Positions 1 to 64,000 of a stretch of DNA of 64,000 nucleotides are shown in pieces. A program made the position numbers and the translations under genes. The notes below the pieces were generated by a model. The model was given only the letters and a program-made list of their open reading frames with translations, had not been told where the DNA came from and did not search any database. The stretch covers positions 13,825,760-13,889,759 of the forward strand of contig JAJEKV010000021.1 of the NCBI GenBank assembly GCA_021234155.1. Direction: 5' to 3'. Position 1 is the stretch's first letter; each line of letters starts with the position of its first letter. The DNA is from Isoetes taiwanensis (lineage: Eukaryota; Streptophyta; Lycopodiopsida; Isoetales; Isoetaceae).

Positions 1-622
1 TGTATGTATATATATATTCATGGCATGTATATAACATGAGATTAGGGTTTTGTCTCTTTGGAGAAAGGATTGTTGCAGAGCATGAAGGCAGGGAACAATT
101 CTGGGCAGTTTTGGAGCCCAAAATTTGAAGCATCATATCTCGGCGACCCGAGACCCCTTTTAGGTGATTGTTCTTTTTCTGGAAAGATCTTCAAGTAAGC
201 TTTCCGGAATGGGTCTGATCAGGCCTTAACTCATCCGTATGAGAAAGCTATAACAGAAATTGTGATGCTGGGTCAGAATTGACTGCACGAAGGAATTCTC
301 TGGAGAAAGCTTTGAGGAGGCAAGAGCTTGGAGACATTAAGAAGGCCAGAGATTGAAGAGACTGCATCAATCTTCTTATCAGGTGGTGTTTCAGTCTATT
401 TGAGATTGTATAGGCCGCGATTGAGTTTAAACATGATGTAGAGGATGACTTTGGGGTGACAAAGTAATCAAAGGTGATTCACGATCTGAATTGAATAAGC
501 TTTCTAATGTCTGAGTTAATCAATTAAGCAAGCAGTGCTCCTTGAGATTTGGCTGGGTTTAATGGATTCGAATCCAATGCCTGTGGTAAATGATGAAATC
601 AAAGCTGTGGGATTGAATCAAG
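1..622. other. No gene recognised
   Basis: I see no open frame with recognisable similarity and no clear repeat partner inside the window. The sequence runs directly into the first copy of repeat unit A. Confidence 0.5.
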
Positions 623-1555
623 AATGTGGTTTTTGTCTCAGGAAGAGTACAGTAAATCTAGGGTTAATTCTATGGGCATGAGGCTGATTTAATTGTCTGC
701 TGTAAGTGTTAAGTAGAAAGGGAAACTCGAATCGGAGCCCAAAGACCATTATTTGGGACGGCTAGGTCCGACCGAAGTATCATAAAGATGGGTTAAAATT
801 ACTTCTGGAAGGCCGATCTGGCTGAATCAAGGGTTTTTGAGGCATGATCAAGAGTTATATGGAAGAGTCCAAACTGTTAAAGAAGCAAGGAAACAGATTG
901 TAATTGAGTATGTAGGATCATTTGGGCTCTGGAATGGCCGATTTGCCATTAGCTTCTCCAGATCATCCAAATTGGTGCTAGAAAAAGGCTCTTTTGTTGG
1001 GTTACAGATTTTGCCTTTTTATCATGTTCTATGCTTTTGTGTTCAATTGTTATTAGTATTAACTTAGTTCCTGGTCTTATAACAAAAGAAGAAGTTAGGA
1101 AAGCTTGGAAGAGATGTCGAGATGTATAACCTTGGCTTAGCACCTTTAATCTGATGTATGAAGACAGATTGTATCTTACGAGGCTTGGGGTTCAGTCTAT
1201 CTTAATAGGAAGATGATTATGAATCAAAGGAGTTGTTTTAAATAAGGAACATGAACTAATGGAGATAAATAATTATAGCTAGCTGGGATAATTGTACAGG
1301 CTTACTCCTGGAGATGGGGCTAGCCTAGAGATCAAGTGGCAAAGGCAAAATGCAGTTACGGTCGTGAGGGGTTTTTAAGCCAGAAGTGTTCGATTTTGGG
1401 ATTCTACATTAGTTATATGTTTCAATTCCTTAGCTGTGGAAAGTGGGTTTTTAATCGGAATATTAAAAACCTTAGCTAACAATGGTTAGAGATAAATAAA
1501 TGGTTGTTAATCTTGTGCTATGTGACACCGGGCGTAGTTTTCCCTGATCAGGATG
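623..1555. repeat. Repeat unit A, copy 1 (full length)
   Basis: This is a 933-bp block that starts AATGTGGTTTTTGTCTC and ends at CCCTGATCAGGATG. It recurs almost unchanged at 2944-3877 and, truncated, at 1562-1930. The small open frames inside it, such as the 76-codon frame at 837-1067, are shared by the copies but resemble no protein I know. It is probably a fragment of a transposable element. I cannot tell which class, because no terminal repeats or coding domains are visible. Confidence 0.85.
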
Positions 1556-1561
1556 TGGGGA

Positions 1562-2028
1562 AATGTGGTTTTTGTCTCAGGAAGAGTACAGTAAATCTAG
1601 GGTTAATTCTATGGGCATGAGGCTGATTTAATTGTCTGCTGTAAGTATTAAGTAGAAAGGGAAACTCGAATCGGAGCCCAAAGACCATTATTTGGGACGG
1701 CTAGGTCCGACCGAAGTATCATAAAGATGGGTTAAAATTACTTCTGGAAGGCCGATCTGGCTTAATCAAGGGTTTTTGAGGCATGATCAAGAGCTATATG
1801 GGAGAGTCCAAACTGTTAAAGAAGCAAGGAAACAGATTGTAATTGAGTATGTAGGATCATTTGGGCTCTGGAATGGCCGATTTGCCATTAGCTTCTCCAG
1901 ATCATCCAAATTGGTGCTAGAAAAAGGCTCCAAATTGATAATGTTGTCGGGGAAATGTGGTTTTTGTCTCAGGAAGAGTACAGTAAATCTAGGGTTAATT
2001 CTATGGGCATGAGGCTGATTTAATTGTC
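1562..2028. repeat. Repeat unit A, truncated copies
   Basis: The block 1562-1930 matches the first 369 bp of unit A, starting six bases after copy 1 ends. After a short linker the first 75 bp of unit A appear again at 1954-2028, and the sequence then jumps into unit B. The staggered truncations suggest repeated unequal exchange or template switching. Confidence 0.8.
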
Positions 2029-2040
2029 TGGCACCAATAT

Positions 2041-2943
2041 ACCAGCCTCAGTGTACATGGAAGCCAATTTTTACTGGTGCATACTCACACAATTATTGTG
2101 GAGCTTATCCTGCTGCCTTATGGCAGACAAAGTGGAGGACATGTATAGACACAAGTTCTACCACGTCGGGGATCATGGCCGTATAACCCCAGTAACCAAC
2201 TCCCAAAGCTAAACATACATTGGCCAGGGTTTGAACCCCTGACCAAGTGCACATTTATTTTGGCATTACTAGGCCTATACCAACTCACCACACATCCGTT
2301 GGGCAACAACCAGTATACCAGCCCCAGTGTACATGGAAGCCAATTTTTACTGGTGCATACTCACACAATTATTGTGGAGCTTATCCTGCTGCCTTATGGT
2401 AGACAAAGTGGAGGACATGTATAGGCACAAGTTCTACCACGTCGGGGATCATGGCCGTATAACCCCAGTAACCAACTCCCAAATATAAATATACACTGGC
2501 CGGGTTTGAACCCCTGACCAAGTGCACATTTATTTTGGCATTACTAGGCCTATACCAACTCACCACACATCCGTTGGGCAAAACTTTAGCCATACATGCA
2601 CACTTTGTAGGCAGGATAGAATCCCGCCTCAGGACAGTGTACATGGAAGCCAATTTTTACTGGTGCATACTCACACAATTATTGTGGAGCTTATCCTGCT
2701 GCCTTATGGCAGACAAAGTGGAGGACATGTATAGGCACAAGTTCTACCACGTCGGGGATCATGGCCGTATAACCCCAGTAACCAACTCCCAAATATAAAT
2801 ATACACTGGTCGGGTTTGAACCCCTGACCAAGTGCACATTTATTTTGGCATTACTAGGCCTATACCAACTCACCACACATCCGTTGGGGAAAACTTTAGC
2901 CATACATGCACACTTTGTAGGCAGGATAGAATCCCGCCTCAGG
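2041..2943 (-). repeat. Tandem array of unit B, possibly SINE-derived (three copies)
   Basis: Three head-to-tail copies lie at about 2041-2316, 2317-2634 and 2635-2943, with pitches of 276 and 310 bp. The first copy lacks a segment of about 35-50 bp present at the end of the other two. On the minus strand each unit carries GGTTCAAACCC or a close variant, like a pol III B box, preceded by GTTGGTATAGGCCTAG, which could be a degenerate A box. A tRNA-derived SINE origin is an inference only. The array interrupts unit A: it is flanked by a 75-bp unit A scrap on the left and a full copy on the right. Confidence 0.75.
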
Positions 2944-3877
2944 AAATGTTGTTTTTGTCTCAGGAAGAGTACAGTAAATCTAGGGTTAATTCTATGGGCA
3001 TGAGGCTGATTTAATTGTCTGCTGTAAGTGTTAAGTAGAAAGGGAAACTCGAATCGGAGCCCAAAGACTATTATTTGGGACGGCTAGGTCCGACCGAAGT
3101 ATCATAAAGATGGGTTAAAATTACTTCTGGAAGGCCGATCTGGCTGAATCAAGGGTTTTTGAGGCATGATCAAGAGCTATATGGGAGAGTCCAAACTGTT
3201 AAAGAAGCAAGGAAACAGATTGTAATTGAGTATGTAGGATCATTTGGGCTCTGGAATGGCCGATTTGCCATTAGCTTCTCCAGATCATCCAAATTGGTGC
3301 TAGAAAAAGGCTCTTTTGTTGGGTTACAGATTTTGCCTTTTTATCATGTTCTATGCTTTTGTGTTCAATTGTTATTAGTATTAACTTAGTTCCTGGTCTT
3401 ATAACAAAAGAAGAAGTTAGGAAAGCTTGGAAGAGATGTCGAGATGTATAACCTTGGCTTAGCACCTTTAATCTGATGTATGAAGACAGATTGTATCTTA
3501 CGAGCCTTGGGGTTCAGTCTATCTTAATAGGAAGATGATTATGAATCAAAGGAGTTGTTTTAAATAAGGAACATGAACTAATGAAGATAAATAATTATAG
3601 CTAGCTGGGATAATTGTACAGGCTTACTCCTGGAGATGGGGCTAGCCTAGAGATCAAGTGGCAAAGGCAAAATGCAGTTACGGTCGTGAGGGGTTTTTAA
3701 GCCAGAAGTGTTCGATTTTGGGATTCTACATTAGTTATATGTTTCAATTCCTTAGCTGTGGAAAGTGGGTTTTTAATCGGAATATTAAAAACCTTAGCTA
3801 ACAATGGTTAAAGATAAATAAATGGTTGTTAATCTTGTGCTATGTGACACCGGGCGTAGTTTTCCCTGATCAGGATG
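2944..3877. repeat. Repeat unit A, copy 3 (full length)
   Basis: This 934-bp copy is nearly identical to 623-1555, differing by only a handful of substitutions such as CTTACGAGGC to CTTACGAGCC. The close identity implies recent duplication. Confidence 0.85.
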
Positions 3878-4862
3878 CTATGTCAACTCTTGTGACTCCA
3901 TAGTAAGAGGTCCTCCAGTGCCAAACATGGGCTGGGAAGGGTATGCGCATACGAGGTTTACCCCACCAACTCCGCCAACAGGTCTCGAAATGTGAGCTGG
4001 CTGGGCATTTCTCTGCTAACAGAGCCTGCATGTAGGCTGGCTGAGCTTCCCATTGTCCCGGAGCTATGTTTCTGATGTTTAATTGTTATTCTGGAAATGT
4101 TCTTTGCTTCTGATGTTCATGTTTGGTATTTCCTTGGATTATGTTGTCATTGTCTAGTACTATACTCACCTAGAATCTTTTGTTTGCTTGTGCTTATGTC
4201 TTCGTATCCAAGATTCCAGAGTATTTTCATGCATGCAATGGCAGCCAGGGATCCCAACTTAGTCACGAGGACTAACCCCAGTGAGTGCATGTGCAGTGAA
4301 CAAGCAAGGCAGTGGTTGCGCGGATGGCAGCAACGTAGCTGAGGATCGTGGTTGTGATCTGGAGTTAAAAAGCTTTTGTTTAGCTTGCTTAGCAGTGTTT
4401 ATGCATATATATTGAGAGTATTGTGGATAATACATCCTTTGAATTTGTATTCTTCGGGGATAGTGGGAATATATTGTATCTCAGTAAGGCATTAACAAGC
4501 TAGAATGTGCAAGTTTTGACAAGATCCCGAGTTGCCTGGAGGATCAACTCTGCAGGCTTGTCACAGAAATTATATTCTGGAGGGGGTAGTTTGGTATGAC
4601 TTGTTTGTGTTCCAACTTTACATTTGTCAGTGGAGATGTATCATGCTCCTCAATCAAGCCATTGTTTTATTGCCTCATATTCATACGTGTATCCATCAAC
4701 AGCTACAACTGTTTGATCCATAAGCTCCTAGAAACTTAATTTATTAATTGAACACATAGTTTTGATACACGCAAACAACTCAGACCTAAAAAAAATCTCA
4801 CCTGAAGGATTGCACAAAGGAAGATGGGAGTAGCAGCTGAGTTACTACCTGTAAACGCAACG
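3878..4862. other. No gene recognised
   Basis: The short open frames here are not supported by similarity or composition. I see no terminal repeats. Confidence 0.45.
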
Positions 4863-5384
4863 TCACGACAAGTCTTTATGGTCTGCAAATGCTTGAACCC
4901 TGTCCAATATATAAAGAATTGTTTCAAGCTCGGGACGTTGCTTGTACTTCATCTCTGAAGAATGTAATGCAAGGCAAGCTACTTCCTTTGCCTTTGCAAA
5001 TGGCCATTAACCAGTTTACCGATCCAAAACATCAGAAAATGTTCCACAGTCTATTGCAGTTTCAACAAATTCATGGACCCTTAATGGTTGCCTTCCTGTA
5101 AGCATCTGAAGTATAACAATTCCTAGAGCATAATATCTGATTTTGGACCAAAAGAGCCAGTTTTTTTTTATATTCTGGATCGTGCCAACTGATAATGTAT
5201 CTTTATAATATGTGCTACTCATAGCAGCAAATGGTTTTGGAATGAGCCTGGCACGGCCAAAATCAGCTAGTTTACTAACATTATTGTGATCAAGGAATAT
5301 ATTTCCTGGTTTGAAATCACGATGAACAACTGGCTCAGGCTCTAAGCTATGAAGGAAATGCAAGGCAGTTGCAAGTTGGTAAGC
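4863..5384 (-). pseudogene. Ser/Thr kinase C-terminal half (U-box/RLCK-type), dead
   Basis: A single minus-strand frame of 174 codons reads as the C-terminal half of a plant kinase of the U-box-associated or receptor-like cytoplasmic type. Visible in order are ALHFLHS, the catalytic loop VVHRDFKPGN, the metal-binding ADFGRAR, GIVILQMLTGRQP, and after two in-frame TAA stops near 5012-5022, WPFAKAKEVACLALHSSEMK, then RPELETIL and a terminal TGA. The activation segment (GTIQNIKKNWLFWSK) has lost the expected GT-Y-DPEY pattern. The N-lobe with the glycine loop and catalytic Lys is absent. In a living relative this enzyme would phosphorylate proteins in the cytoplasm. The missing N-lobe, two stops and damaged activation loop make this a pseudogene. 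Confidence 0.85.
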
Positions 5385-6540
5385 ATATGTGCCATTTTAA
5401 AAATCATTATGGTCTTGTTTGCTCTGCTGCATTTAGACGTCCTTACATTCCTTGCATGCTCTATAGCGAAGAACTTGGAATTAAGAACCAATGGATTTGC
5501 ATAAATACCATGTTAAAAAAAAAACATTATTAAGCTTTCAAGCTTTATTTCAGAAATTAATCTCAAAATAGTTAGTTTGTGACAAAGGATAAAACTATAT
5601 CACAGCCAACAGAGCATAGTCCAGTTCAACTCAAACCTGAGCATCGTTTCTGTCCATATAGAATTTGAAATAGTGGATTGAATCTTGGAATGCATGAACT
5701 CCATGTTCATAAGCAGCTTCTTATTTATATTCTAACTTGATTATTACGCTGCCTTCTCATGTAGCTTCCAGTTTGTGGAATACAAAACAACCAGCTCTTT
5801 GCCTCAACGACCCTGTTCAAGAGCCAGTTGCTTGCCACAACTTCCATTCAACTACTGTTTTCATGTATGGATACGAAAGAGCAGAACCATACCTAACCAT
5901 TTTGACCAATCCTAAGCACTTAAAACATCTGTAAAGATGGCCAGGCTTACCCGGCAGAGCCACAAATTCGTTACAACAGGGGCCATGATCAGTCCTTATC
6001 GGTTATGATTTTCAAGCCAGAAATCTTTAAGGAAAATTTCTTAAAGGAAAAAATGACTTTCAAAGGTTTCTAGACATCTATTTTGATTTGGAGAATGCCA
6101 GATGACAATCCAAATAGCCTGTTTCAGCCATACATGCCAGTTTTGGCACCATACATCTATTGTGCAAGAGTATCAAGAATACATGGTGCAAAATCTATAA
6201 CTCACAAAAACAACGCATTCTTATACAATTTGAACATTTCATGTAAATAACAATGTCTGAACAAATAGCTTACAGATTGTATGCAAGAATGCCATCAATG
6301 AGATTCTTCTAAAAATCTTTACCGCTTTGCCAGTGTAGATCAATGGAATCATGTGCACAAACACTATCACACACAACCTTCTTTCAAGAAATAGGTGTCT
6401 GTTGAGCCATTTGCGCATTGGGCTATGCCATAGCCAGAGCAAAAATCCTTTAAATCAAAGATTTGAAATACATACGTGTGTGAGAGACCAGAAGAAAGCG
6501 ACACATAATTAAGAGCATTCGACCATATTTCCCACTTCCT
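5385..6540. other. No gene recognised
   Basis: If the kinase remnant were an exon, its upstream exons would lie here on the minus strand, but I find no N-lobe motif. Nothing else is recognisable. Confidence 0.4.
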
Positions 6541-7163
6541 CCTATTTTTTCCCTTTCCCTCTTCCTTTTGCCTTTTCTCGATTTTCTTTTTTTTTCCTCA
6601 CCCTTGCCCCTTTTCCCTTTTTTATTTTTCAAATTAACATTTTCTTTTTACATTATCCCATTTCTCCCATTTACCTTTTCCCTTATCCCTTTTTCCTTTT
6701 TCGTTTTTTACTTTCCCCATTTTTCCCTTCCCTTTCTTCCCATTTGTGTTTGCCGTTTCTGTTTGCCTTTTTGCCCTTCCCCCTCTCTCCCCCTTTTCCT
6801 TTTTTCCTTTATTTTTTCCCTTTCCTTTTTATCCTTTCCCTTTTCTCGCTCCCGCTTTTCCCTTTTCCCTTTTTCTATTTTCTTCTTCATTTTCGTTCCC
6901 TTTCCTTTTCTATTTTTCCAGTTTACTGCACTTTTTTCCCTTTTGTCTTTTCCCCTTGCCTTTCACCACGCTTCCTTTTTTCCCATTCTCCTTTCTCTTT
7001 TTTCCCTTTTCTATTTTTCCACTCTATGCTTTTTTCTTCTCCTTTTTTCTATTTTTCCCTTCCCTTTTTTCCCCTCTCCTTCTCACATTCTCTTTTTCCT
7101 TTTAACTTTTTCTATTTTCCTTTTCTCTTATCCTCTTCATTTCCCTTTTCCTTTTCCTTTTGA
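6541..7163. repeat. Polypyrimidine tract, about 620 bp
   Basis: The plus strand is almost entirely C and T in irregular runs such as CCCTTTTCC, so the minus strand is a polypurine tract. Long open frames on both strands here (Phe/Leu/Ser/Pro on plus, Lys/Arg/Glu/Gly on minus) are composition artefacts and not genes. A similar tract lies at 13,739-13,972. Mirror-symmetric pieces could adopt triplex structure, which is inference. Confidence 0.9.
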
Positions 7164-7517
7164 AAAGTCTGAGACAGAAACTCATGTGCAAGTTTCTCTT
7201 AGCAAGAAGAAGAAAAACAAAAGGAGCAAAGTTCTGAATGAGCGTTTGCTGCATTGTGTGGATTTCGTGTGGATCTACACCACAAGGTTGAAGAAAAATT
7301 TGACGGATTTGCTCGGATCTGGTGTTTCAACAAAGGGATCTTGCCGGATCTGATCATTAGAACCCTAGAAAAGGTCGGATCTCTGTGTGAAGATATTTTG
7401 GAGTTGGAATTGTGCCATATGGCAAACCGATAGTGATACGTTGGGAAGCAGATAAGGTCTAAGATTAGATGTCGAGATCTTGCATGAGTTTGTTCGTATT
7501 TGTGTTTGTCATTAATC

Positions 7518-8070
7518 ATTAGAGGTAATTTGAGATCTCATTTTGTCCCATTAAGGGATGCTTAAAAAGCCACATCAGCTTTTTAAACTGTCCAATAAGA
7601 GAAGAGCTCCAGTGTATTTTATTCCAGTATTATGTGGCAGCAGTAATTAATGCAGTTCTAACTAACTTTTGCAGTGTCATTTTACTACTATAACTTTTGA
7701 TCAAAAACTCCGATTCGAACACTATTTGTGGCAATGGATTCGTCTCCTCAAGATCTTTCTAATGACAACCCATTGTTATATCTTTTGGGATGTAAATATA
7801 TAAGAAAAGAGCAAAAAACCATATTTTTTAAGGTTAACACATATGGCTTATATTGAAATACATCATAACCATATATCACTTGAAAGATCTTTTCATTCTG
7901 CATCTAATGCAACAAATGCCGCAGCATTTTCATGAGTAGATTAAAAGTTATAGGGAAAAAACGACAGCAATGAAGTTGTTAATGCTGCATTAATTGCAGT
8001 TTGATGTAGAGCACTCATTCTATTGGAGGATTCTTATGGGGACAAAAGGAGATCTCAAATTACCTCTAAT
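7518..8070. mobile_element. MITE-like element with about 32-bp terminal inverted repeats
   Basis: The left end 7518-7549, starting ATTAGAGGTAATTTGAG, is matched in inverse orientation by 8039-8070 with one mismatch in 32 positions. The 553-bp body has no coding frame. I see no convincing target-site duplication next to the repeats, so the superfamily is not assigned. Non-autonomous DNA transposon is the simplest reading. Confidence 0.7.
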
Positions 8071-8126
8071 GTTCGCAAGGCCTGTGGCATGTTCTAAGGG
8101 GACAAAATTGTTCAGATATCACTCTT

Positions 8127-8249
8127 GATAAAGATGATATAGTTTCCAGATCTATCATGTTCACCATTGATGATTCTTTACATGCAAAGGTCTTGCAAAG
8201 ATCATTCCTTAGTGCCAAGGAGTTGTGGGATTATCTAAAATTACTTATG
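8127..8249 (+). pseudogene. Ty1/copia gag (UBN2-like) fragment
   Basis: About 41 codons in one plus frame read as part of a copia capsid domain. The visible pieces are DKDDIVSRSIMFTIDD and LQRSFLSAKELWDYLK, matching the family pattern of an I/L-rich helix followed by AKELWDxL. The frame ends in stops on both sides and the rest of the polyprotein is not found. This is a decayed retrotransposon scrap just right of the MITE-like element. Confidence 0.5.
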
Positions 8250-10736
8250 ATTGCATGCCCACAAAAATTCTGCAGCAATGGTCAATAAAGTAACCTTAAT
8301 GAGTACGGAAACATACATTTTTTATTCCAAGAAAATAGAAATAGAACTATGATTTAAGCAACTTCACTCTGGCCACAGAGGGTTGCAAAAAGCATATACT
8401 GCATTTTCAAACTCTGCACCAGAAGAACTGCCTCTTCTATTGATTATTCTTTGAATGTATAAGATGTTTGTACAAGAAGGGTATCATTTGGCCCTTTTTT
8501 GAAATGTATAGTTTTTGAAATATGCATCTTCAATTCTTTTCGTCTTTCAAGTTAAAAAAGAAATTGAGGCAATGCATTAAGATGACCTTCTGCACAGTTT
8601 GAGACGACATTGTAAATTGTATCTTTTTGCTGTAGTTAAGGTATGGGTGCACATGGGGAAACCACTGTGCATTATCTGATGTTAGTTGTTAGTAGTTGGC
8701 TTGCCGTTAGATGGTCGTGGGCGAACATCCAAAGAAGGTAAGCTAGGACTACTAAGAGCTTGCTGACCAGAGATGGCTTTGTTGACGGTATCCAGTTCCG
8801 ACAAGCTAGAAGCAGAGGAGCTCGAGCTTCTTACTCAAAAATAGTTGATCTGCTTCTGCCGCTTTCTTTCTTCCCTTTGCATTTTCTTCCTTTTTGCCAT
8901 TCAATCCCTCATCCGCCTCTTGATCCTTTCGACAATCCGATTCCGGTGTTGGCATAAAAAGGATGTTAACAAGATGTTTCTGCTCCAAGAAGTCCCTTTA
9001 ATTGCAAAGCACATGCTTACAAAGAAGCTCATTGTGACGTCCCCTACTCATATACGGTGCACTCACCGTATACAAACAGGAGTTCATCCCCCATACCAGC
9101 TCCATGCTAATATAGGGCCCTCCACGTATCACTGCAACCTTGAAGAGTTCCAGTGGGAAGAATGAAGGGGTCCTTTACCCTGTCTCCCTCAGGGCCTACC
9201 TAGCTGCGGAAGCGTAAACATACATGTCAGTAGTACATACATCAACATCATATGACCATCACGAAGGATGGTCCTCCACATATCTGCATAGACAAAGATC
9301 AGCACATCACATAGGGAATCCTACCCAAGGCTCAGACTCAAAGGGATGACTGACGGCTTGGGTCTCCAGAGTTCATTGCAGACAGAATTCATGGCAATGG
9401 ATTTGGCTGGCATAAGAACATGGCATAGGGTTGTCCACTCCATCCGCCCCTCCTGTGCACACTTTGCAGAGTAGGCTGAAAAGTGTTGGGACCTGACTGT
9501 AGCCCGCCGGATGCATAGCCAAGGGGGCTATATCCTGGGTTGCATCTCCCCAGTTCCGATGGGGCAGGTAGGGATCTCTCCCTCCAGAGATCTACATGCT
9601 GACTCAAGGTGACTAGAGGGCCACTGCCCGTATTCGACTTGAACTCAATGGAAGGTCATATTCACCACCTCACGAGTGTCGAGCCCATGCCTTGCCCACA
9701 CGCAGTGGCAAGCCATTAGACCTAGTCACAGTGACCCCCGGCAGTCTTTACACACCAGAGGGGTCGTTCAAGAATCAGAACATGAACCTCCTTATAAGCC
9801 AGTCTGGCCCCTTCACCCACAACCAGGTGTGGCTCTTGTGCACAGGCCGCATCTATAGTGTGCTAGAGAGGCTAATCTAGGAGCATCTACTACCAAGCTT
9901 TAGGTCTCTACCCCCCTTCCCAATACAAGGAGTTCACAGAGATACATCATCCATATACATCACAGAAGAACTAAAGAACAAGATCTAATCTATATCATAG
10001 AGTTAGGTTCTTTAGTTAGAGTCTGGTATCTACTCATCTAGAGATCTAGATAGCTGCTAAAGGCGATTTAATAGGCTAAACCCTCTTTGATACAATGACT
10101 GGAAAACGGTTTAGACCATTAAATCGACTACATCCCCGATCCATGAGTTGCTCCTCGACTGAGTTCGACCATCCCTCCGAACTGCCGAATCAAGGGAAAC
10201 TAATGGTGCCATTCTCTCGGGCCGGAGTCTGGGAGGCTGATTTTGACTCATAGAGCAGCCAAAAGCAGAGCTCTAAAACCCTAGGAACGAAAATGGGCAA
10301 GTTAGGGTTCTTCTACTTAAATAGGCAAGGGTTGGGACTTAGGGTTTCCAATTATCCCTTTAGGCATGTGGGATAATTGGAAATGGGCCCACTTGCCTTT
10401 AATGGCTAGGTGGCCAAATGTGCCTACATGGAAATGTGTGCACCTTAATAAATGTGCATGTGCACATTAATAAGAAGTGCACATACCTAGCAAGTTGCCC
10501 CCTAGGGCTACTCACCTGGCTACACGCCTCGCATATTACCGCCGTCGGGTGAGTGGCGTGTAATGCTGCGTGACGCAGACAAGACGAAGATATGTCACGG
10601 GACCGTATCTTCGGCTTTGGAACGCCACATTCTCCCCACCTTGAAATGATCGTGTCCAAAGATCGTGGGTCTCCCCACCTTGGAATCTTCCTAACCTGCA
10701 ATCAACCTGATGCATACGATATACTACTATTATACT
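8250..10736. other. No gene; possible LTR start at 9033
   Basis: No frame here resembles a known protein. TGTGACGTCCCC at 9033 resembles the start of some plant Ty3/gypsy LTRs, but I could not find a matching end or second copy, so this is only a hint. Confidence 0.3.
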
Positions 10737-11243
10737 TACACATTTATTAAGATTACCTTAAGGTAATTAAATTATTATTACGCCATTACATTATCAAATA
10801 ACTTGTCAATTCGTAACTTCTATTAAACAGGGTACTTATTAGTCCTCGTTATTATAACATTTAGTTTATCACAATTTAACACTTTCATATACAATTATTA
10901 TTTAAGGTACTCTTCATTCCTTGCAACACATTCCAAAAAAATTTGTGTTGCAAGTCCTCAAGACCTAAAAAATCTGCATTAATTTTACAATATCTATAAT
11001 TACATACTTACTATCTTAATTATTAGAATTACTCTAAGGTAATGTTTAAGACATTCTTGTACTATTTCATTACCCAATTAACTTATCACTTCATAACTTA
11101 ATCTCACATAAGGTAATTATTAACCTTACTTAACACAACATTTAAGTTTATCAAAGTTTATCAATTTCATACAAAATTTACACTTCTAAGGTACTCTTCA
11201 TCCCTTGCAACACATTATGACTAAATTTGTGTTGCAAGTTTTT
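10737..11243. repeat. Diverged tandem duplication, pitch about 284 bp
   Basis: Two AT-rich blocks share the same order of landmarks. AAGGTACTCTTCAT plus CCTTGCAACACAT occurs at 10,904 and 11,188, each followed by AATTTGTGTTGCAAG. Upstream parts (TTACYYTAAGGTAAT, cattac, aacatttaGTTTATC) also align. No coding content is seen. Confidence 0.65.
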
Positions 11244-13738
11244 CGTAACTTCGACCTCCTTGCCCTCCCGGGCGCTCTATTGGCTGCAGGTCGACCCCAC
11301 GTTATTACTATTTTAATTATTAATAAAATTTTGGTTATATGGTGACCACCCCACCTATCTACATGGATGCATGGCTAATCTCCCGGCGTAGGAAGAGGGT
11401 GAATCTTCCATTATGGCCGTGGAGACAGCGCCTATATGCCTATATGCCGCTCATGCCTACACCTCTAGTTGCCCAGCGTGGAGGATATCCTTCCCGCGTG
11501 GGGGCGTGAAGGATAGCTTCCTCCTATCAAAGCATATATGGGGCTAAAGGTGTCTTTCCTATCAATGCATTCCTGAATGACCTCCTTTCTCTCGAGGTCG
11601 TCTACTTCCGTGGGACAGAAGTAGACTTTCTAATCTACCTTCCACTCGTCCAAGCGGAAACGCGGTCATGCCTACATTGACATTACACCACGCCCTAGAG
11701 ATCACTGTAGTGGTCTCATCATCGGTAACAACGCATGCAACCCCTACCTAGCATGGGTTGCATGCGTAGATTAATCTTAACTATACAAGCATTTAATCTA
11801 CACACAAACGACATGCCTGAGCCAATTTTTGCTGGCTCCTTTAATGCATGTGATTAACATAATTACCCTACGGTAATATTTATAAATTAACATTATCATA
11901 GTATCGGATACATTACTTCCGATAGTACAATTATATTTACTCTAAGCTTTGCAATATTTAATGACTTTTAGATCGCGATTATTTGAACAATAACCCTGAT
12001 TTAGACCTATTGTTACATAGACAAGGTTTTAATTATCATACACAAGAATTAGATGTGCTTCTTATTCTCTTCCTTGGGTCCTGCATTACCCTTGGAAGTA
12101 TATCCCTAAGATGCACTTAAGTATATTTGAATTCTATTCTCTATCTATTTTTATAAGGACCCCAAGGTCATATGGCTATCCTTGGAAGGAATTGCATCCT
12201 TGCGAAGGATTAATTAACATGCTACCTCACATTATCGTTGTTATTTAATTTATTTCCGTATGATACATATACGTACAGTAATTCCATGCAATTATTAGGA
12301 TCTATATTTAACTTATTTATAAGACACATTAAAGCTTATAATGCATGCGTACGCCTTACCTAGGCTAGAATGCATCCACCCATTGAGCCGGCGTCGAGTA
12401 ATTTAGAGATGACTTGGTCGTTGCATTGCTCCCATAGTTTTTGCTCCACTTCATTGGTGTAGATAGCTACCGCGTCAGTCTCGCACGTTGAAGGCCTCCT
12501 GAGCTATCTATCTATCTATCTTACGCTCTATTCGCTTCGGCCATTGCCGGAGTGAACTCTATTCTATGGGTCAGTCAATTCGATGCAAGTACGTTCAATC
12601 ATAAGATTGAGCCCTCCCACTTTCTTCAAAAAGAAAGTGGTCCTCAAGATTCTTCAATGACGTTGTACACAACGTCATATCTATTCTCTCCCCTTAAGAG
12701 GTTATATGCTTCTTACTTAGCACATTAATTTACTAGCCTTAGCTAACATATATAACCATCTAAGATGGATGCACATATTATGTTATCATTTATTTCAATA
12801 TAGCTATGGGTTACCTACTTAGTTAGAACGATTCTAAACCACAAGGTTTTGTCATCATGACAATTCCTTTTGTCTCAAAAGACTATTTGATTACTATAAT
12901 TCTTATTTTAGATGTACCTTGCATGTATTATTCTTTTATATTCTAGAGATTCCCCCTTTCTTAGTTATTTAGCTCCTGGAATATTCCTACCAATCGAATT
13001 GATGTCATCGTAACAAGTTGGCCGGACTTGTTAGATTACTTCTTTTCTTTCGGTTGGATTATTCTTTGGAGGTACTAGCTTTATACATGGTTAACAATTA
13101 TCCTAGTAATGATTCCTTCTTAGCGAGGAGATCAATCTCACCAAGTGGTTTCAATACGTTGGATGTCTGTTAACAATCGTGTATAATTATAGTTACTCCT
13201 ATGCATTTCCTTCCCAATCCTTGACGCTTAGCTCAATATTGGGGCAATCCTTTTAGCCAGAATATCTGGAAATGCCTTCTAATCCCAATATGGATGTTAC
13301 CGTCCATACATTAACCTACTAGGCCCCATGGCCTTAGATCCTTGAGCTTGCTAGAAGCTCATCCACTCGTTGCCTGCTTGAAGTAGCAAGGTAACGTTCT
13401 TCCGAGTCGCTCGATACTTCAGTCTCCTTGACGGTGGCTCCTCTTTGATGTAGAGGTTGACTTTGTTCGTTAGAAGGCTCTCATTGCTGGTGGCCTGATG
13501 GTGTAGTTGATCACTTGAATCTTCCATGCCGCTTTTCAAAAAGATCTTTCATCTTGAACTTTTTTTGTCTTGGCAGCTAAAAGACGACTCTGTCGATGTC
13601 TTCGACTCCATCGATGTCTCATATGTCGAGTCCTCTTGTCGTTATCGTGTTGATTGCTTCACCCCTGCAACTTGCATGACATCTCTTCCTTTGATCTGTT
13701 ACGCTATGGGAACCATTTCCTCCTTTCGGGACCATTTC
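11244..13738. other. AT-rich stretch, no gene recognised
   Basis: I see no protein similarity on either strand. The 62-codon minus frame at 13,351-13,539 (MKSGMEDSSDQLHHQATSNE...) has a protein-like look but no family I recognise. Confidence 0.4.
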
Positions 13739-13972
13739 TCTCTTCCCCTTTTTTCCGTGTCTTTTTTCCCTTCCATTTCCTCCTCTCCACCTTCCCTTTT
13801 CTTTTCTCTTTCCGTTTTTTTCTCATACCCTTTTCCCCTTCTCTTTTTCTCACTTTTTTTTCCTTCCCCTTTTGGCAGTGCCTTTTTTTCCTTCCCTTTG
13901 CCCACTCTTTCCCTCTTCCTTTTTTCTTATGGCCTTTTTTCCTTCCCTTTCCGCTTCATCATGCTGTCTAGA
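13739..13972. repeat. Second polypyrimidine tract, about 230 bp
   Basis: The C/T-only style matches the tract at 6541-7163. It is followed, after about 120 bp, by a fragment of repeat unit C. The overlapping 154- and 105-codon frames are artefacts of composition. Confidence 0.85.
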
Positions 13973-14094
13973 ATGCCAAAATTACTCTAGAGACCAAGTT
14001 ACAAGGTCAGCTTTGCCAAAGAAGGGAACACGAAGCAATATTTTGCATGTACACCCTATGCCAATTGACTGTGAGTCTGTTTAAATTTGAGCTC

Positions 14095-14280
14095 TTTTGG
14101 TGCTTCTTGACTGAGGAGTGATCTTCTGCGCATGAAACTTGGTCCCTAGATAATGTTTATGTTCTGAGTCTATTAGTAGAGCCAATTTGCAGTTATAGAG
14201 TAAAGCAGTTGCCCGTCTGTCGCCAAGGCCTTTAGAAGAGGACTTCAGGGACAAGCTACTTTTGGGGAGTTTCATCAAGG
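14095..14280. repeat. Isolated fragment of repeat unit C
   Basis: The order TTTTGGTGCTTCTTG, GAAACTTGGTCCCTAG, TTGCCCGTCTGTCGCCAAGG and AGAGGACTT is the same as in the tandem array at 26,497-29,484. This copy is much more diverged. Confidence 0.7.
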
Positions 14281-14384
14281 ATCGGTTCTTCTTCCACTAC
14301 CTGATCACTCGATGCAAGATCCTGGTGGAATATGAAGTAAGCAAGGGTGTCGCAACACCTAGCTGAAAACTTGATGACCTAGTG

Positions 14385-15060
14385 TTAAAGGTGAAAAATT
14401 GAGCCCCATTTAGCAATCTCAACTCTCGTGCCATGGACGACGCATTGCGGGGAGAAGAACTTCAGAAGTAACACAGAATGTGAACTTTTCGGAATTGAGG
14501 CTGATGTCTGACTCCTCACATTTTTAGAAGACAAGCTCTCATTTGGAGAGATACTCAGCTTCCATGCTGTAGGCAGAGAAATCGTCTGGAAAAACTTGAA
14601 GAAATGCATTTTCATTCATGAAGTCTTGGAAAGCTGAGAGCATGATACTTTGAAAGGTGGAAGGAGGATTTGAAAGGCCGAAGAGAATAACCTTGTAGGC
14701 AAAAGTACCCCTACGCATGATAGACGTGGTTTATCTAATCTTTAGCGGGATGGAGATTTGATTATAACCAGAGAAGCCATCCATAAAAGAGTACATCTCC
14801 TGACCAGCAACTTCTTCCAAGACTTTCGTGGCCTGATTTAATTTTCTGTAATTTACACAAACTCAAATTTTTCCATTATGTTTCAAGGCTATGACAATAG
14901 GGCTCACCCATTCAGAGTGTTTTACTTCATAGATAAGACCAGCATCAAGAAGTTTATCAATTTCGGCTTTGGCACGGTCTCAGTAGTTTGGGTTGAGCCG
15001 GTACTGTCGTTGCTAGAAGGGGCGGGAATCTGGTTTGGTGGGATTCTTTCTTAATGCCTC
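14385..15060 (-). pseudogene. Ty3/gypsy reverse transcriptase remnant
   Basis: The frame shows AEIDKLLDAGLIYEVKHSEW, VSPIVIALKHNGKI, a TGA where Arg is expected, then VCVNYRKLNQATKVLEEV, and SFMDGFSGYNQISI. Downstream comes FPDDFSAYS, in the position of the catalytic Y/F-x-DD box. The stretch 14,615-14,385 continues as the thumb region (CEESDISLNSEKFTF). The enzyme would copy element RNA into DNA in virus-like particles. Stops and frameshifts make it inactive. Confidence 0.88.
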
Positions 15061-15122
15061 GAAGGTCCTTGTAGCTCCAGGCAAAGGTGTGTTTGAATTT
15101 CTTAAAAAGTTTCATAGCCTGC

Positions 15123-15407
15123 TCACGGACCAGCCGCTAGTCGTATAGGTTGATTGGTGCTCAAGTCAACGATCTCAACCTCCAGGGTTTGGATGTGAGG
15201 AATGACTTCAGCATCCGTGACCTGATGAGCTGGAGCTTGGAGCAGAACGGGAGGAACTTCATTATCCGTGGTAAAAAATAAGGGAGTGAGAGAGGGATCC
15301 ACTTGAGGTTGGAGTAGGGTTGCTGGCGTGTCGGAATCCACCTTCTCAGAATCTTCAAGAGAAGGTATCGTGGTAACCTGTTTATACGTTGCTAAATAGG
15401 GATCCAA
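15123..15407 (-). pseudogene. Gypsy polyprotein linker between protease and RT
   Basis: A 94-codon frame, rich in acidic residues and Pro/Thr, sits just upstream of RT in the same element. It has no recognised domain. I include it because of its position and because it stays open next to decayed neighbours. Confidence 0.4.
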
Positions 15408-15711
15408 GAAAGTGCAAATAGTTTAATCTTGATCCAGAGTCATGTTGTTCCACAGTTTTGCATACTCGGGATAGGTAGAGAGTGGGAGCTGAAGTGCTGG
15501 AGTTTGAACGTGATAAGTATTTTGAACATCCTTTAAGTCGCTATAAGAGAGCGAAGGTCCTGCATGTTCGACAACAATGAGTTGGCCAATTTCCAGATCC
15601 ATGGTGGCAGTAAGACTTCCATCTGTAATAACAAATTGATCAGTGGCCCAGTAATGAATACCTTTTGCTTGGCAAAGGGAGGGACGACCAACTCGCATTT
15701 CATAATCACCA

Positions 15712-15930
15712 GGATGCCAAATGCCAGATGCCAAATTCCAAAGGAAACTTGAGATCACGTATATTGATAGTAAGCTTGCACATGAGGCCCTGTGGTCAGG
15801 TGATGTGACCATTGACAAGTTTAATCTCATAAGGCACACGATATGATTGTTTGATGCCTAATTGCTGTTGAAGTTTGTCCATAATGAGATTGACCGCACC
15901 GCCTCCATAAATTTGTACATGATTTATTTG
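15712..15930 (-). pseudogene. Gypsy aspartic protease remnant
   Basis: The visible pieces are VQIYGGGAVNLIMDKLQQQ, YEIKLVNGHIT, a stop, PQGLMCKLTINI and LKFPLEFGIWHL. This is the retropepsin layout: active-site loop, flap-region strand, P-x-G turn and C-terminal strand. The active-site Asp position is Tyr here (YGGG), so catalysis would be lost even without the stop. Confidence 0.65.
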
Positions 15931-16764
15931 TTGAGCACCTACCATAGTATGGACCGTCGATGTCGAAGTCGCGACAGCTCCAACCAGGACTGCGGGCAGG
16001 GGTAGGTGTTCTCGGAAAGCAGGGCAAAGTTAGAAAATAGTGGACAAACTCAAAGGAATTTTGTTTTTTGCCAATTCTTCTGTAGTACAAGTGGAATATT
16101 GTTGGAAGTGCTGGGATTATCCACGTTCTTGGGTAAAGAAACAACAACCTATTTCAAAAGTAACTTCTGCAGCAATATTGGGATTGCTTGCGTGGAAGAG
16201 GCATGGACTGACAAGATTCGGTCACCTTGGCTTGAGAGCGAGTGATGGCATGGGCATTTGTCAATGTACGGCCTTCTGCTGCTTGCATAAGGCAAAGAAT
16301 GCTTTGGCAGAGCTTAGGCATGATGTTGGGCATCAGGTAATCGATGTCGGGCACAAAATGAACAGATTTGGTGTGAGTTTCTGCCGGATTTGTATCTATG
16401 GCATAGGCGGACCTGGTGCCCTGAGGTGTGGGAAGATAGGGACGAGTGCCTTGAGTCTGATGGGAAACAAAACCCATCCAGTTGGAGTGTTGAACCAGAG
16501 GGTTCAATGCTTGGTAAATTTCTTCCTAAACTTGTTGATCAGGCAGATGGAAATTGTTTGATTCGTGTCCTGGAGTTGGACTTGAACTTGCAGAAGTTGT
16601 GGGCACATGGTAGTGGTGTGGCTCCATTGATGACAATGTTAGCATTGAGGCTTAGCAGGGTCAAATAGTTGATGTAAAGATTGGCCATGCAGCGGCTGTC
16701 GTTGTGGTGTAGCTTGGACTTGGAAAACCATTTTCTGTCTGAAGGGTGTGGGGTTGGCACGCGT

Positions 16765-16872
16765 GCATTCCTCCGTCTTATGACTGTACATGTTGTAGCG
16801 TTTGCAGTGAGGAGGACCATTAGTGGAATTGCATTCATTCGCAAGATGGCCCTGATATTTGTAGAGGTGACA
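16765..16872 (-). pseudogene. Gag double CCHC zinc knuckle with Cys-to-Tyr losses
   Basis: Two knuckles are spaced CHLYKYQGHLANEC and CKRYNMYSHKTEEC, matching C-x2-C-x4-H-x4-C except that the second Cys of each is Tyr (TAC for TGC). In living gag proteins these knuckles bind the genomic RNA. Both losses are the same transition. Confidence 0.75.
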
Positions 16873-17279
16873 CTAGATTTGACTGCGGGACTAGGTTGGG
16901 GAGTTATCGGGTTGTGCGGTACGGTCGTGGAAGGCATGAAAGGTAAGTCCGTGAGAGGAACACCTCGAGAAGAAACATTGACAGAGTAATTGACAAGCTC
17001 AATTGCTTGAGTCAGAATTTTTGAAAGCAAATATTCTATCATGAGTCGAATTGCTGGAGGAAGGCCTTGGAGAAATCAAACGAGAATTTGACTTTGTGCG
17101 GTGTATTCCTTGCGTTTGCTGACGAGAATCAGTAGCCAATCTGCAAAGTCTCTGGCGGATTCCATAACATGTTGTTGCAGTTCATTCAATTGTTTCAGCA
17201 ATTGTTGATCATAGTGAGCGAGAAAGGCTGCTTTCATGTTCTCCTAATTTTGTTTCCAGTTGCTTTTGTTGGCGACGAG

Positions 17280-18077
17280 CTACTGATGGGGTGCCCCGCA
17301 TAGTATGGCAGAGAAAATGTGGAACTTTATCTGCAGCTGAGAATGACCTTTGAGAATGCTGAGCACTTCAAACTCCTCCATATGAACCTGTGCACTTTGA
17401 TCCACATTAGGTTTGCCCTTAGTGTTGCCAAAGATGGGATACTGGAGCTTCAAATTTAGGCCAGATGAAAAAACAGATGGGAGTACTGGTGGTATAACAT
17501 AGGCAGGATGTGGCATAGAGCCCTGAGGTGGCCAGGGAGCATGAGAGATAGAAGGGCCTCCCGTGACAGTAGGAGGAGGTATCATGGAAAGCCCTGGAGG
17601 GATCACGGTCGTGGCTATCTTACTGTCGAGGTTGGCTGGGCAGCCATGGTGATCAAGAGTAAGAGCTCCAAATGTTATAAACATTCAGAGGAGGTTGCAT
17701 AGTTGGTGAGGAGGTGAATTCAGTGACATAAGTGGGACCAAAGGAAACTTGAGAATAGGCCATCCCATATTGTGGTGAAGTTGGCTGAGAAGGTGCAGGA
17801 GTGGGCAGTGGGGGAATATGGATATAGGTGTTTTTCGGAGTCTGAAAGTAAGGTGGATTGTGATGCACTGGAGTCTGATGAGCAACTGAGATTGAGAACA
17901 ATGATGGCAACGGTTAGGCGATCATGGATGTGAAGAGGCCCGCAGAGTCGGTGGAGCTGAATAGGCATGAGAGCGTGAACGGCCTCCTCCAATATCATAG
18001 TCCCCAATAAGAATCATGTGCCGCACCATGCCATTGCTGGCGGGCGAGATGGGCAGCAGTTTAGCCGAGGAGCTCAT
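17280..18077 (-). pseudogene. Gypsy gag N-terminal part
   Basis: Starting with MSSSAKLLPISPASNG at 18,077, the frame reads into a Pro/Ser-rich region and then, after frameshifts, ISHAPWPPQGSMPHPAYVIP and HMEEFEVLSILKGHSQLQIK, a capsid-like helical piece. This start is shared with the tandem array to the right (ATG at 19,015 and 19,938). Confidence 0.6.
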
Positions 18078-18490
18078 CTTAAGTGAAAGTCTAAAAAGAC
18101 ATTGGAGATTTGAAGAAAGATTAGGACCCTACAATCGACAACAGTATTTAGGGTCCGAATTCAGGAGAGTTTGGGGACAATCCTCTGTGAGAACCCTTGC
18201 AACCTGCAACCTACTCCTCAAGAAGGAACGATTGTCACGCGGGGTTTGCAATACAAAAAGAGAAGGAAGAAAATGGGACAACAAAGAGATGAAACAACAA
18301 GTATCCTTAAATCAAAGGGAGTGCATAAAAAACTCCATATGGAGATGAGACAATAAAAATGCTTGAACTTGCCTAAAGATCTAAGTCTAATCCTCTGGTA
18401 TATATAGTACAATGGTCTTGGCCCAAAATAGCAAGGTCAATTTGAGGATCCTCGGTCATCTAATCCCGTGATTCCTGCCATGACTGGTGG

Positions 18491-20040
18491 AATGATTATG
18501 GCCATGATGAGTGGCATTGAAAGTTAACAGGTCATGGATTCCTTAGGCCATAGAGTCGTGTGGTCGCTTCTTCTTGGTTGGCGTGACCTTGCTGCTGACG
18601 TGGACATATGCCCTGAATGGAAGTTGCAGAGTTGGTGAGGAGGTGAATTCATTGACATATGTGGGACCAAAGGAAACTTGAGAATAGGCCACCCCATGTT
18701 GTGATGAAGTTGGAGAAGGTGCAGGAGTGGGTAGTGTGGGGGAATATGGATGTAGGTGTTTTTCGGAGTCTGAAAGTAAGGTGGATTGTGATGACTGGAG
18801 TCTGATGAGGCAACTGAGGTTGAGAACAATGATGGCAACGGTTAGGCGATCATGGATGTGAAGAGGCCCGCGGAGTCGGTGGAGCTGAATGGGCACGAGA
18901 GCGTGAACGACCTCCTCCAATATCATAGTCCCCAATAAGAATCATGTGCCGCACCATGCCATTGCTGGCGGGCGAGATGGGCAGCAGTTTAGCCGAGGAG
19001 CTCATCTTGAGTGAAAGTCTAAAAAGACATTGGATATTTGAAGAAAGATTAGGACCCAACAATCGGCAATAGTATTTAGGGTCCAAATTTGGGAGAGTTT
19101 GGGGACAATCCTCTGTGAGAACCCTTGCGTCCTGCAAACTACTCCTCAAGAAGGAACGATTGTCACACGGGCTTTGCAATACAAAAAGAGAAGGAAGACA
19201 ATGAGACAACAAACAGATGAAACAACAAGTATTTTTAAATCAAAGAGAGTGCATAAAAAGCTCTATACGGAGATGAGACAATAAAAATGCTTGAACTTGC
19301 CTAAAGATCTGAGTCTAATCCTCTGGTATATATAGTACAATGCTCTTGGCCCAAAATAGCAAAGGATCTGTCATTTGAGGATCCTCAGTCACCTAATCCC
19401 GTGATTCCTGCTATGACTCATGGAATGATTATGGCCATGATGAGTGGCACTGAAAGTTGGCAGGCCATGGATTTCTTAGGCCATAGAGTCGTGTGGTCGC
19501 TTCTTCTTGGTTGGCGTGACCTTGACTACTGACATGGACATCTGCCCTGAATGGAAGTTGCAGAGTTGGTGAGGAGGTGAATTCATTGACATACGTGGGA
19601 CCAAAGGAAACTTGAGAATAGGCCATCCCATGTTGTGGTGAAGTTGGAGAAGGTGCAGGACTGGGTAGTGGGGGAATATAGATATAGGTATTTTTCGGAG
19701 TCTGAAAGTAAGGTGGATTGTGATGCACTAGAGTCTGATGAGGCAACTGAGGTTGAGAACAATGATTACAACAGTTAGGCGACCCTGGAAGTGAAAAGGC
19801 CTGCAGTGTCGGTAGAGCTGAATGGGCGCGAGAGCGTGAACGGCCTCCTCCAATATCATAGTCCCCAATAAGAATCACGTGCCGCACCACGCCATTGCTG
19901 GCAGGCGAGACGGGCAGCAGTTTAGCTGAGGAGCTCATCTTGAGTGAAAGTCTAAAAAGACATTGGAGATTAGAAGAAAGAATAGGATTCGACAATCGGC
20001 AACATTGTTTAGGGTCCAGATTCGGGAGAGTTTGGGGACA
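18491..20040 (-). repeat. Tandem array, about 933-bp unit, built from gypsy leader plus gag start
   Basis: Two extra copies follow the gag start of the element. AATGATTATGGCCATGATGAG at 18,491 recurs at 19,424, a pitch of 933 bp. Each unit contains, on the minus strand, a TATA-like CTATATATACC, an untranslated leader, an ATG opening the same gag frame, and about 130 to 190 codons ending in LYGLRNPWPANFQCHSSWP or a decayed version. The copy at 17,700-18,480 is the one continuous with the rest of gag. The right-hand unit is truncated at about 20,040. Confidence 0.8.
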
Positions 20041-22436
20041 GCCGCGAATATTGTAAAACGTTAAAAGATTTGTTAACTACAAACTGAATAGTTAACCATC
20101 TCATCATATATGTCAACTGTAGGTATGACAATGCCTATAGATAAAGGCATTGTTACAAAATTAATATAACTGGATTCAGCTAAGCATCTGTCTGAGATAA
20201 ATGCACCATATTCCAATTCTTTCTATCATCTCAAACAAAAAAATGATAAAATAAATAAAATCTGTGACATCAAAAGTATAATTGTTTATAAATGCCACGT
20301 TACTGCTGCCAAAATGTGCCAAAAGGTAAAGGTTTTAGAGGCATCAACTAAAAAGAGTGCCACCTCACGACTGCCAAAATGTGCCAAAAGTGTTTTAGAG
20401 ACACTAATTAACAAGAATATAAAATAAATAAGTAGGGGATTCGGGTTGGACAAAATAAAATGGAAGAAAGCAAATGTTTATAAATGTTGGGGCAAAACAG
20501 AGGCTCGTACCTTCAGCTGACAATTAGTGTTGCTAGATTACCCAATTCCGACAATATGGATGCTGCTTAAAGCATGCAGATGCGAAAACAGAATGGTTGC
20601 TTGCAAGTGCAATGTCATAGATTGGAAGTGGATCTGAGACGTACATGAGTTGAGCAACTAAACTGTATGGCAATGGATAATAGAATCAGCATCTGCAAGT
20701 TTAGTAGTGATTCTGAACATGTCATAGTAGTAGGATTATTTATTCCACATGAATGGATTTGGCATGATGTTTATTTATGCTGTATTCAACAAGAATGGAT
20801 TTGACATGTTTATTTATGCTGGCAATAGGCAACAGTGCATCAAGTGCTCAGGAACGGGCTTGGCCAAAGAAAAAAGCTTAGGCATGATTATCACTTGCAA
20901 GAATTACTTAACATAGCTGAGTAGAGTTAAAAGAAAGTACATATGTGACTGCCATTTCAGAGTGTTATTTGTGTTGCACTGCTAGCAAGCATCAGACTTG
21001 ATACGCACAGACAGCCTGCTTTTCAAATCAATAAATACAGTAGTTGTGCCAGTAGCCATAGCCGAAATGGGCCAGCAAAAGCGGTGCCATAGCCTGGCTC
21101 GAAGAGAAGAAAAATAGGAAGGGGAAAATAATGTTTTGAGAATTCAATTTCAGGTCCTTTGGACCAAAGCGCATAATTAAGCAGCTTTCCCGCTTCGGCC
21201 CCCATAAATCTCTCTGCCACCGAATTTTTTATAGCAAATGACTGAAATGCCAACAATCGATTTTCCTTTTTTAACCTTGAAGGATGCAGCGTGAGAGAGT
21301 TACCAATGATATCCTTGCAAGCTCTTATGGTTAACTTTCTGCAATTGCCTTCACTGCTGCCCAGGCTTAAATCAGAGTGGCTACGTTGGATATGAACTCG
21401 GTCACAAAATGAGGTCCCGACAACAGTTTCTTAAAATCGAAATGTATGGTGCAAAGAATGCAAATGTAAAATGGTCAAAGCTCATATCCACAAGATTGAG
21501 ATTCATGGTACATATGCAAAAAGAGGGAATGTAAGGACCAATTTTGTGAAAAAGCAAGAGATGGAAGATGCACCATTGCTAGACGAATAACTTTAAAGAA
21601 GTGAAGGTCACATCCTATGAAGAAATTACCAAGCTAAGTAGGAAGAGGTATCCCCTATGCCTAACAAGATGAACAATGAAATGTCGAACAAAATAACTGC
21701 GCTAATACCTCCAATGCCATCGAGAACTTGCCGTCTAGTACATGCAAACTTGTGCTTAGGAGACAAAACTCTACAGGCGATCCGATGTATCATGGCCCCC
21801 AAATGCGTAAAAACATTTCGCCATAAGGCACTCATCGAACTCTGTGAGGGCAATACAAAGAGTCAACCACGACACACGAAAACTTCGACACCATAGCCAA
21901 AGAATAACAAATGGGTATGCGGGCAATGGCACCAGAAGCATGGACAACGTGTCATGGAGCCATGGAGTAAATAAGAATAAGAAAGATTAGAAATAATAGA
22001 GATATACAAAGAAGTGGAAATGACGAGGCAAAGGAAAAAAGTACCAAATGAAAAATGCAAGCACGTCAAAGGGAGAGAGTGGGCCATCAACGGAGACGTA
22101 AGTATGTCCACGGAGATTCTTGGGCTCCCAAACGACCCCAATTGGTCACTTAGTCTTGTCCAGGCATGTTACTGATGCAAATACGCCTGAGAAGCTCATC
22201 CAAACAAGGAGTTAGAACAAATAAAACATTGATGCTAAATGTACCATAATCACACCACAAATGAGATGCAATTAAGCCTCAGGAAGGGCAAAGAACTAGA
22301 CTTCAACCTATATACCTCAAATCGTAAAACAACAGCTATCCCACAAACTCGAGACCCTAGGCACCCTGAAATGTATACTGCAAAACCTCACCGGCTGGAG
22401 CTTCCACCTGCAACTGCGACCGGCAATTTACCTCCA
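20041..22436. other. No gene; short 65-bp tandem duplication at 20,293-20,418
   Basis: Two adjacent blocks each contain CTGCCAAAATGTGCCAAAAG followed by TTTTAGAG. The rest has no supported gene. The 75-codon minus frame at 21,626-21,853 includes RRQVLDGIGGISAVILF, membrane-like, but too short to assign. Confidence 0.45.
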
Positions 22437-22561
22437 ATAGTAAATTTGGAGCAGTCACAAGGCATATCACAAGGTATATCCGAGTATATACTGGCATATA
22501 CCCAGTATATGCCCAATATTCACACAAGCCAGGCTTTGCCCTTTAGGGGCAACCCAAAAAA
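22437..22561. repeat. Dispersed repeat D, copy 1
   Basis: GTAAATTTGGAGCAGT, then AGTATATACTGGCATATAC, AAGCCAGG and GGGGCAACCCAAAAA also occur, diverged, at 26,050-26,160. The TATAC/GTATA-rich middle is partly palindromic. Confidence 0.55.
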
Positions 22562-22713
22562 CAGAAAGGACAAAGCTATCATTCTGGATAATGAGCGATA
22601 AAAACCCTAAATTCAGCTATGATCAGTTGTTTTCTGCAAGAAAATGCTCCTAGATCCATGTCCAACTGGAGAAGAAAAAAGCAAAGCTGCTTTCTACATC
22701 TAGAATCAAGAGA

Positions 22714-22863
22714 TAACCATTTTTGAAGTTTTTGAATCATTGCTAAAAGCTTACAGAAACTAGTTGATATGTGCATTCATTAGCCCTGTAACCATTTTTG
22801 AAGTTTCTGAATCATTGCTAAAAGCTTACAGAAACTAGTTGATATGTGCATTCATTAGCCCTG
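22714..22863. repeat. Perfectly adjacent 75-bp tandem duplication
   Basis: The blocks 22,714-22,788 and 22,789-22,863 each start TAACCATTTTTGAAGTTT and end ATTAGCCCTG, with a single T/C difference seen. This is a very recent duplication in otherwise gene-free sequence. Confidence 0.9.
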
Positions 22864-24407
22864 CATTTTTGCATGTAAATTTCGTAATCAGAATAGACTT
22901 GTAGCTTGAATTTGAGATCAAATCCAATTAAAAGACTGAAATCTAATGTATGAAGAAACCATGGAATTCAAGACGTCGGATTCATACTTGAACGGAATAA
23001 CAAGTTTAGAAAGTCATAATTAAGCAAGAGGCCCCGCAATTTTGAATTTAACCTAATCTTCTCGGCTAAAGTAACAGCTCAAAATTAAGGGCACTTCTGA
23101 CAAATAATAAAATTATAGGGGCACTTTGACAAAGACGCAAGCATGGGCATTTTAAAAATTTTCTCAAATAAATATTATGATGCCCAAAAGGGAATGCCAC
23201 TTACTTGCTGACGTATCTTATCAAACAATCCATTGGGCCTATTGGGCTTAAAATATCTTTTTGCTTTTTGCTTCTACTTGGAATCTTCCCAGATGCCTAT
23301 TAAATCTCCTCACAAAGTCCCTGTGCTTTGAATCCTTCCAATGTCATTGCAAGACATTGGGCCTTAGATCCTCCCTTGAGCAGAGGAAGATCCAATACCA
23401 TTGCAAAGCTTTGGGCCTCAAATCATCCCTTGAGCATAGCCGAGAGGAAGATATGGCAGCATATATGTATATCTCTGCTCAAATTTGTACATTTTTTTTT
23501 CAAGTTTTCGTTCTGCTCTAGTCTGTACATTGCTTCAATTTATTATCTATCACCTCCTATTCTAGTTTATGAGCACAATGGGGCTATATTGAAATAGTTA
23601 GCATTAACTATAGGTTGTGTTGAAGTAGCTAGCATTGCTCATAAAGAGCATCAAAATGCACGAAGCTATGTCAAAGTAGTTAGTGTTAACTATGGGACTG
23701 TATTCTGCTCGTAAAGAACATCAAAACCAAGTCCATTCTTGAAAGGACATTATTTTATTGTTATCTAAAATGTAAATAGAAACTGGTACCAATGTTAGGG
23801 TCTTGGATTTGCGGTTGTTCTCTTCTTTTAAATGGAAAACCTAGTAACACAAAGCAACAACTTCGTCTCTTAACACGACAAGACAAGGCGGTCTTTGGTA
23901 TTCCAAAATTTTTCCTCCCGTTTTACGGGAGGTAGTTTCGGAATCCATTTTCTTCAAGTATTAGCTAGCTCTATCCACATAATAAACTCAAAGTTGAATC
24001 GTGCTCTTATATGTTTCTAAATTACGTTTACAGTTGATTCTATGCAAACTCGTAAACATCATTCAGTCAAAAGCCCGCCTATATGGAAACATGAGCATTT
24101 GATGCCCATAAGATTTTTGCATGCAGAGGTTAAGCAGTGCAGCACATCTTGTCATCTGCTCTTGTACTATGTTCATATAAGCGACGCACAAGATATGTCA
24201 TGCAAATTTCATGACCACATTGCAGAAGTTTTGATGGCACTTGCTGCCTTGTCTATAAGAACATAGGACAACAACAAGAAAACACTCCAATAAGATCTGG
24301 CTACTTTCTCACAAGTAAGGAAAACTGGCTACTTTCTCACAAGTTCCATTGGCTCTGGATTTGAAGGTTCAAGATCGCGAACTTTGAGTTCTTCTTAGCT
24401 TCCCACA
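22864..24407. other. No gene; hairpin at 23,914-23,932
   Basis: A perfect 8-bp stem with a 3-nt loop (CCTCCCGT TTT ACGGGAGG) sits inside a longer imperfect inverted repeat with GGTATTCC on the left and GGAATCC on the right. It might be the remnant of a small fold-back element. I find no coding sequence. Confidence 0.4.
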
Positions 24408-25377
24408 CTAGCAATAGAAAGCTTCCTCAAAGAATCTCCAGCGTACACATGAGGCGTCGATCCAGTCTTTGAAAATCATCTTCTGGTTTATCACTGGAAG
24501 AGATTTAACAACATTGCACACCAATTCACCCTTCAGAATCTTACAATCTTGTTGGGCAATAACAGGCAGCCAATTTCTTAGGAGATTCGTTGTTACTGCA
24601 ATGGATACCATGACTTTTCCATTTTGCAGTGTCCCAAACATATGATTCACAAAGAAGGAAACAGCCTCGCCCGACATTTTACGCAATATAATACCATTAA
24701 CCATATCTTTATTATCAGCAAGTATTTCTAATGCATTCTCAACAATCTGATATATAATCAATTTAGTGCGTAGCCACTCCAAATGAGATGCCCCAATAAT
24801 CCGCGGCTTACACCAGGACTCAATCCAGACCTTAAAAATCATCTTCTGATTTATCATCGGCAGAGATCTAACAATATTGCAAAGCAAATCACTGTTCGAA
24901 AGCATACAACTATGTCGTGTCCCCCCTTACGTCGAGCAATAATAGGCAGCCATTTACTTAAGAAGGCCACTCTCACTTCAATGTATAACATTTCTTTAAT
25001 TCTGCAATGCCCCAAATATACCATTCACAATAGAAGAAAAATGCTCAACAGAAAATAATGAGTGTGATATACCATCAACCAGATCTTGATCATCAGCAAG
25101 CATTTTGAATGCTTTCTCAGCAACCTGACATTTATTCAATTGGTTATGTATCCACTCCAAATGAGAAGCCTCATTGCACAATTCATCCTCTCCCATAATC
25201 CAAATACTCTAAATCCCCCCACAGTACATCCGTGCTCCGTTGCAACGCTTCCAGCACGATGACATCGTTCAATGTTCCAAATGTCAGAAAAACAATGGGC
25301 TTAACATTATCTTCCACAGCAACATCCTTAGGCCCATACAAAACCAAACTAACAATAATATCCTTCATCATATCCAC
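24408..25377 (-). pseudogene. Fragment of an internally duplicated helical protein (126-residue repeats)
   Basis: On the minus strand two frames, 25,196-24,996 and 24,905-24,408, encode the same repeated pattern 378 bp (126 codons) apart: ASHLEW, a VAEKAF/VENALEILADDQDLVDGI helix, FSSIVNGIFGALQN or FVNHMFGTLQNGKV, then SDLLCNIVRSLPMINQKMIF. The last repeat ends LRNWLPVIAQQDCKILKGEL then SLPVINQKMIFKDWIDASC and a stop. A further piece at 25,377-25,183 (LEALQRSTDVLWGDLEYLD) probably belongs upstream. It faintly recalls the helical C-terminal part of plant BTB/POZ proteins (NWLP plus SLP-x2-x-Q motifs), but I do not trust that assignment. Stops between the pieces indicate introns or decay. Confidence 0.45.
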
Positions 25378-25432
25378 AGGCTTATCAGATATATAAAGAG
25401 CTTAGCTGCAAGATCTGAAGTGGGTGATAAAT

Positions 25433-25662
25433 GGAAGGTAGAAATGTAGGATCTGAGTCATCGTCCATTCCTTGAATTTCTTTGGCATCTGTAGCCAAAC
25501 GTCTATGCCCACAGTTGGTTGCCAGATTTTTTGCCCTGATACTGATCGGAAGGTAGAAATGTAGGATCTGAGTCATCATCCATTCCTTGACTCTCTTTGG
25601 CATCTGTAGCCAAATGTCTATGCCCACAGTTGGTTGCCAGATTTTTTTGCCCTGCCACTGAT
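25433..25662. repeat. 115-bp tandem duplication
   Basis: GGAAGGTAGAAATGTAGGATC begins at 25,433 and again at 25,548. Both blocks continue through CATTCCTTGA, TTTGGCATCTGTAGCC and GGTTGCCAGATTTTTTGCCC with few differences. Confidence 0.88.
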
Positions 25663-26049
25663 CTGCTTAACGTCATCTGCATGCAACATCGCTGATGCCT
25701 TACTCCAGATGCTACATCTGAAGATATGGTATCAAATTGTATATGCCTGCAGACCCAACATCACCGCACATCGCATAACCGAGCTTTTCCTTCTTTTCCA
25801 TCGATTTCCATGCTCTAATATTACCCAAAAAAATTAACTGATCTGCAAACAAGCATTTACAGAACCCTAGTTATGAATAGCTTTAGATCGTCGTGCCAAG
25901 GATCACCAGGCAAAATATGAATGCAAAAGGATGCATGCTGGTTTGCATGTTCTAAGCTGGGTCGATCAGAAACGAAGGCAACCATGGCAGTGCCAGTTAG
26001 CCAGTTTCCACCCCGGCTGCCCAGCGACACTAGCGACCGCCAGTTTATA

Positions 26050-26160
26050 GCTAACAGTAAATTTGGAGCAGTTTCTGGCATGTACTAGATATATTCCAGC
26101 ATATACTTAGAATGTGACAGAAACTCATGTGAGCCAGGGTCCTAGGGACAACCCAAAAAT
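26050..26160. repeat. Dispersed repeat D, copy 2
   Basis: This is a diverged copy of 22,437-22,561. It is followed directly by the CTCAAACATGCC minisatellite. Confidence 0.5.
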
Positions 26161-26204
26161 ACAACACATGACATCATAATAACATGTTGCCACCTAGGCT
26201 CAAA

Positions 26205-26400
26205 CATGATATGTGGCTCAAACATGCCACCTAGGTCAAACATGCCAACAAGGCTCAAACATATCACGTGGCTCAAACATGCAACCTAGGCTCAAACATA
26301 CCACATGTAGGCGTTGTCGAACATGCCACCGAGGCTCAAACAAGCCTCTTAGGCTCAAGCATTGCCCCTAGGCTCAAACATGCCCAGGATCAAACATGTC
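26205..26400. repeat. Minisatellite, GGCTCAAACATGCCACCTA type
   Basis: About eight to ten degenerate units of roughly 16-26 bp share CTCAAACATGCC followed by ACCTAGG, ACGTGG or similar. A second array of the same motif lies at 29,815-30,155. Confidence 0.85.
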
Positions 26401-26496
26401 ACATACTAAAATAAAAAATATAACACACGACATCGCAATAACAAAATACGTCGCATGCAACATATCTACGACGTCAGACTTTTTTTTCCTTCTTTT

Positions 26497-29484
26497 GGAG
26501 AACACGGGTGGTCTTCTGGCTACGAAACTTGGTCCCCAGGGCAATGTCGATGCTCTGAGCCCATTGGAAGAGCCAAATCACGGTCTTGAATAGGGGAGGT
26601 TGCCCGTCCATCGCCAGGGCCTTTGGAAGAGGACTTTTGGGGCAAGTTGCTTCCAGGGGATTTTTAGGGTCTGTGCTTTAGCGTCAACACATCCCCCACC
26701 TCCCTCCCCCCCTCCCCCCTCCCCACACACGTCAAGACATGGCGCAAGGCCCTGGTTGAATCTAACAAGGATAGAGCCTCCGAAACTTAAACCCTGTGAG
26801 TTGTCAGGTTCTTGAAGTGTTTGCATTTTGGGGGCCGAGTTTTTGTCTTTTGCACTTGGGATGTGGTTGAGAAGCTACAGTTGAGAAGTGAAGCAAGTGG
26901 AACTAACAGAATGGAGTTTGGATTTGTGCACCTCACGATGTGGCAATTCGAAGTCAAGGGCCGCTTTTGCAATAGCAAGACATTCATAAATTTGTAGTTA
27001 ATGCATAGTATGAAATTAAATTCCGATTTTTGTCAGCTGACTTCCTAAGTCATCACCAGGAGACAAGCCAATTTTCCAGATTTTCGGACAAAAATTAGAT
27101 CAAATAGTTAGCATTAGAGCGGTCTGGAGAGCCCGTTGTTAGGCAGCTGAGCTAGGACCCTTCCCCAAGTCAAATAAGGCCAGGACCTTGCACAGCCACC
27201 TCACAAGAGGGGAGAGTATGGGCCCCAGGAGGCGGGATCCAAAGAAGTTCCCGAGACAGCCTTTTCTAGCAGCGCTCCCCCAGGGGGCCGTACGCTAATG
27301 ACCACCCTCCTGGAGCTCAGCTCCTTCTCCAACCACGTTCAGGAGCCCTGCTTCGGGCAGGTCCAAAAAATTCTAAGATCGGTCCGGGAAAACTTTGTCA
27401 AACCGCAGACCATCCTATGGGAGATCGTGTAGAAACCAAAGTGTTTTGTCGTTCGGGCACTGGGGAGGCCCCAGAACGACCAAGTTATACGGCCAGTTTA
27501 GCAAAAGAAAGAAACACATATGCTCTACATGGCAGTATTCAGCATCCACCTCCTAGGCCGATTGATTACGAGTGTCTGGACATAAGCTACTTTGGTGCTT
27601 CTTGGAGAAGGGGTGGTCTTCTGGCCACAGAACTTAGTCCCTAGGGCAATGTCGATGCTATGAGTCCATTGGAAGAGCCAAATCACGGTTCCAGATAGGG
27701 GAGGTTGCCCATCCATCGCCAGGGCCTTCGAGAGAGGACTTTTAAAGCAAGCTGTTTCGGGGGGTTTTAGGGTCCGTGCTCTGGCATCAACACCTTCTCT
27801 CTACATTAAGACAGGAGCAAGGTCGATGTCGTATCTGACAAGGATAGGGCCTCCGAAATGTAAACCCTGTGAGCTGGCAGGTTCTTGAAGGGTTTGCATT
27901 TTGGGGGCCAAGTTTTGGTGTTTGCACTTGGGAAGTGGTCGAGAAGTTGCAGTTTAGACGAAGCAAGTGGAATTGATGGAATAGAGTTTGGATCTGTCCT
28001 CCTTCCGATGTGGTAATTAGAAGTCGAGGGCCGCTTTTTGCAATAGTAAGACATTCATAAATTCGTTAAGTCATCACTAGCATACAGGCCAATTTTCTGA
28101 ATTTTCGGACAAGGTTTAGATCAAAGAGTCGGCATTAGAGCGGTCCAGGCTGCCCGTTGTTGAGCAGCCGAGCTGGGACCCTTCCCCAAGTCAAACAAGG
28201 CCAGGACCTTGCACGACCACCTCACAAGAGAGGAGAGTATGGACCCCAGGATGAGGGACCCAAAAAAGTTCCAGAGACAGCATTTCCTGGCAATGTTTCC
28301 CGGCCGTACGCTAATGACCACCCTCCTGTTGCTCGGTTCCCCTATCCGACAGTTGAATCCTCCCTTTAGGGACCCTACTTCGGGCAGGTTCAAAAAATTC
28401 CAAGATCGATCCGGGGAAACTTATCAAACCGCCGAGCATCCTGCGCGCGAACGTGTAGAAACCGAAGTGTTTTGTCGTTCGGGCACTGCAAAGGCCTCTG
28501 AATGGCGATTCAACTTCGCCATATCGTCCGGAATAGTGAAATTACCCTAGGAACTAAGTTACACGGTCAATTTTGCAAAAGAAAGAAATGCATAAGCCCT
28601 ACATGGCAGTATTCAGCATCCACCTCTTAAGCCAATTGACTAAGAATGTGCTGGACATGAACTACTTTGGCGCTTCTTGGAGAAGGGGTAATGATCTGTC
28701 CTCCTCCCAATGTGGCAATTAGAAGTTGAGGGCCGTTTTTGCAATAGCAAGACATTCATAAATTCTTAATTCATGCATAGTACGAAATTAAATTCTGATA
28801 TTTTATCGGTTGGCTTCTAAGTCATGACCAGTATACATGCTAATTTTCCGAATTTCTGGACAAGATTTAGATCAAAGAGTTAGCAGTAAAGAGGTCCAGG
28901 CAGCCCATTGTTGGGCAGCCGAGCTGGGACCCTTCCCCAAGTCAAAGAAGGCCAGGACCTTGCACGGCCACCTCACAAGAGGTGAGAGTACGACCCCAGG
29001 AGGCTGGACCCAGAATAGTTCCCAAGACAACCTTTCCTGGCAGCGCTCCCCCTGGGGGCCTTATGCTAATGACCACCCTCCCAGAGCTTGGTTCCCCTAT
29101 TCAACCATTGAATTCTCCGTTTAGGGGCCCTGCTTCAAGCAGGTCCAAAAATTCTAAGATCGGTCCAGGGGAACTTATAAAACCGCAAAGCGTCCTGCTG
29201 GTGACTGTGTAGAAACCGAAGTGTTTTGTCGTTCGAGAATTGAGGAGGCCCCAAAACTGTGATTCGACTTTGCCGCATCGTCCAAAATGATGAAATTACC
29301 CTAGGGACCAACTTATACAATTAGTTTTGCAAAAGAAAGAAACACATACGCCCTACATGGCAGTATTCAGCATCCACCTCCTAGGCCAACTGACTACGAG
29401 TGTGCTGCGCATGAGTTACTTTGGCATTTTTTGGAGAAAAGGTGGTCTTTTGGCCACGAAACTTGGTCCCAAGGGCAATGAACC
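26497..29484. repeat. Tandem array of repeat unit C, about 1.02 kb
   Basis: The landmark GGACCCTTCCCCAAGTCAAA occurs at 27,155, 28,177 and 28,927 (pitches 1022 and 750 bp; the middle unit lacks about 270 bp). Each unit also has ACTTGGTCCC, AGGTTGCCC, CGTACGCTAATGACCACCCT and AAGTGTTTTGTCGTTCG. The left and right ends are partial units that both break near GAAACTTGGTCCC. Open frames inside are not protein-like. The unit resembles an LTR in size, but I find no TG/CA ends or primer-binding site. A diverged piece lies at 14,095-14,280. Confidence 0.8.
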
Positions 29485-29814
29485 CAGCCATTTTGCTACT
29501 GTGAAAATTGCTTCTCCTAGTTGACCTTGACTAGACATTAGACTTGGTCTTACACTGAACTGACAGTAGAAGCATAAGGAATGAAGATAAAAGGTTATAG
29601 AGAAGGAAAGCCAACTCCACTACAGAATTGTTATTAGCTGACTTGAGCATAAGGATGGACACTGGTGGCTAGATATGTCTTCAGTTATTGACACATATCC
29701 AATCAGTCAATAATCAATGAATCCCTTTTGTAGGGGCATATATCAGAATTAAAGCTAAAAGCGCATATGCAATGATGAAGAATTTTCTATGGAATGATGC
29801 AGCACAAGATTTAA

Positions 29815-30155
29815 ATACCTTTCGCAAACATGACACATGACAGAAACATGCCACCAGCTCAAGCATTGCCCTTAGGATCGAACATGCCCTAGGCTCAAAC
29901 ATGCCAGCTAGGCTCAAGCGTTGCCCCTAGGCCCAAGCACGCCACATAACGTGCCATCGAGGCTCAAACATGCCACCTAGACTCAAACATGCCACATAGG
30001 GTCAAACATGTCACCCAGGCTCAAACACGACACGTGGCTCAAACGTGCCAACCCTAGGCTCAAACATACCACATAACGTGCCACTAAGACTCAAACATGC
30101 CACCTAGGCTCAAACATGACACGTGGCTCAAACATGCCACCCCAAGCTCAAACAT
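29815..30155. repeat. Minisatellite, second array of the CTCAAACATGCC type
   Basis: More than a dozen degenerate units are seen, for example AGGCTCAAACATGCCACC, CACGTGGCTCAAACATGCC and CCACATAACGTGCC. With 26,205-26,400 it brackets the unit C array. Confidence 0.85.
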
Positions 30156-31069
30156 CCCGTTTACATTTAATTGTAAATAGTAGCAACTATTAGAAGATTG
30201 GCTAAATCCGGAACGTGATTTTGGCTGCATATATGGCTCCAGAATATGATTTTGACTGCATAATTTAAGAAAGACCATTATGTATTGAACAATAAGGTTC
30301 TGCAATTGTGAAAAAGGTGCCGGATAACATAAGGTTATTTATGGTTAAAGTGTTGTATTCGTATAAAAAATGGTAGACAAATGACGGCGGATGGGCTAGT
30401 TTGACCCCAGCACACGACATTGCCTTTTTTAATGTTAGACTTGTTAAATATGCAAGTAGATGAGGGCAAAATACAACATGGCAATTTTCTATTTTGGACA
30501 ATTTTCTATTTTGGAGTTGTTTTAGGCATTTTGATGTAGTTGCAAGTGGCAAGGGCAGTGCTCAAGCTTTAGGTTAGCGAAGCGAGGAGGATGCTAGAAG
30601 CGAGCTAGATGATGAAAAGGATGAATATTTTCTTGATGCAAGGACGAACACAGCCAGTTCTTTTTCTTATGCAGGTTTGTAAAGGGCCAAATACTTTCCT
30701 GTGCTTGCATATCCTTTGGTGCCAAGTCTTTCGATATTTCTTTTTGCACATTTTGGACTTGCAGGCCAAGAAACCTCTTTGTTCATATGTTAAGATCCTC
30801 TGTTTATATTTTACAAGAAGCCTCTCTGGTGTGGCTGTTTGGCATAAGTTTCGACTCCTCAAAACATAAGTTTTTTTTATTGATGTCTGGTAGCTGTAAG
30901 CCTACTTTGGTTTTGGCACTTTGGCAGGGGGTTGAATTTCCCCGGGCTTCTAGTGCAAGTTGTTAAGGTGGTGGGGCAAATAATCTTTAGGCATCCATCC
31001 GTATGTATACTAAATTAATGTGGACGAAACCACTGCTAAGTTGCCCAGGTCTATAAAAATCCGCCTCTT
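30156..31069. other. No gene recognised; left flank of the LINE
   Basis: Overlapping 85-codon frames on both strands at 30,605-30,869 have no recognisable similarity. Confidence 0.4.
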
Positions 31070-31911
31070 TCTACCTGTGGGAATTTTTTTTTTTTTTTTG
31101 AAGAACTGTGTCATCAATATATTAAAAGAATGGTAATGTTACAAAGCAAGTGAGGAGGAAGGAGAACTGCTCCAAAGAGACAGCGATACCTCGACACTCC
31201 ACAACAAACTCACAGAAAAACTGTAGCTCTACTGCTGTACAAACCGACCATCACCATCTACGACACCCAAGAAGTCTCGCCAAATGGCAAACTTCCGCTC
31301 TACTACTCCCGGGAACACCAGAAAGCTTTGAAATAGCTTGTACCTGAGTCAAGGAATCGAGAGGCCGCAGTCGCTGAATCCCCGAAAGATCCACAACCGC
31401 CCGCTTCCAAATCAGCCACACCAACCAAGCCCCGCGACAGATGCAAGGTTTGCCGCAAGAACGCCAAGCACCGGGATACACATGAAGCAAAAGAATCGGC
31501 GGGCTAGTCAATCTCACCCAAACAGAGCCCTAACCCAATCCCGGGCAGCCACGTAAGTGAGGGCATAAAACTAGACAATGCTCCACGGTCTCACAATGAT
31601 GAAGGCCACAACAAGGGCGTAGAGGGCTCACACCGCCTAAACCGACTCACAAGGGCATTCACCTCCCTCATGGTGCACCACCGCCACGAAGCACCTAACC
31701 TTCGGTGGGGAAGTGAGATCCATGTCCACGCCCAAACCGCGCCATCGAGAACCCGGAAGCTGCAGAGACCACTTGCCCGGCTGCGAGACCACTTACGAAG
31801 GGGGGGTGTGTCATGAATACCCGGCACCGGTAAGAAGACCGCACAAAGCAAGAAGACACAACATCCGGATGAACCTTCCAAACCCGCGCACCACCACATC
31901 ATCCCGAGGGA

Positions 31912-34900
31912 CTATAGGTATGTGTAGCGGAATACTCCCCGCCACGTGTTCCCGTGATAGCCTGGTCCACGCCCCCTCGTGCAAACGCTGAAGCTCGAAA
32001 GAACTCCCACGGCTAGCTGACCACCCCAATACCAATCCTCCAAGGTGAGCCGCAGCAGCAGCCTCCAACGGGCCAAGGCCCCGAAAGCATGCACAAAGGG
32101 CGACCAAGGGCAAGCGCAGGGGTAGAGAAACCCACAAGAAAGGAGAAGAGTGGTGATAAACTGAGGCACACGCACATGATCCCAAGCCCGCAACACTCCT
32201 GTGAGAAAAGGGGATGCATGTGGGAAAGGCCGGAAACCATACAACAGAGCCCAGGGCAACTCCACATGCACAGACGGCTTCCCAAACGCCACACAGTGGC
32301 GAAGAGACTGCAACAACAGCGCCGCACCAGGAGAAGATGCACCATCCTGCAGAATGCTCCAAACAAACTTGGAGACCAACACTTTACTATGCAGCGCCAA
32401 ATCCAGAATGGCCAAGCCCCCATCCTCCCGGGGGCGGAGACACTTCCACCAAGCCACTTTAACAATCGCCCCTTCATCATCCCCGCCCCACACAAAATTT
32501 CGAACAATCTTATCCATAGCCTGTATCTTACCCTCAGGAGCTAGCATCGCAAGATGCTGTATACACATGAGTGCTACAAAGTACTGACTTGGCAATAGTG
32601 ATCCTACCTGCCATGGACAACTTGCTACCCTTCCACCAATTGAGGTGTTTCTGCAACCCCTGCAAAATCTCATCCCACACCCTCCCCATGGAAACATCCC
32701 CTCCAAAGGGAATACCCAACAGCTTAGTACACACATTACCTGGAAGCACCTTCCAAGGGAATAAAGCCAAACAAGGGGGAGGCGGAGTCAGCTGGCCCAT
32801 AATGCGGAGCACTTACCCCAATTCAGAAGAATGCCTGAGGTCAAGGAGAAAGTATCCAACAAACCCTTCACATTCTGCAAATTCCTCTCTTCTGCCACCA
32901 AGAAGAGGAAAGTGTCATCGGCAAAACGGTTAATAATCTCTGGCTACCATCCCGCATCCGAAGCCCATCCACCACTCCCTCCTCATCGCAGCCAAAAACA
33001 ATCGAGACGGTGCCTGCGCCACAATCAGAAAAAAAAAGCGGCCAAAGGGCACCCACGACGCACCCCTCGCCTAAGGAGAAAAGGCGGAGGGTTCACCCCG
33101 GCACACCACCATAGCCCGTCTTTGACCTATGCGACTTCATGGATCGTCTCTCGTAAAGCGTGGGCCACAACCCAACGCTAACATCATGGCGGCACAAGAA
33201 CTCCCCAGCGGACACTATCGTAAGCTTTGGCAAAGTCAAGTTTAAGATAGGCAATGCCTTTGACTGTTCTTTCGGCCCAATAAAGGCCCTCATAAGGCTG
33301 CGGCAACATTAGTCAAAATGTTCCTCGAGGGGACAAACCCAGACTGCACCTTACTAATGGAAGAAGTCAACACCGGCTTCAACTTCTCTGCCAGGGGCTT
33401 TCATAATAATCTTATACACGAGGGACAACAAGGAGATAGGCCTCCAATCATTAATAGTAGAAGGCTGCTTAACCTTAGGAATCAAGGAAATGCATGCGGT
33501 ATTCAAGATCCTATCCATTTGAGAAGACTACAGCAACTCAAGATACACCTGGTACACCGACTCACCAGCCCACTCCCAATAAGTCTGAAAGAACTCCACA
33601 GGGATGCCATCCAGTCCAGGACATTTATCCTTGGCCATGCACATACATGCCGCCGCTAAATCCTCTCTGGAGAGCTCCTGCTCTAAGTTCTCACGCTGGT
33701 GAGGCAGAATAGATGGCTTAACAGCCCCCAAAACAAGCTCCTGCATCTCCTGCTCATAGGGAAGAGTGCGCTGTGCAAAAAACCCTGAGAAATAGGCATG
33801 CACATACCTCTGCAAATCAGCGGGATCCTCCAAAGTCCGGCCATCAGGCAAAGCAAGGGATGCCATAGATGCTGCATATCGCCGCTGCCTAGCTGCTCTG
33901 AAGAATACCGACGAACTTGTGTCCCCCTCCTTCAACCAGGTAAGGGCCGCCTTCACACGTCGTGCCTCCCGCACTTTAACTTGCTCCAGAGCAACAATAC
34001 ACTGCAACACTACATTCTCCCTAATGCCATCAGAAGGCTGCACCCGAATCCTCTCCAACTCCTGATAGAGACCATGCAACTCCTGCCGCTCCTGCTGCAC
34101 ACGCTGCCTACCAAAGATCTTAGCAAAAAGCTTCACCCTAGCCAACACAGTCACCATACCAGACATACCATTCAGAGATGAAAAGGTATCAAGCCACAAC
34201 TCTTGGCACTTGGCCGAGAAATCCGCATCAGCCAGAAGCCGGGTGTTCAAACGGAACACCGTCCTAGAGGGAGAGGCAAGCGCACCGACCGGACAAAACC
34301 TGAGGGTAATGATCAGAAATAGAGGTAAACAGAATGTTACTCCGACGCAAAGAGGGCACACCATCCAGTGCGCATGGAGAAGCATAACACCGGTCATGCC
34401 TAGCATATGCCCGTCCCGCACCAATCTGCCTATTACAATAGGTGAAAGACAAGTCCCCAGGGACCTCAACCAAGGCCAAATCCCCGCAACAAAGCGAGAC
34501 CACTAATCCCTCTCAAACCCATGCACAACACGAGTTTGAACCAGGCGATCCTCTACTCGGCTCTACCATATTGAAGTCCCCTAACAACAACCAAGCGACA
34601 CAGCAACCCACCAAGGGCTCAAGAACTTATTCGAAGCTGTGGCCCATAAAGCACCCCTGGCCGAGAAGGCTGATTAGGGGCATAAACATTAACAATCCCC
34701 CACTCTTGCCCTCCCTCCAACCACTTAATTATTGCCCTTGCAGACCAAAACATGCTCAGCTGCAGATGCACGTGACCGCACATCCATCCTCCAAGCAATA
34801 AGAGTACCCCCACTAGTCCGCCCAGAAGAAGAAGCAATGGAGGCAAACTGCCTACCAACCATATTCATGAGCCTAGACATATCACCCCTGTGACACTTAT

Positions 34901-35018
34901 GCTCCTGAATGCAAACAATATCAGGACGCAACTGCCGAAGTGCCAAAGAAACACGGGCCCTCTTACTACTAGAGGACCGCACCCCCCGCACATTCCAACT
35001 AAGGATCGACCTATTCAT
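31912..35018 (-). pseudogene. LINE ORF2: endonuclease and reverse transcriptase, frameshifted
   Basis: Starting at MNRSILSWNVRGVRSS (35,018) the protein shows an APE-type endonuclease: LRPDIVCIQEHKCHRGDM, then in another frame WGIVNVYAPNQPSRPG and LLGDFNMVE, then SNILFTSISDHYPQ. The long frame 34,469-33,528 covers the linker (LNTRLLADADF, LKEGDTSSSVFFRAARQR) and the start of RT (KCPGLDGIPVEFFQ). Further on come NDWRPISLL, KVQSGFVPSRNIL and the catalytic FADDTFLFLVAE, then GRITIAKSVL and FVWGGDDEGAIVKVAWWK of the C-terminal region. At least four frameshifts and several stops break it. The enzyme would nick target DNA and reverse-transcribe the element RNA. Confidence 0.88.
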
Positions 35019-36778
35019 CCCGGAGGAGAAGTGTCCAGCCCCACATGCCTACCCACCAGGCCATCAGCCCACTCCACAGAGTCATCATCTAGAGCCAGAG
35101 GATTAATCACAGCAATGTGACCCACAGCCGCTCTACGTGAGATTCCACTTCCAACATGTGTTGGAAGTCTCCCAGGCATCTCCATAGAGTCATGGGCCAC
35201 ACTAGTCTCTACCTCCAACCGGGCTGCTCCAGCCACCTCATGCTCAGCACATACCGCTACCTGGACATCCCCATCAGGATCATCAGCCCCTCCCACAGCC
35301 CTGTCCTCAGACCTAGCCACAACCAAATCATCTGAGCCCTCCCCTGAGCCACCACGTCCCCTAGCCCCGCCATCCAATGGGCGGCCAGCAGCAAGCCTGC
35401 CCCGGCCTCGTCCCACACCACCTCTCCCAACCACACCACCTCGTCCAACTCCACTCACTACACCACGGAGTCCTCTATCTGTTGCCTCAGGAACAGAGGA
35501 ATCCCGGGCCCCTGCATAAGCACCCGCAACCCCTACCACATCACAAGCACCAGCAGGATCATCAACATGGTCAGATGGTAACACAATAGATGGAAACATC
35601 CGCCGGATCTCAGAGCCATTCAAAAGCTTCAATCGGAAGAGAAAATGCCAGGGACCACTACGCACTGGAAGAGAAGTGGGCACATGCTGCAAAGCAGGCA
35701 GAGCAACACAGATCTTGGGGACCTGCACAATAGAATGAGCCAAATATACACCCAGGCCATTAGCCATAGAAACCAAGAAATCAGGCACCATCAGATCAGG
35801 AGGAAGATCCTGAATCTGGAACCAACACGGGATTTTAACCGCTGTCAAAGAACTGGTGGACATTGCCGGAGTATAATACTGATACAACACATAAGATTCA
35901 CCCAAAGTATCCACCCCCCGACTAACCAATTGCCGCACAGAAGACTCGGCCTCAAACATGATTATGAAGAAATTATTTGGTAGGAATTTCAGAGACTGAT
36001 ACCTGGGCAAACCAATCCGCCTCAGATGTCCAGCAAGCCAAGAGCTAAACCTCCTCGTGTCCAATATGTAACCCGTGAAGTAGCCCAATACCGCAAATGA
36101 AACTAGATTCTCAATGGTCTGAACATGTCTGGTATGATCAATATCTATCCATGGAGTCTCTGGAAGAACTGCCTGCAGGTCAACAGAGTGATGATCCTCC
36201 ACAAATTTCAGAGCCTCTTGAACACGGGCAGTCCTACACTCTGGAGCCTTGCGCTTGATCCAATCTGAAAACCCCGGCCGAGTGATGCGAGCAACAGTGT
36301 CATTGCTCTGCCAGGCCGGGCGCACAGGAGTTGGGGCTGCCGCCCTGGCATCCTGAGAGGTATCCAGGGGCACCCCAGGAGGCACATCAGCTACATGCAC
36401 CCTAGAAGAGGGCGCATCACCAGCAAGTGATCCCTTCCCAAGCACAGGGGAAGAGGGCATCACAGATCCAGTTTCCAAAGGGGGCATGCTTGATGGGATC
36501 AAGACTGGAGTCTCCAAAACACAATCTACTGGGGTCTCAGAATTATATTGAGAGGAAGAGCAATCCACATACCTCTCAATCGAAGGGGATTCCAAAAGCT
36601 CCCTCATCTCTGCCACCAATTGCATGCCACTTCCTACAGCCCGCGCCTCTTCATGCATGCCGAGACCCGCGCCCTTCCCCTTTACTGGAGGATTCTTCCT
36701 CCTCGCCATCTCCCTTGGCTTCAGCCCCAAGCCATGAGGCTCAATCGATCCCCCATCAGCCTGTCTGGCAGGAGCCAT
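35015..36778 (-). CDS. LINE ORF1, DUF4283-like RNA-binding protein
   Basis: This intact 587-codon frame opens at the first ATG of the element. Residues about 1-210 are low-complexity. Residues about 220-400 form a DUF4283-like core (LGYFTGYILDTRRFSSWLAG, LKFLPNNFFIIMFEAESSV, VKIPCWFQIQDLPPDLMVP, WHFLFRLKLLNGSEIRRMFP), as in the gag-like ORF1 of plant LINEs. The usual CCHC knuckle is not visible. Instead residues about 436-480 are Gly/Arg-rich (RGG-like), which could bind RNA. The stop overlaps the ORF2 start as ATGA, an arrangement that permits termination-reinitiation. The protein would package element RNA. That this frame stays open while ORF2 has decayed is notable. Confidence 0.85.
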   Translation of the reverse strand: MAPARQADGGSIEPHGLGLKPREMARRKNPPVKGKGAGLGMHEEARAVGSGMQLVAEMRELLESPSIERYVDCSSSQYNSETPVDCVLETPVLIPSSMPPLETGSVMPSSPVLGKGSLAGDAPSSRVHVADVPPGVPLDTSQDARAAAPTPVRPAWQSNDTVARITRPGFSDWIKRKAPECRTARVQEALKFVEDHHSVDLQAVLPETPWIDIDHTRHVQTIENLVSFAVLGYFTGYILDTRRFSSWLAGHLRRIGLPRYQSLKFLPNNFFIIMFEAESSVRQLVSRGVDTLGESYVLYQYYTPAMSTSSLTAVKIPCWFQIQDLPPDLMVPDFLVSMANGLGVYLAHSIVQVPKICVALPALQHVPTSLPVRSGPWHFLFRLKLLNGSEIRRMFPSIVLPSDHVDDPAGACDVVGVAGAYAGARDSSVPEATDRGLRGVVSGVGRGGVVGRGGVGRGRGRLAAGRPLDGGARGRGGSGEGSDDLVVARSEDRAVGGADDPDGDVQVAVCAEHEVAGAARLEVETSVAHDSMEMPGRLPTHVGSGISRRAAVGHIAVINPLALDDDSVEWADGLVGRHVGLDTSPPG

Positions 36779-37403
36779 GACATCCGAACCAGTCCGAAAA
36801 TCAGCTGTTTGCGGCCTCTACCTGTGGGAATTTGTCAATGTCCAAAAAAGATAAACCAGAGTTATTTGGCTGGGTGACAATTTTTTGTACATGGCATTGT
36901 TATATATTAATATATCTATTTAGTTTACTTGCATGGTTATTCATCGCAATCGATCTGCATAGACCAAGCCGATGCTATTCAACGCCCTTCATGGTGCTGC
37001 CGACTGTAGCAGGGGGGTCAAATCCTCTTAGAAAGTGCTATGTGAGGTTTAAGATCTGGCTTTAGCATTTGGCTGTAGATGGTTGTTAGTGATTTGGAGT
37101 GGCTGTTAATGTTCGAGAAATTTTCAGAGTGTTAATTTAAGATATTTTAAGGTTTAAGATGTGGTTGTGATGTTTCTTGAACTACTTGTAGTTGCATAGC
37201 TCTTGTGTGCAAGTGAAGACCTTCTTATAGAGAAGATCGAGTTCTGCAAATTTCCATGGCAATTTTAAAGTGATTTTGTGTTTTAAACTCTAATTCTTTT
37301 GTTGCTATCAAGCTAAGGTACATTCTAACCATAGTTTTATTCTGCAGGTTGCAATGGGTAATGTGTTCTGGCTTATTGTCCTTATTAAAATGATAGTTGT
37401 TAT

Positions 37404-37984
37404 GTGTTTATTAGTATGGTTTGTGTGTTTATTAGTATGGCTTCGAACGTTATGGAAGTGGATAGCCCGTCCTTTTCCCTACAGTCGACTGCTTCCCTTG
37501 GTCCTAAAGAAGAGATAGGGGATGTTGATCAGTTTCTGAAAAATCCAAATCTTGATGAAATAGATAAGTTTATGGCAGAAGTTGAGAGGAAGATTGGTAT
37601 AATGTTGATTTTAGGGATCCAACAAAAAAGGATGCAAGGAAAGAGGTTGAGGATGAGAGGTTCTTGCCTCTTGATGAAAAGATAATGCATGATGTGAATC
37701 ATGGAGGGAAAGATGGGTTTTCTAAGGTGACTGATTGGGCAAGGCGAAAATTTGATGCTTGGAGGGTGCTCAGGAAGTTTGGTACTTCTGTTCCCATTGA
37801 AGATATTCCCTTACCCGAGATGAATGTGATGCTAGTCATGTTCATGATCCAGGTGAAGAGTAACAATGGGAAGTTGTTCTCTACAAGCAAGTTAGTATTT
37901 ATTGATTAGTTGATTTTTAATAATTAGTTCTAATTAATTGTGTTTTTATGCAGCTTGAATAAACTGTTTAAAACTATTGGTCAA
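37404..37984 (+). pseudogene. Recombinase N-terminal and core-binding (SAM-like) domain
   Basis: The start region reads MASNVMEVDSPSFSLQSTAS. After one frameshift near 37,590 it continues VDFRDPTKKDARKEVEDE, then VTDWARRKFDAWRVLRKFG, IPLPEMNVMLVMFMIQVKSN and GKLFSTS. A GT-AG intron of 63 bp (37,891-37,953) then splices to LNKLFKTIGQ. The pattern, a Trp/Phe-rich helix, a short D-I-P-x-x-x-M/L link, a long helix, N-G-K-x-x-S and a final L-x-x-L helix, is that of the N-terminal DNA-clamp domain of Crypton/DUF3504 recombinases. Reading resumes after the nested insertion with SRKRQDMIIEQTGNDKQKFN at 39,740, in a shifted frame. Confidence 0.65.
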
Positions 37985-39732
37985 ATTATAAGAATAGAAT
38001 AGAATAGAATATGATTTTATCGTCCACGGAGACCAACTGGCCTATGGGACCCAAGTACAAAGAGAGAGCAGCAGGCGTATTATTACCAGGATTAAAAAAC
38101 CCCCGCCCCGAAGGGTTTTCGGGGGAAAAACCTTAGTAGCAATAAGGATGCTGACATACTGCACAGTTATATACATAGTCACAAGTACATTTGAGGTTAA
38201 TGTGGGACGGGGGCATAAGCGAGTCCGGCGTGATCCATTACCTCCCTGAGGTACGATCCCAACAAGCCTACAGAGGAGGCGTGCTCTCGGTAGCTCATGC
38301 AAGGCCCGATGGGGCACAACTAACCGAAAGCATACCGAGCCCGGATATGCTGATGCACGGACAGGCCACGAGGGCGTGACTTTCATCCTCAATGGCCACG
38401 TTGGCAAAGACTCGGCTGACTCTGTCCTCACGCGGCCCCGAATCCATCTCCTCAATGCGAATGCGGAGGTGGTGTGCACCTGTGCGAATGGAAGCAATCA
38501 CCCTGCGCTTTTTCATGGGTAGATGGGTGCGCAGTAGTGGTGTGGGCCCCTCGTGAGCATGGGATTAACCTCGCTGCCGATAATTTGCCACCTTGACATG
38601 TGACGGGGCCTCTCGCATCCCAAAGCTTGGCCATGAAGCAAGCATCCAAGTACTGCAGTAGCGTTCCGCCCGGTGTATGCAGCGGGTCCACATCGTGTGC
38701 TGCACATTCCATAGCGAGAACCAGCGGGCTTGCTTGTCTTTCCAAAGCAGGCTTTGAGTCGCATTGCGGGCCCATCGCCCGCCAAAGCAAGGTTGGGCAG
38801 CGGGGCTTCATCCATAGCCACCACCTTCCGGAAGTAAATAATGTGACGTTCGGTGTAGCCCTCTGTAATGGAAGGAAGCCCGTCTCCCGGAGCAAGATCG
38901 ATATGGGACCGTGGATTTCACTCCCGATTGCACGGGCCAAGAAGGCCTTACAGACTGCTCTAGATCGTTCCAAGTGGTGAGGGATATCAGCGGCCCCCCA
39001 CTTACGCCCCATAGAGGAGGACCGGTTCAACCAAGGCCTCGAACAAGTGTGCCTGGTGACCCCATGCATACTGACTCGCCTTGGATGTTGTTTTGCATTG
39101 CATCTGAGGGCTTTCCAAACTGCAATGACCCGTAACGATGGATGCATCCCGGTGTGTGGTAGTAGAAAACTCAATGCCCAAATACTTATAAAGATCGAGC
39201 CACCTCCACTACACCTTTGGTAAGTGAATGAGGGAAGGCGTGGGTGCCGGGATGATGGGACCCAAAGAAGCACCCTTGTCTTGGCCAAGTTAACTCTCAT
39301 GTCGGTGAATTGGCGAAAGTGTCCAAAGCATCCGGTGGCGTTGCATGTCCTCCAGGGTATATGCGGCGGTCAACATCATCGGCATATATGAGTTGCTTGG
39401 GATTATGTGGTGCATCAATGGCGCCCCAGGTGCTCGGTGGCCATTCTTCTAGCTGGTCAATGTACAAGCCGAAGAAGCGCCGGGGATAGAGGGCAGCCCC
39501 GGGCGCACCCCAATGCTACTAACAACGGGCTCCCCCGACAGTGTGAGACGACCGGAGCAAGCCTCGTATAGTCTGTATATAGCATTCTGCAAGTCGACGG
39601 GGGTCCCTAGCTGTCTCAATCTGTCCCACAACTTATCCCGAGGCACTGTGTTAAAAGCCTTTGCGAAATCCACAAAGCAACAGTACAGATTCTGTCCGGC
39701 TATCCTCTATGAGTGTTCGCAGAGTGAAGATA
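37985..39732 (-). mobile_element. Non-LTR retrotransposon, 5'-truncated, microsatellite-tailed, nested in copy 1
   Basis: The minus strand encodes an RT palm starting at the insertion edge: LRTLIEDSR, VDFAKAFNTVPRDKLWDRLR, GVRPGLP, then in another frame FFGLYIDQLEEW and the catalytic QLIYADDVD, then YKYLGIEFS and ALVEPVLLYG. The C-terminal end reads TGAHHLRIRIEEMD and ANVAIEDESHALVACP. This ending (hydrophobic LLYG box, then R-x-G-x-H-x-L-R-I, then IEDE-x-H) differs from the zinc-finger end of ordinary plant LINEs such as the one at 31-37 kb. The 3' tail is a pentanucleotide repeat, (ATTCT)3, rather than poly(A). A short direct repeat TGGTCAA flanks it (37,978-37,984 and 39,733-39,739). It is broken by frameshifts. 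Confidence 0.78.
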
Positions 39733-40211
39733 TGGTCAATAGTAGGAAGAGACAGGACATGATCATTGAGCAGACAGGAAATGATAAGCAAAAATTCAAT
39801 GTATATCAGCTTTAATCTCAAGTGCGAGTTATTGGCAGATCGTTATTTCTAGATTAATATTTTAGGTTAGCATAGACTGTTAGTATGGTTTTTTAGGTAA
39901 ATATTTTAGACCAGTGATGACTATATTTTACCAATTTTATAAATCTAAATTTGATGGTTTAGTAGGATGCATTAGCTTATAAAATCGCCAAAATTTGATA
40001 ATATTGCATCCTAATTATAGTAAATTTGCCAAAATAATGGACATTCTATAGTAGAAGATCTTAATTTTTGGTAAGACGTTTTAATTCTACTAAAATCGTT
40101 TTTATAAAAAAGCTAGAAAAATAGAAACAATCGCCACCATTTCTCTGGTTTAGAAGTAGATAGAGGATGATAAAGTCATCACTATTTTAGACTAATTTTT
40201 TTCTGTTGTAT

Positions 40212-41323
40212 TGTAGGTTGCTAGAAAATGACGTGCTACTATATGGTTAGCAGGTTTGGAATCAGAGGTAACGCGGAGCCACATGGGGTCCTTGATTATG
40301 GTATGACTTTGTACAATGATAAATATGGAGATTCTAGTCAGCACAGAGAATGAACATCAAAGAATTGGAACTGTAGTATGACAAGGTTTGATGATTCTTA
40401 CTTTCGACCTGCAATTCAGAACTATGGATCAGATTTTGTCGAGACATACATGCAAGTTTATTTCTATTATTTTCTTTAGATATTTTATTTTGCTAACCTG
40501 TTTGTTGTTTTATGCAAGTGTGTAATCAAAAGATCCCTATGGGTATTAATAAGTTACGCATTTGGCTGCAATCAATGGAAAGTCTTGTGACTGATATTGA
40601 AATCACTAATAATTGTGGTCGTGTACCTAGTTGCTAGACTTTTGATGGCTGGAGTGCCACCTGAGGTAATTTGTATTTTTTTTCTTTTGTTATTTATTTT
40701 TTTCCATTTGTAACTTTATCTCCTGCTTTCTGCAGGTATGAGGACAAGGAAATGCAGGTTGATACTGAGTATTATGGCATCTCCATATAATGAAGATGGA
40801 ACTTTAAAGGTTTACAACGACGTGTTCAGCAAGAGGAGACAAGAAAAAGTGATATTACATCATCATTTAATGGTGGGACGTGTTCTACTAAAGGGATTAA
40901 GGATATTAGCAGTGAAAAACCTGTGGGTGATGAAAGTAAAGATAGGTAATTATTTTTCTTTATTCAATTTTAATTTCTTTGTTAAGTTTCTTTAGTAACA
41001 TTGTTATTTAAAGATGTTGCTCTGTCTATTATTCCTTCTGTAGCCGTTCCTTCTGTTTCTACAAATAGGAATGCTACTAGTGATGGAAAGAATAGTCTTG
41101 TGAATTCTGGAAGTGACACCGAAGCAGCTGGAGATAGACGATGATGTTTGGAAAAAAGTGGCTGAAAATTTGTCCTGAAGTAGAAGGTGGTAGTTTCATT
41201 GCAAATTCTACAATACAGTCATTCATGACAACAACAAATAAAAAATATGTGTTTATGTCAATTTCAATGGTGGATCCTTCACATGCTAGAGCGATTGTTG
41301 AAAATGTGTTGCTTCAATTCTAA
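40212..41323 (+). pseudogene. Crypton-like tyrosine recombinase catalytic region, copy 1
   Basis: After a splice acceptor (TTGTATTGTAG) the frame gives FGIRGNAEPHGVLDYGMTLY, matching the first catalytic Arg box (F-G-L-R-G-x-x-E-H) of Crypton/DUF3504 enzymes. The next parts, PMGINKLRIWLQSMES and DIEITNNCGRVP, correspond to the V-G-x-N-x-L helix and the second Arg box. A deletion of about 49 bp relative to copy 2 (after CCACCTGAG) removes the T-G-H box, and another of about 87 bp removes part of the middle. After the acceptor TTTCTGCAG at 40,737 the tail resumes (YEDKEMQVDTEYYGIS in one frame). The tail ends in a 60-codon frame at 41,141-41,323 (EGGSFIANSTIQSFMTTTNK). Confidence 0.7.
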
Positions 41324-42490
41324 AATGTGTTGCTTCAATTCCAAAAGTTCCTTGAGGATATCTGATACATTATTAGAACTTTAGTGTGAAGTTAGACATT
41401 CGGTGATATTGTTTGAACTTGAGTGTGATGCAATTTTGGACTTAGAAATCCAATGATATGCAATCTTTGTTTCAACTGTTGAAATTTTGACTTGGAAATT
41501 TGAATTTGATTGTCTATTTCAATGTGAACTTTTATATGTTTTAGTTGTGTGAAGTTGTTGTATTCATGTCTATTTTAATTTTAAGCTTTATTTAAAGCGC
41601 CCCCTGAAATCTGACTACAAAAACACTAAAAAACTAGTAGAAATGCAGGCCTGGGGTAAAGGATAGGGTGGGGATAGAGAAGTTACATTCAGGAAGTTTA
41701 TTTCGACATGATTATCTAGTGGAGTTTGATGGTATGCTTCTGTTGTTGTTGGTCCTGTATAATGAAATGTTAACTATGTGGACTTTATCCAAGAGTCATT
41801 TGAATGTGAGAAAAAGCATAATGAATGTATGTTTATACGCAGGGAGCTTACATTTAACTTAGTTATTTGGTATTAGTATAGTTTTACTAGTTGTTAGATG
41901 GATTTCGTTTTGTTTTTTTATGCTTGTGGAGTTGCAATGGTTTAGAAGAGGTTTGTACGATGTGTAAAGCATAATGAATGAATCCCTTCCCTCTTTGTCA
42001 CCTGAATGCGACATTGATACAAGTGATAAGGGACGTACATAAAGTTTCCTATTGCTTAGAGTTTGTGCATTCTATACATTTTGAGGCGCAATAGGAAAAA
42101 GGTGTGCAAGTTTAGTTACTTCATGTTACTAAAGATTATCACAATTGACGAGTATACTAGCTTTAAGCTTATGGCAACTTGATGAGGTGTAAAGACATTG
42201 ATGCGTAGGACATGGCGATTTTGTAGCATGTGTATTGTACTTGTTTTTTCTTGTGGTTTCGAATACCTGTTTTTGATGAAGAATGTCAACAACAATGTTG
42301 GGTCAGTATGCGAATTTGGAACATGCTGCTGCTGATACTTTTCCAATTCCAGACGTCATTATTTGCACTATTGGGAAACAAAAGCCAAGAAAGCAGTGCA
42401 GGTTATTGTGTGTATGTGCTGATTCCAAAAGGCCTTGCCTTGCAATAAAACAGAGCTATCGAGTTAGACAATATGGACAGTCTCACATTA
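41324..42490 (+). repeat. 3' part of the element, shared by both copies
   Basis: This tracks 62,900-64,000 closely. It includes GCGCCCCCTGAAATCTGAC and near its end a frame reading MLGQYANLEHAAADTFPIPD then VIICTIGKQKPRKQCR, which looks like a real exon of an unrecognised protein because it stays readable in both copies. Copy 2 runs out of the window here, so the right limit cannot be set. Confidence 0.6.
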
Positions 42491-42544
42491 TTTTTTTTTA
42501 AACTCATAAATTATATGGGTAGCCATGGATATCTTGGTGAGATT

Positions 42545-42915
42545 ATTTAAGCACATGTAGGAACAAGGATTATACCCCAATGACCTGAATATATTACTGT
42601 TTTAAGTGCATGTGCTAGGGCAAGGGATCTTGCATCAGGTAAACACATTTACTTCGACTTCATTAAGTCAGGGCTGGTAGATGTTTTCATCAAAAACCTA
42701 GTTGTGGACATGTACCCTAAGATTGGAGCCTTTGAAAATGTTAGTCAGGTGTTTGAAAGTATGATTGTATATAATATGTTTTCATGATTAGTATTAGTCT
42801 CAATGTACATGAAGAGTGACAACTATGATTTGGTTTTAAAGCTATTTGAAAGATTAGAAGAAGATGGTTTTGATATAAATAAGATCACTTATAACAATAT
42901 TTTGTGTGCATATTG
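42545..42915 (+). pseudogene. PLS-class pentatricopeptide-repeat fragment
   Basis: One frame from 42,608 reads ARDLASGKHIYFDFIKSGLV, NLVVDMYPKIGAFENVSQVF, ESMIVYNMFS, stop, LVLVSMYMKSDNYDLVLKLF and ERLEEDGFDINKITYNNIL. The preceding EQGLYPNDLNILL is in another frame. This is the G-K-x-x-H / N-x-L-V-D-M-Y-x-K-x-G / A-x-x-V-F signature of organelle RNA-binding PPR proteins, which act in RNA editing and processing. The frame shift, the in-frame TGA and the length of three repeats make it a dead fragment. Confidence 0.85.
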
Positions 42916-43801
42916 GTGTTCTTGGTTGTGATAGAGTGTGTAAGGTTTGGACAGATGTCACGATATTCCATAGATTTAAAATACTAGCCACTCGACCAGC
43001 ACAACTACATGCAATTAAAATGCTAATACGAGACAACTTTGGTTTTATGCTTTTGTATGCATCTTTCCAAAGCATTCCACAGCTAAAGACCCTCTCCATA
43101 TCCTGCAACAACCATTGTGCTCCAGGTTTCCACATTTGACACATTTTGACACGATAATTAATGGTCATAGCAACCATTGTGCTTTGGTGAAATGCATTTA
43201 GAGGGCACATTTTCTATCAAGCTTGTCCATTTTAGGAGTACTCAACTTGGCTACAAGGATAACCTGCAGGACATGGGTAATTATCACCTATGGAGCTCAA
43301 ACTATACTACGCACTCACATTGCACCTTTTAACTTTTTAAGCTATAGATTAACATCCTCATGCGTCATAAAAAATCGCCTTAAATTGTTTGAGGAATAGA
43401 GAGTGGAGAAATAGATGGGAGATGAACTTTACATTCATCTACATAGCATTTATCCGCCACCTTAAGAATAGTTACTGTGCATTTATGGTAGCATCCTTGA
43501 ATGGTTTAGCTTCCGCTACTCAACTTGGCATGCTTGAGAATAGGTATGTTTATATTTGACGAACTATATACGATCTTTAAACCTTATATGTCTAGTCTAG
43601 AATACCAATATATTTAGATCTTCACAACGCTGTAGTGAATTTTATTTTTGCTAGGGAAGTGTAGATATTGTTTTATATTTCACTCAAAGAAGAAGTGAGC
43701 TTAATTGCCAAAATATACAAAAAACCCTTTGACTCGTCGAATTACAGAGGACAATTCTTTGACTCATCCAACTAGATAGGCATCCAGTTTAACTACTTTC
43801 T

Positions 43802-44813
43802 TTGAACTTGTTTTTCTATGTTATGCTTAAGATGGACCTCATGGATGCCCATTTTAGTTTGCAAAACATCCCAGTAGACAAATTATTCCAAGATGCACAT
43901 CTACCACAAGTCCACAACTTGCATATATTACGTATTTCACAAAATTTGCTCTTGAAGATGGTCGGAATGCAGCAACTACTGTGTTTGGCTCTCTTAAGTT
44001 TAGTTTGAAGGCTAGTTGGCTCTCTTGAGTTTAGTTTGAAGGCTATGGAACAAAGTGCAAGGGACCTATTTGTTGCAGTTGCTTCTATTTCATAGTCAGA
44101 GCCTATTCCCGAGGCATGCTTAGAAGCATTTTCGTGCAAAATGAAATTCTTAACTCCGTTTCAAGTGGATATAACTTCTCTAGTGGAAGCCTCACTTATT
44201 GGAAAATATAAATCTTATTATAGTTACATTATTCATAATATGGTTGCACTTTATCTTGATGCTAGACCAGATGACGTATTCCAACTACTTGAGTTGTCAT
44301 ATCCAGAAAGATGTGTATGTGTGGCTCCTCCGCTCTTAAGATATGGGAAGCCACGTGCAAGACAAGTTGCGTGGAAGATATTGTTACCCGTATTGGAATC
44401 AGATAAGGAGATTCTCCAGAGTGAAGCCTTTAGTGTCATGATAAATGGCTGCTCCAAATGCCATATATACAAAGATATAAAGAACACATCCAGGGCGTTT
44501 GTTCTTTGAGGCCAGAGATCCCATGCTTGTTTGCAAGAATTTTCGTTGGGCAAGAAATTATAGAAATGATGGTAAGGTTTATTGGCATATACTTTACTGA
44601 TCAGGATTGGGAATGTCCTTCATGACATCTAGTGGATGCTGGTGCACTAGAGAAGTTGAGTCCGCTCTTAGTGGAAGAAGTCATGCATTGAAGTCAATTG
44701 TCGAAGTTCTAGCAAAATTGACAAAACTCAGCATTCATTCAGGAATTGGTCCACAACCACACCTTAGGTGCAGCAGAAACTTAACTAGGCTGACACCTCA
44801 GATAATGGTTTAG
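43802..44813 (+). pseudogene. Unidentified gene fragment, ARM/HEAT-like
   Basis: From about 44,045 one frame reads MEQSARDLFVAVASIS, stop (TAG), SEPIPEACLEAFS, then MKFLTPFQVDITSLVEASLI at 44,141 and IHNMVALYLDARPDDVFQLL, with ARQVAWKILLPVLESDKEIL later, ending at 44,509. Further right LVDAGALEKLSPLLVEE (about 44,627-44,680) looks like an armadillo-repeat helix pair. The helical, Leu-rich layout suggests an ARM/HEAT repeat protein. I cannot name it. The upstream part (43,802-44,008) contains a direct duplication of GGCTCTCTT-AGTTTAGTTTGAAGGCTA. Confidence 0.45.
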
Positions 44814-45679
44814 GATGATAGTTTCTGGGAGATGGATATCAATGTGTGAAAGATGGATATCCATATTGTATGGGACGCCATGCTGTGGAAATTCTAAGTA
44901 ATGACGTGAAGGTGTCTCTTCAGGGTCAGTCCAATCATAGCGAGGTGGATGTTAAATCCTCTTGACCAGGAAGATCTTGCCTCCGCAGCGAAAACAATGG
45001 GCTTGAAAACAGGCTATTTTTGTTGCAACTAGCATTGACTGAGCTTAACCTGGGGCTAGTCAACCCCTGATTCTCTAACTGCCTGGGAATTTTTCCAAAA
45101 TGATCACCCATATATCATATAATAATTTATTAGAATCACTACCAAAATATGCAGATTTATCCCAACCATTTCTTCCACTGCTATCACAACTATCTCGACC
45201 AACAAATTGGCAAGATACTAGATTATTCAACTGTGAAGCATAATTGTTACATTCTAAGCTGAGCTCGGTGTTCAAAATTTTTGTTTGAGGAGCACATGTA
45301 GGAGCAATCTAGCAAGAGTTTAGTCAAGAAGCTGACGAAACCTCATTTTCAAACTGAAAAGTCTGTTCACAGAGCGTACAACATGGGAATGATGCATGGG
45401 AATGATGCAAATACCAATAGTTTCATAATTGCAGCTTAATAAATTGATAATTTGATGTTATTTAATTTGAGAATATATATGTTGATTCATATGATAGAAA
45501 TACTAGTAGGTCATATACCGTCATGTATAGTAAGAATAGTTACCTTAAATGATGAAACATCATGTACAGTAAGAATGGTTACCTAAATGATGAAAGTTCA
45601 GTATTAATCGTTACAACACAGCTACAGAGTTGCAAACTTCTTCCTGTGAACCAGCTAGAATTAGCATTTGCATCCTAAA

Positions 45680-46560
45680 CACAATCACTCTCATGCCATC
45701 TACATTGCTTCAACAAAATGTGTTGATCTGCAAAGCAAGATGCACGTCCATAAGTGCCAACATCTTGGACTGCCAACTGATCAAAGATTTCTTGTGCCTC
45801 TGCTAGTGCACCATATTTAGCATACAAAGAGCAAAGTACTGGCAACAAACAAATCTTTTTCATATCCCTTCCTCACATTTCCTTGTGTATCTGGTATCTC
45901 TGTACCCTTGTCTAAGGCTCCTAAGCTAGCACACATCTCCAAAATGCAAACAAATATCTTCTCATTAGGAAATATGTTGTTTAAATAACTTCAATGCTTC
46001 TACCAACCCATTTGCTGCATATCCCGCAAGTAGTGCATTATAGGAAAGAACATCCTGAATGGACAGCTTGTCAAAGACTTCTTGTGCGTCTGGTAGTAAG
46101 CCACTGTTTGCATACACTTTGCTAAGGTTGATACTAGGTATAGGTCCTTCAGTCCTTTCTAGATGATCTCAGAATGTAATTTTTGGCCTTTCCTCATAGA
46201 TACTATGGTTCCTAGTCTTGTATCATGCATGCAATGTAAAAGCTTCATCATAGAACTATGGCTCCTAGGCTTGTATCATGCATGCATTATAAGAGAATCT
46301 GGTCATATGCTGTTCAGTTTCATGTCTTCAAGGTAATTCAGGGTTTCCAATCCAGATTCATTTTCAGCCTATCCTGTTAGCATTGTCCAAACAAATGAAT
46401 TTCGAATTGGAAGCCTGTCAAACACTGCTCGTGCTTCTTCCAGTAATCCATATTTAGCTTATGTGCCAATCAACGCATTGCTAACGCATAAATCTACCCG
46501 ATTGTTACCAGCAAATAGCTTTCTTTTAAGCCCTGTGTGCAAGATATCAGCATGTATTAA
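45680..46560 (-). pseudogene. PLS-class PPR pseudogene
   Basis: Three separated pieces run in order on the minus strand. At about 46,500-46,365 are KYGLLEEARAVFDRLPIRNS and FVWTMLTG, preceded by SNALIGT and a stop. At about 46,130-45,975 are KVYANSGLLPDAQEVFDKLS and YNALLAGYAANGLVEALKLF. At about 45,830-45,675 are LYAKYGALAEAQEIFDQLAV and QDVGTYG. Each is the Y-A-K-x-G-x-x-x-x-A-x-x-V-F-D-x-L unit of PLS-type PPR proteins. Stops and frame changes between them show decay. A direct repeat of about 56 bp (TATGGxTCCTAGxCTTGTATC) lies between pieces at 46,207-46,310. Confidence 0.85.
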
Positions 46561-46656
46561 GTTGCCACTGTCGTCCTCCACACGTCTAAGCATTCGAAAC
46601 AAAGCAGCAAAAAAAAAGAGGGGAAAAAAGCAAGTTAACCATTTATGATTCTTTGG

Positions 46657-46962
46657 CTATGGCAATCCAGCAATTGGGTCCTCTTTAGCCCCCATTTCTT
46701 GAAACGGAACATGTGGCATCAGGTTAGGTTACTGCTTGAATGAATCTTTCAACAAGTAAAGAACAATACTTCCAGGATTATTGAATACAAACAAGGCATG
46801 GCCAAGTTTATAAGGAACACAAGATTCTTTGATGACGATTTCAAAACCCTTGTCCATAGTCTCAGAAACTTTGATTTTCTCAGAAAGTTTGCGGGCAAGC
46901 ATGCAAAGGGCTCCGCTTTTGAGGGCATCTATTCAGAGGGTTTTGCAAGCTTCAGATAGGAC
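46657..46962 (-). pseudogene. Unidentified coding fragment, coherent over about 100 codons
   Basis: A single minus frame reads LSEACKTL, TGA (46,935), ALKSGALCMLARKLSEKIKV, ETMDKGFEIVIKESCVPYKL, GHALFVFNNPGSIVLYLLKD, TAA (46,731), then MPHVPFQEMGAKEDPIAGLP and TAG (46,659). The composition is strongly protein-like and the pattern (charged helix, two-strand G-F-E-I-V-I / H-A-L-F-V-F) suggests a folded domain, but I do not recognise the family. It sits 3' of the N-acetylglutamate synthase gene on the same strand. Two internal stops suggest a pseudogene. Confidence 0.4.
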
Positions 46963-47274
46963 ATGAGTTAGAACTAGTAGACAAGAGAAGAAGACAAAAA
47001 CCTTAAGCTGCTAGACAGAAAAGAACCTTGGAAAGAAAAAATTGCTAGAATGTTGGGTGACTTGGGTGTCCACATCAAAAAAAGTGAGGAAAAAGGTATG
47101 ACGTGGCATGACACGTGGCATACACATGGTATAGCTGGAATTGCACAAAATCGTGCACCTCCGGTTAGGCGACCCTGCTAATGACCTGAAAAAAACTTAA
47201 GGAAAGTGGCGTAGATTACGAGGGATTTAATAATACACACTCCTGCTGAATTTACAGCACACATATAATAGTGC

Positions 47275-48412
47275 TCAAGTCGTGACATTCTGTCGTAGTT
47301 CTTTCACATAATATTTTGAACCACGAACCAAATTTATTTTTTTTCTTTTATCCAAAGGAATTGTCTCAATTGTGCAAGAAGAGAAGCCTCGATGCATGAA
47401 CCTGTACAAAGAAAAGAATAAGTATTAGAGAACATGCTACACCCACAGCCCTACCAACACAACTTTCATGCACACCAATCCGTAGTGCGAATAGTCAGTA
47501 GAAAGAGCTTAATGAGGCCCATTCTCGCTGCTTTCTTCTCTATATAATCTGAGGCAGAAGTCCATCTTATAAACTTATCCAAATGATAAAAGCGTGCACG
47601 AAATTGTAATCCTTTATTAATACTGTTCTAATATAGTATACTCCAGGATTGTTTAGTTAATGCAAACAATACAAATTTAAATTCCGAAAGAAGAGAAATC
47701 GTACCAAGCATGCTATCGCCTTGCCCATGACCTTGACATTTGGGAGAAACACAAAAAGCAGCCACTTCACTACATCTATCTTCAAAGTATGGAAATAAAG
47801 CAGCACACGCAATTACTGAACCATCCCTCTCCACAACCGTGTAAAAATCCAGTTCATCGACAAGCTGCACCAATTACCAAGAATAACATACCAATTAAAC
47901 AAGCATAAATACCCAATGCATCAGCCTACCTGCTCTTGAGGTCGGTTAACTACCACTCCACTTTCTTGAAGTGGCCGAAGCAAGCTTTCAATACCAGGAA
48001 TGTCAGTCGGCATTGCTAAACGAATGCCCTCATACATATCACTGTAAGAACTTAACCATGCATTAACCAAAAATATTTATAGCATTCGTTTTGATCACAA
48101 AGAATTACACCCTTTAAATGCAAGTTTCAAATTCTACAACCGCGGGTCTTTTTGAGATTGTGGATATACTTACATTTTACATTTTACACATTCTACTGAT
48201 GAGGTACAGAATACTTTACCGCTTAAAAAAAAATTGCAGACCGCATGCTCCAAATTGGCATATTGCACATAAACAAGTATGTTTCATGTTGTTAGAAGTA
48301 TCTACATACCGTACCTTGATATCATTGTTCCTACACCATCTCGTGTATAAAGCTCAAGCACCAATACACCTTCTGTAGTACCATCTATGAGATGCACACG
48401 GCAAACACCACT
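47275..48412 (-). CDS. NAGS: N-acetylglutamate synthase, last five exons (partial gene)
   Basis: The enzyme makes N-acetylglutamate from glutamate and acetyl-CoA, the first step of arginine synthesis in the chloroplast. Five exons with GT-AG borders and compatible phases are readable: 48,412-48,315 (GVCRVHLIDGTTEGVLVLEL, the end of the kinase-like half), 48,041-47,930 (MYEGIRLAMPTDIPGIESLL), 47,864-47,705 (FYTVVERDGSVIACAALFPY, then QGHGQGDSML, the acetyl-CoA loop of the GNAT fold), 47,548-47,476 (YIEKKAARMG, LFLLTIRTTDW) and 47,401-47,275 (HRGFSSCTIETIPLDKRKKI, GSKYYVKEL, stop TGA). The acetyl-CoA loop Q-G-x-G-x-G/Q-G-D is kept. No stop or frameshift occurs in 190 codons. The amino-acid-kinase domain and transit peptide exons are not seen and would lie further up the minus strand, beyond the Helitron. 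Confidence 0.93.
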
Positions 48413-48528
48413 CTGAAAAGATGCCGACATTCTTAGGAGCTGAGTCTTATCACTTGCTACTATGACATATTCAACAAAACTTAGACTTATTCAGATATAA
48501 TAGACTAGGGTATCATTTTAAGATTACA

Positions 48529-48558
48529 CTAGTAAACGTGTGCCCGGCGTTGCCGGGC
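48529..48558 (-). other. Helitron 3' terminus (hairpin plus CTAG)
   Basis: On the minus strand a 7-bp stem with a 3-nt loop (GCCCGGC AAC GCCGGGC, 48,558-48,542) is followed after nine bases by CTAG (48,532-48,529) and then a T. This is the canonical Helitron end: GC-rich hairpin, CTRR, insertion between A and T. It fixes the right end of the element in its own orientation. Confidence 0.93.
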
Positions 48559-48897
48559 TAATGTCCTAGGCATGTGCTTTTTCTTGGCCTTTAACACCCT
48601 AGTAAATATGTGCCTCAAACGTCTATATGTGAAATTTTGACGTTATTTGCTTTTGTAAAAATTTTTGTTATTGAAATAATATAATCTTTGCGTTCATGGA
48701 TTTCAATAGAGAAAAGAACGTTTATAAGGAATGTAGGAGATAGTTTAATCTACCATTGAAGGCAAAAAATCTGGAAAGAGAAATCCAAAATTGATGTTAA
48801 AAATGTCACTCTTAGAAGTAGTTAAGTACATCAATAAGAAATAAGTACAAAAATATATAAAACACAAAATCTTGTCTTGGCTCATTGATATTTTAGT

Positions 48898-49659
48898 TCA
48901 CGATGGAACTCTAAATATATATCTCCACATGGCGCACATCACCAAGGGCTTAATGTTGTACTTTGTTGGATGCTCACGTGATATATTCACTTCTCCGATA
49001 GATAACATCCTAGCCGGGGTAAAAGTGAAATGTACAGACGAGTCATTTATTCGAACTGCCCATGACTTCTCACGATTATCGAGCACATGAGATAACTCAT
49101 CCCGAAGGTAGGCTCGTATAATGGAATCAGATACCGCATCGGTCACAAATGATTTGTAGACCCTAAAAAGTGTTCCATTACATATTCCAATGCAAGTGAG
49201 TTCTTTTGCTACCAAAACACCAATTCGCCAGTGCATGGCGTCGTTTCTCATCTGATAAAAAAAAGATAAACAATCGAAGGTTAGTCAAAACACTACATTA
49301 CCCGACAAATAGATACATGTTCTCTAGTCTCCACCTACCTCTCTCATAGCACATCCGCGTAAACAACGTTCCCTCGGATAAACTTGAGCAAACAGGAAGT
49401 CATCAATTAGTTGGATAAAGCGCTCCAACTTGACAACCTCGTCAGTGCTAAATATTTCTTTGAGCTTTGCAATGAGCTCCTCAACTTCCACGCTTGCTAC
49501 CCCATGTACATGAGCATGGTATTTTCGTTCCCAGTCATACCATGATCCAAGAGCGCGTATGACATAAGTAACACGGGAGATGTGGTAGCTCCTATCACCC
49601 TTTAGGCATTCGGCGACATGCTGACCGAAGACATACCACGGGACCAAAATACGCACCAT
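48898..49659 (-). CDS. Helitron accessory protein 1, unknown function (two exons)
   Basis: Exon 49,659-49,339 (107 codons) and exon 49,251-48,898 (117 codons plus stop) join in phase 0 across an 87-bp GT-AG intron, giving 224 residues with no stop. The ATG lies directly after an acceptor-like CATGTAG, so a further upstream exon is likely. Visible are MVRILVPWYVFGQHVAECLK, VVKLERFIQLIDDFLFAQVY with P-R and then C-A-M, and WRIGVLVAKELTCIGICNGT. It is helical and resembles nothing I can name. It shares a start pattern (M-V-x-I-x-V-x-W ... V-A) and the K/R-F-I-x-L-x-D-x-x-F-x(4)-Y-x-R ... A-M pattern with the protein at 55,932-56,378. It lies between helicase and 3' end of the Helitron. Confidence 0.6.
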
Positions 49660-49777
49660 CTACATGAATGAAGATGTAAGTAAGTAAGATAAAAATAAAA
49701 GGAAGAAAGAAAGTAGAAGATATCAATAAGAACAAAGAGAAATTAGAAGTTGTGATTTGTAAGTATTAAACTCACAC

Positions 49778-52700
49778 TTAGAGGAGTTCTTTGTATACTA
49801 TATTTGTTGTATATCGTGATCTGTCGACATCTCTTGAAGCATCTCCATCCTTTGATAGAATGAGTACCTTTATGCCTTGGATTCCTTGAGCTCTCGAGAG
49901 TGCCACGTAGAGTTGTCCGTGACTGAATACTGGATTTGGCAAATACAAACCCACCATTTTCATTGTTTGGCCTTGGGACTTGTTGATTGTCATACCAAAA
50001 GCTGGACGCAATGGAAACTGTATGCGCTCAAACTGAAATGGGAGTTCTGCATTATTGGGCACCAAAGGTATTCTAAATATGAACACTCTGCTTCCAATAT
50101 TCTTTCCAGTGACAATCTCGGCATCTATAGCGCGTCTTCCCAATGAACGTATAATGAGGCGAGTGCCATTGTAGAGTCCCTTACGTGTAGAAACAGACCT
50201 CAATAACATGACAATCATGCCAACTTTCAAAGTTAATTGATGAGGAGGCATCCCACTCGGAGTTTGTGCATTCAAAAATAGACCCCTGCGTCATTCTCAT
50301 TAACAGCTCGATCAGCACTGTAATAGTCAATAGGTGCAGCAGACAACCACTCTGTCATCCTCTTGTTTACTTCATCAACATCATCATTCAGTGGCGTAAG
50401 TATACCCCTTTCCACCCAATAGGACACACTTCCATAATTCGTTGAAACATCAGGGAATGTCACGGCTAGCAAGTCATTTAAGTCTTGGGACATCACACAA
50501 ATCTCTTCTGGAAGACGTATCACATCCGATCCAATATTGGGAAACGTGGTCTCAAGTCCATCTCCAACTCGTAAAAGATACTCTGCAAACGCCTTTTGCT
50601 CTTCTGCGTCTCTTCCCACACTGTTCATTACTCGCATATTTACGTTAAGCTTATGTTCCTCGACATGATCCCATATGTAAGAGCATTTCAAGGAAGCATG
50701 CACAATTTGGGGGCGATTTCCTCGTGGAACCACAGGTGGAAGCTGGCGAAAATCTCCTCCCAAAACAACAATGAGTCCCCCAAACAATTTGTCACATGAC
50801 ATCACGTCACGGAGTGTTCTATCCAGTGCTTCATAAACATATTTATGCATCATTGGGGCCTCGTCCCATATAATCATGCGAGTCGCTCTTATCAATTTTG
50901 CCAACTCCGACTGCTTTGGAATATTGCAAGTTGATGTTTCATCTATGTTTATCGGTATCTTGAACCTTGAATGTGCAGTGCGCCCACCCTTCAATAAGGT
51001 GGATGCAATTCCTGAAGACGCAACCGCCAGTGCAATGATACCTTTGGCACGAACATAAGACAACATGGTGTTAAAAAGAAAACTCTTTCCCGAGCCGCCT
51101 GCACCATGAACGAAAAACACCCGTCCTTTTTCTAACATCACATGCTCATCGATCACACGGTCGAAGATAACACGTTGGTCGTGATATAAGCGGTCCACAG
51201 CTTCTTGCACTTCTACCATATCTTCTTGAAACACCTCATCCCGAAATATCATATATGGATCTATTGCACGCTCAGGAAGAATGAAATCAAACTCCCTTAA
51301 GGATCGCCCGACAGAGTTCATATGATCTTCAATGTCTAGAAGTGCCATGTCAAATAATTGATCACACATATTTACACTTTGATCTTCTGCAACCCTTCGT
51401 GCCTCATGCAAGAAGTCATCGATCATAGAAAGCTTGACTTCTTCCCACAGTTGTAGTGGATTTGATGGTTCACAATTTGAAAGGATCATGGCGAACATGT
51501 GCCGCAATTGTGGTGGCATGCCCCATGCTGCTGCTTCTTGAAGAGACTCAAGCTATTCTGTGTCATCGCGAAGCAACCCACGACGAATGCAAGCTTCTTT
51601 ATATGTTGCACACAACTCCCCGTCAAAAGAGCGTAAATCTTCAAAACTAATTGCACCTGTCACGCGGGTCAAGCGAGTCGTAAATAGTATCGCTCTCCTT
51701 AGGAAGGATTAACAAAGTACATCGTCCAATAGTGGAAAACTTCGGGTATTTCTCTCGATCTTCCATTTTATTTGGGTTGATCGTAGGTAAACTTTTTAGG
51801 AAAATCATGATAGAGCAATTGAGTAGCCTCTCTAGCCTCTCTACCCCCAGATGCATTCATCTCGAAAAATGCTGTCAATGTTGTTCCATTATTCTTGCTT
51901 CTTATACTGTCCATGCTCATACCTTCTCGATAGTATACATCTTGTTGCATTGGGAGATGCACAGCCAATCTAGTCACATGAGGAAACTGTTGTTGTATTT
52001 CATATGAAAGGATTCTCCATGATGCCTCAGAAGCTGAGAAATAGCGTGCATTCAAGTATTGCTCAACCTCATCATGGTTTACGGTGGGTCTGCTGCTAGT
52101 AGACGCACCATCACTTGCTGCTTCTAAGTTCACATTGATCATATCAGGCCCTTTGTAGACATATTTGTAGAGATATTTAACGGCCTTTACGGCAGCGCAC
52201 ACCTCAACATTGATATGGCACTTGAAATACGATGTCAGCCACGGATTATATGGCACAACCCATCTGTTATCTAAATCTATATCCCCTTTTTCCACCTTTC
52301 GGCCATCATCCCTTCTTCGGTACAACGGATATCCATCAACAACTGTCGTCTCATCTGAAAATGCACGTGGATAACGTTTTGTACACTTACCTTCTTGCAT
52401 GCACGGACTATTCGGATATCCAATACCACATGGCCCATGCATCATATTACGGGTGACTAATACAATTCAGGATATAGATCTTTGTCTGGTATTTCAGCAC
52501 AAATTATTTGATCAATCTCTTCGGCTGTGAAGGGCTTGTGTCCTGATCCAACATAGTCAACAAATGTACATGTGGCAAGCCTCTCTTCTGAAACTCAATG
52601 ACATAGACTTTTGCAATTATGCGGCCGAATATACCACGATTAGTTATCAGATCTATCAGCTCCTTTACCTTCATATGGAATACTCTAGCCACTAACTCTG

Positions 52701-53681
52701 GCCGATCACTTGGCGATTGACCATACAATAATTCCCTCCTAATCTCTTCCCAATTTGCATTGGCAGTCATGGTTATAAAGAGGTCCGGCCTGCCATGTTC
52801 GCGAACAATAGACATAGCATCCTGATATCGTTGGGTCATGTATCTCGGACCTCCCGTATGTGAGGATGGTAACACAATTTTTCGGCCAATAGCGTTTGCA
52901 TCGTCTCCTTCAAAGTCCATAATGCCCTGTAACATGTCTTTTTTGAATGGTGTGTTGATTCAACACTATGAATTGCGATCTTTCTTGCTCCATCTTCGCA
53001 AACATATCACAAATGTATTCTTGAAACAATCGGCCAGCCATGTGAAGGGGAGATGCATGCCCTTGACGCGTGAACAGATGATACCTGTAGTACTCCATAA
53101 TAGTTACTTCCTTTGCGCCTATCCGTCCATGAGGTATTTTAAGATGCCATCCATCTGTACCATAGGGAAGTAGCAGCACAAAGTGCAATGGATCATACGC
53201 TGAGTGATATGCATCTATAAACCTCACGCCACCATCCTTAGAGTGTATAATAATGTCCCTCTGACCATCTTCGGGTTTATCATCGACAGGCATTAAGGCG
53301 CCACCTCATTTACGGTTGGAGCATTATATTGCCTCCTCACGGGGGATTACGCGCAAGAAGGTATACGCCAAGCGGATATCCATGGTTGGATGGACACGCA
53401 TAATGCGTGTCGCTCAAGAATATGCTAACAAATGGATTGTACTTTCTGTCATAAGGGCACGCAATCGCACCACTATTTCTTGCCTCAATCCATCAAAATG
53501 GACATCCTGCGTTCAACTTGCATGTCCTCGCCATCCATGATGTATATCTCTGTGCAAATTTTGCATGCTCTTGATGCCCTTGCGGTGGCAATAATGTTCC
53601 CATCTTATGGCACATGCGACCATTGACCCTAAAAGTATAAGCTCCACCAATAGCGTTTGCCAACGCCTCATCAATTTTCAC
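49778..53681 (-). pseudogene. Helitron Rep/helicase, frameshifted
   Basis: In N-to-C order the pieces are GAYTFRVNGRMCHKMGTLLP (53.65 kb), HSAYDPLHFVLLLPYGTDGW, then the HUH nuclease with GRPDLFITMTANANWEEI and the metal-binding HVH in EFQKRGLPHVHLL, then the Tyr motif AVKYLYKYVYKGPD. The helicase half is one 415-codon frame (51,519-50,272) with Walker A GAGGSGKS (residues 139-146), Walker B IIWDEAPM (216-223) and LGGDFRQLPPV (253-263). After a stop at 50,272 comes motif V/VI: AFGMTINKSQGQT and GQLYVALSRAQG. Rep would nick and join DNA ends and the Pif1-type helicase would unwind during rolling-circle transposition. Frameshifts near 53.3, 52.95, 52.5 and 51.7 kb and a stop near 50.27 kb disable it, but all catalytic residues I looked for remain. 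Confidence 0.92.
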
Positions 53682-53847
53682 CCCCCCGAGGCAAGCGAAA
53701 AAAAATATTATTGTACTTTCTAATGTTCGATGCGAAAGTGATCACCCAAACTATCTCTGTTCTCGTATATAGGTCAAACAATGCCGTGGTGGTTCGAAAT
53801 CAATGGCATTTTGCACATTTCCATCGGCACATACCTTGCACTTCTTT

Positions 53848-55347
53848 TTAAGCTGTGAGTTCTGCGCGTCCCTTTGATAGCCCATAATACAAACATCTAT
53901 GATCCATATTACCAAGGTCATGAGGAGGAGGTAAATTCCACGTCCATGCTATCTTATTGAAACCGCTTCGACCAGGAGGACGTTCTGCTGGACCTGCTAC
54001 TCTGTTTTCCAGTCTCAAAGCTCGAGCCCTTGCCTTTGCTCTTCTGTTGACACGTCTCTTTCTATCCGAGTTTGTTTCACCCGCAGGGGTATCATATGAA
54101 ACAACGTTGGGTGTCATTTGTTTAGATAATGTCATGAGCCCTGTTTGGCTGTCAGGGGTTTCCACTATTTCATGGAGTGCTTCTGGCACGACCTCTTGGG
54201 TATTTGCATGAAATTCATGTTGCAAAACTATTCCATAATCATCAACATTCTGCTGGTCAGCTGCAGTTGTCACTGAAATGGACGACTGACCAATATCATT
54301 GTCATATACCAATCTCAAAGCTTTATGCTTTGCCTTCCTTCTGCTTTGCAAGCGTTTCCTCCTTTGAGAATCATTCTCAATTTCAGGCACCTGAGAAGAG
54401 GGGTTACATGCTACCATATGTGGTGTTTGTTGAGGAGACATTCTCATGAGCTCTATAGGAGGTTGTGAAGTGATCCCCTCAACATTCATAGGCTCAGCTT
54501 GTAAGGATCTGACCTGATTAGTTGTTTGTTCATCAACATTCTGACATTCCACTGCACTTGGTACACCCCTAGGTAAGTGATCACAAATTTTCAAATCTGT
54601 TTCATCATGAACATTGCTATAATGTAACCTCAAAGCTCTGCTCTTTGCTGTGCGTCTGCGCCTCAAACGCTTCCTTCTTTGACTGTGAGTTTCATTTTCA
54701 GGTGTCTTGTATGAGGGATTACTTGCCACTACTGGAGGCGTTTTTTGACGGGATCTTCCAGTGGGCCTCGATTGAGGTGTTATGCTAAACCCATGTAAGT
54801 TCATGTCCGTAGACTGCCATAGCATCACCTGATTACTTGATTGCTCTATTCCCGCTTCCTCTGTTCTGGTAAATAATTGGACTCTACTGTCGTCAATTTC
54901 TGATGTGATGACATGCGGAACTGCTGCACCCCTCCTATGTGTGACAGATCCTTCTACTACCGGCTCATGTAATGCATTTGAACCTTCTTCAACCATGGCA
55001 TTCAAGCGTCGACGTCTTGCTGAAGGTCTCCCTACATGACCAGAAGGAGAGTCTATAGGATGTGCAAGTACAACTTGTGGCGTTGTTGGTGTGGAAACAA
55101 AACATGTTTGAGTGGGTTCAATATCAATTAGTACTGGATTCGATGTTTGACCAACTTGAACTCTTTCAGTAGCCTTCACATTGTACTCTAACCTCAGGGC
55201 TTTACTCTTTGCTGCCCGCCTTCGTGCCAAGCGTCTCTTCCTTGCAGACTTAGTTTCACTAATAGGCGTAAGGCATGAGGGATGGTTGGCCACGGCAGGT
55301 GGTGTTCTTTGGTGGGACCTCCCCATATGTGTCCTGGCAAGTTGCAA
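53848..55347 (-). CDS. Arginine-rich four-repeat protein, probable N-terminal part of Helitron Rep
   Basis: This intact 499-codon frame has four copies of one module at residues about 15-55, 203-243, 308-348 and 412-448. Each module has T-P-x-x-V, N-P-S, an acidic E-T/E-N link, then a basic run such as SQRRKRLRRRRTAKSRALRL and a final Y/N. The basic runs look like DNA-binding or nuclear-entry segments. The C-terminus (NKIAWTWNLPPPHDLGNMDH, RCLYYGLSK) runs toward the Cys-containing N-terminal region of Rep in the next frame, with a stop at 53,848. The simplest reading is that this is the N-terminal extension of the Rep/helicase protein cut off by a frameshift. A separate gene is also possible. 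Repeats of basic runs are known in N-termini of plant Helitron proteins, though I have not seen this module before. Confidence 0.7.
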   Translation of the reverse strand: MQLARTHMGRSHQRTPPAVANHPSCLTPISETKSARKRRLARRRAAKSKALRLEYNVKATERVQVGQTSNPVLIDIEPTQTCFVSTPTTPQVVLAHPIDSPSGHVGRPSARRRRLNAMVEEGSNALHEPVVEGSVTHRRGAAVPHVITSEIDDSRVQLFTRTEEAGIEQSSNQVMLWQSTDMNLHGFSITPQSRPTGRSRQKTPPVVASNPSYKTPENETHSQRRKRLRRRRTAKSRALRLHYSNVHDETDLKICDHLPRGVPSAVECQNVDEQTTNQVRSLQAEPMNVEGITSQPPIELMRMSPQQTPHMVACNPSSQVPEIENDSQRRKRLQSRRKAKHKALRLVYDNDIGQSSISVTTAADQQNVDDYGIVLQHEFHANTQEVVPEALHEIVETPDSQTGLMTLSKQMTPNVVSYDTPAGETNSDRKRRVNRRAKARARALRLENRVAGPAERPPGRSGFNKIAWTWNLPPPHDLGNMDHRCLYYGLSKGRAELTA

Positions 55348-55931
55348 AGTGTGTTTATATAGCCATAAGGTACCTCTAAGAGAATGGAAAAAGATGGTGG
55401 TTCCCAGACCCTAAAACACGTTTACATACATATGAAATGTAAAATAGCTGATGTAAACAAAGTAATAGGACTCACCTTTGATGGTTGTCAAAGATTATTG
55501 TCACCGCAGTAAAAGGTCCTCCTGTAAACATAGTGGCACATTATTTGAGATGCCCCTTCAAAAAGTTACAACTAAAGTAAAGATTAATTAAAGAATAAGC
55601 AAGAGAGTTTTCCTTCTTAGCTCCTATAGGGTCATATGTTCCTATAAGGTCATGCGAGATATAGAAAGGCATGGGTCATATTGCAATGCCAAGATACACG
55701 TCTTTATTATTTGAAGTTCTCTTCTATGCCATATAATCCTTGCTATCACATCTCTTATGACATAATAGAATTTCAAGCTAAACCTTTAAATTTAATGGTC
55801 GATATTATGGGTATGCAAAACTAAATGCCCCGTTTTCCATCTTTATTAGTAAAGAACTTTGTGAAAAACAAAGAGTACCATAAGGGAGCACTTTTATTAC
55901 AACAATGCCTAAAGCTCACGCGTTTCAACGG

Positions 55932-56378
55932 CTACACATCTAAACCATTTTGTACCATGTACTCCGTGTACAAAATAGCATCCATGGCATTTGTGAACTT
56001 TTGAACACGAACATATATGTGTTTACGAAACACACTATCTAAGAGAGTGATGAACTTATCAACATCTAGTTTAATTTTAGATGCTTGAGATAGCGGCAAC
56101 CCAAGCGACTCCTGAACTCCATACCATTCAGCAAAAATTCTCGCGGCCCATAGCAAACTATCAATTTTGGCTAGCTTTACTATCTCTTGATTTGGCGATG
56201 TTGAGGATTCAGCCTCAATCTCTAACATAATTTCCTCAAGGTCCTCATAGTTGTTCAAATATTGAACGTATTTATCAAGTTCAGCATCAAATGGAGGCAC
56301 ATCATGTCCATCCCTAAAAAATTTGGCAACCAGTTTTGGGTAGGAATCCCACTCAACATTGATCACTACCATCTGCAT
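55932..56378 (-). CDS. Helitron accessory protein 2, unknown function
   Basis: The frame gives 148 codons from the outer ATG. The second Met at 56,372 follows an acceptor-like AATGCAG and is probably an exon start rather than the protein start. Visible are MVVINVEWDSYPKLVAKFFR, IVKLAKIDSLLWAARIFAEW and KFITLLDSVFRKHIYVRVQK with A-M after it. It shares its opening and C-terminal helix pattern with the first exon of accessory protein 1. It is acidic and helical, with no catalytic motif I know. It lies upstream of the arginine-rich protein and is on the same strand as the rest of the Helitron. Confidence 0.55.
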   Translation of the reverse strand: MQMVVINVEWDSYPKLVAKFFRDGHDVPPFDAELDKYVQYLNNYEDLEEIMLEIEAESSTSPNQEIVKLAKIDSLLWAARIFAEWYGVQESLGLPLSQASKIKLDVDKFITLLDSVFRKHIYVRVQKFTNAMDAILYTEYMVQNGLDV

Positions 56379-56399
56379 TGGTGTTGAATAACATCATTA

Positions 56400-56995
56400 G
56401 TTTACATTATCTACTATTTATGTCATTGTTAACCATCTCAAAGAATACAACTATCAATGTAATTCAAAAACGTCTTGGAAAGAAAAGAGAAATGCAAGAA
56501 ACAATAAAATCTGAAGGTGCATTTGCATTGCAAAACTAAACTAACTCATGAGTATTGTCATGGGCAATATATTTCTAACAACATAATAAGTAAGTAGATG
56601 TTCTAAAGTTGTTGGGGCAGGTGAATTATTATATACAACATAATAATATAGGATGTTCTTATAGTTGTTGGGGTGTTTGAGTAAAATATTATAGTTCTAT
56701 AGTTGTTGGGGATGTTCTATAGTTGTTGGGGAATTGAATATAATACACATAATTGAGTATAATACATAACTGAGTTAAATGCTTTGTCTACTAAACTTTT
56801 ACTGTGAAGGATCATAGAGGGATCGAGGGCATTACGTATATCTTTGTGCTTTAGTTAAAATAATATACCTTGAAGTTATTTTTGTCTTAAAGCAAATAAG
56901 TCCTCCTGTAAAATCCAGCACAAAAAATAAGCCAATAAATATTGAGAATCGAAGCTCATTTGAAAATGCAAAAACAAAAGATGCCTAAACCTTAC
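56400..56995 (-). other. Upstream region of accessory gene 2; small CCCCAACAACTATAG repeats
   Basis: On the minus strand CCCCAACAACTATAGAAC recurs at least four times between 56,610 and 56,730 with variable spacing. A possible donor (AATTCAG then GTAAGG) lies at about 56,994 and could pair with the acceptor at 56,373. TCCTATATTATTATG near 56,650 is a weak candidate for the Helitron 5' end. Confidence 0.35.
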
Positions 56996-57299
56996 CTGAA
57001 TTTACTTTAAGACAGCCTGAAAACTTCTTCCGTGAAAGGATAGCAAATGCAAAATGCAAGCAGGTTCAAGCACAAATGCCAATTCCACGAACTCCTGCGT
57101 AATCCTGCACAGCATTGCAAATCTTGCTTTAACAGATCTTAGCCTGAACTGGGAAGCCAATATTTTCCAGAAAATAGTTTCTAGCCAATATAATTTTGCA
57201 AGCCAATAGTTTCCAGCCAAGCCTTCGACATGCAATATCATGCCTGTTTAATGGAAATTCTGTGTTGACATTTTTTATGGCCTCATAGCTTCCTGGCCA

Positions 57300-57422
57300 T
57301 TGCAAAGCCGTTAAGAAAACTAAGTTTGCCTCAATCAAAGCAAGGCGATTGCTTTTCGATGGCCTACACTTGAGTGATCTTTTGCTTTCATGATTCCCCC
57401 GTAAGATAGTGATTCTATACAT
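57300..57422 (-). pseudogene. PP2A-type phosphatase catalytic subunit remnant
   Basis: The minus strand reads RITILRGNHES, an exact match to the PPP-family metal-binding signature, where Asn-His bind metal and Arg binds phosphate. In a shifted frame the next bases read ITQV, the residues that follow in PP2A, and further on CTTAACGGCTTTG could be the L-T-A-L segment. Flanking parts are lost. It is a short decayed gene fragment. It may have been captured by the Helitron if the element's 5' end lies beyond it. Confidence 0.5.
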
Positions 57423-58619
57423 ATTATTTGGCCATCAAACATACAAAATGATAGATGTCAACTGAATCTCAAGTTATAGAAATACAACGACCTAGGACCA
57501 TATAAGTGAGTGCATAAGGATGCCGCAGCCTCTGATTTCAAGATTATGAATGAAGTAAAATAGCACATACGGGTAACATCTATGAACAGAAACAAAATAC
57601 TTTGAAGCTGGGCTTGACCAATAAAACTTTTCCTTACCAACATATTCCCCCCGAGAAGTTCTGCCTAAATCTGCCTAAGTTACCAGCCGGAATGCCAAAG
57701 ATGTGGGAACTGTCAAAGAAAGCAAATGGGAAGGAAGGCTCCAGACAGAAACAGAGTAAAAGGATTCCAGACAAAAAAACAAAGACCATAAGAAGCCGGG
57801 CATGTCTTCCTTGACCGAAGCATAGTTTGAGAAATGCATGCACGAAGTTAGAGAAGAAAAATACCTGCTAGTGATATTGTGTGGAATCCTCAAGCCAAGA
57901 AAAGCTCTAGAATCTGTAAGACGGCGCCAACAACTGCAAGTCGAGCTACAATCTTTGGAAAAAAAAATGAAGTGCTCGATTTTTGGAAAAAACACATCCA
58001 GCGTAAGAGTTCTCGGGTCGCCTTTGCTTGGTAAGAAAAATAGGGTTGAATGGATTCGAATATCTTCACCTAAATCAACATAGAAACAGGGCTTAATGCC
58101 CTCTCCTTCAACGGCTCACTCTGAATCGTCCAAGTTCTGCTCTGCTCTGGAATGGCAACGCTTTGATGCCGGACTGGGTAAAGCAAGTAGATTGTGAAAA
58201 AGTTTTGATGCTGGAGTCTCCTGGAGTCTGTGAAAGAAAAACTTCATGGTAAAGAGATCAACGCCGCCGAAAGAATGTAAGAATGGATGAAAAATATGCT
58301 TATCTCGAATAACCGGGCGCGTAATCCGTTCGGAGGACGATTTCTTTGGGCCTTCGAAGGGTTTTGATGGGTGGGGGAATGAATGAAGGCGGAGGCATCT
58401 GAGCATGGCGGGCATCCTGCCAGAATAATGATGGTCCGTTAGATTAGCTATACCCCGAATTTAATCCACGAAATTATAGACTCCAAAACTCACGCTCGAA
58501 AAAAACCTAACAAAAAATTATCGGGTTACAATATTTTTCCGGTGCCAAAATCACGCTTTTGGCCGGAAAATGGAGTGTTACAGGCGGCCGGAAAAAAGAG
58601 GACACACCCCCCCAAAAAC
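57423..58619. other. No gene recognised
   Basis: Several frames of 60-106 codons on both strands have protein-like stretches (for example minus 57,995-57,675) but no family I recognise. No upstream NAGS exon was found here. Confidence 0.4.
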
Positions 58620-59345
58620 TTTTTAAATAAGTAGATGTCATGTTTAATTTTCTTGATACTTATAATTTTTACAAGTTCTAATTATATAACTTTATCTTTA
58701 AATTTAAAGTATAATTGTTATAGAAATATAAACAATTGCTTTCTAAACTAATTTTCATGTGAATCTATTTAGAATTAGACATTTTGAGAATATAAAATTT
58801 TAATTTTCAACTAGATCTTAACAAATATAAAATTTGGCAATCAGGATAATTTGTAAATAAAATATAATAGTTTGATAAGTGAGTGACTTAAAAGTATATG
58901 AGAATTTCATAATGTACAAACTCTTAGTACTTTAAAAATACTTTAAACAAAGTGTTAGATTAATATTTAAAATATAAAGTTTATTTTTTAATAACAAATA
59001 TTGAAAAATATATATTGAAAATTAACTGAAACTAAACAATTCAATTATTTTTTAATTAAAACATAAACGTAATCATTTGATATATTTCATTTAAACTTTC
59101 TTTAAACATCTAAAAATAATAATATTTTAATCATAGAGTTCATCTTAGATAAAAAATTTAATTTTAAATAGATTAAATTAAAAATTAGTGTAGAAAACAA
59201 TTCTAAACACTGATAACTATCATACTTTTTATTTGAAGTTAAACTGAAAATTTTATAAAAATCAACAAGAGTTACATATATATATATATATAATCTTATC
59301 ATGGCATCTTTGAAGGATATCTATTAGATTTGAATAAGTCTAAAT
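58620..59345. other. Strongly AT-rich block
   Basis: The base composition is visibly more A/T-rich than either flank, with short poly-A and poly-T runs and a (TA)n tract at about 59,275-59,292. No gene is seen. It starts abruptly just after a C-rich CACCCCCCCA stretch, so it may be an insertion. Confidence 0.6.
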
Positions 59346-59852
59346 TTTATTAAATATGTCAGCTACTTTGTAATTACAAGAAGGTCCATGCTGGATTTTT
59401 AAGTTATAGAGTACTATTGAGATATGCATTCCCACATTTCATGATTCTCAAATTCAATGGCAGGATTCAACATGCTTGACCAGAACAACAAACCTTTAAT
59501 GCAAAAAAAAAGACATTCAAAAGTAGACTATGAAGCATTCAAGGCATGATGGTGTAGGAGCCAAGAACAAGAAAACAATAGATATCAGCTTTAATGTCGA
59601 GTGCGAGTTATTGGCAGATTGTAATCATCAAATTAGCTTCAACACAGGTTAGTTTCCTGGTTTATTTCAGGTTATTTTAGATTCTTTCAAAGTTAGTTGT
59701 AGGTTATTTCTAGGTTAATATTTTAGGTTAGCATAGACTGTTAGTATGGTTTTTTAGGTAAATATTCTAGACCAATGATGACTTTAAGGTGTGAATATGT
59801 AGCAAAATAACAGGGGGTTCCAGGGGGATTTGATATGAATGTAAAAAATAAC

Positions 59853-60208
59853 AATTCCTGAAACCATAGACCATATATCCCTAAAACAATTGAATGGGTT
59901 GTTATAAAAAAAAACATAGATTCAAGATAAAAAATAAACACATTAGCTCACTGGGTATATTAGTTAATGTAGTCTTATTAGGAGAATGAATTATTTTGGT
60001 AGAGGTTCGAGCCCCCGTATTTCATATTCTAAAACCTTAGCAAAGTCGTATAGAGGTTCGATATTTCCTCAAAACCTTAGGTGAAATCGTATTTCATATT
60101 AGGCGCCTCCAATCATAAATGACTATAAGCGAAACGAAAGGTGCTAACAGGCCCCAACATACGATCTGGGTCATAGGATCGACGAATCCGACGGCTGTGG
60201 TAGTCCAG
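59853..60208 (+). mobile_element. SINE-like insert bounded by 37-bp direct repeats
   Basis: The insert has a pol III-like A box (TTAGCTCACTGG, 59,943-59,954) and a B box (GGTTCGAGCCC, 60,004-60,014), the spacing and order of a tRNA-derived SINE. GGTTCCAGGGGGATTTGATA begins a 37-bp block at 59,816-59,852 that recurs exactly at 60,209-60,245. The block is too long for a normal target-site duplication. Copy 1 of the surrounding element has no insert here (GATGACTATATTTTACC). Confidence 0.6.
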
Positions 60209-60673
60209 GGTTCCAGGGGGATTTGATATGAATGTAAAAAATAACCAATTTTATAAATCTAAATTTGATGGTCTAGTAGGATGCATTAGCTTATAAAATT
60301 GCCAAAATGTGATAATATTGCATCCTAATTATAGTAAATTTGCCAAATTAATGGACATTCTGTAGTAGGAGATCTTATATTTTGGTAAGACATCTTAATT
60401 CTACTAAAATAGTTTTTATAAAAAAGCTAGAAAAATAGAAACAATCGCCACCATTTCTATGGTTTAGAAGTAGATAGAGGATGATAAAGTCATCACTGTT
60501 TTAGACTAATTTTTTTCTATTGTATTGTAGGTTGCCAGAAAATGACGTGCTACTATATAGTTAGCAAACGCGGAGCCACATGGGGTCCTTGATTATGTTA
60601 TGACTTTGTACAATGATGAATATGAGATTCTAGTCAGTACAGAGAACGAATATCAAAGAATTGGAACCACAGT

Positions 60674-61384
60674 ATGACAACGTTTGATGATTCTCACTTT
60701 CGACATGTGATTCAGAACAATGGACCAGATTTTGTCAAGACATACATGCAATATGTCTGGCACTTATCTGAGAAAGAGAATGAAAGGTTGCGCCACTCCT
60801 TCTTGCAGACAATTCCTAATCCACGATACAATGTAAGTTCCTTTCTATTATTTTCTTTAGATATTTTATTTTGCTAACCTGTTTGTTGTTTTATGCAAGT
60901 GTGGTATCAAAAGATCCCTGTGGGTATTAATAAGTTACGCATTTGGCTGCAATCAATGGAAAGTCTTGTGAGTGATATTGAAATCGCTAATAATTGTGGT
61001 TGTGTCACTCTAGTTGCTAGACTTTTGATGGCTGGAGTGCCACCTGAGGTTAGGATGCTGATTACTGGCCACGGGAAAGTGGAATCTTATAACAAGTAAG
61101 TAATTTGTATTTTTTTCTTTTGTTATTTATTTTTTTTCCATTTGTAACTTTATTTCCTGCTTTCTGCAAGTATGAGGACAAGGAAATGCAGGTTGATACT
61201 GAGTATTATGGCATCTCCATATAATGAAGATGGAACTTTAAAGGTTTACAATGATGTGCTTCAACAAGAGGAGACAAGAAAAAGTGCTATTATATCATCA
61301 TTTAATGGTGGGACGCGTTCTACTAAAGGGATTAAGGATATTAGCAGTGAAAAACCTGTGGGTGATGAAAGTAAAGATAGGTAA
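60674..61384 (+). pseudogene. Crypton-like tyrosine recombinase catalytic region, copy 2
   Basis: Exon pieces read FVKTYMQYVWHLSEKENERL and QTIPNPRYN; then after an intron KIPVGINKLRIWLQSMESLV, NNCGCVTLVARLLMAGVPPE and RMLITGHGKVESYNK, a donor GTAAGT, and from 61,171 YEDKEMQVDTEYYGIS. The arrangement V-G-I-N-x-L, N-x-x-G-R-V-T, A-G-V-P, T-G-H and a Tyr nine residues after the His is that of Crypton/DUF3504 recombinases. The Arg of the second box is Cys here (TGT) but Arg in copy 1 (CGT). The first Arg box is lost in a 24-bp deletion near 60,568. The likely nucleophile Tyr lies at the exon junction. The enzyme class cuts and rejoins DNA without copying it. Confidence 0.75.
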
Positions 61385-61445
61385 TTATTTTTGTTTATTC
61401 AATTTTAAATTCTTTGTTAAGTTTCTTTAGTAACATTTTTATTTA

Positions 61446-62365
61446 GGTGGCTTATCCTCAATCAAAGCCTTACTTGCAATGTAGCAGCTTCAAAATATAA
61501 TTATGTTATAGATGCAGCATGTGGGGCGGGCTGTGGGCAGGAAGAGAATCCCCTACACATATTCCAGTGCCCGTGGTTGTTGCCTTTCTGGAAATGGGTG
61601 CAGAATCTAACCATCTTAACCCCGGGCGCTACAAGTGCCAGCTTTCTACGTTTCCTTGATGAAAATAATCCCTTCACATCCACTATTAGATCCATAGCCT
61701 TATGAAGCATCTGGCTTCACAGAAATAGGGTTACCATGCAGAATCTGCCTCCAAACATGAACTGGTTAAAAGGACAATTCATTGCAAAGCTGATTGAGAC
61801 TGCAATTGCCCATAGGAGAGAAAGAGGACTAGAATATGACAAAATGTGGGATAAAATTGGTGCATTCAAGGGTCTGTTTAACCTTTTCAAGTTAGTCTTG
61901 CAGATGGGGATGATAGTCTGGAATCATTGGCATCCAAAACAGCACCTTGGCCTCTTATCTAATCATTTATTTTTCTGTTATTTTATTGCAGCACAATTCA
62001 ACAAATTGAGAGCTCATGGCTCTTTCAGGATGTTCAATCCGGATGCAGAAATGACTCGGGTAGAGGTTGGAGACACACTGGTTTCACTCAAGATGTACAT
62101 TGTCAGGGCAAAAGCTTTACGAAGAATTCTGAAGCAGGATGACCTGTGGCAGCAGAACTCTCTCAAGCCTATTTTCAAAAAATTGTTCCAGGAGCAGCAA
62201 AGGCAGAGGGAGGCAATGTCAGTTAGCCTGCTGGACAACACCATGCTTACTATACATGAGTTGGATGAATCGCTTCAGATTTTGGGCAGGAACAAAATAG
62301 AGGAATTTGATCTTGGAAATCTGATCCAAGCTGAAGCAGAAGTATTCAGACCAGAAGAAAACTAA
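61446..62365 (+). pseudogene. LINE ORF2 C-terminal region (zf-RVT-like plus tail)
   Basis: The frame opens at the insertion edge with WLILNQSLTCNVAASKYNYV, then CGAGCGQEENPLHIFQCPWL, the Cys/His cluster of the plant LINE C-terminus, a TGA near 61,703, and WLHRNRVTMQNLPPNMNWLK. The 209-codon frame 61,736-62,365 continues the C-terminal tail (QREAMSVSLLDNTMLTIHEL) to a proper stop TAA. The reverse transcriptase domain is missing because of 5' truncation. Confidence 0.75.
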
Positions 62366-62565
62366 GTTTATCTTTGCTGTTTTAAGCTTTTCAGGAACTT
62401 TCCAGCTTTTATATTTTACTGTTATACATATTAGGACCCGAGATCTCTCCATAGTGAGAGACTATTTATGTGACTGTTAAGAAAGGAGATTTTTAAGCTC
62501 CTTTTCTAACTGTATTTCATGTTATAATGAATACAAACTCTGCCTTTATTCCCCCCCAAAAAAAA
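61446..62565 (+). mobile_element. 5'-truncated LINE nested in copy 2, 14-bp target-site duplication
   Basis: AACATTTTTATTTA occurs at 61,432-61,445 and 62,566-62,579. Copy 1 has the empty site (AACATTGTTATTTA, near 41,000). The insert is about 1.12 kb, ends in a short poly(A), and codes on the plus strand for a LINE ORF2 C-terminal end. This gives an exact, independently checked insertion. Confidence 0.95.
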
Positions 62566-64000
62566 AACATTTTTATTTAAAGATGTTGCTCTGTCTATTG
62601 TTCCTTCTGTAGCCGTTCCTTCTGTTTCTACAAACAGGAATGCTGCTAGTGATGGAAAGCATAGTCTTGTGAATTCTGGAAGTGACGCCGAAGTAGCTGG
62701 AGATAGACGATGATGTTTGGAAAAAGTGCCTGAAAAATTGTCCCGAAGTAGAAGATGGTAGTTTCATTGCAAATTCTACAATGACTAATACAGTCATTCA
62801 TGACAACAACAAATAAAAAATATGTGTTTATGTCAATTTTAATTGTGGATCCTTCACAGGCTAGAGCGATTGTTAAAAATGTGTTGCTTCAATTCTGAAT
62901 TCCAAAAGTTCCTTGAGGATATCTGATACATTGTTAGAACTTTAGTGTGAAGTTAGACATGCAGTGATATTGTTTGGACTTGAGTGTCATGCAATTTTGG
63001 ACTTGGAAATCCAATGATATGCAATCTTTGTTTCAACTGTTGAAATTTCGACTTGGAAATTTGAATTTGATTGTGAAATTGTAATATTTCAATGTGAACT
63101 TTTATATATTTTACTTGTGTGAAGTTGTTGTATTCATGTTTTAAGTCTATTTTAATTTAAGCTTTATTTAGAGCGCCCCCTGAAATCTGACTACAAAAAC
63201 ACTAAAAAACTAGTAGAAATGCAGGCCTGGGTAAAGGATAGTTCACGAAGTTTATTTTGACATGATTATCTAGTGGAGTTTGATGGTGTGCTTCTGTTGT
63301 TGTTGGTCCTGTATAATGAAATGTTAGCTATATGGACTTTATCCAAGAGTCATTTGAATGTGAGAAAAAGCATAATGAATGTATGTTTATACGCAGGGAG
63401 CTTACATTTAACTTAGTTACTTGGTATTAGTACAGTTTTACTAGTTGTTGGATGGATTTCGTTTTGTTTTTTGTGTTTGTGGAGTTGCAATGGTTTAGAA
63501 GAGGTTCGTACGATGTGTAAAGCATAATGAATGAATCCCTTCCCTCTTTGTCACCTGAATGAGACATTGATACAAGTGATAAGGGACGAACTTAAAGTTG
63601 CCTATCGCTTAGAGTTTGTGCAATCTATACATTTTGAGGCGCAATAGGAAAAAGGTGTGCAAGTTTAATTACTTCATGTTACTAAAGATTATCACAATTG
63701 ACGAGTATACTAGCTTTAAGCTTATCGCAACTTGATGAGGTGAGAAGACATTGATGCGTAGGACATGGCGATTTTGTAGCATGTGTATTGAAGTACTTGT
63801 TTTTTCATGTGGTTTCAAATACCTGCTTTTGATGAAGAATGTCAACAACAATGTTGGGTCAGTATGCGAATTTGGAACATGTTCTGCTACTGATATTTTT
63901 CCAATTCCAGACGTCATTATTTGCACTATGTTTTGGATTGGGAAACAAAAGCCAAGACAGCAGGGAAGCTACAGGTTATTGTGTGTATGGGCTGATTCCA

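Follow-up and report, generated by a model that had tools for sequence, protein, structure and literature searches.

The closest described systems are the Cryptons, DNA transposons mobilized by a tyrosine recombinase (YR), which in the accessible text of a 2011 survey are placed in fungi, animals, oomycetes and one diatom (Kojima and Jurka, 2011; PMC3212892). As presented there, the CryptonF, S, A and I groups are elements whose boundaries are hard to define, with terminal direct repeats of 4-6 bp in CryptonF and S and none found in A and I (PMC3212892). The Pfam domain of their recombinase, DUF3504, also occurs in the animal genes ZMYM2/3/4, QRICH1, KIAA1958 and KCTD1, which the same text treats as host genes without most of the catalytic tetrad (PMC3212892). 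On the plant side, one DUF3504 sequence has been named solely as a candidate Crypton-derived gene, with no further analysis in that source. The ALOG domain of land plants is no transposon, being described as an N-terminal domain that a host recruited from an element of the DIRS1 type (PMC3537659). Rows labeled “Crypton” in angiosperm repeat tables (PMC7261831, PMC4873823, PMC10722297) are masking counts amounting to 0.00-0.05% of the genome; they share the label, and the accessible portions of these articles present no element, ends or enzyme behind it. In a literature collection with few subscription journals and probably no Repbase Reports, the titles and abstract openings of the matches listed contain no description of a land-plant Crypton, and no paper combining Crypton and Isoetes was found. 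One article contains, in its accessible text, both Crypton and Selaginella as words (PMC8969392).

A comparable family is present in the lycophyte Isoetes taiwanensis, in which the window analyzed here (the whole stretch of DNA, 64,000 nucleotides) holds two decayed members, copies A and B, of a YR DNA transposon family, each split by a LINE-like insertion. The element was delineated from copies outside the window and is approximately 3.2 kb in length, with a left end beginning GTAGGG and a right end terminating in GGTTAC. A palindromic cap is found at the left end only, a TATA-like box is present, and a subterminal inverted repeat is common to both ends. The single recognized gene is a six-exon YR gene; neither reverse transcriptase nor Rep/helicase was found in the 10 scanned of the 18 listed frames of L009, one of the delineated elements. 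With the accessible description of Cryptons (PMC3212892), this element shares the YR mobility gene, the lack of a detected reverse transcriptase and of a target-site duplication, the DUF3504-type recombinase and the existence of non-autonomous derivatives. Unlike the Cryptons in that text, it has a plant host, a palindromic left cap, a subterminal inverted repeat, an extra exon 6 and a replacement of the HxxR His, and it carries no GCR1_C or C48 domain, both of which were absent from the proteins scanned.

The family is large. In a search with the catalytic exon of L006, a related copy, 150 of 990 first-look candidates were scored and all 150 matched, with identities of 48-100%, which sets the copy number at 150 or higher. 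Because every scored exon matched and the weakest did so at E 3.2e-15, the family, with copy B among its members, lies far beyond chance. The right-end pattern has 47 matches in the genome (0 in a reversed control) and the left-end pattern 41 (2 in the control). Judged by position, 23 of these 47 right ends each have a single left-end partner, which gives 10 long elements, of which eight measure 3.0-3.7 kb and two are longer, and 13 short derivatives of 598-1133 bp that keep both ends. For roughly half of the right-end matches, the patterns used identify no left-end partner, and the right-end match of L006 is an internal break. All 10 long two-ended elements sit on YR copies, nine by a catalytic-exon match and L012 by DNA alignment. 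L027 has both ends and is missing the second palindrome arm, so the full cap is not universal among copies. A further group, L066 and its relatives, has approximately 50% protein identity and other end sequences arranged in the same layout.

Copy A (~37039..41449, plus strand) lacks its left terminus, has a right terminus that is unplaced, and contains one of the LINE-like insertions. Its local alignments with L009 begin at 37039 and stop at 41449; by blastn it matches 14 of 14 YR loci, the matches starting at 37161-37169 in nine and ending at 41325 in eight. The interval of 37404-42490 proposed in the initial annotation does not quite coincide with this extent of homology to full-length elements. 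On the plus strand, exon 1 (37354..37890) spans the N-terminal region and the start of the core-binding domain in a broken frame, and its counterpart is open in L005, L006 and L009. The first part of exon 2 (37954..37990; LNKLFKTIGQIIR), which has a homologous exon in L009, is followed by a minus-strand LINE-like retrotransposon fragment (~37991..39743, borders approximate) that is foreign to the YR element; its minus-strand frames resemble reverse transcriptase by eye, and it is missing at the same place in L009. The remainder of exon 2 (39744..39850, borders approximate) is identified by likeness to L009 exon 2 and by blastn to copy B from 39789. Exon 3 (40217..40455) carries the first catalytic Arg box, SRFGIRG, in translation and has a homologous L009 exon, with its 3′ part lost, and exon 4 (40519..40667) encodes GINKL, NNCGRV and AGVPPEV before its frame breaks, without the ITGH segment. 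Exon 5 (40736..40945), placed by comparison with L006 exon 5, is expected to begin with the catalytic Tyr codon, and exon 6 (41013..41323, start approximate) corresponds to the C-terminal region, as judged from blastn to L006 up to 41325 and from the translation of relatives.

Copy B (59568..64000, plus strand) is missing its 5′ part, and its homology to copy A runs beyond the window end. The two are 88-91% identical in three larger blastn blocks within the window, and their homology extends into a wider local duplication. Exon 3 (60531..60835) is frameshifted in translation, whereas exon 4 (60899..61096; C1025:13886658-13886855 in the genome search) is open, retains VGINKL and AGVPPEV, and ends in ITGHGKVESYNK. 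It lacks the Arg of HxxR, since NNCGCVTL is read there and Cys takes its place. A plus-strand LINE-like insertion with an A-rich tail (61447..62565, borders approximate), recognized by eye and as a gap in the A/B alignment, is foreign to the element. Copy A, for its part, retains the core-binding region, FGIRG and NNCGRV and lacks the ITGH...Y stretch, and both copies have Asn in place of the HxxR His. In translation, the full set of catalytic residues is kept in neither copy, and the expected boxes, which the initial annotation read from both copies together, are all present only as a composite of the two. The predicted Tyr nine residues past His is well placed in L006, where ITGHRKVESYSK is joined to Y across the junction of exons 4 and 5. 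Several introns were also correctly recognized, their splice sites being conserved between copies. Each of the seven first-group copies for which splicing was attempted has one or more defects, in some cases visible just as an exon that did not match. Fungal Cryptons carry introns, and so those found here are not the oddity they were taken for.

Two Pfam profiles had been suggested as checks on the recombinase, and both return matches. DUF3504 is matched by four of the five members of the set A1 (best 1.1e-7, one over the cut-off): one related family scores 32.5 bits against a cut-off of 29.7, and the window's own family falls below it at 21.1-24.5 bits. Phage_integrase is matched by two of the five, and the phage integrase family phrog_1 by three. 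A2, the family of the window copies, and A3, the one that matches DUF3504, can be aligned with each other over 288 columns with a probability of 99.3% (E 3e-20). Taken singly, L066 and ten L009 frames had no Pfam match, and a PDB sequence search had none. Within A1, Arg I is present in four of five rows, with Gln in L001, and Arg II in all five. The Tyr is likewise found in 5/5, its codon in the L001 row having been taken from L003, and the GH-motif His further along is also present in 5/5. The HxxR His is found in none (R, K, K, K, V), so that the R-H-R-Y tetrad is incomplete throughout, and R, R and Y are all kept in four of the five. In this, and in being multicopy elements with ends, they differ from the animal DUF3504 genes. 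Between two subfamilies, L001 and L009 differ in exons 1-4 at 78% of synonymous and 16% of nonsynonymous sites, whereas within one subfamily L006 and L009 give a ratio of 1.14. Constraint between subfamilies and none between these two copies of one subfamily is the pattern expected of a working lineage that sheds decaying copies.

The insertion sites define the ends with precision. The target duplication is zero at 19 of 20 paired sites and 1 bp at the other. Of 38 right flanks, 34 begin with a G, and at most sites this base is all that the two sides have in common; GTA or a longer string is common to both in 8/38. The corresponding repeats of CryptonF and S measure 4-6 bp in the survey text (PMC3212892). 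Over a span (-4 to +3) picked after the junctions had been inspected, sites resemble TTACGTA, the sequence of the joined ends (TTAC/GTA), at 3.48 of 7 positions versus 1.91 in flank controls, a value that 0 of 20,000 draws reach. When the flanks of L038/L039 are joined, 28 of 35 matches span the joint, and the six that were aligned are gap-free there, which gives this insertion many contiguous empty paralogues. The insertion site of L023 is duplicated in tandem, and the second copy, having no interruption, constitutes an empty site; the joined flanks of L017 have a single joint-spanning match, aligned with a gap at the joint. C44 and C918 have one insertion site in common. One element directly adjoins the apparent right terminus of a relative, a single case. 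A search for head-to-tail junctions as a possible sign of circles produced 1 match versus 4 in the reversed control, and this match was retained because its flank is homologous to the right-end regions of relatives.

With a probability of roughly four in five, the window copies are relics of YR DNA transposons of the DUF3504/Crypton kind, with catalysis and movement through a circle both surmised. The earlier proposal that a land plant carries a Crypton-like YR element is upheld by the DUF3504 and integrase family matches, the precise ends and the insertion without target duplication. The elements are read as a putative new group of Crypton-like YR transposons with a replaced HxxR His, a likeness drawn from profile matches and ends rather than from a YR tree. 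In the proposed mechanism, the recombinase is expressed from a promoter that lies immediately internal to the left cap and would bind repeated CCACCTG-containing motifs near both ends; it would then join the ends into a circle with a GGTTAC/GTAGGG junction and, through strand exchange, integrate that circle into chromosomal TTAT/GTA-type sites. For the short derivatives, mobilization in trans is proposed. Such a large and diverse lycophyte set brings YR DNA transposons to vascular plants and provides a plant source of site-specific recombinases. It also suggests that a whole class can escape the repeat libraries of plants. Besides exact boundaries, the set offers derivatives, empty insertion sites and a motif at the target, which make the circular-intermediate model directly testable.

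Other origins account for parts of this picture. Helitrons have TC...CTRR ends and insert between A and T, or between T and T. Helitron2-type elements resemble the Isoetes element in their asymmetric inverted repeats, terminal hairpin and lack of target duplication, and the absence of a duplication, the strong palindrome at one end only and the asymmetrically placed inverted repeat would suit a rolling-circle element carrying the YR gene as cargo. This origin is nevertheless improbable: the enzyme and target site differ, no Rep/helicase match appears among the L009 frames that were scanned (10 of 18), the GTAGGG...GGTTAC ends do not fit the Helitron pattern, and the site signature consists of a G after the right end and likeness to the core. 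Moreover, all 10 long two-ended elements sit on YR copies, and the ends change between families together with the YR gene. Descent from a DIRS or Ngaro type retrotransposon that lost its reverse transcriptase, less probable still, would equally explain YR use and insertion without duplication, both of which are features of those elements. However, complete ~3.2 kb elements have the YR gene alone in the same scanned L009 frames, spliceosomal introns are not expected to outlast regular retrotransposition, and the reverse transcriptase-like frames in copy A belong to the insertion that breaks it.

It is about as improbable that a YR element was domesticated into a family of host genes and that the copies are pseudogenes of this family, spread by duplication. 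The introns, the exons that remain open and the constraint seen from one subfamily to another would agree with such a history, as would the local duplication behind the window copies and the insertion site shared by C44 and C918. For families with ends, however, it is contradicted by the recurrence of the same ends at unrelated sites, by short derivatives and empty sites, by the lack of constraint between L006 and L009, and by the presence of at least 150 copies; a single domesticated locus may exist elsewhere. Contaminating DNA in the assembly, whether fungal or animal, as the initial annotation had named for grounds of rejection, or from an oomycete, is the most remote of these explanations, because the 47 right-end matches are spread over 34 contigs and 16 of 20 stretches belong to contigs that exceed 10 Mb. 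In addition, the sequence interrupted by one insertion has some 30 relatives across this genome.

More speculative than the Crypton-like reading, and rather unlikely, is a separate eukaryotic YR superfamily that diversified in lycophytes, in which the left palindrome would be a functional recombination site, acting either through a folded single-stranded form or through a segment that can invert, and joined ends would be a preferred landing site, leading to head-to-tail stacking. Integron attC sites work somewhat like such a folded strand or invertible segment. The cap center occurs in both orientations among copies, as would result from recombinase flipping of the cap loop; inversion is not claimed, since the longer palindromes in L020, L024 and L026 allow simple deletions at CCACCTG repeats to give both forms.

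The tyrosine recombinase (YR) elements of Isoetes taiwanensis are a Crypton-like group of DNA transposons in a lycophyte. Two decayed members lie in the window (C1025:13825760-13889759), copy A at about 37039-41449 and copy B from 59568 to beyond the window end; their base identity is 88-91% in three larger blocks, and their homology extends into a common duplication. Exon 2 of copy A is interrupted by a LINE-like piece and copy B by a second one (both labeled by eye). The ITGH...Y stretch is missing from copy A, and copy B carries NNCGCVTL at the place of an Arg in its relatives; judging from the sequence, we infer that neither copy encodes a working enzyme. Directly upstream of copy A, a minus-strand open frame of 600 residues (35015-36817) is possibly part of a retroelement.

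Across the searched genome (1,658,258,908 bases, 1110 contigs), exon 1 of copy A gave 53 matches among 82 scored candidates, and exon 4, the catalytic exon, of locus L006 matched at least 150 times: among 990 candidates 150 were scored, and every one of these was a match, with identities of 48-100%. Fourteen YR loci (L001-L006, L008-L015) formed the comparison set with the window copies, all serving as subjects and nine also as queries. A first group (L005, L006, L008-L014) shows about 86-97% identity. In a second set, about 70% identical to the first, L001-L003 are 93-96% identical and L004 matches L015 at 89%. A deeper lineage with about 25% identity to the window’s family (L054, L055, L063 and L064, on G000:C148, C606, C31 and C1035) is apparently intron-split too; it matches Pfam DUF3504, with the L054 protein exceeding the cut-off.

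DUF3504, which according to Kojima and Jurka (PMC3212892) originates from Crypton recombinases, matches four of the five proteins in our YR alignment (best 1.1e-7), the first row of which is L001 supplemented with exon 5 from L003. Two of the five match Phage_integrase (best 1.6e-4), and three match phrog_1, a family of phage integrases (best 1.5e-4). Relative to the DUF3504 cut-off of 29.7 bits, the L006 protein lies below at 24.5 bits and L054 above at 32.5 bits, and the protein of L066, from a family with other ends, has no match to this profile. Profile alignment joins the window’s family side to the L054 side at 99.3% (E 3e-20). The whole genome yields 13 DUF3504 matches up to E 10, two of them above the cut-off, versus zero in 14 control genomes. 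The His of the catalytic HxxR box is substituted in all five alignment rows, and L001 is also without the first Arg; catalysis by the group is presumed.

A single gene lies between the element ends, and its splice sites recur in other copies; in L006, exon 5 has the catalytic Tyr codon as its first complete triplet. L009 has 18 open frames that reach 60 aa; in the 10 scanned, no Pfam match was found, reverse transcriptase and helicase included. The C-terminal region encoded by exon 6 (e.g., L009 3599-3967), VWEKCLKNCPQLEGGS..., is a recurring one and hits no Pfam family up to E 0.1. Selection was computed for L001/L009, L006/L009 and two pairs with L066. Between subfamilies (L001 versus L009, exons 1-4, 430 codons), the proportion of differing sites is 0.78 for synonymous and 0.16 for nonsynonymous positions, whereas within one subfamily (L006 versus L009) the values are 0.019 and 0.021 (ratio 1.14). 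These few pairs indicate constraint between lineages but not inside them, a pattern typical of transposons.

The borders of the first group are drawn by a sharp loss of similarity at identical sequences. The left end reads GTAGGGGG(A/G)AAC, and most copies continue into a palindrome, roughly 68-112 bases long, with a final CCCTAC; in L005, an inner left motif, GTGGCCTACACCACCTGGAAATTCC, comes after this cap, with a TATA-like GGGGTATAAA about 16 bases past it. The right end, GGAATTTCCAGGTGGTGTAGGTTAC, closely resembles that inner motif in reverse complement. Three caps fold as single-stranded DNA far above shuffles (z -10.4 for L005, -14.3 for L024, -13.7 for L066), and L027, in which both ends are present, is missing the second arm of the palindrome. 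Both orientations of the palindrome centre occur among the caps examined (L005-L014, L016-L029); the long forms point to deletion within a larger palindrome, not to inversion, as the source of this difference.

When up to three mismatches are allowed, the right end has 47 matches on 34 contigs versus 0 in the reversed control, and the left end 41 versus 2, some of the three-mismatch left matches resembling another repeat. Judged by position, 23 of the right ends have a single left-end partner each, giving 10 long elements and 13 short derivatives (598-1133 bp). Eight of the long elements measure 3008-3689 bp, and the others, of 6.7 and 10.5 kb, are taken to contain insertions; two long elements, on C44 and C918, have identical flanks and therefore count as one insertion. 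The L029 right end is preceded by three left ends, and the remaining 23 of the 47 have no left-end partner by the patterns used. At L029, positions 251, 906 and 1578 mark three repeat units in tandem, about 660 bp long, each of which contains the same flank and the element left end. A repeated variant, GTAGGGGCAAAATTTCGCCACTTG (G000:C966, C1054, C1055, C1070), may represent the left end of yet another family.

L066 and its relatives, with about 50% protein identity to L001, have GGAATTTCCATTACCTGGCGGTTTAC or a variant of it as their right end, with G as the next base in four of five copies. Their readable left ends (L066, L068, L071) have a whole or partial palindrome and an inner left motif like GTAAGCCGGCAGGTAATGGAAATTC, matching the right end. 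This right-end pattern has 21 matches genome-wide, inner left motifs and internal repeats included, and 0 in the control. Because the same layout is kept despite different end sequences, we argue that it is probably functional; it has no counterpart in the published descriptions compared.

For insertion sites, 27 left and 39 right flanks were taken, and one of each (L036, L037) was removed as a repeat of the L012 site. The set used comprises 26 left flanks, which represent 24 loci because the L029 tandem array contributes three, and 38 right flanks, each from a separate locus and no two alike. Target duplication is zero at 19 of 20 paired sites and a single base at the other. The right flank starts with G in 34 of 38 cases, the exceptions being L022, L035, L046 and L006, the last an internal break. 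Over a span picked after viewing the sites (four bases before, three after), the 20 paired sites and L009 resemble the element’s own junction, TTAC|GTA, at a mean of 3.48 of 7 positions, versus 1.91 at random positions in the same flanks (3.48 reached in 0 of 20,000 draws); with the G omitted, and controls also having G, likeness is 2.52 versus 1.61 of 6 (p 5e-5).

When the two flanks of the C941 insertion (L038/L039) are joined, the resulting sequence has 35 matches in the genome. Of these, 28 cross the joint, among them two that do so by no more than about ten bases and two that span the whole query; the remaining seven comprise the insertion’s own two flanks, two flanks of an apparent second copy of it, and three partial matches. 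Six aligned empty sites read AACAAT|GTAAAAGG or a close variant without a gap at the joint. The sequence interrupted there (L038/L039 flanks, G000:C941:16124731-16128275), an open frame resembling by eye a DNA methylase motif, has about 30 genomic relatives. L023 lies within a local tandem repeat whose adjoining unit is uninterrupted, and the sole match crossing the joint of the L017 flanks aligns with a gap there.

The ends, the insertion signature and the recombinase family are demonstrated; a circular form of the element is presumed. Right end joined to left end occurs at one place, C1007:18075284-18075307, with 2 mismatches, versus 4 matches in the reversed control. There, the stretch 44-100 bases before the left end aligns over 56 bases, at 78% identity, with right-end regions of several loci, L010 and L052 among them; the flank terminates in CCTGTAGGTTAC. 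We read this single case as an element that apparently inserted exactly at a relative’s terminus, as site-specific integration predicts.
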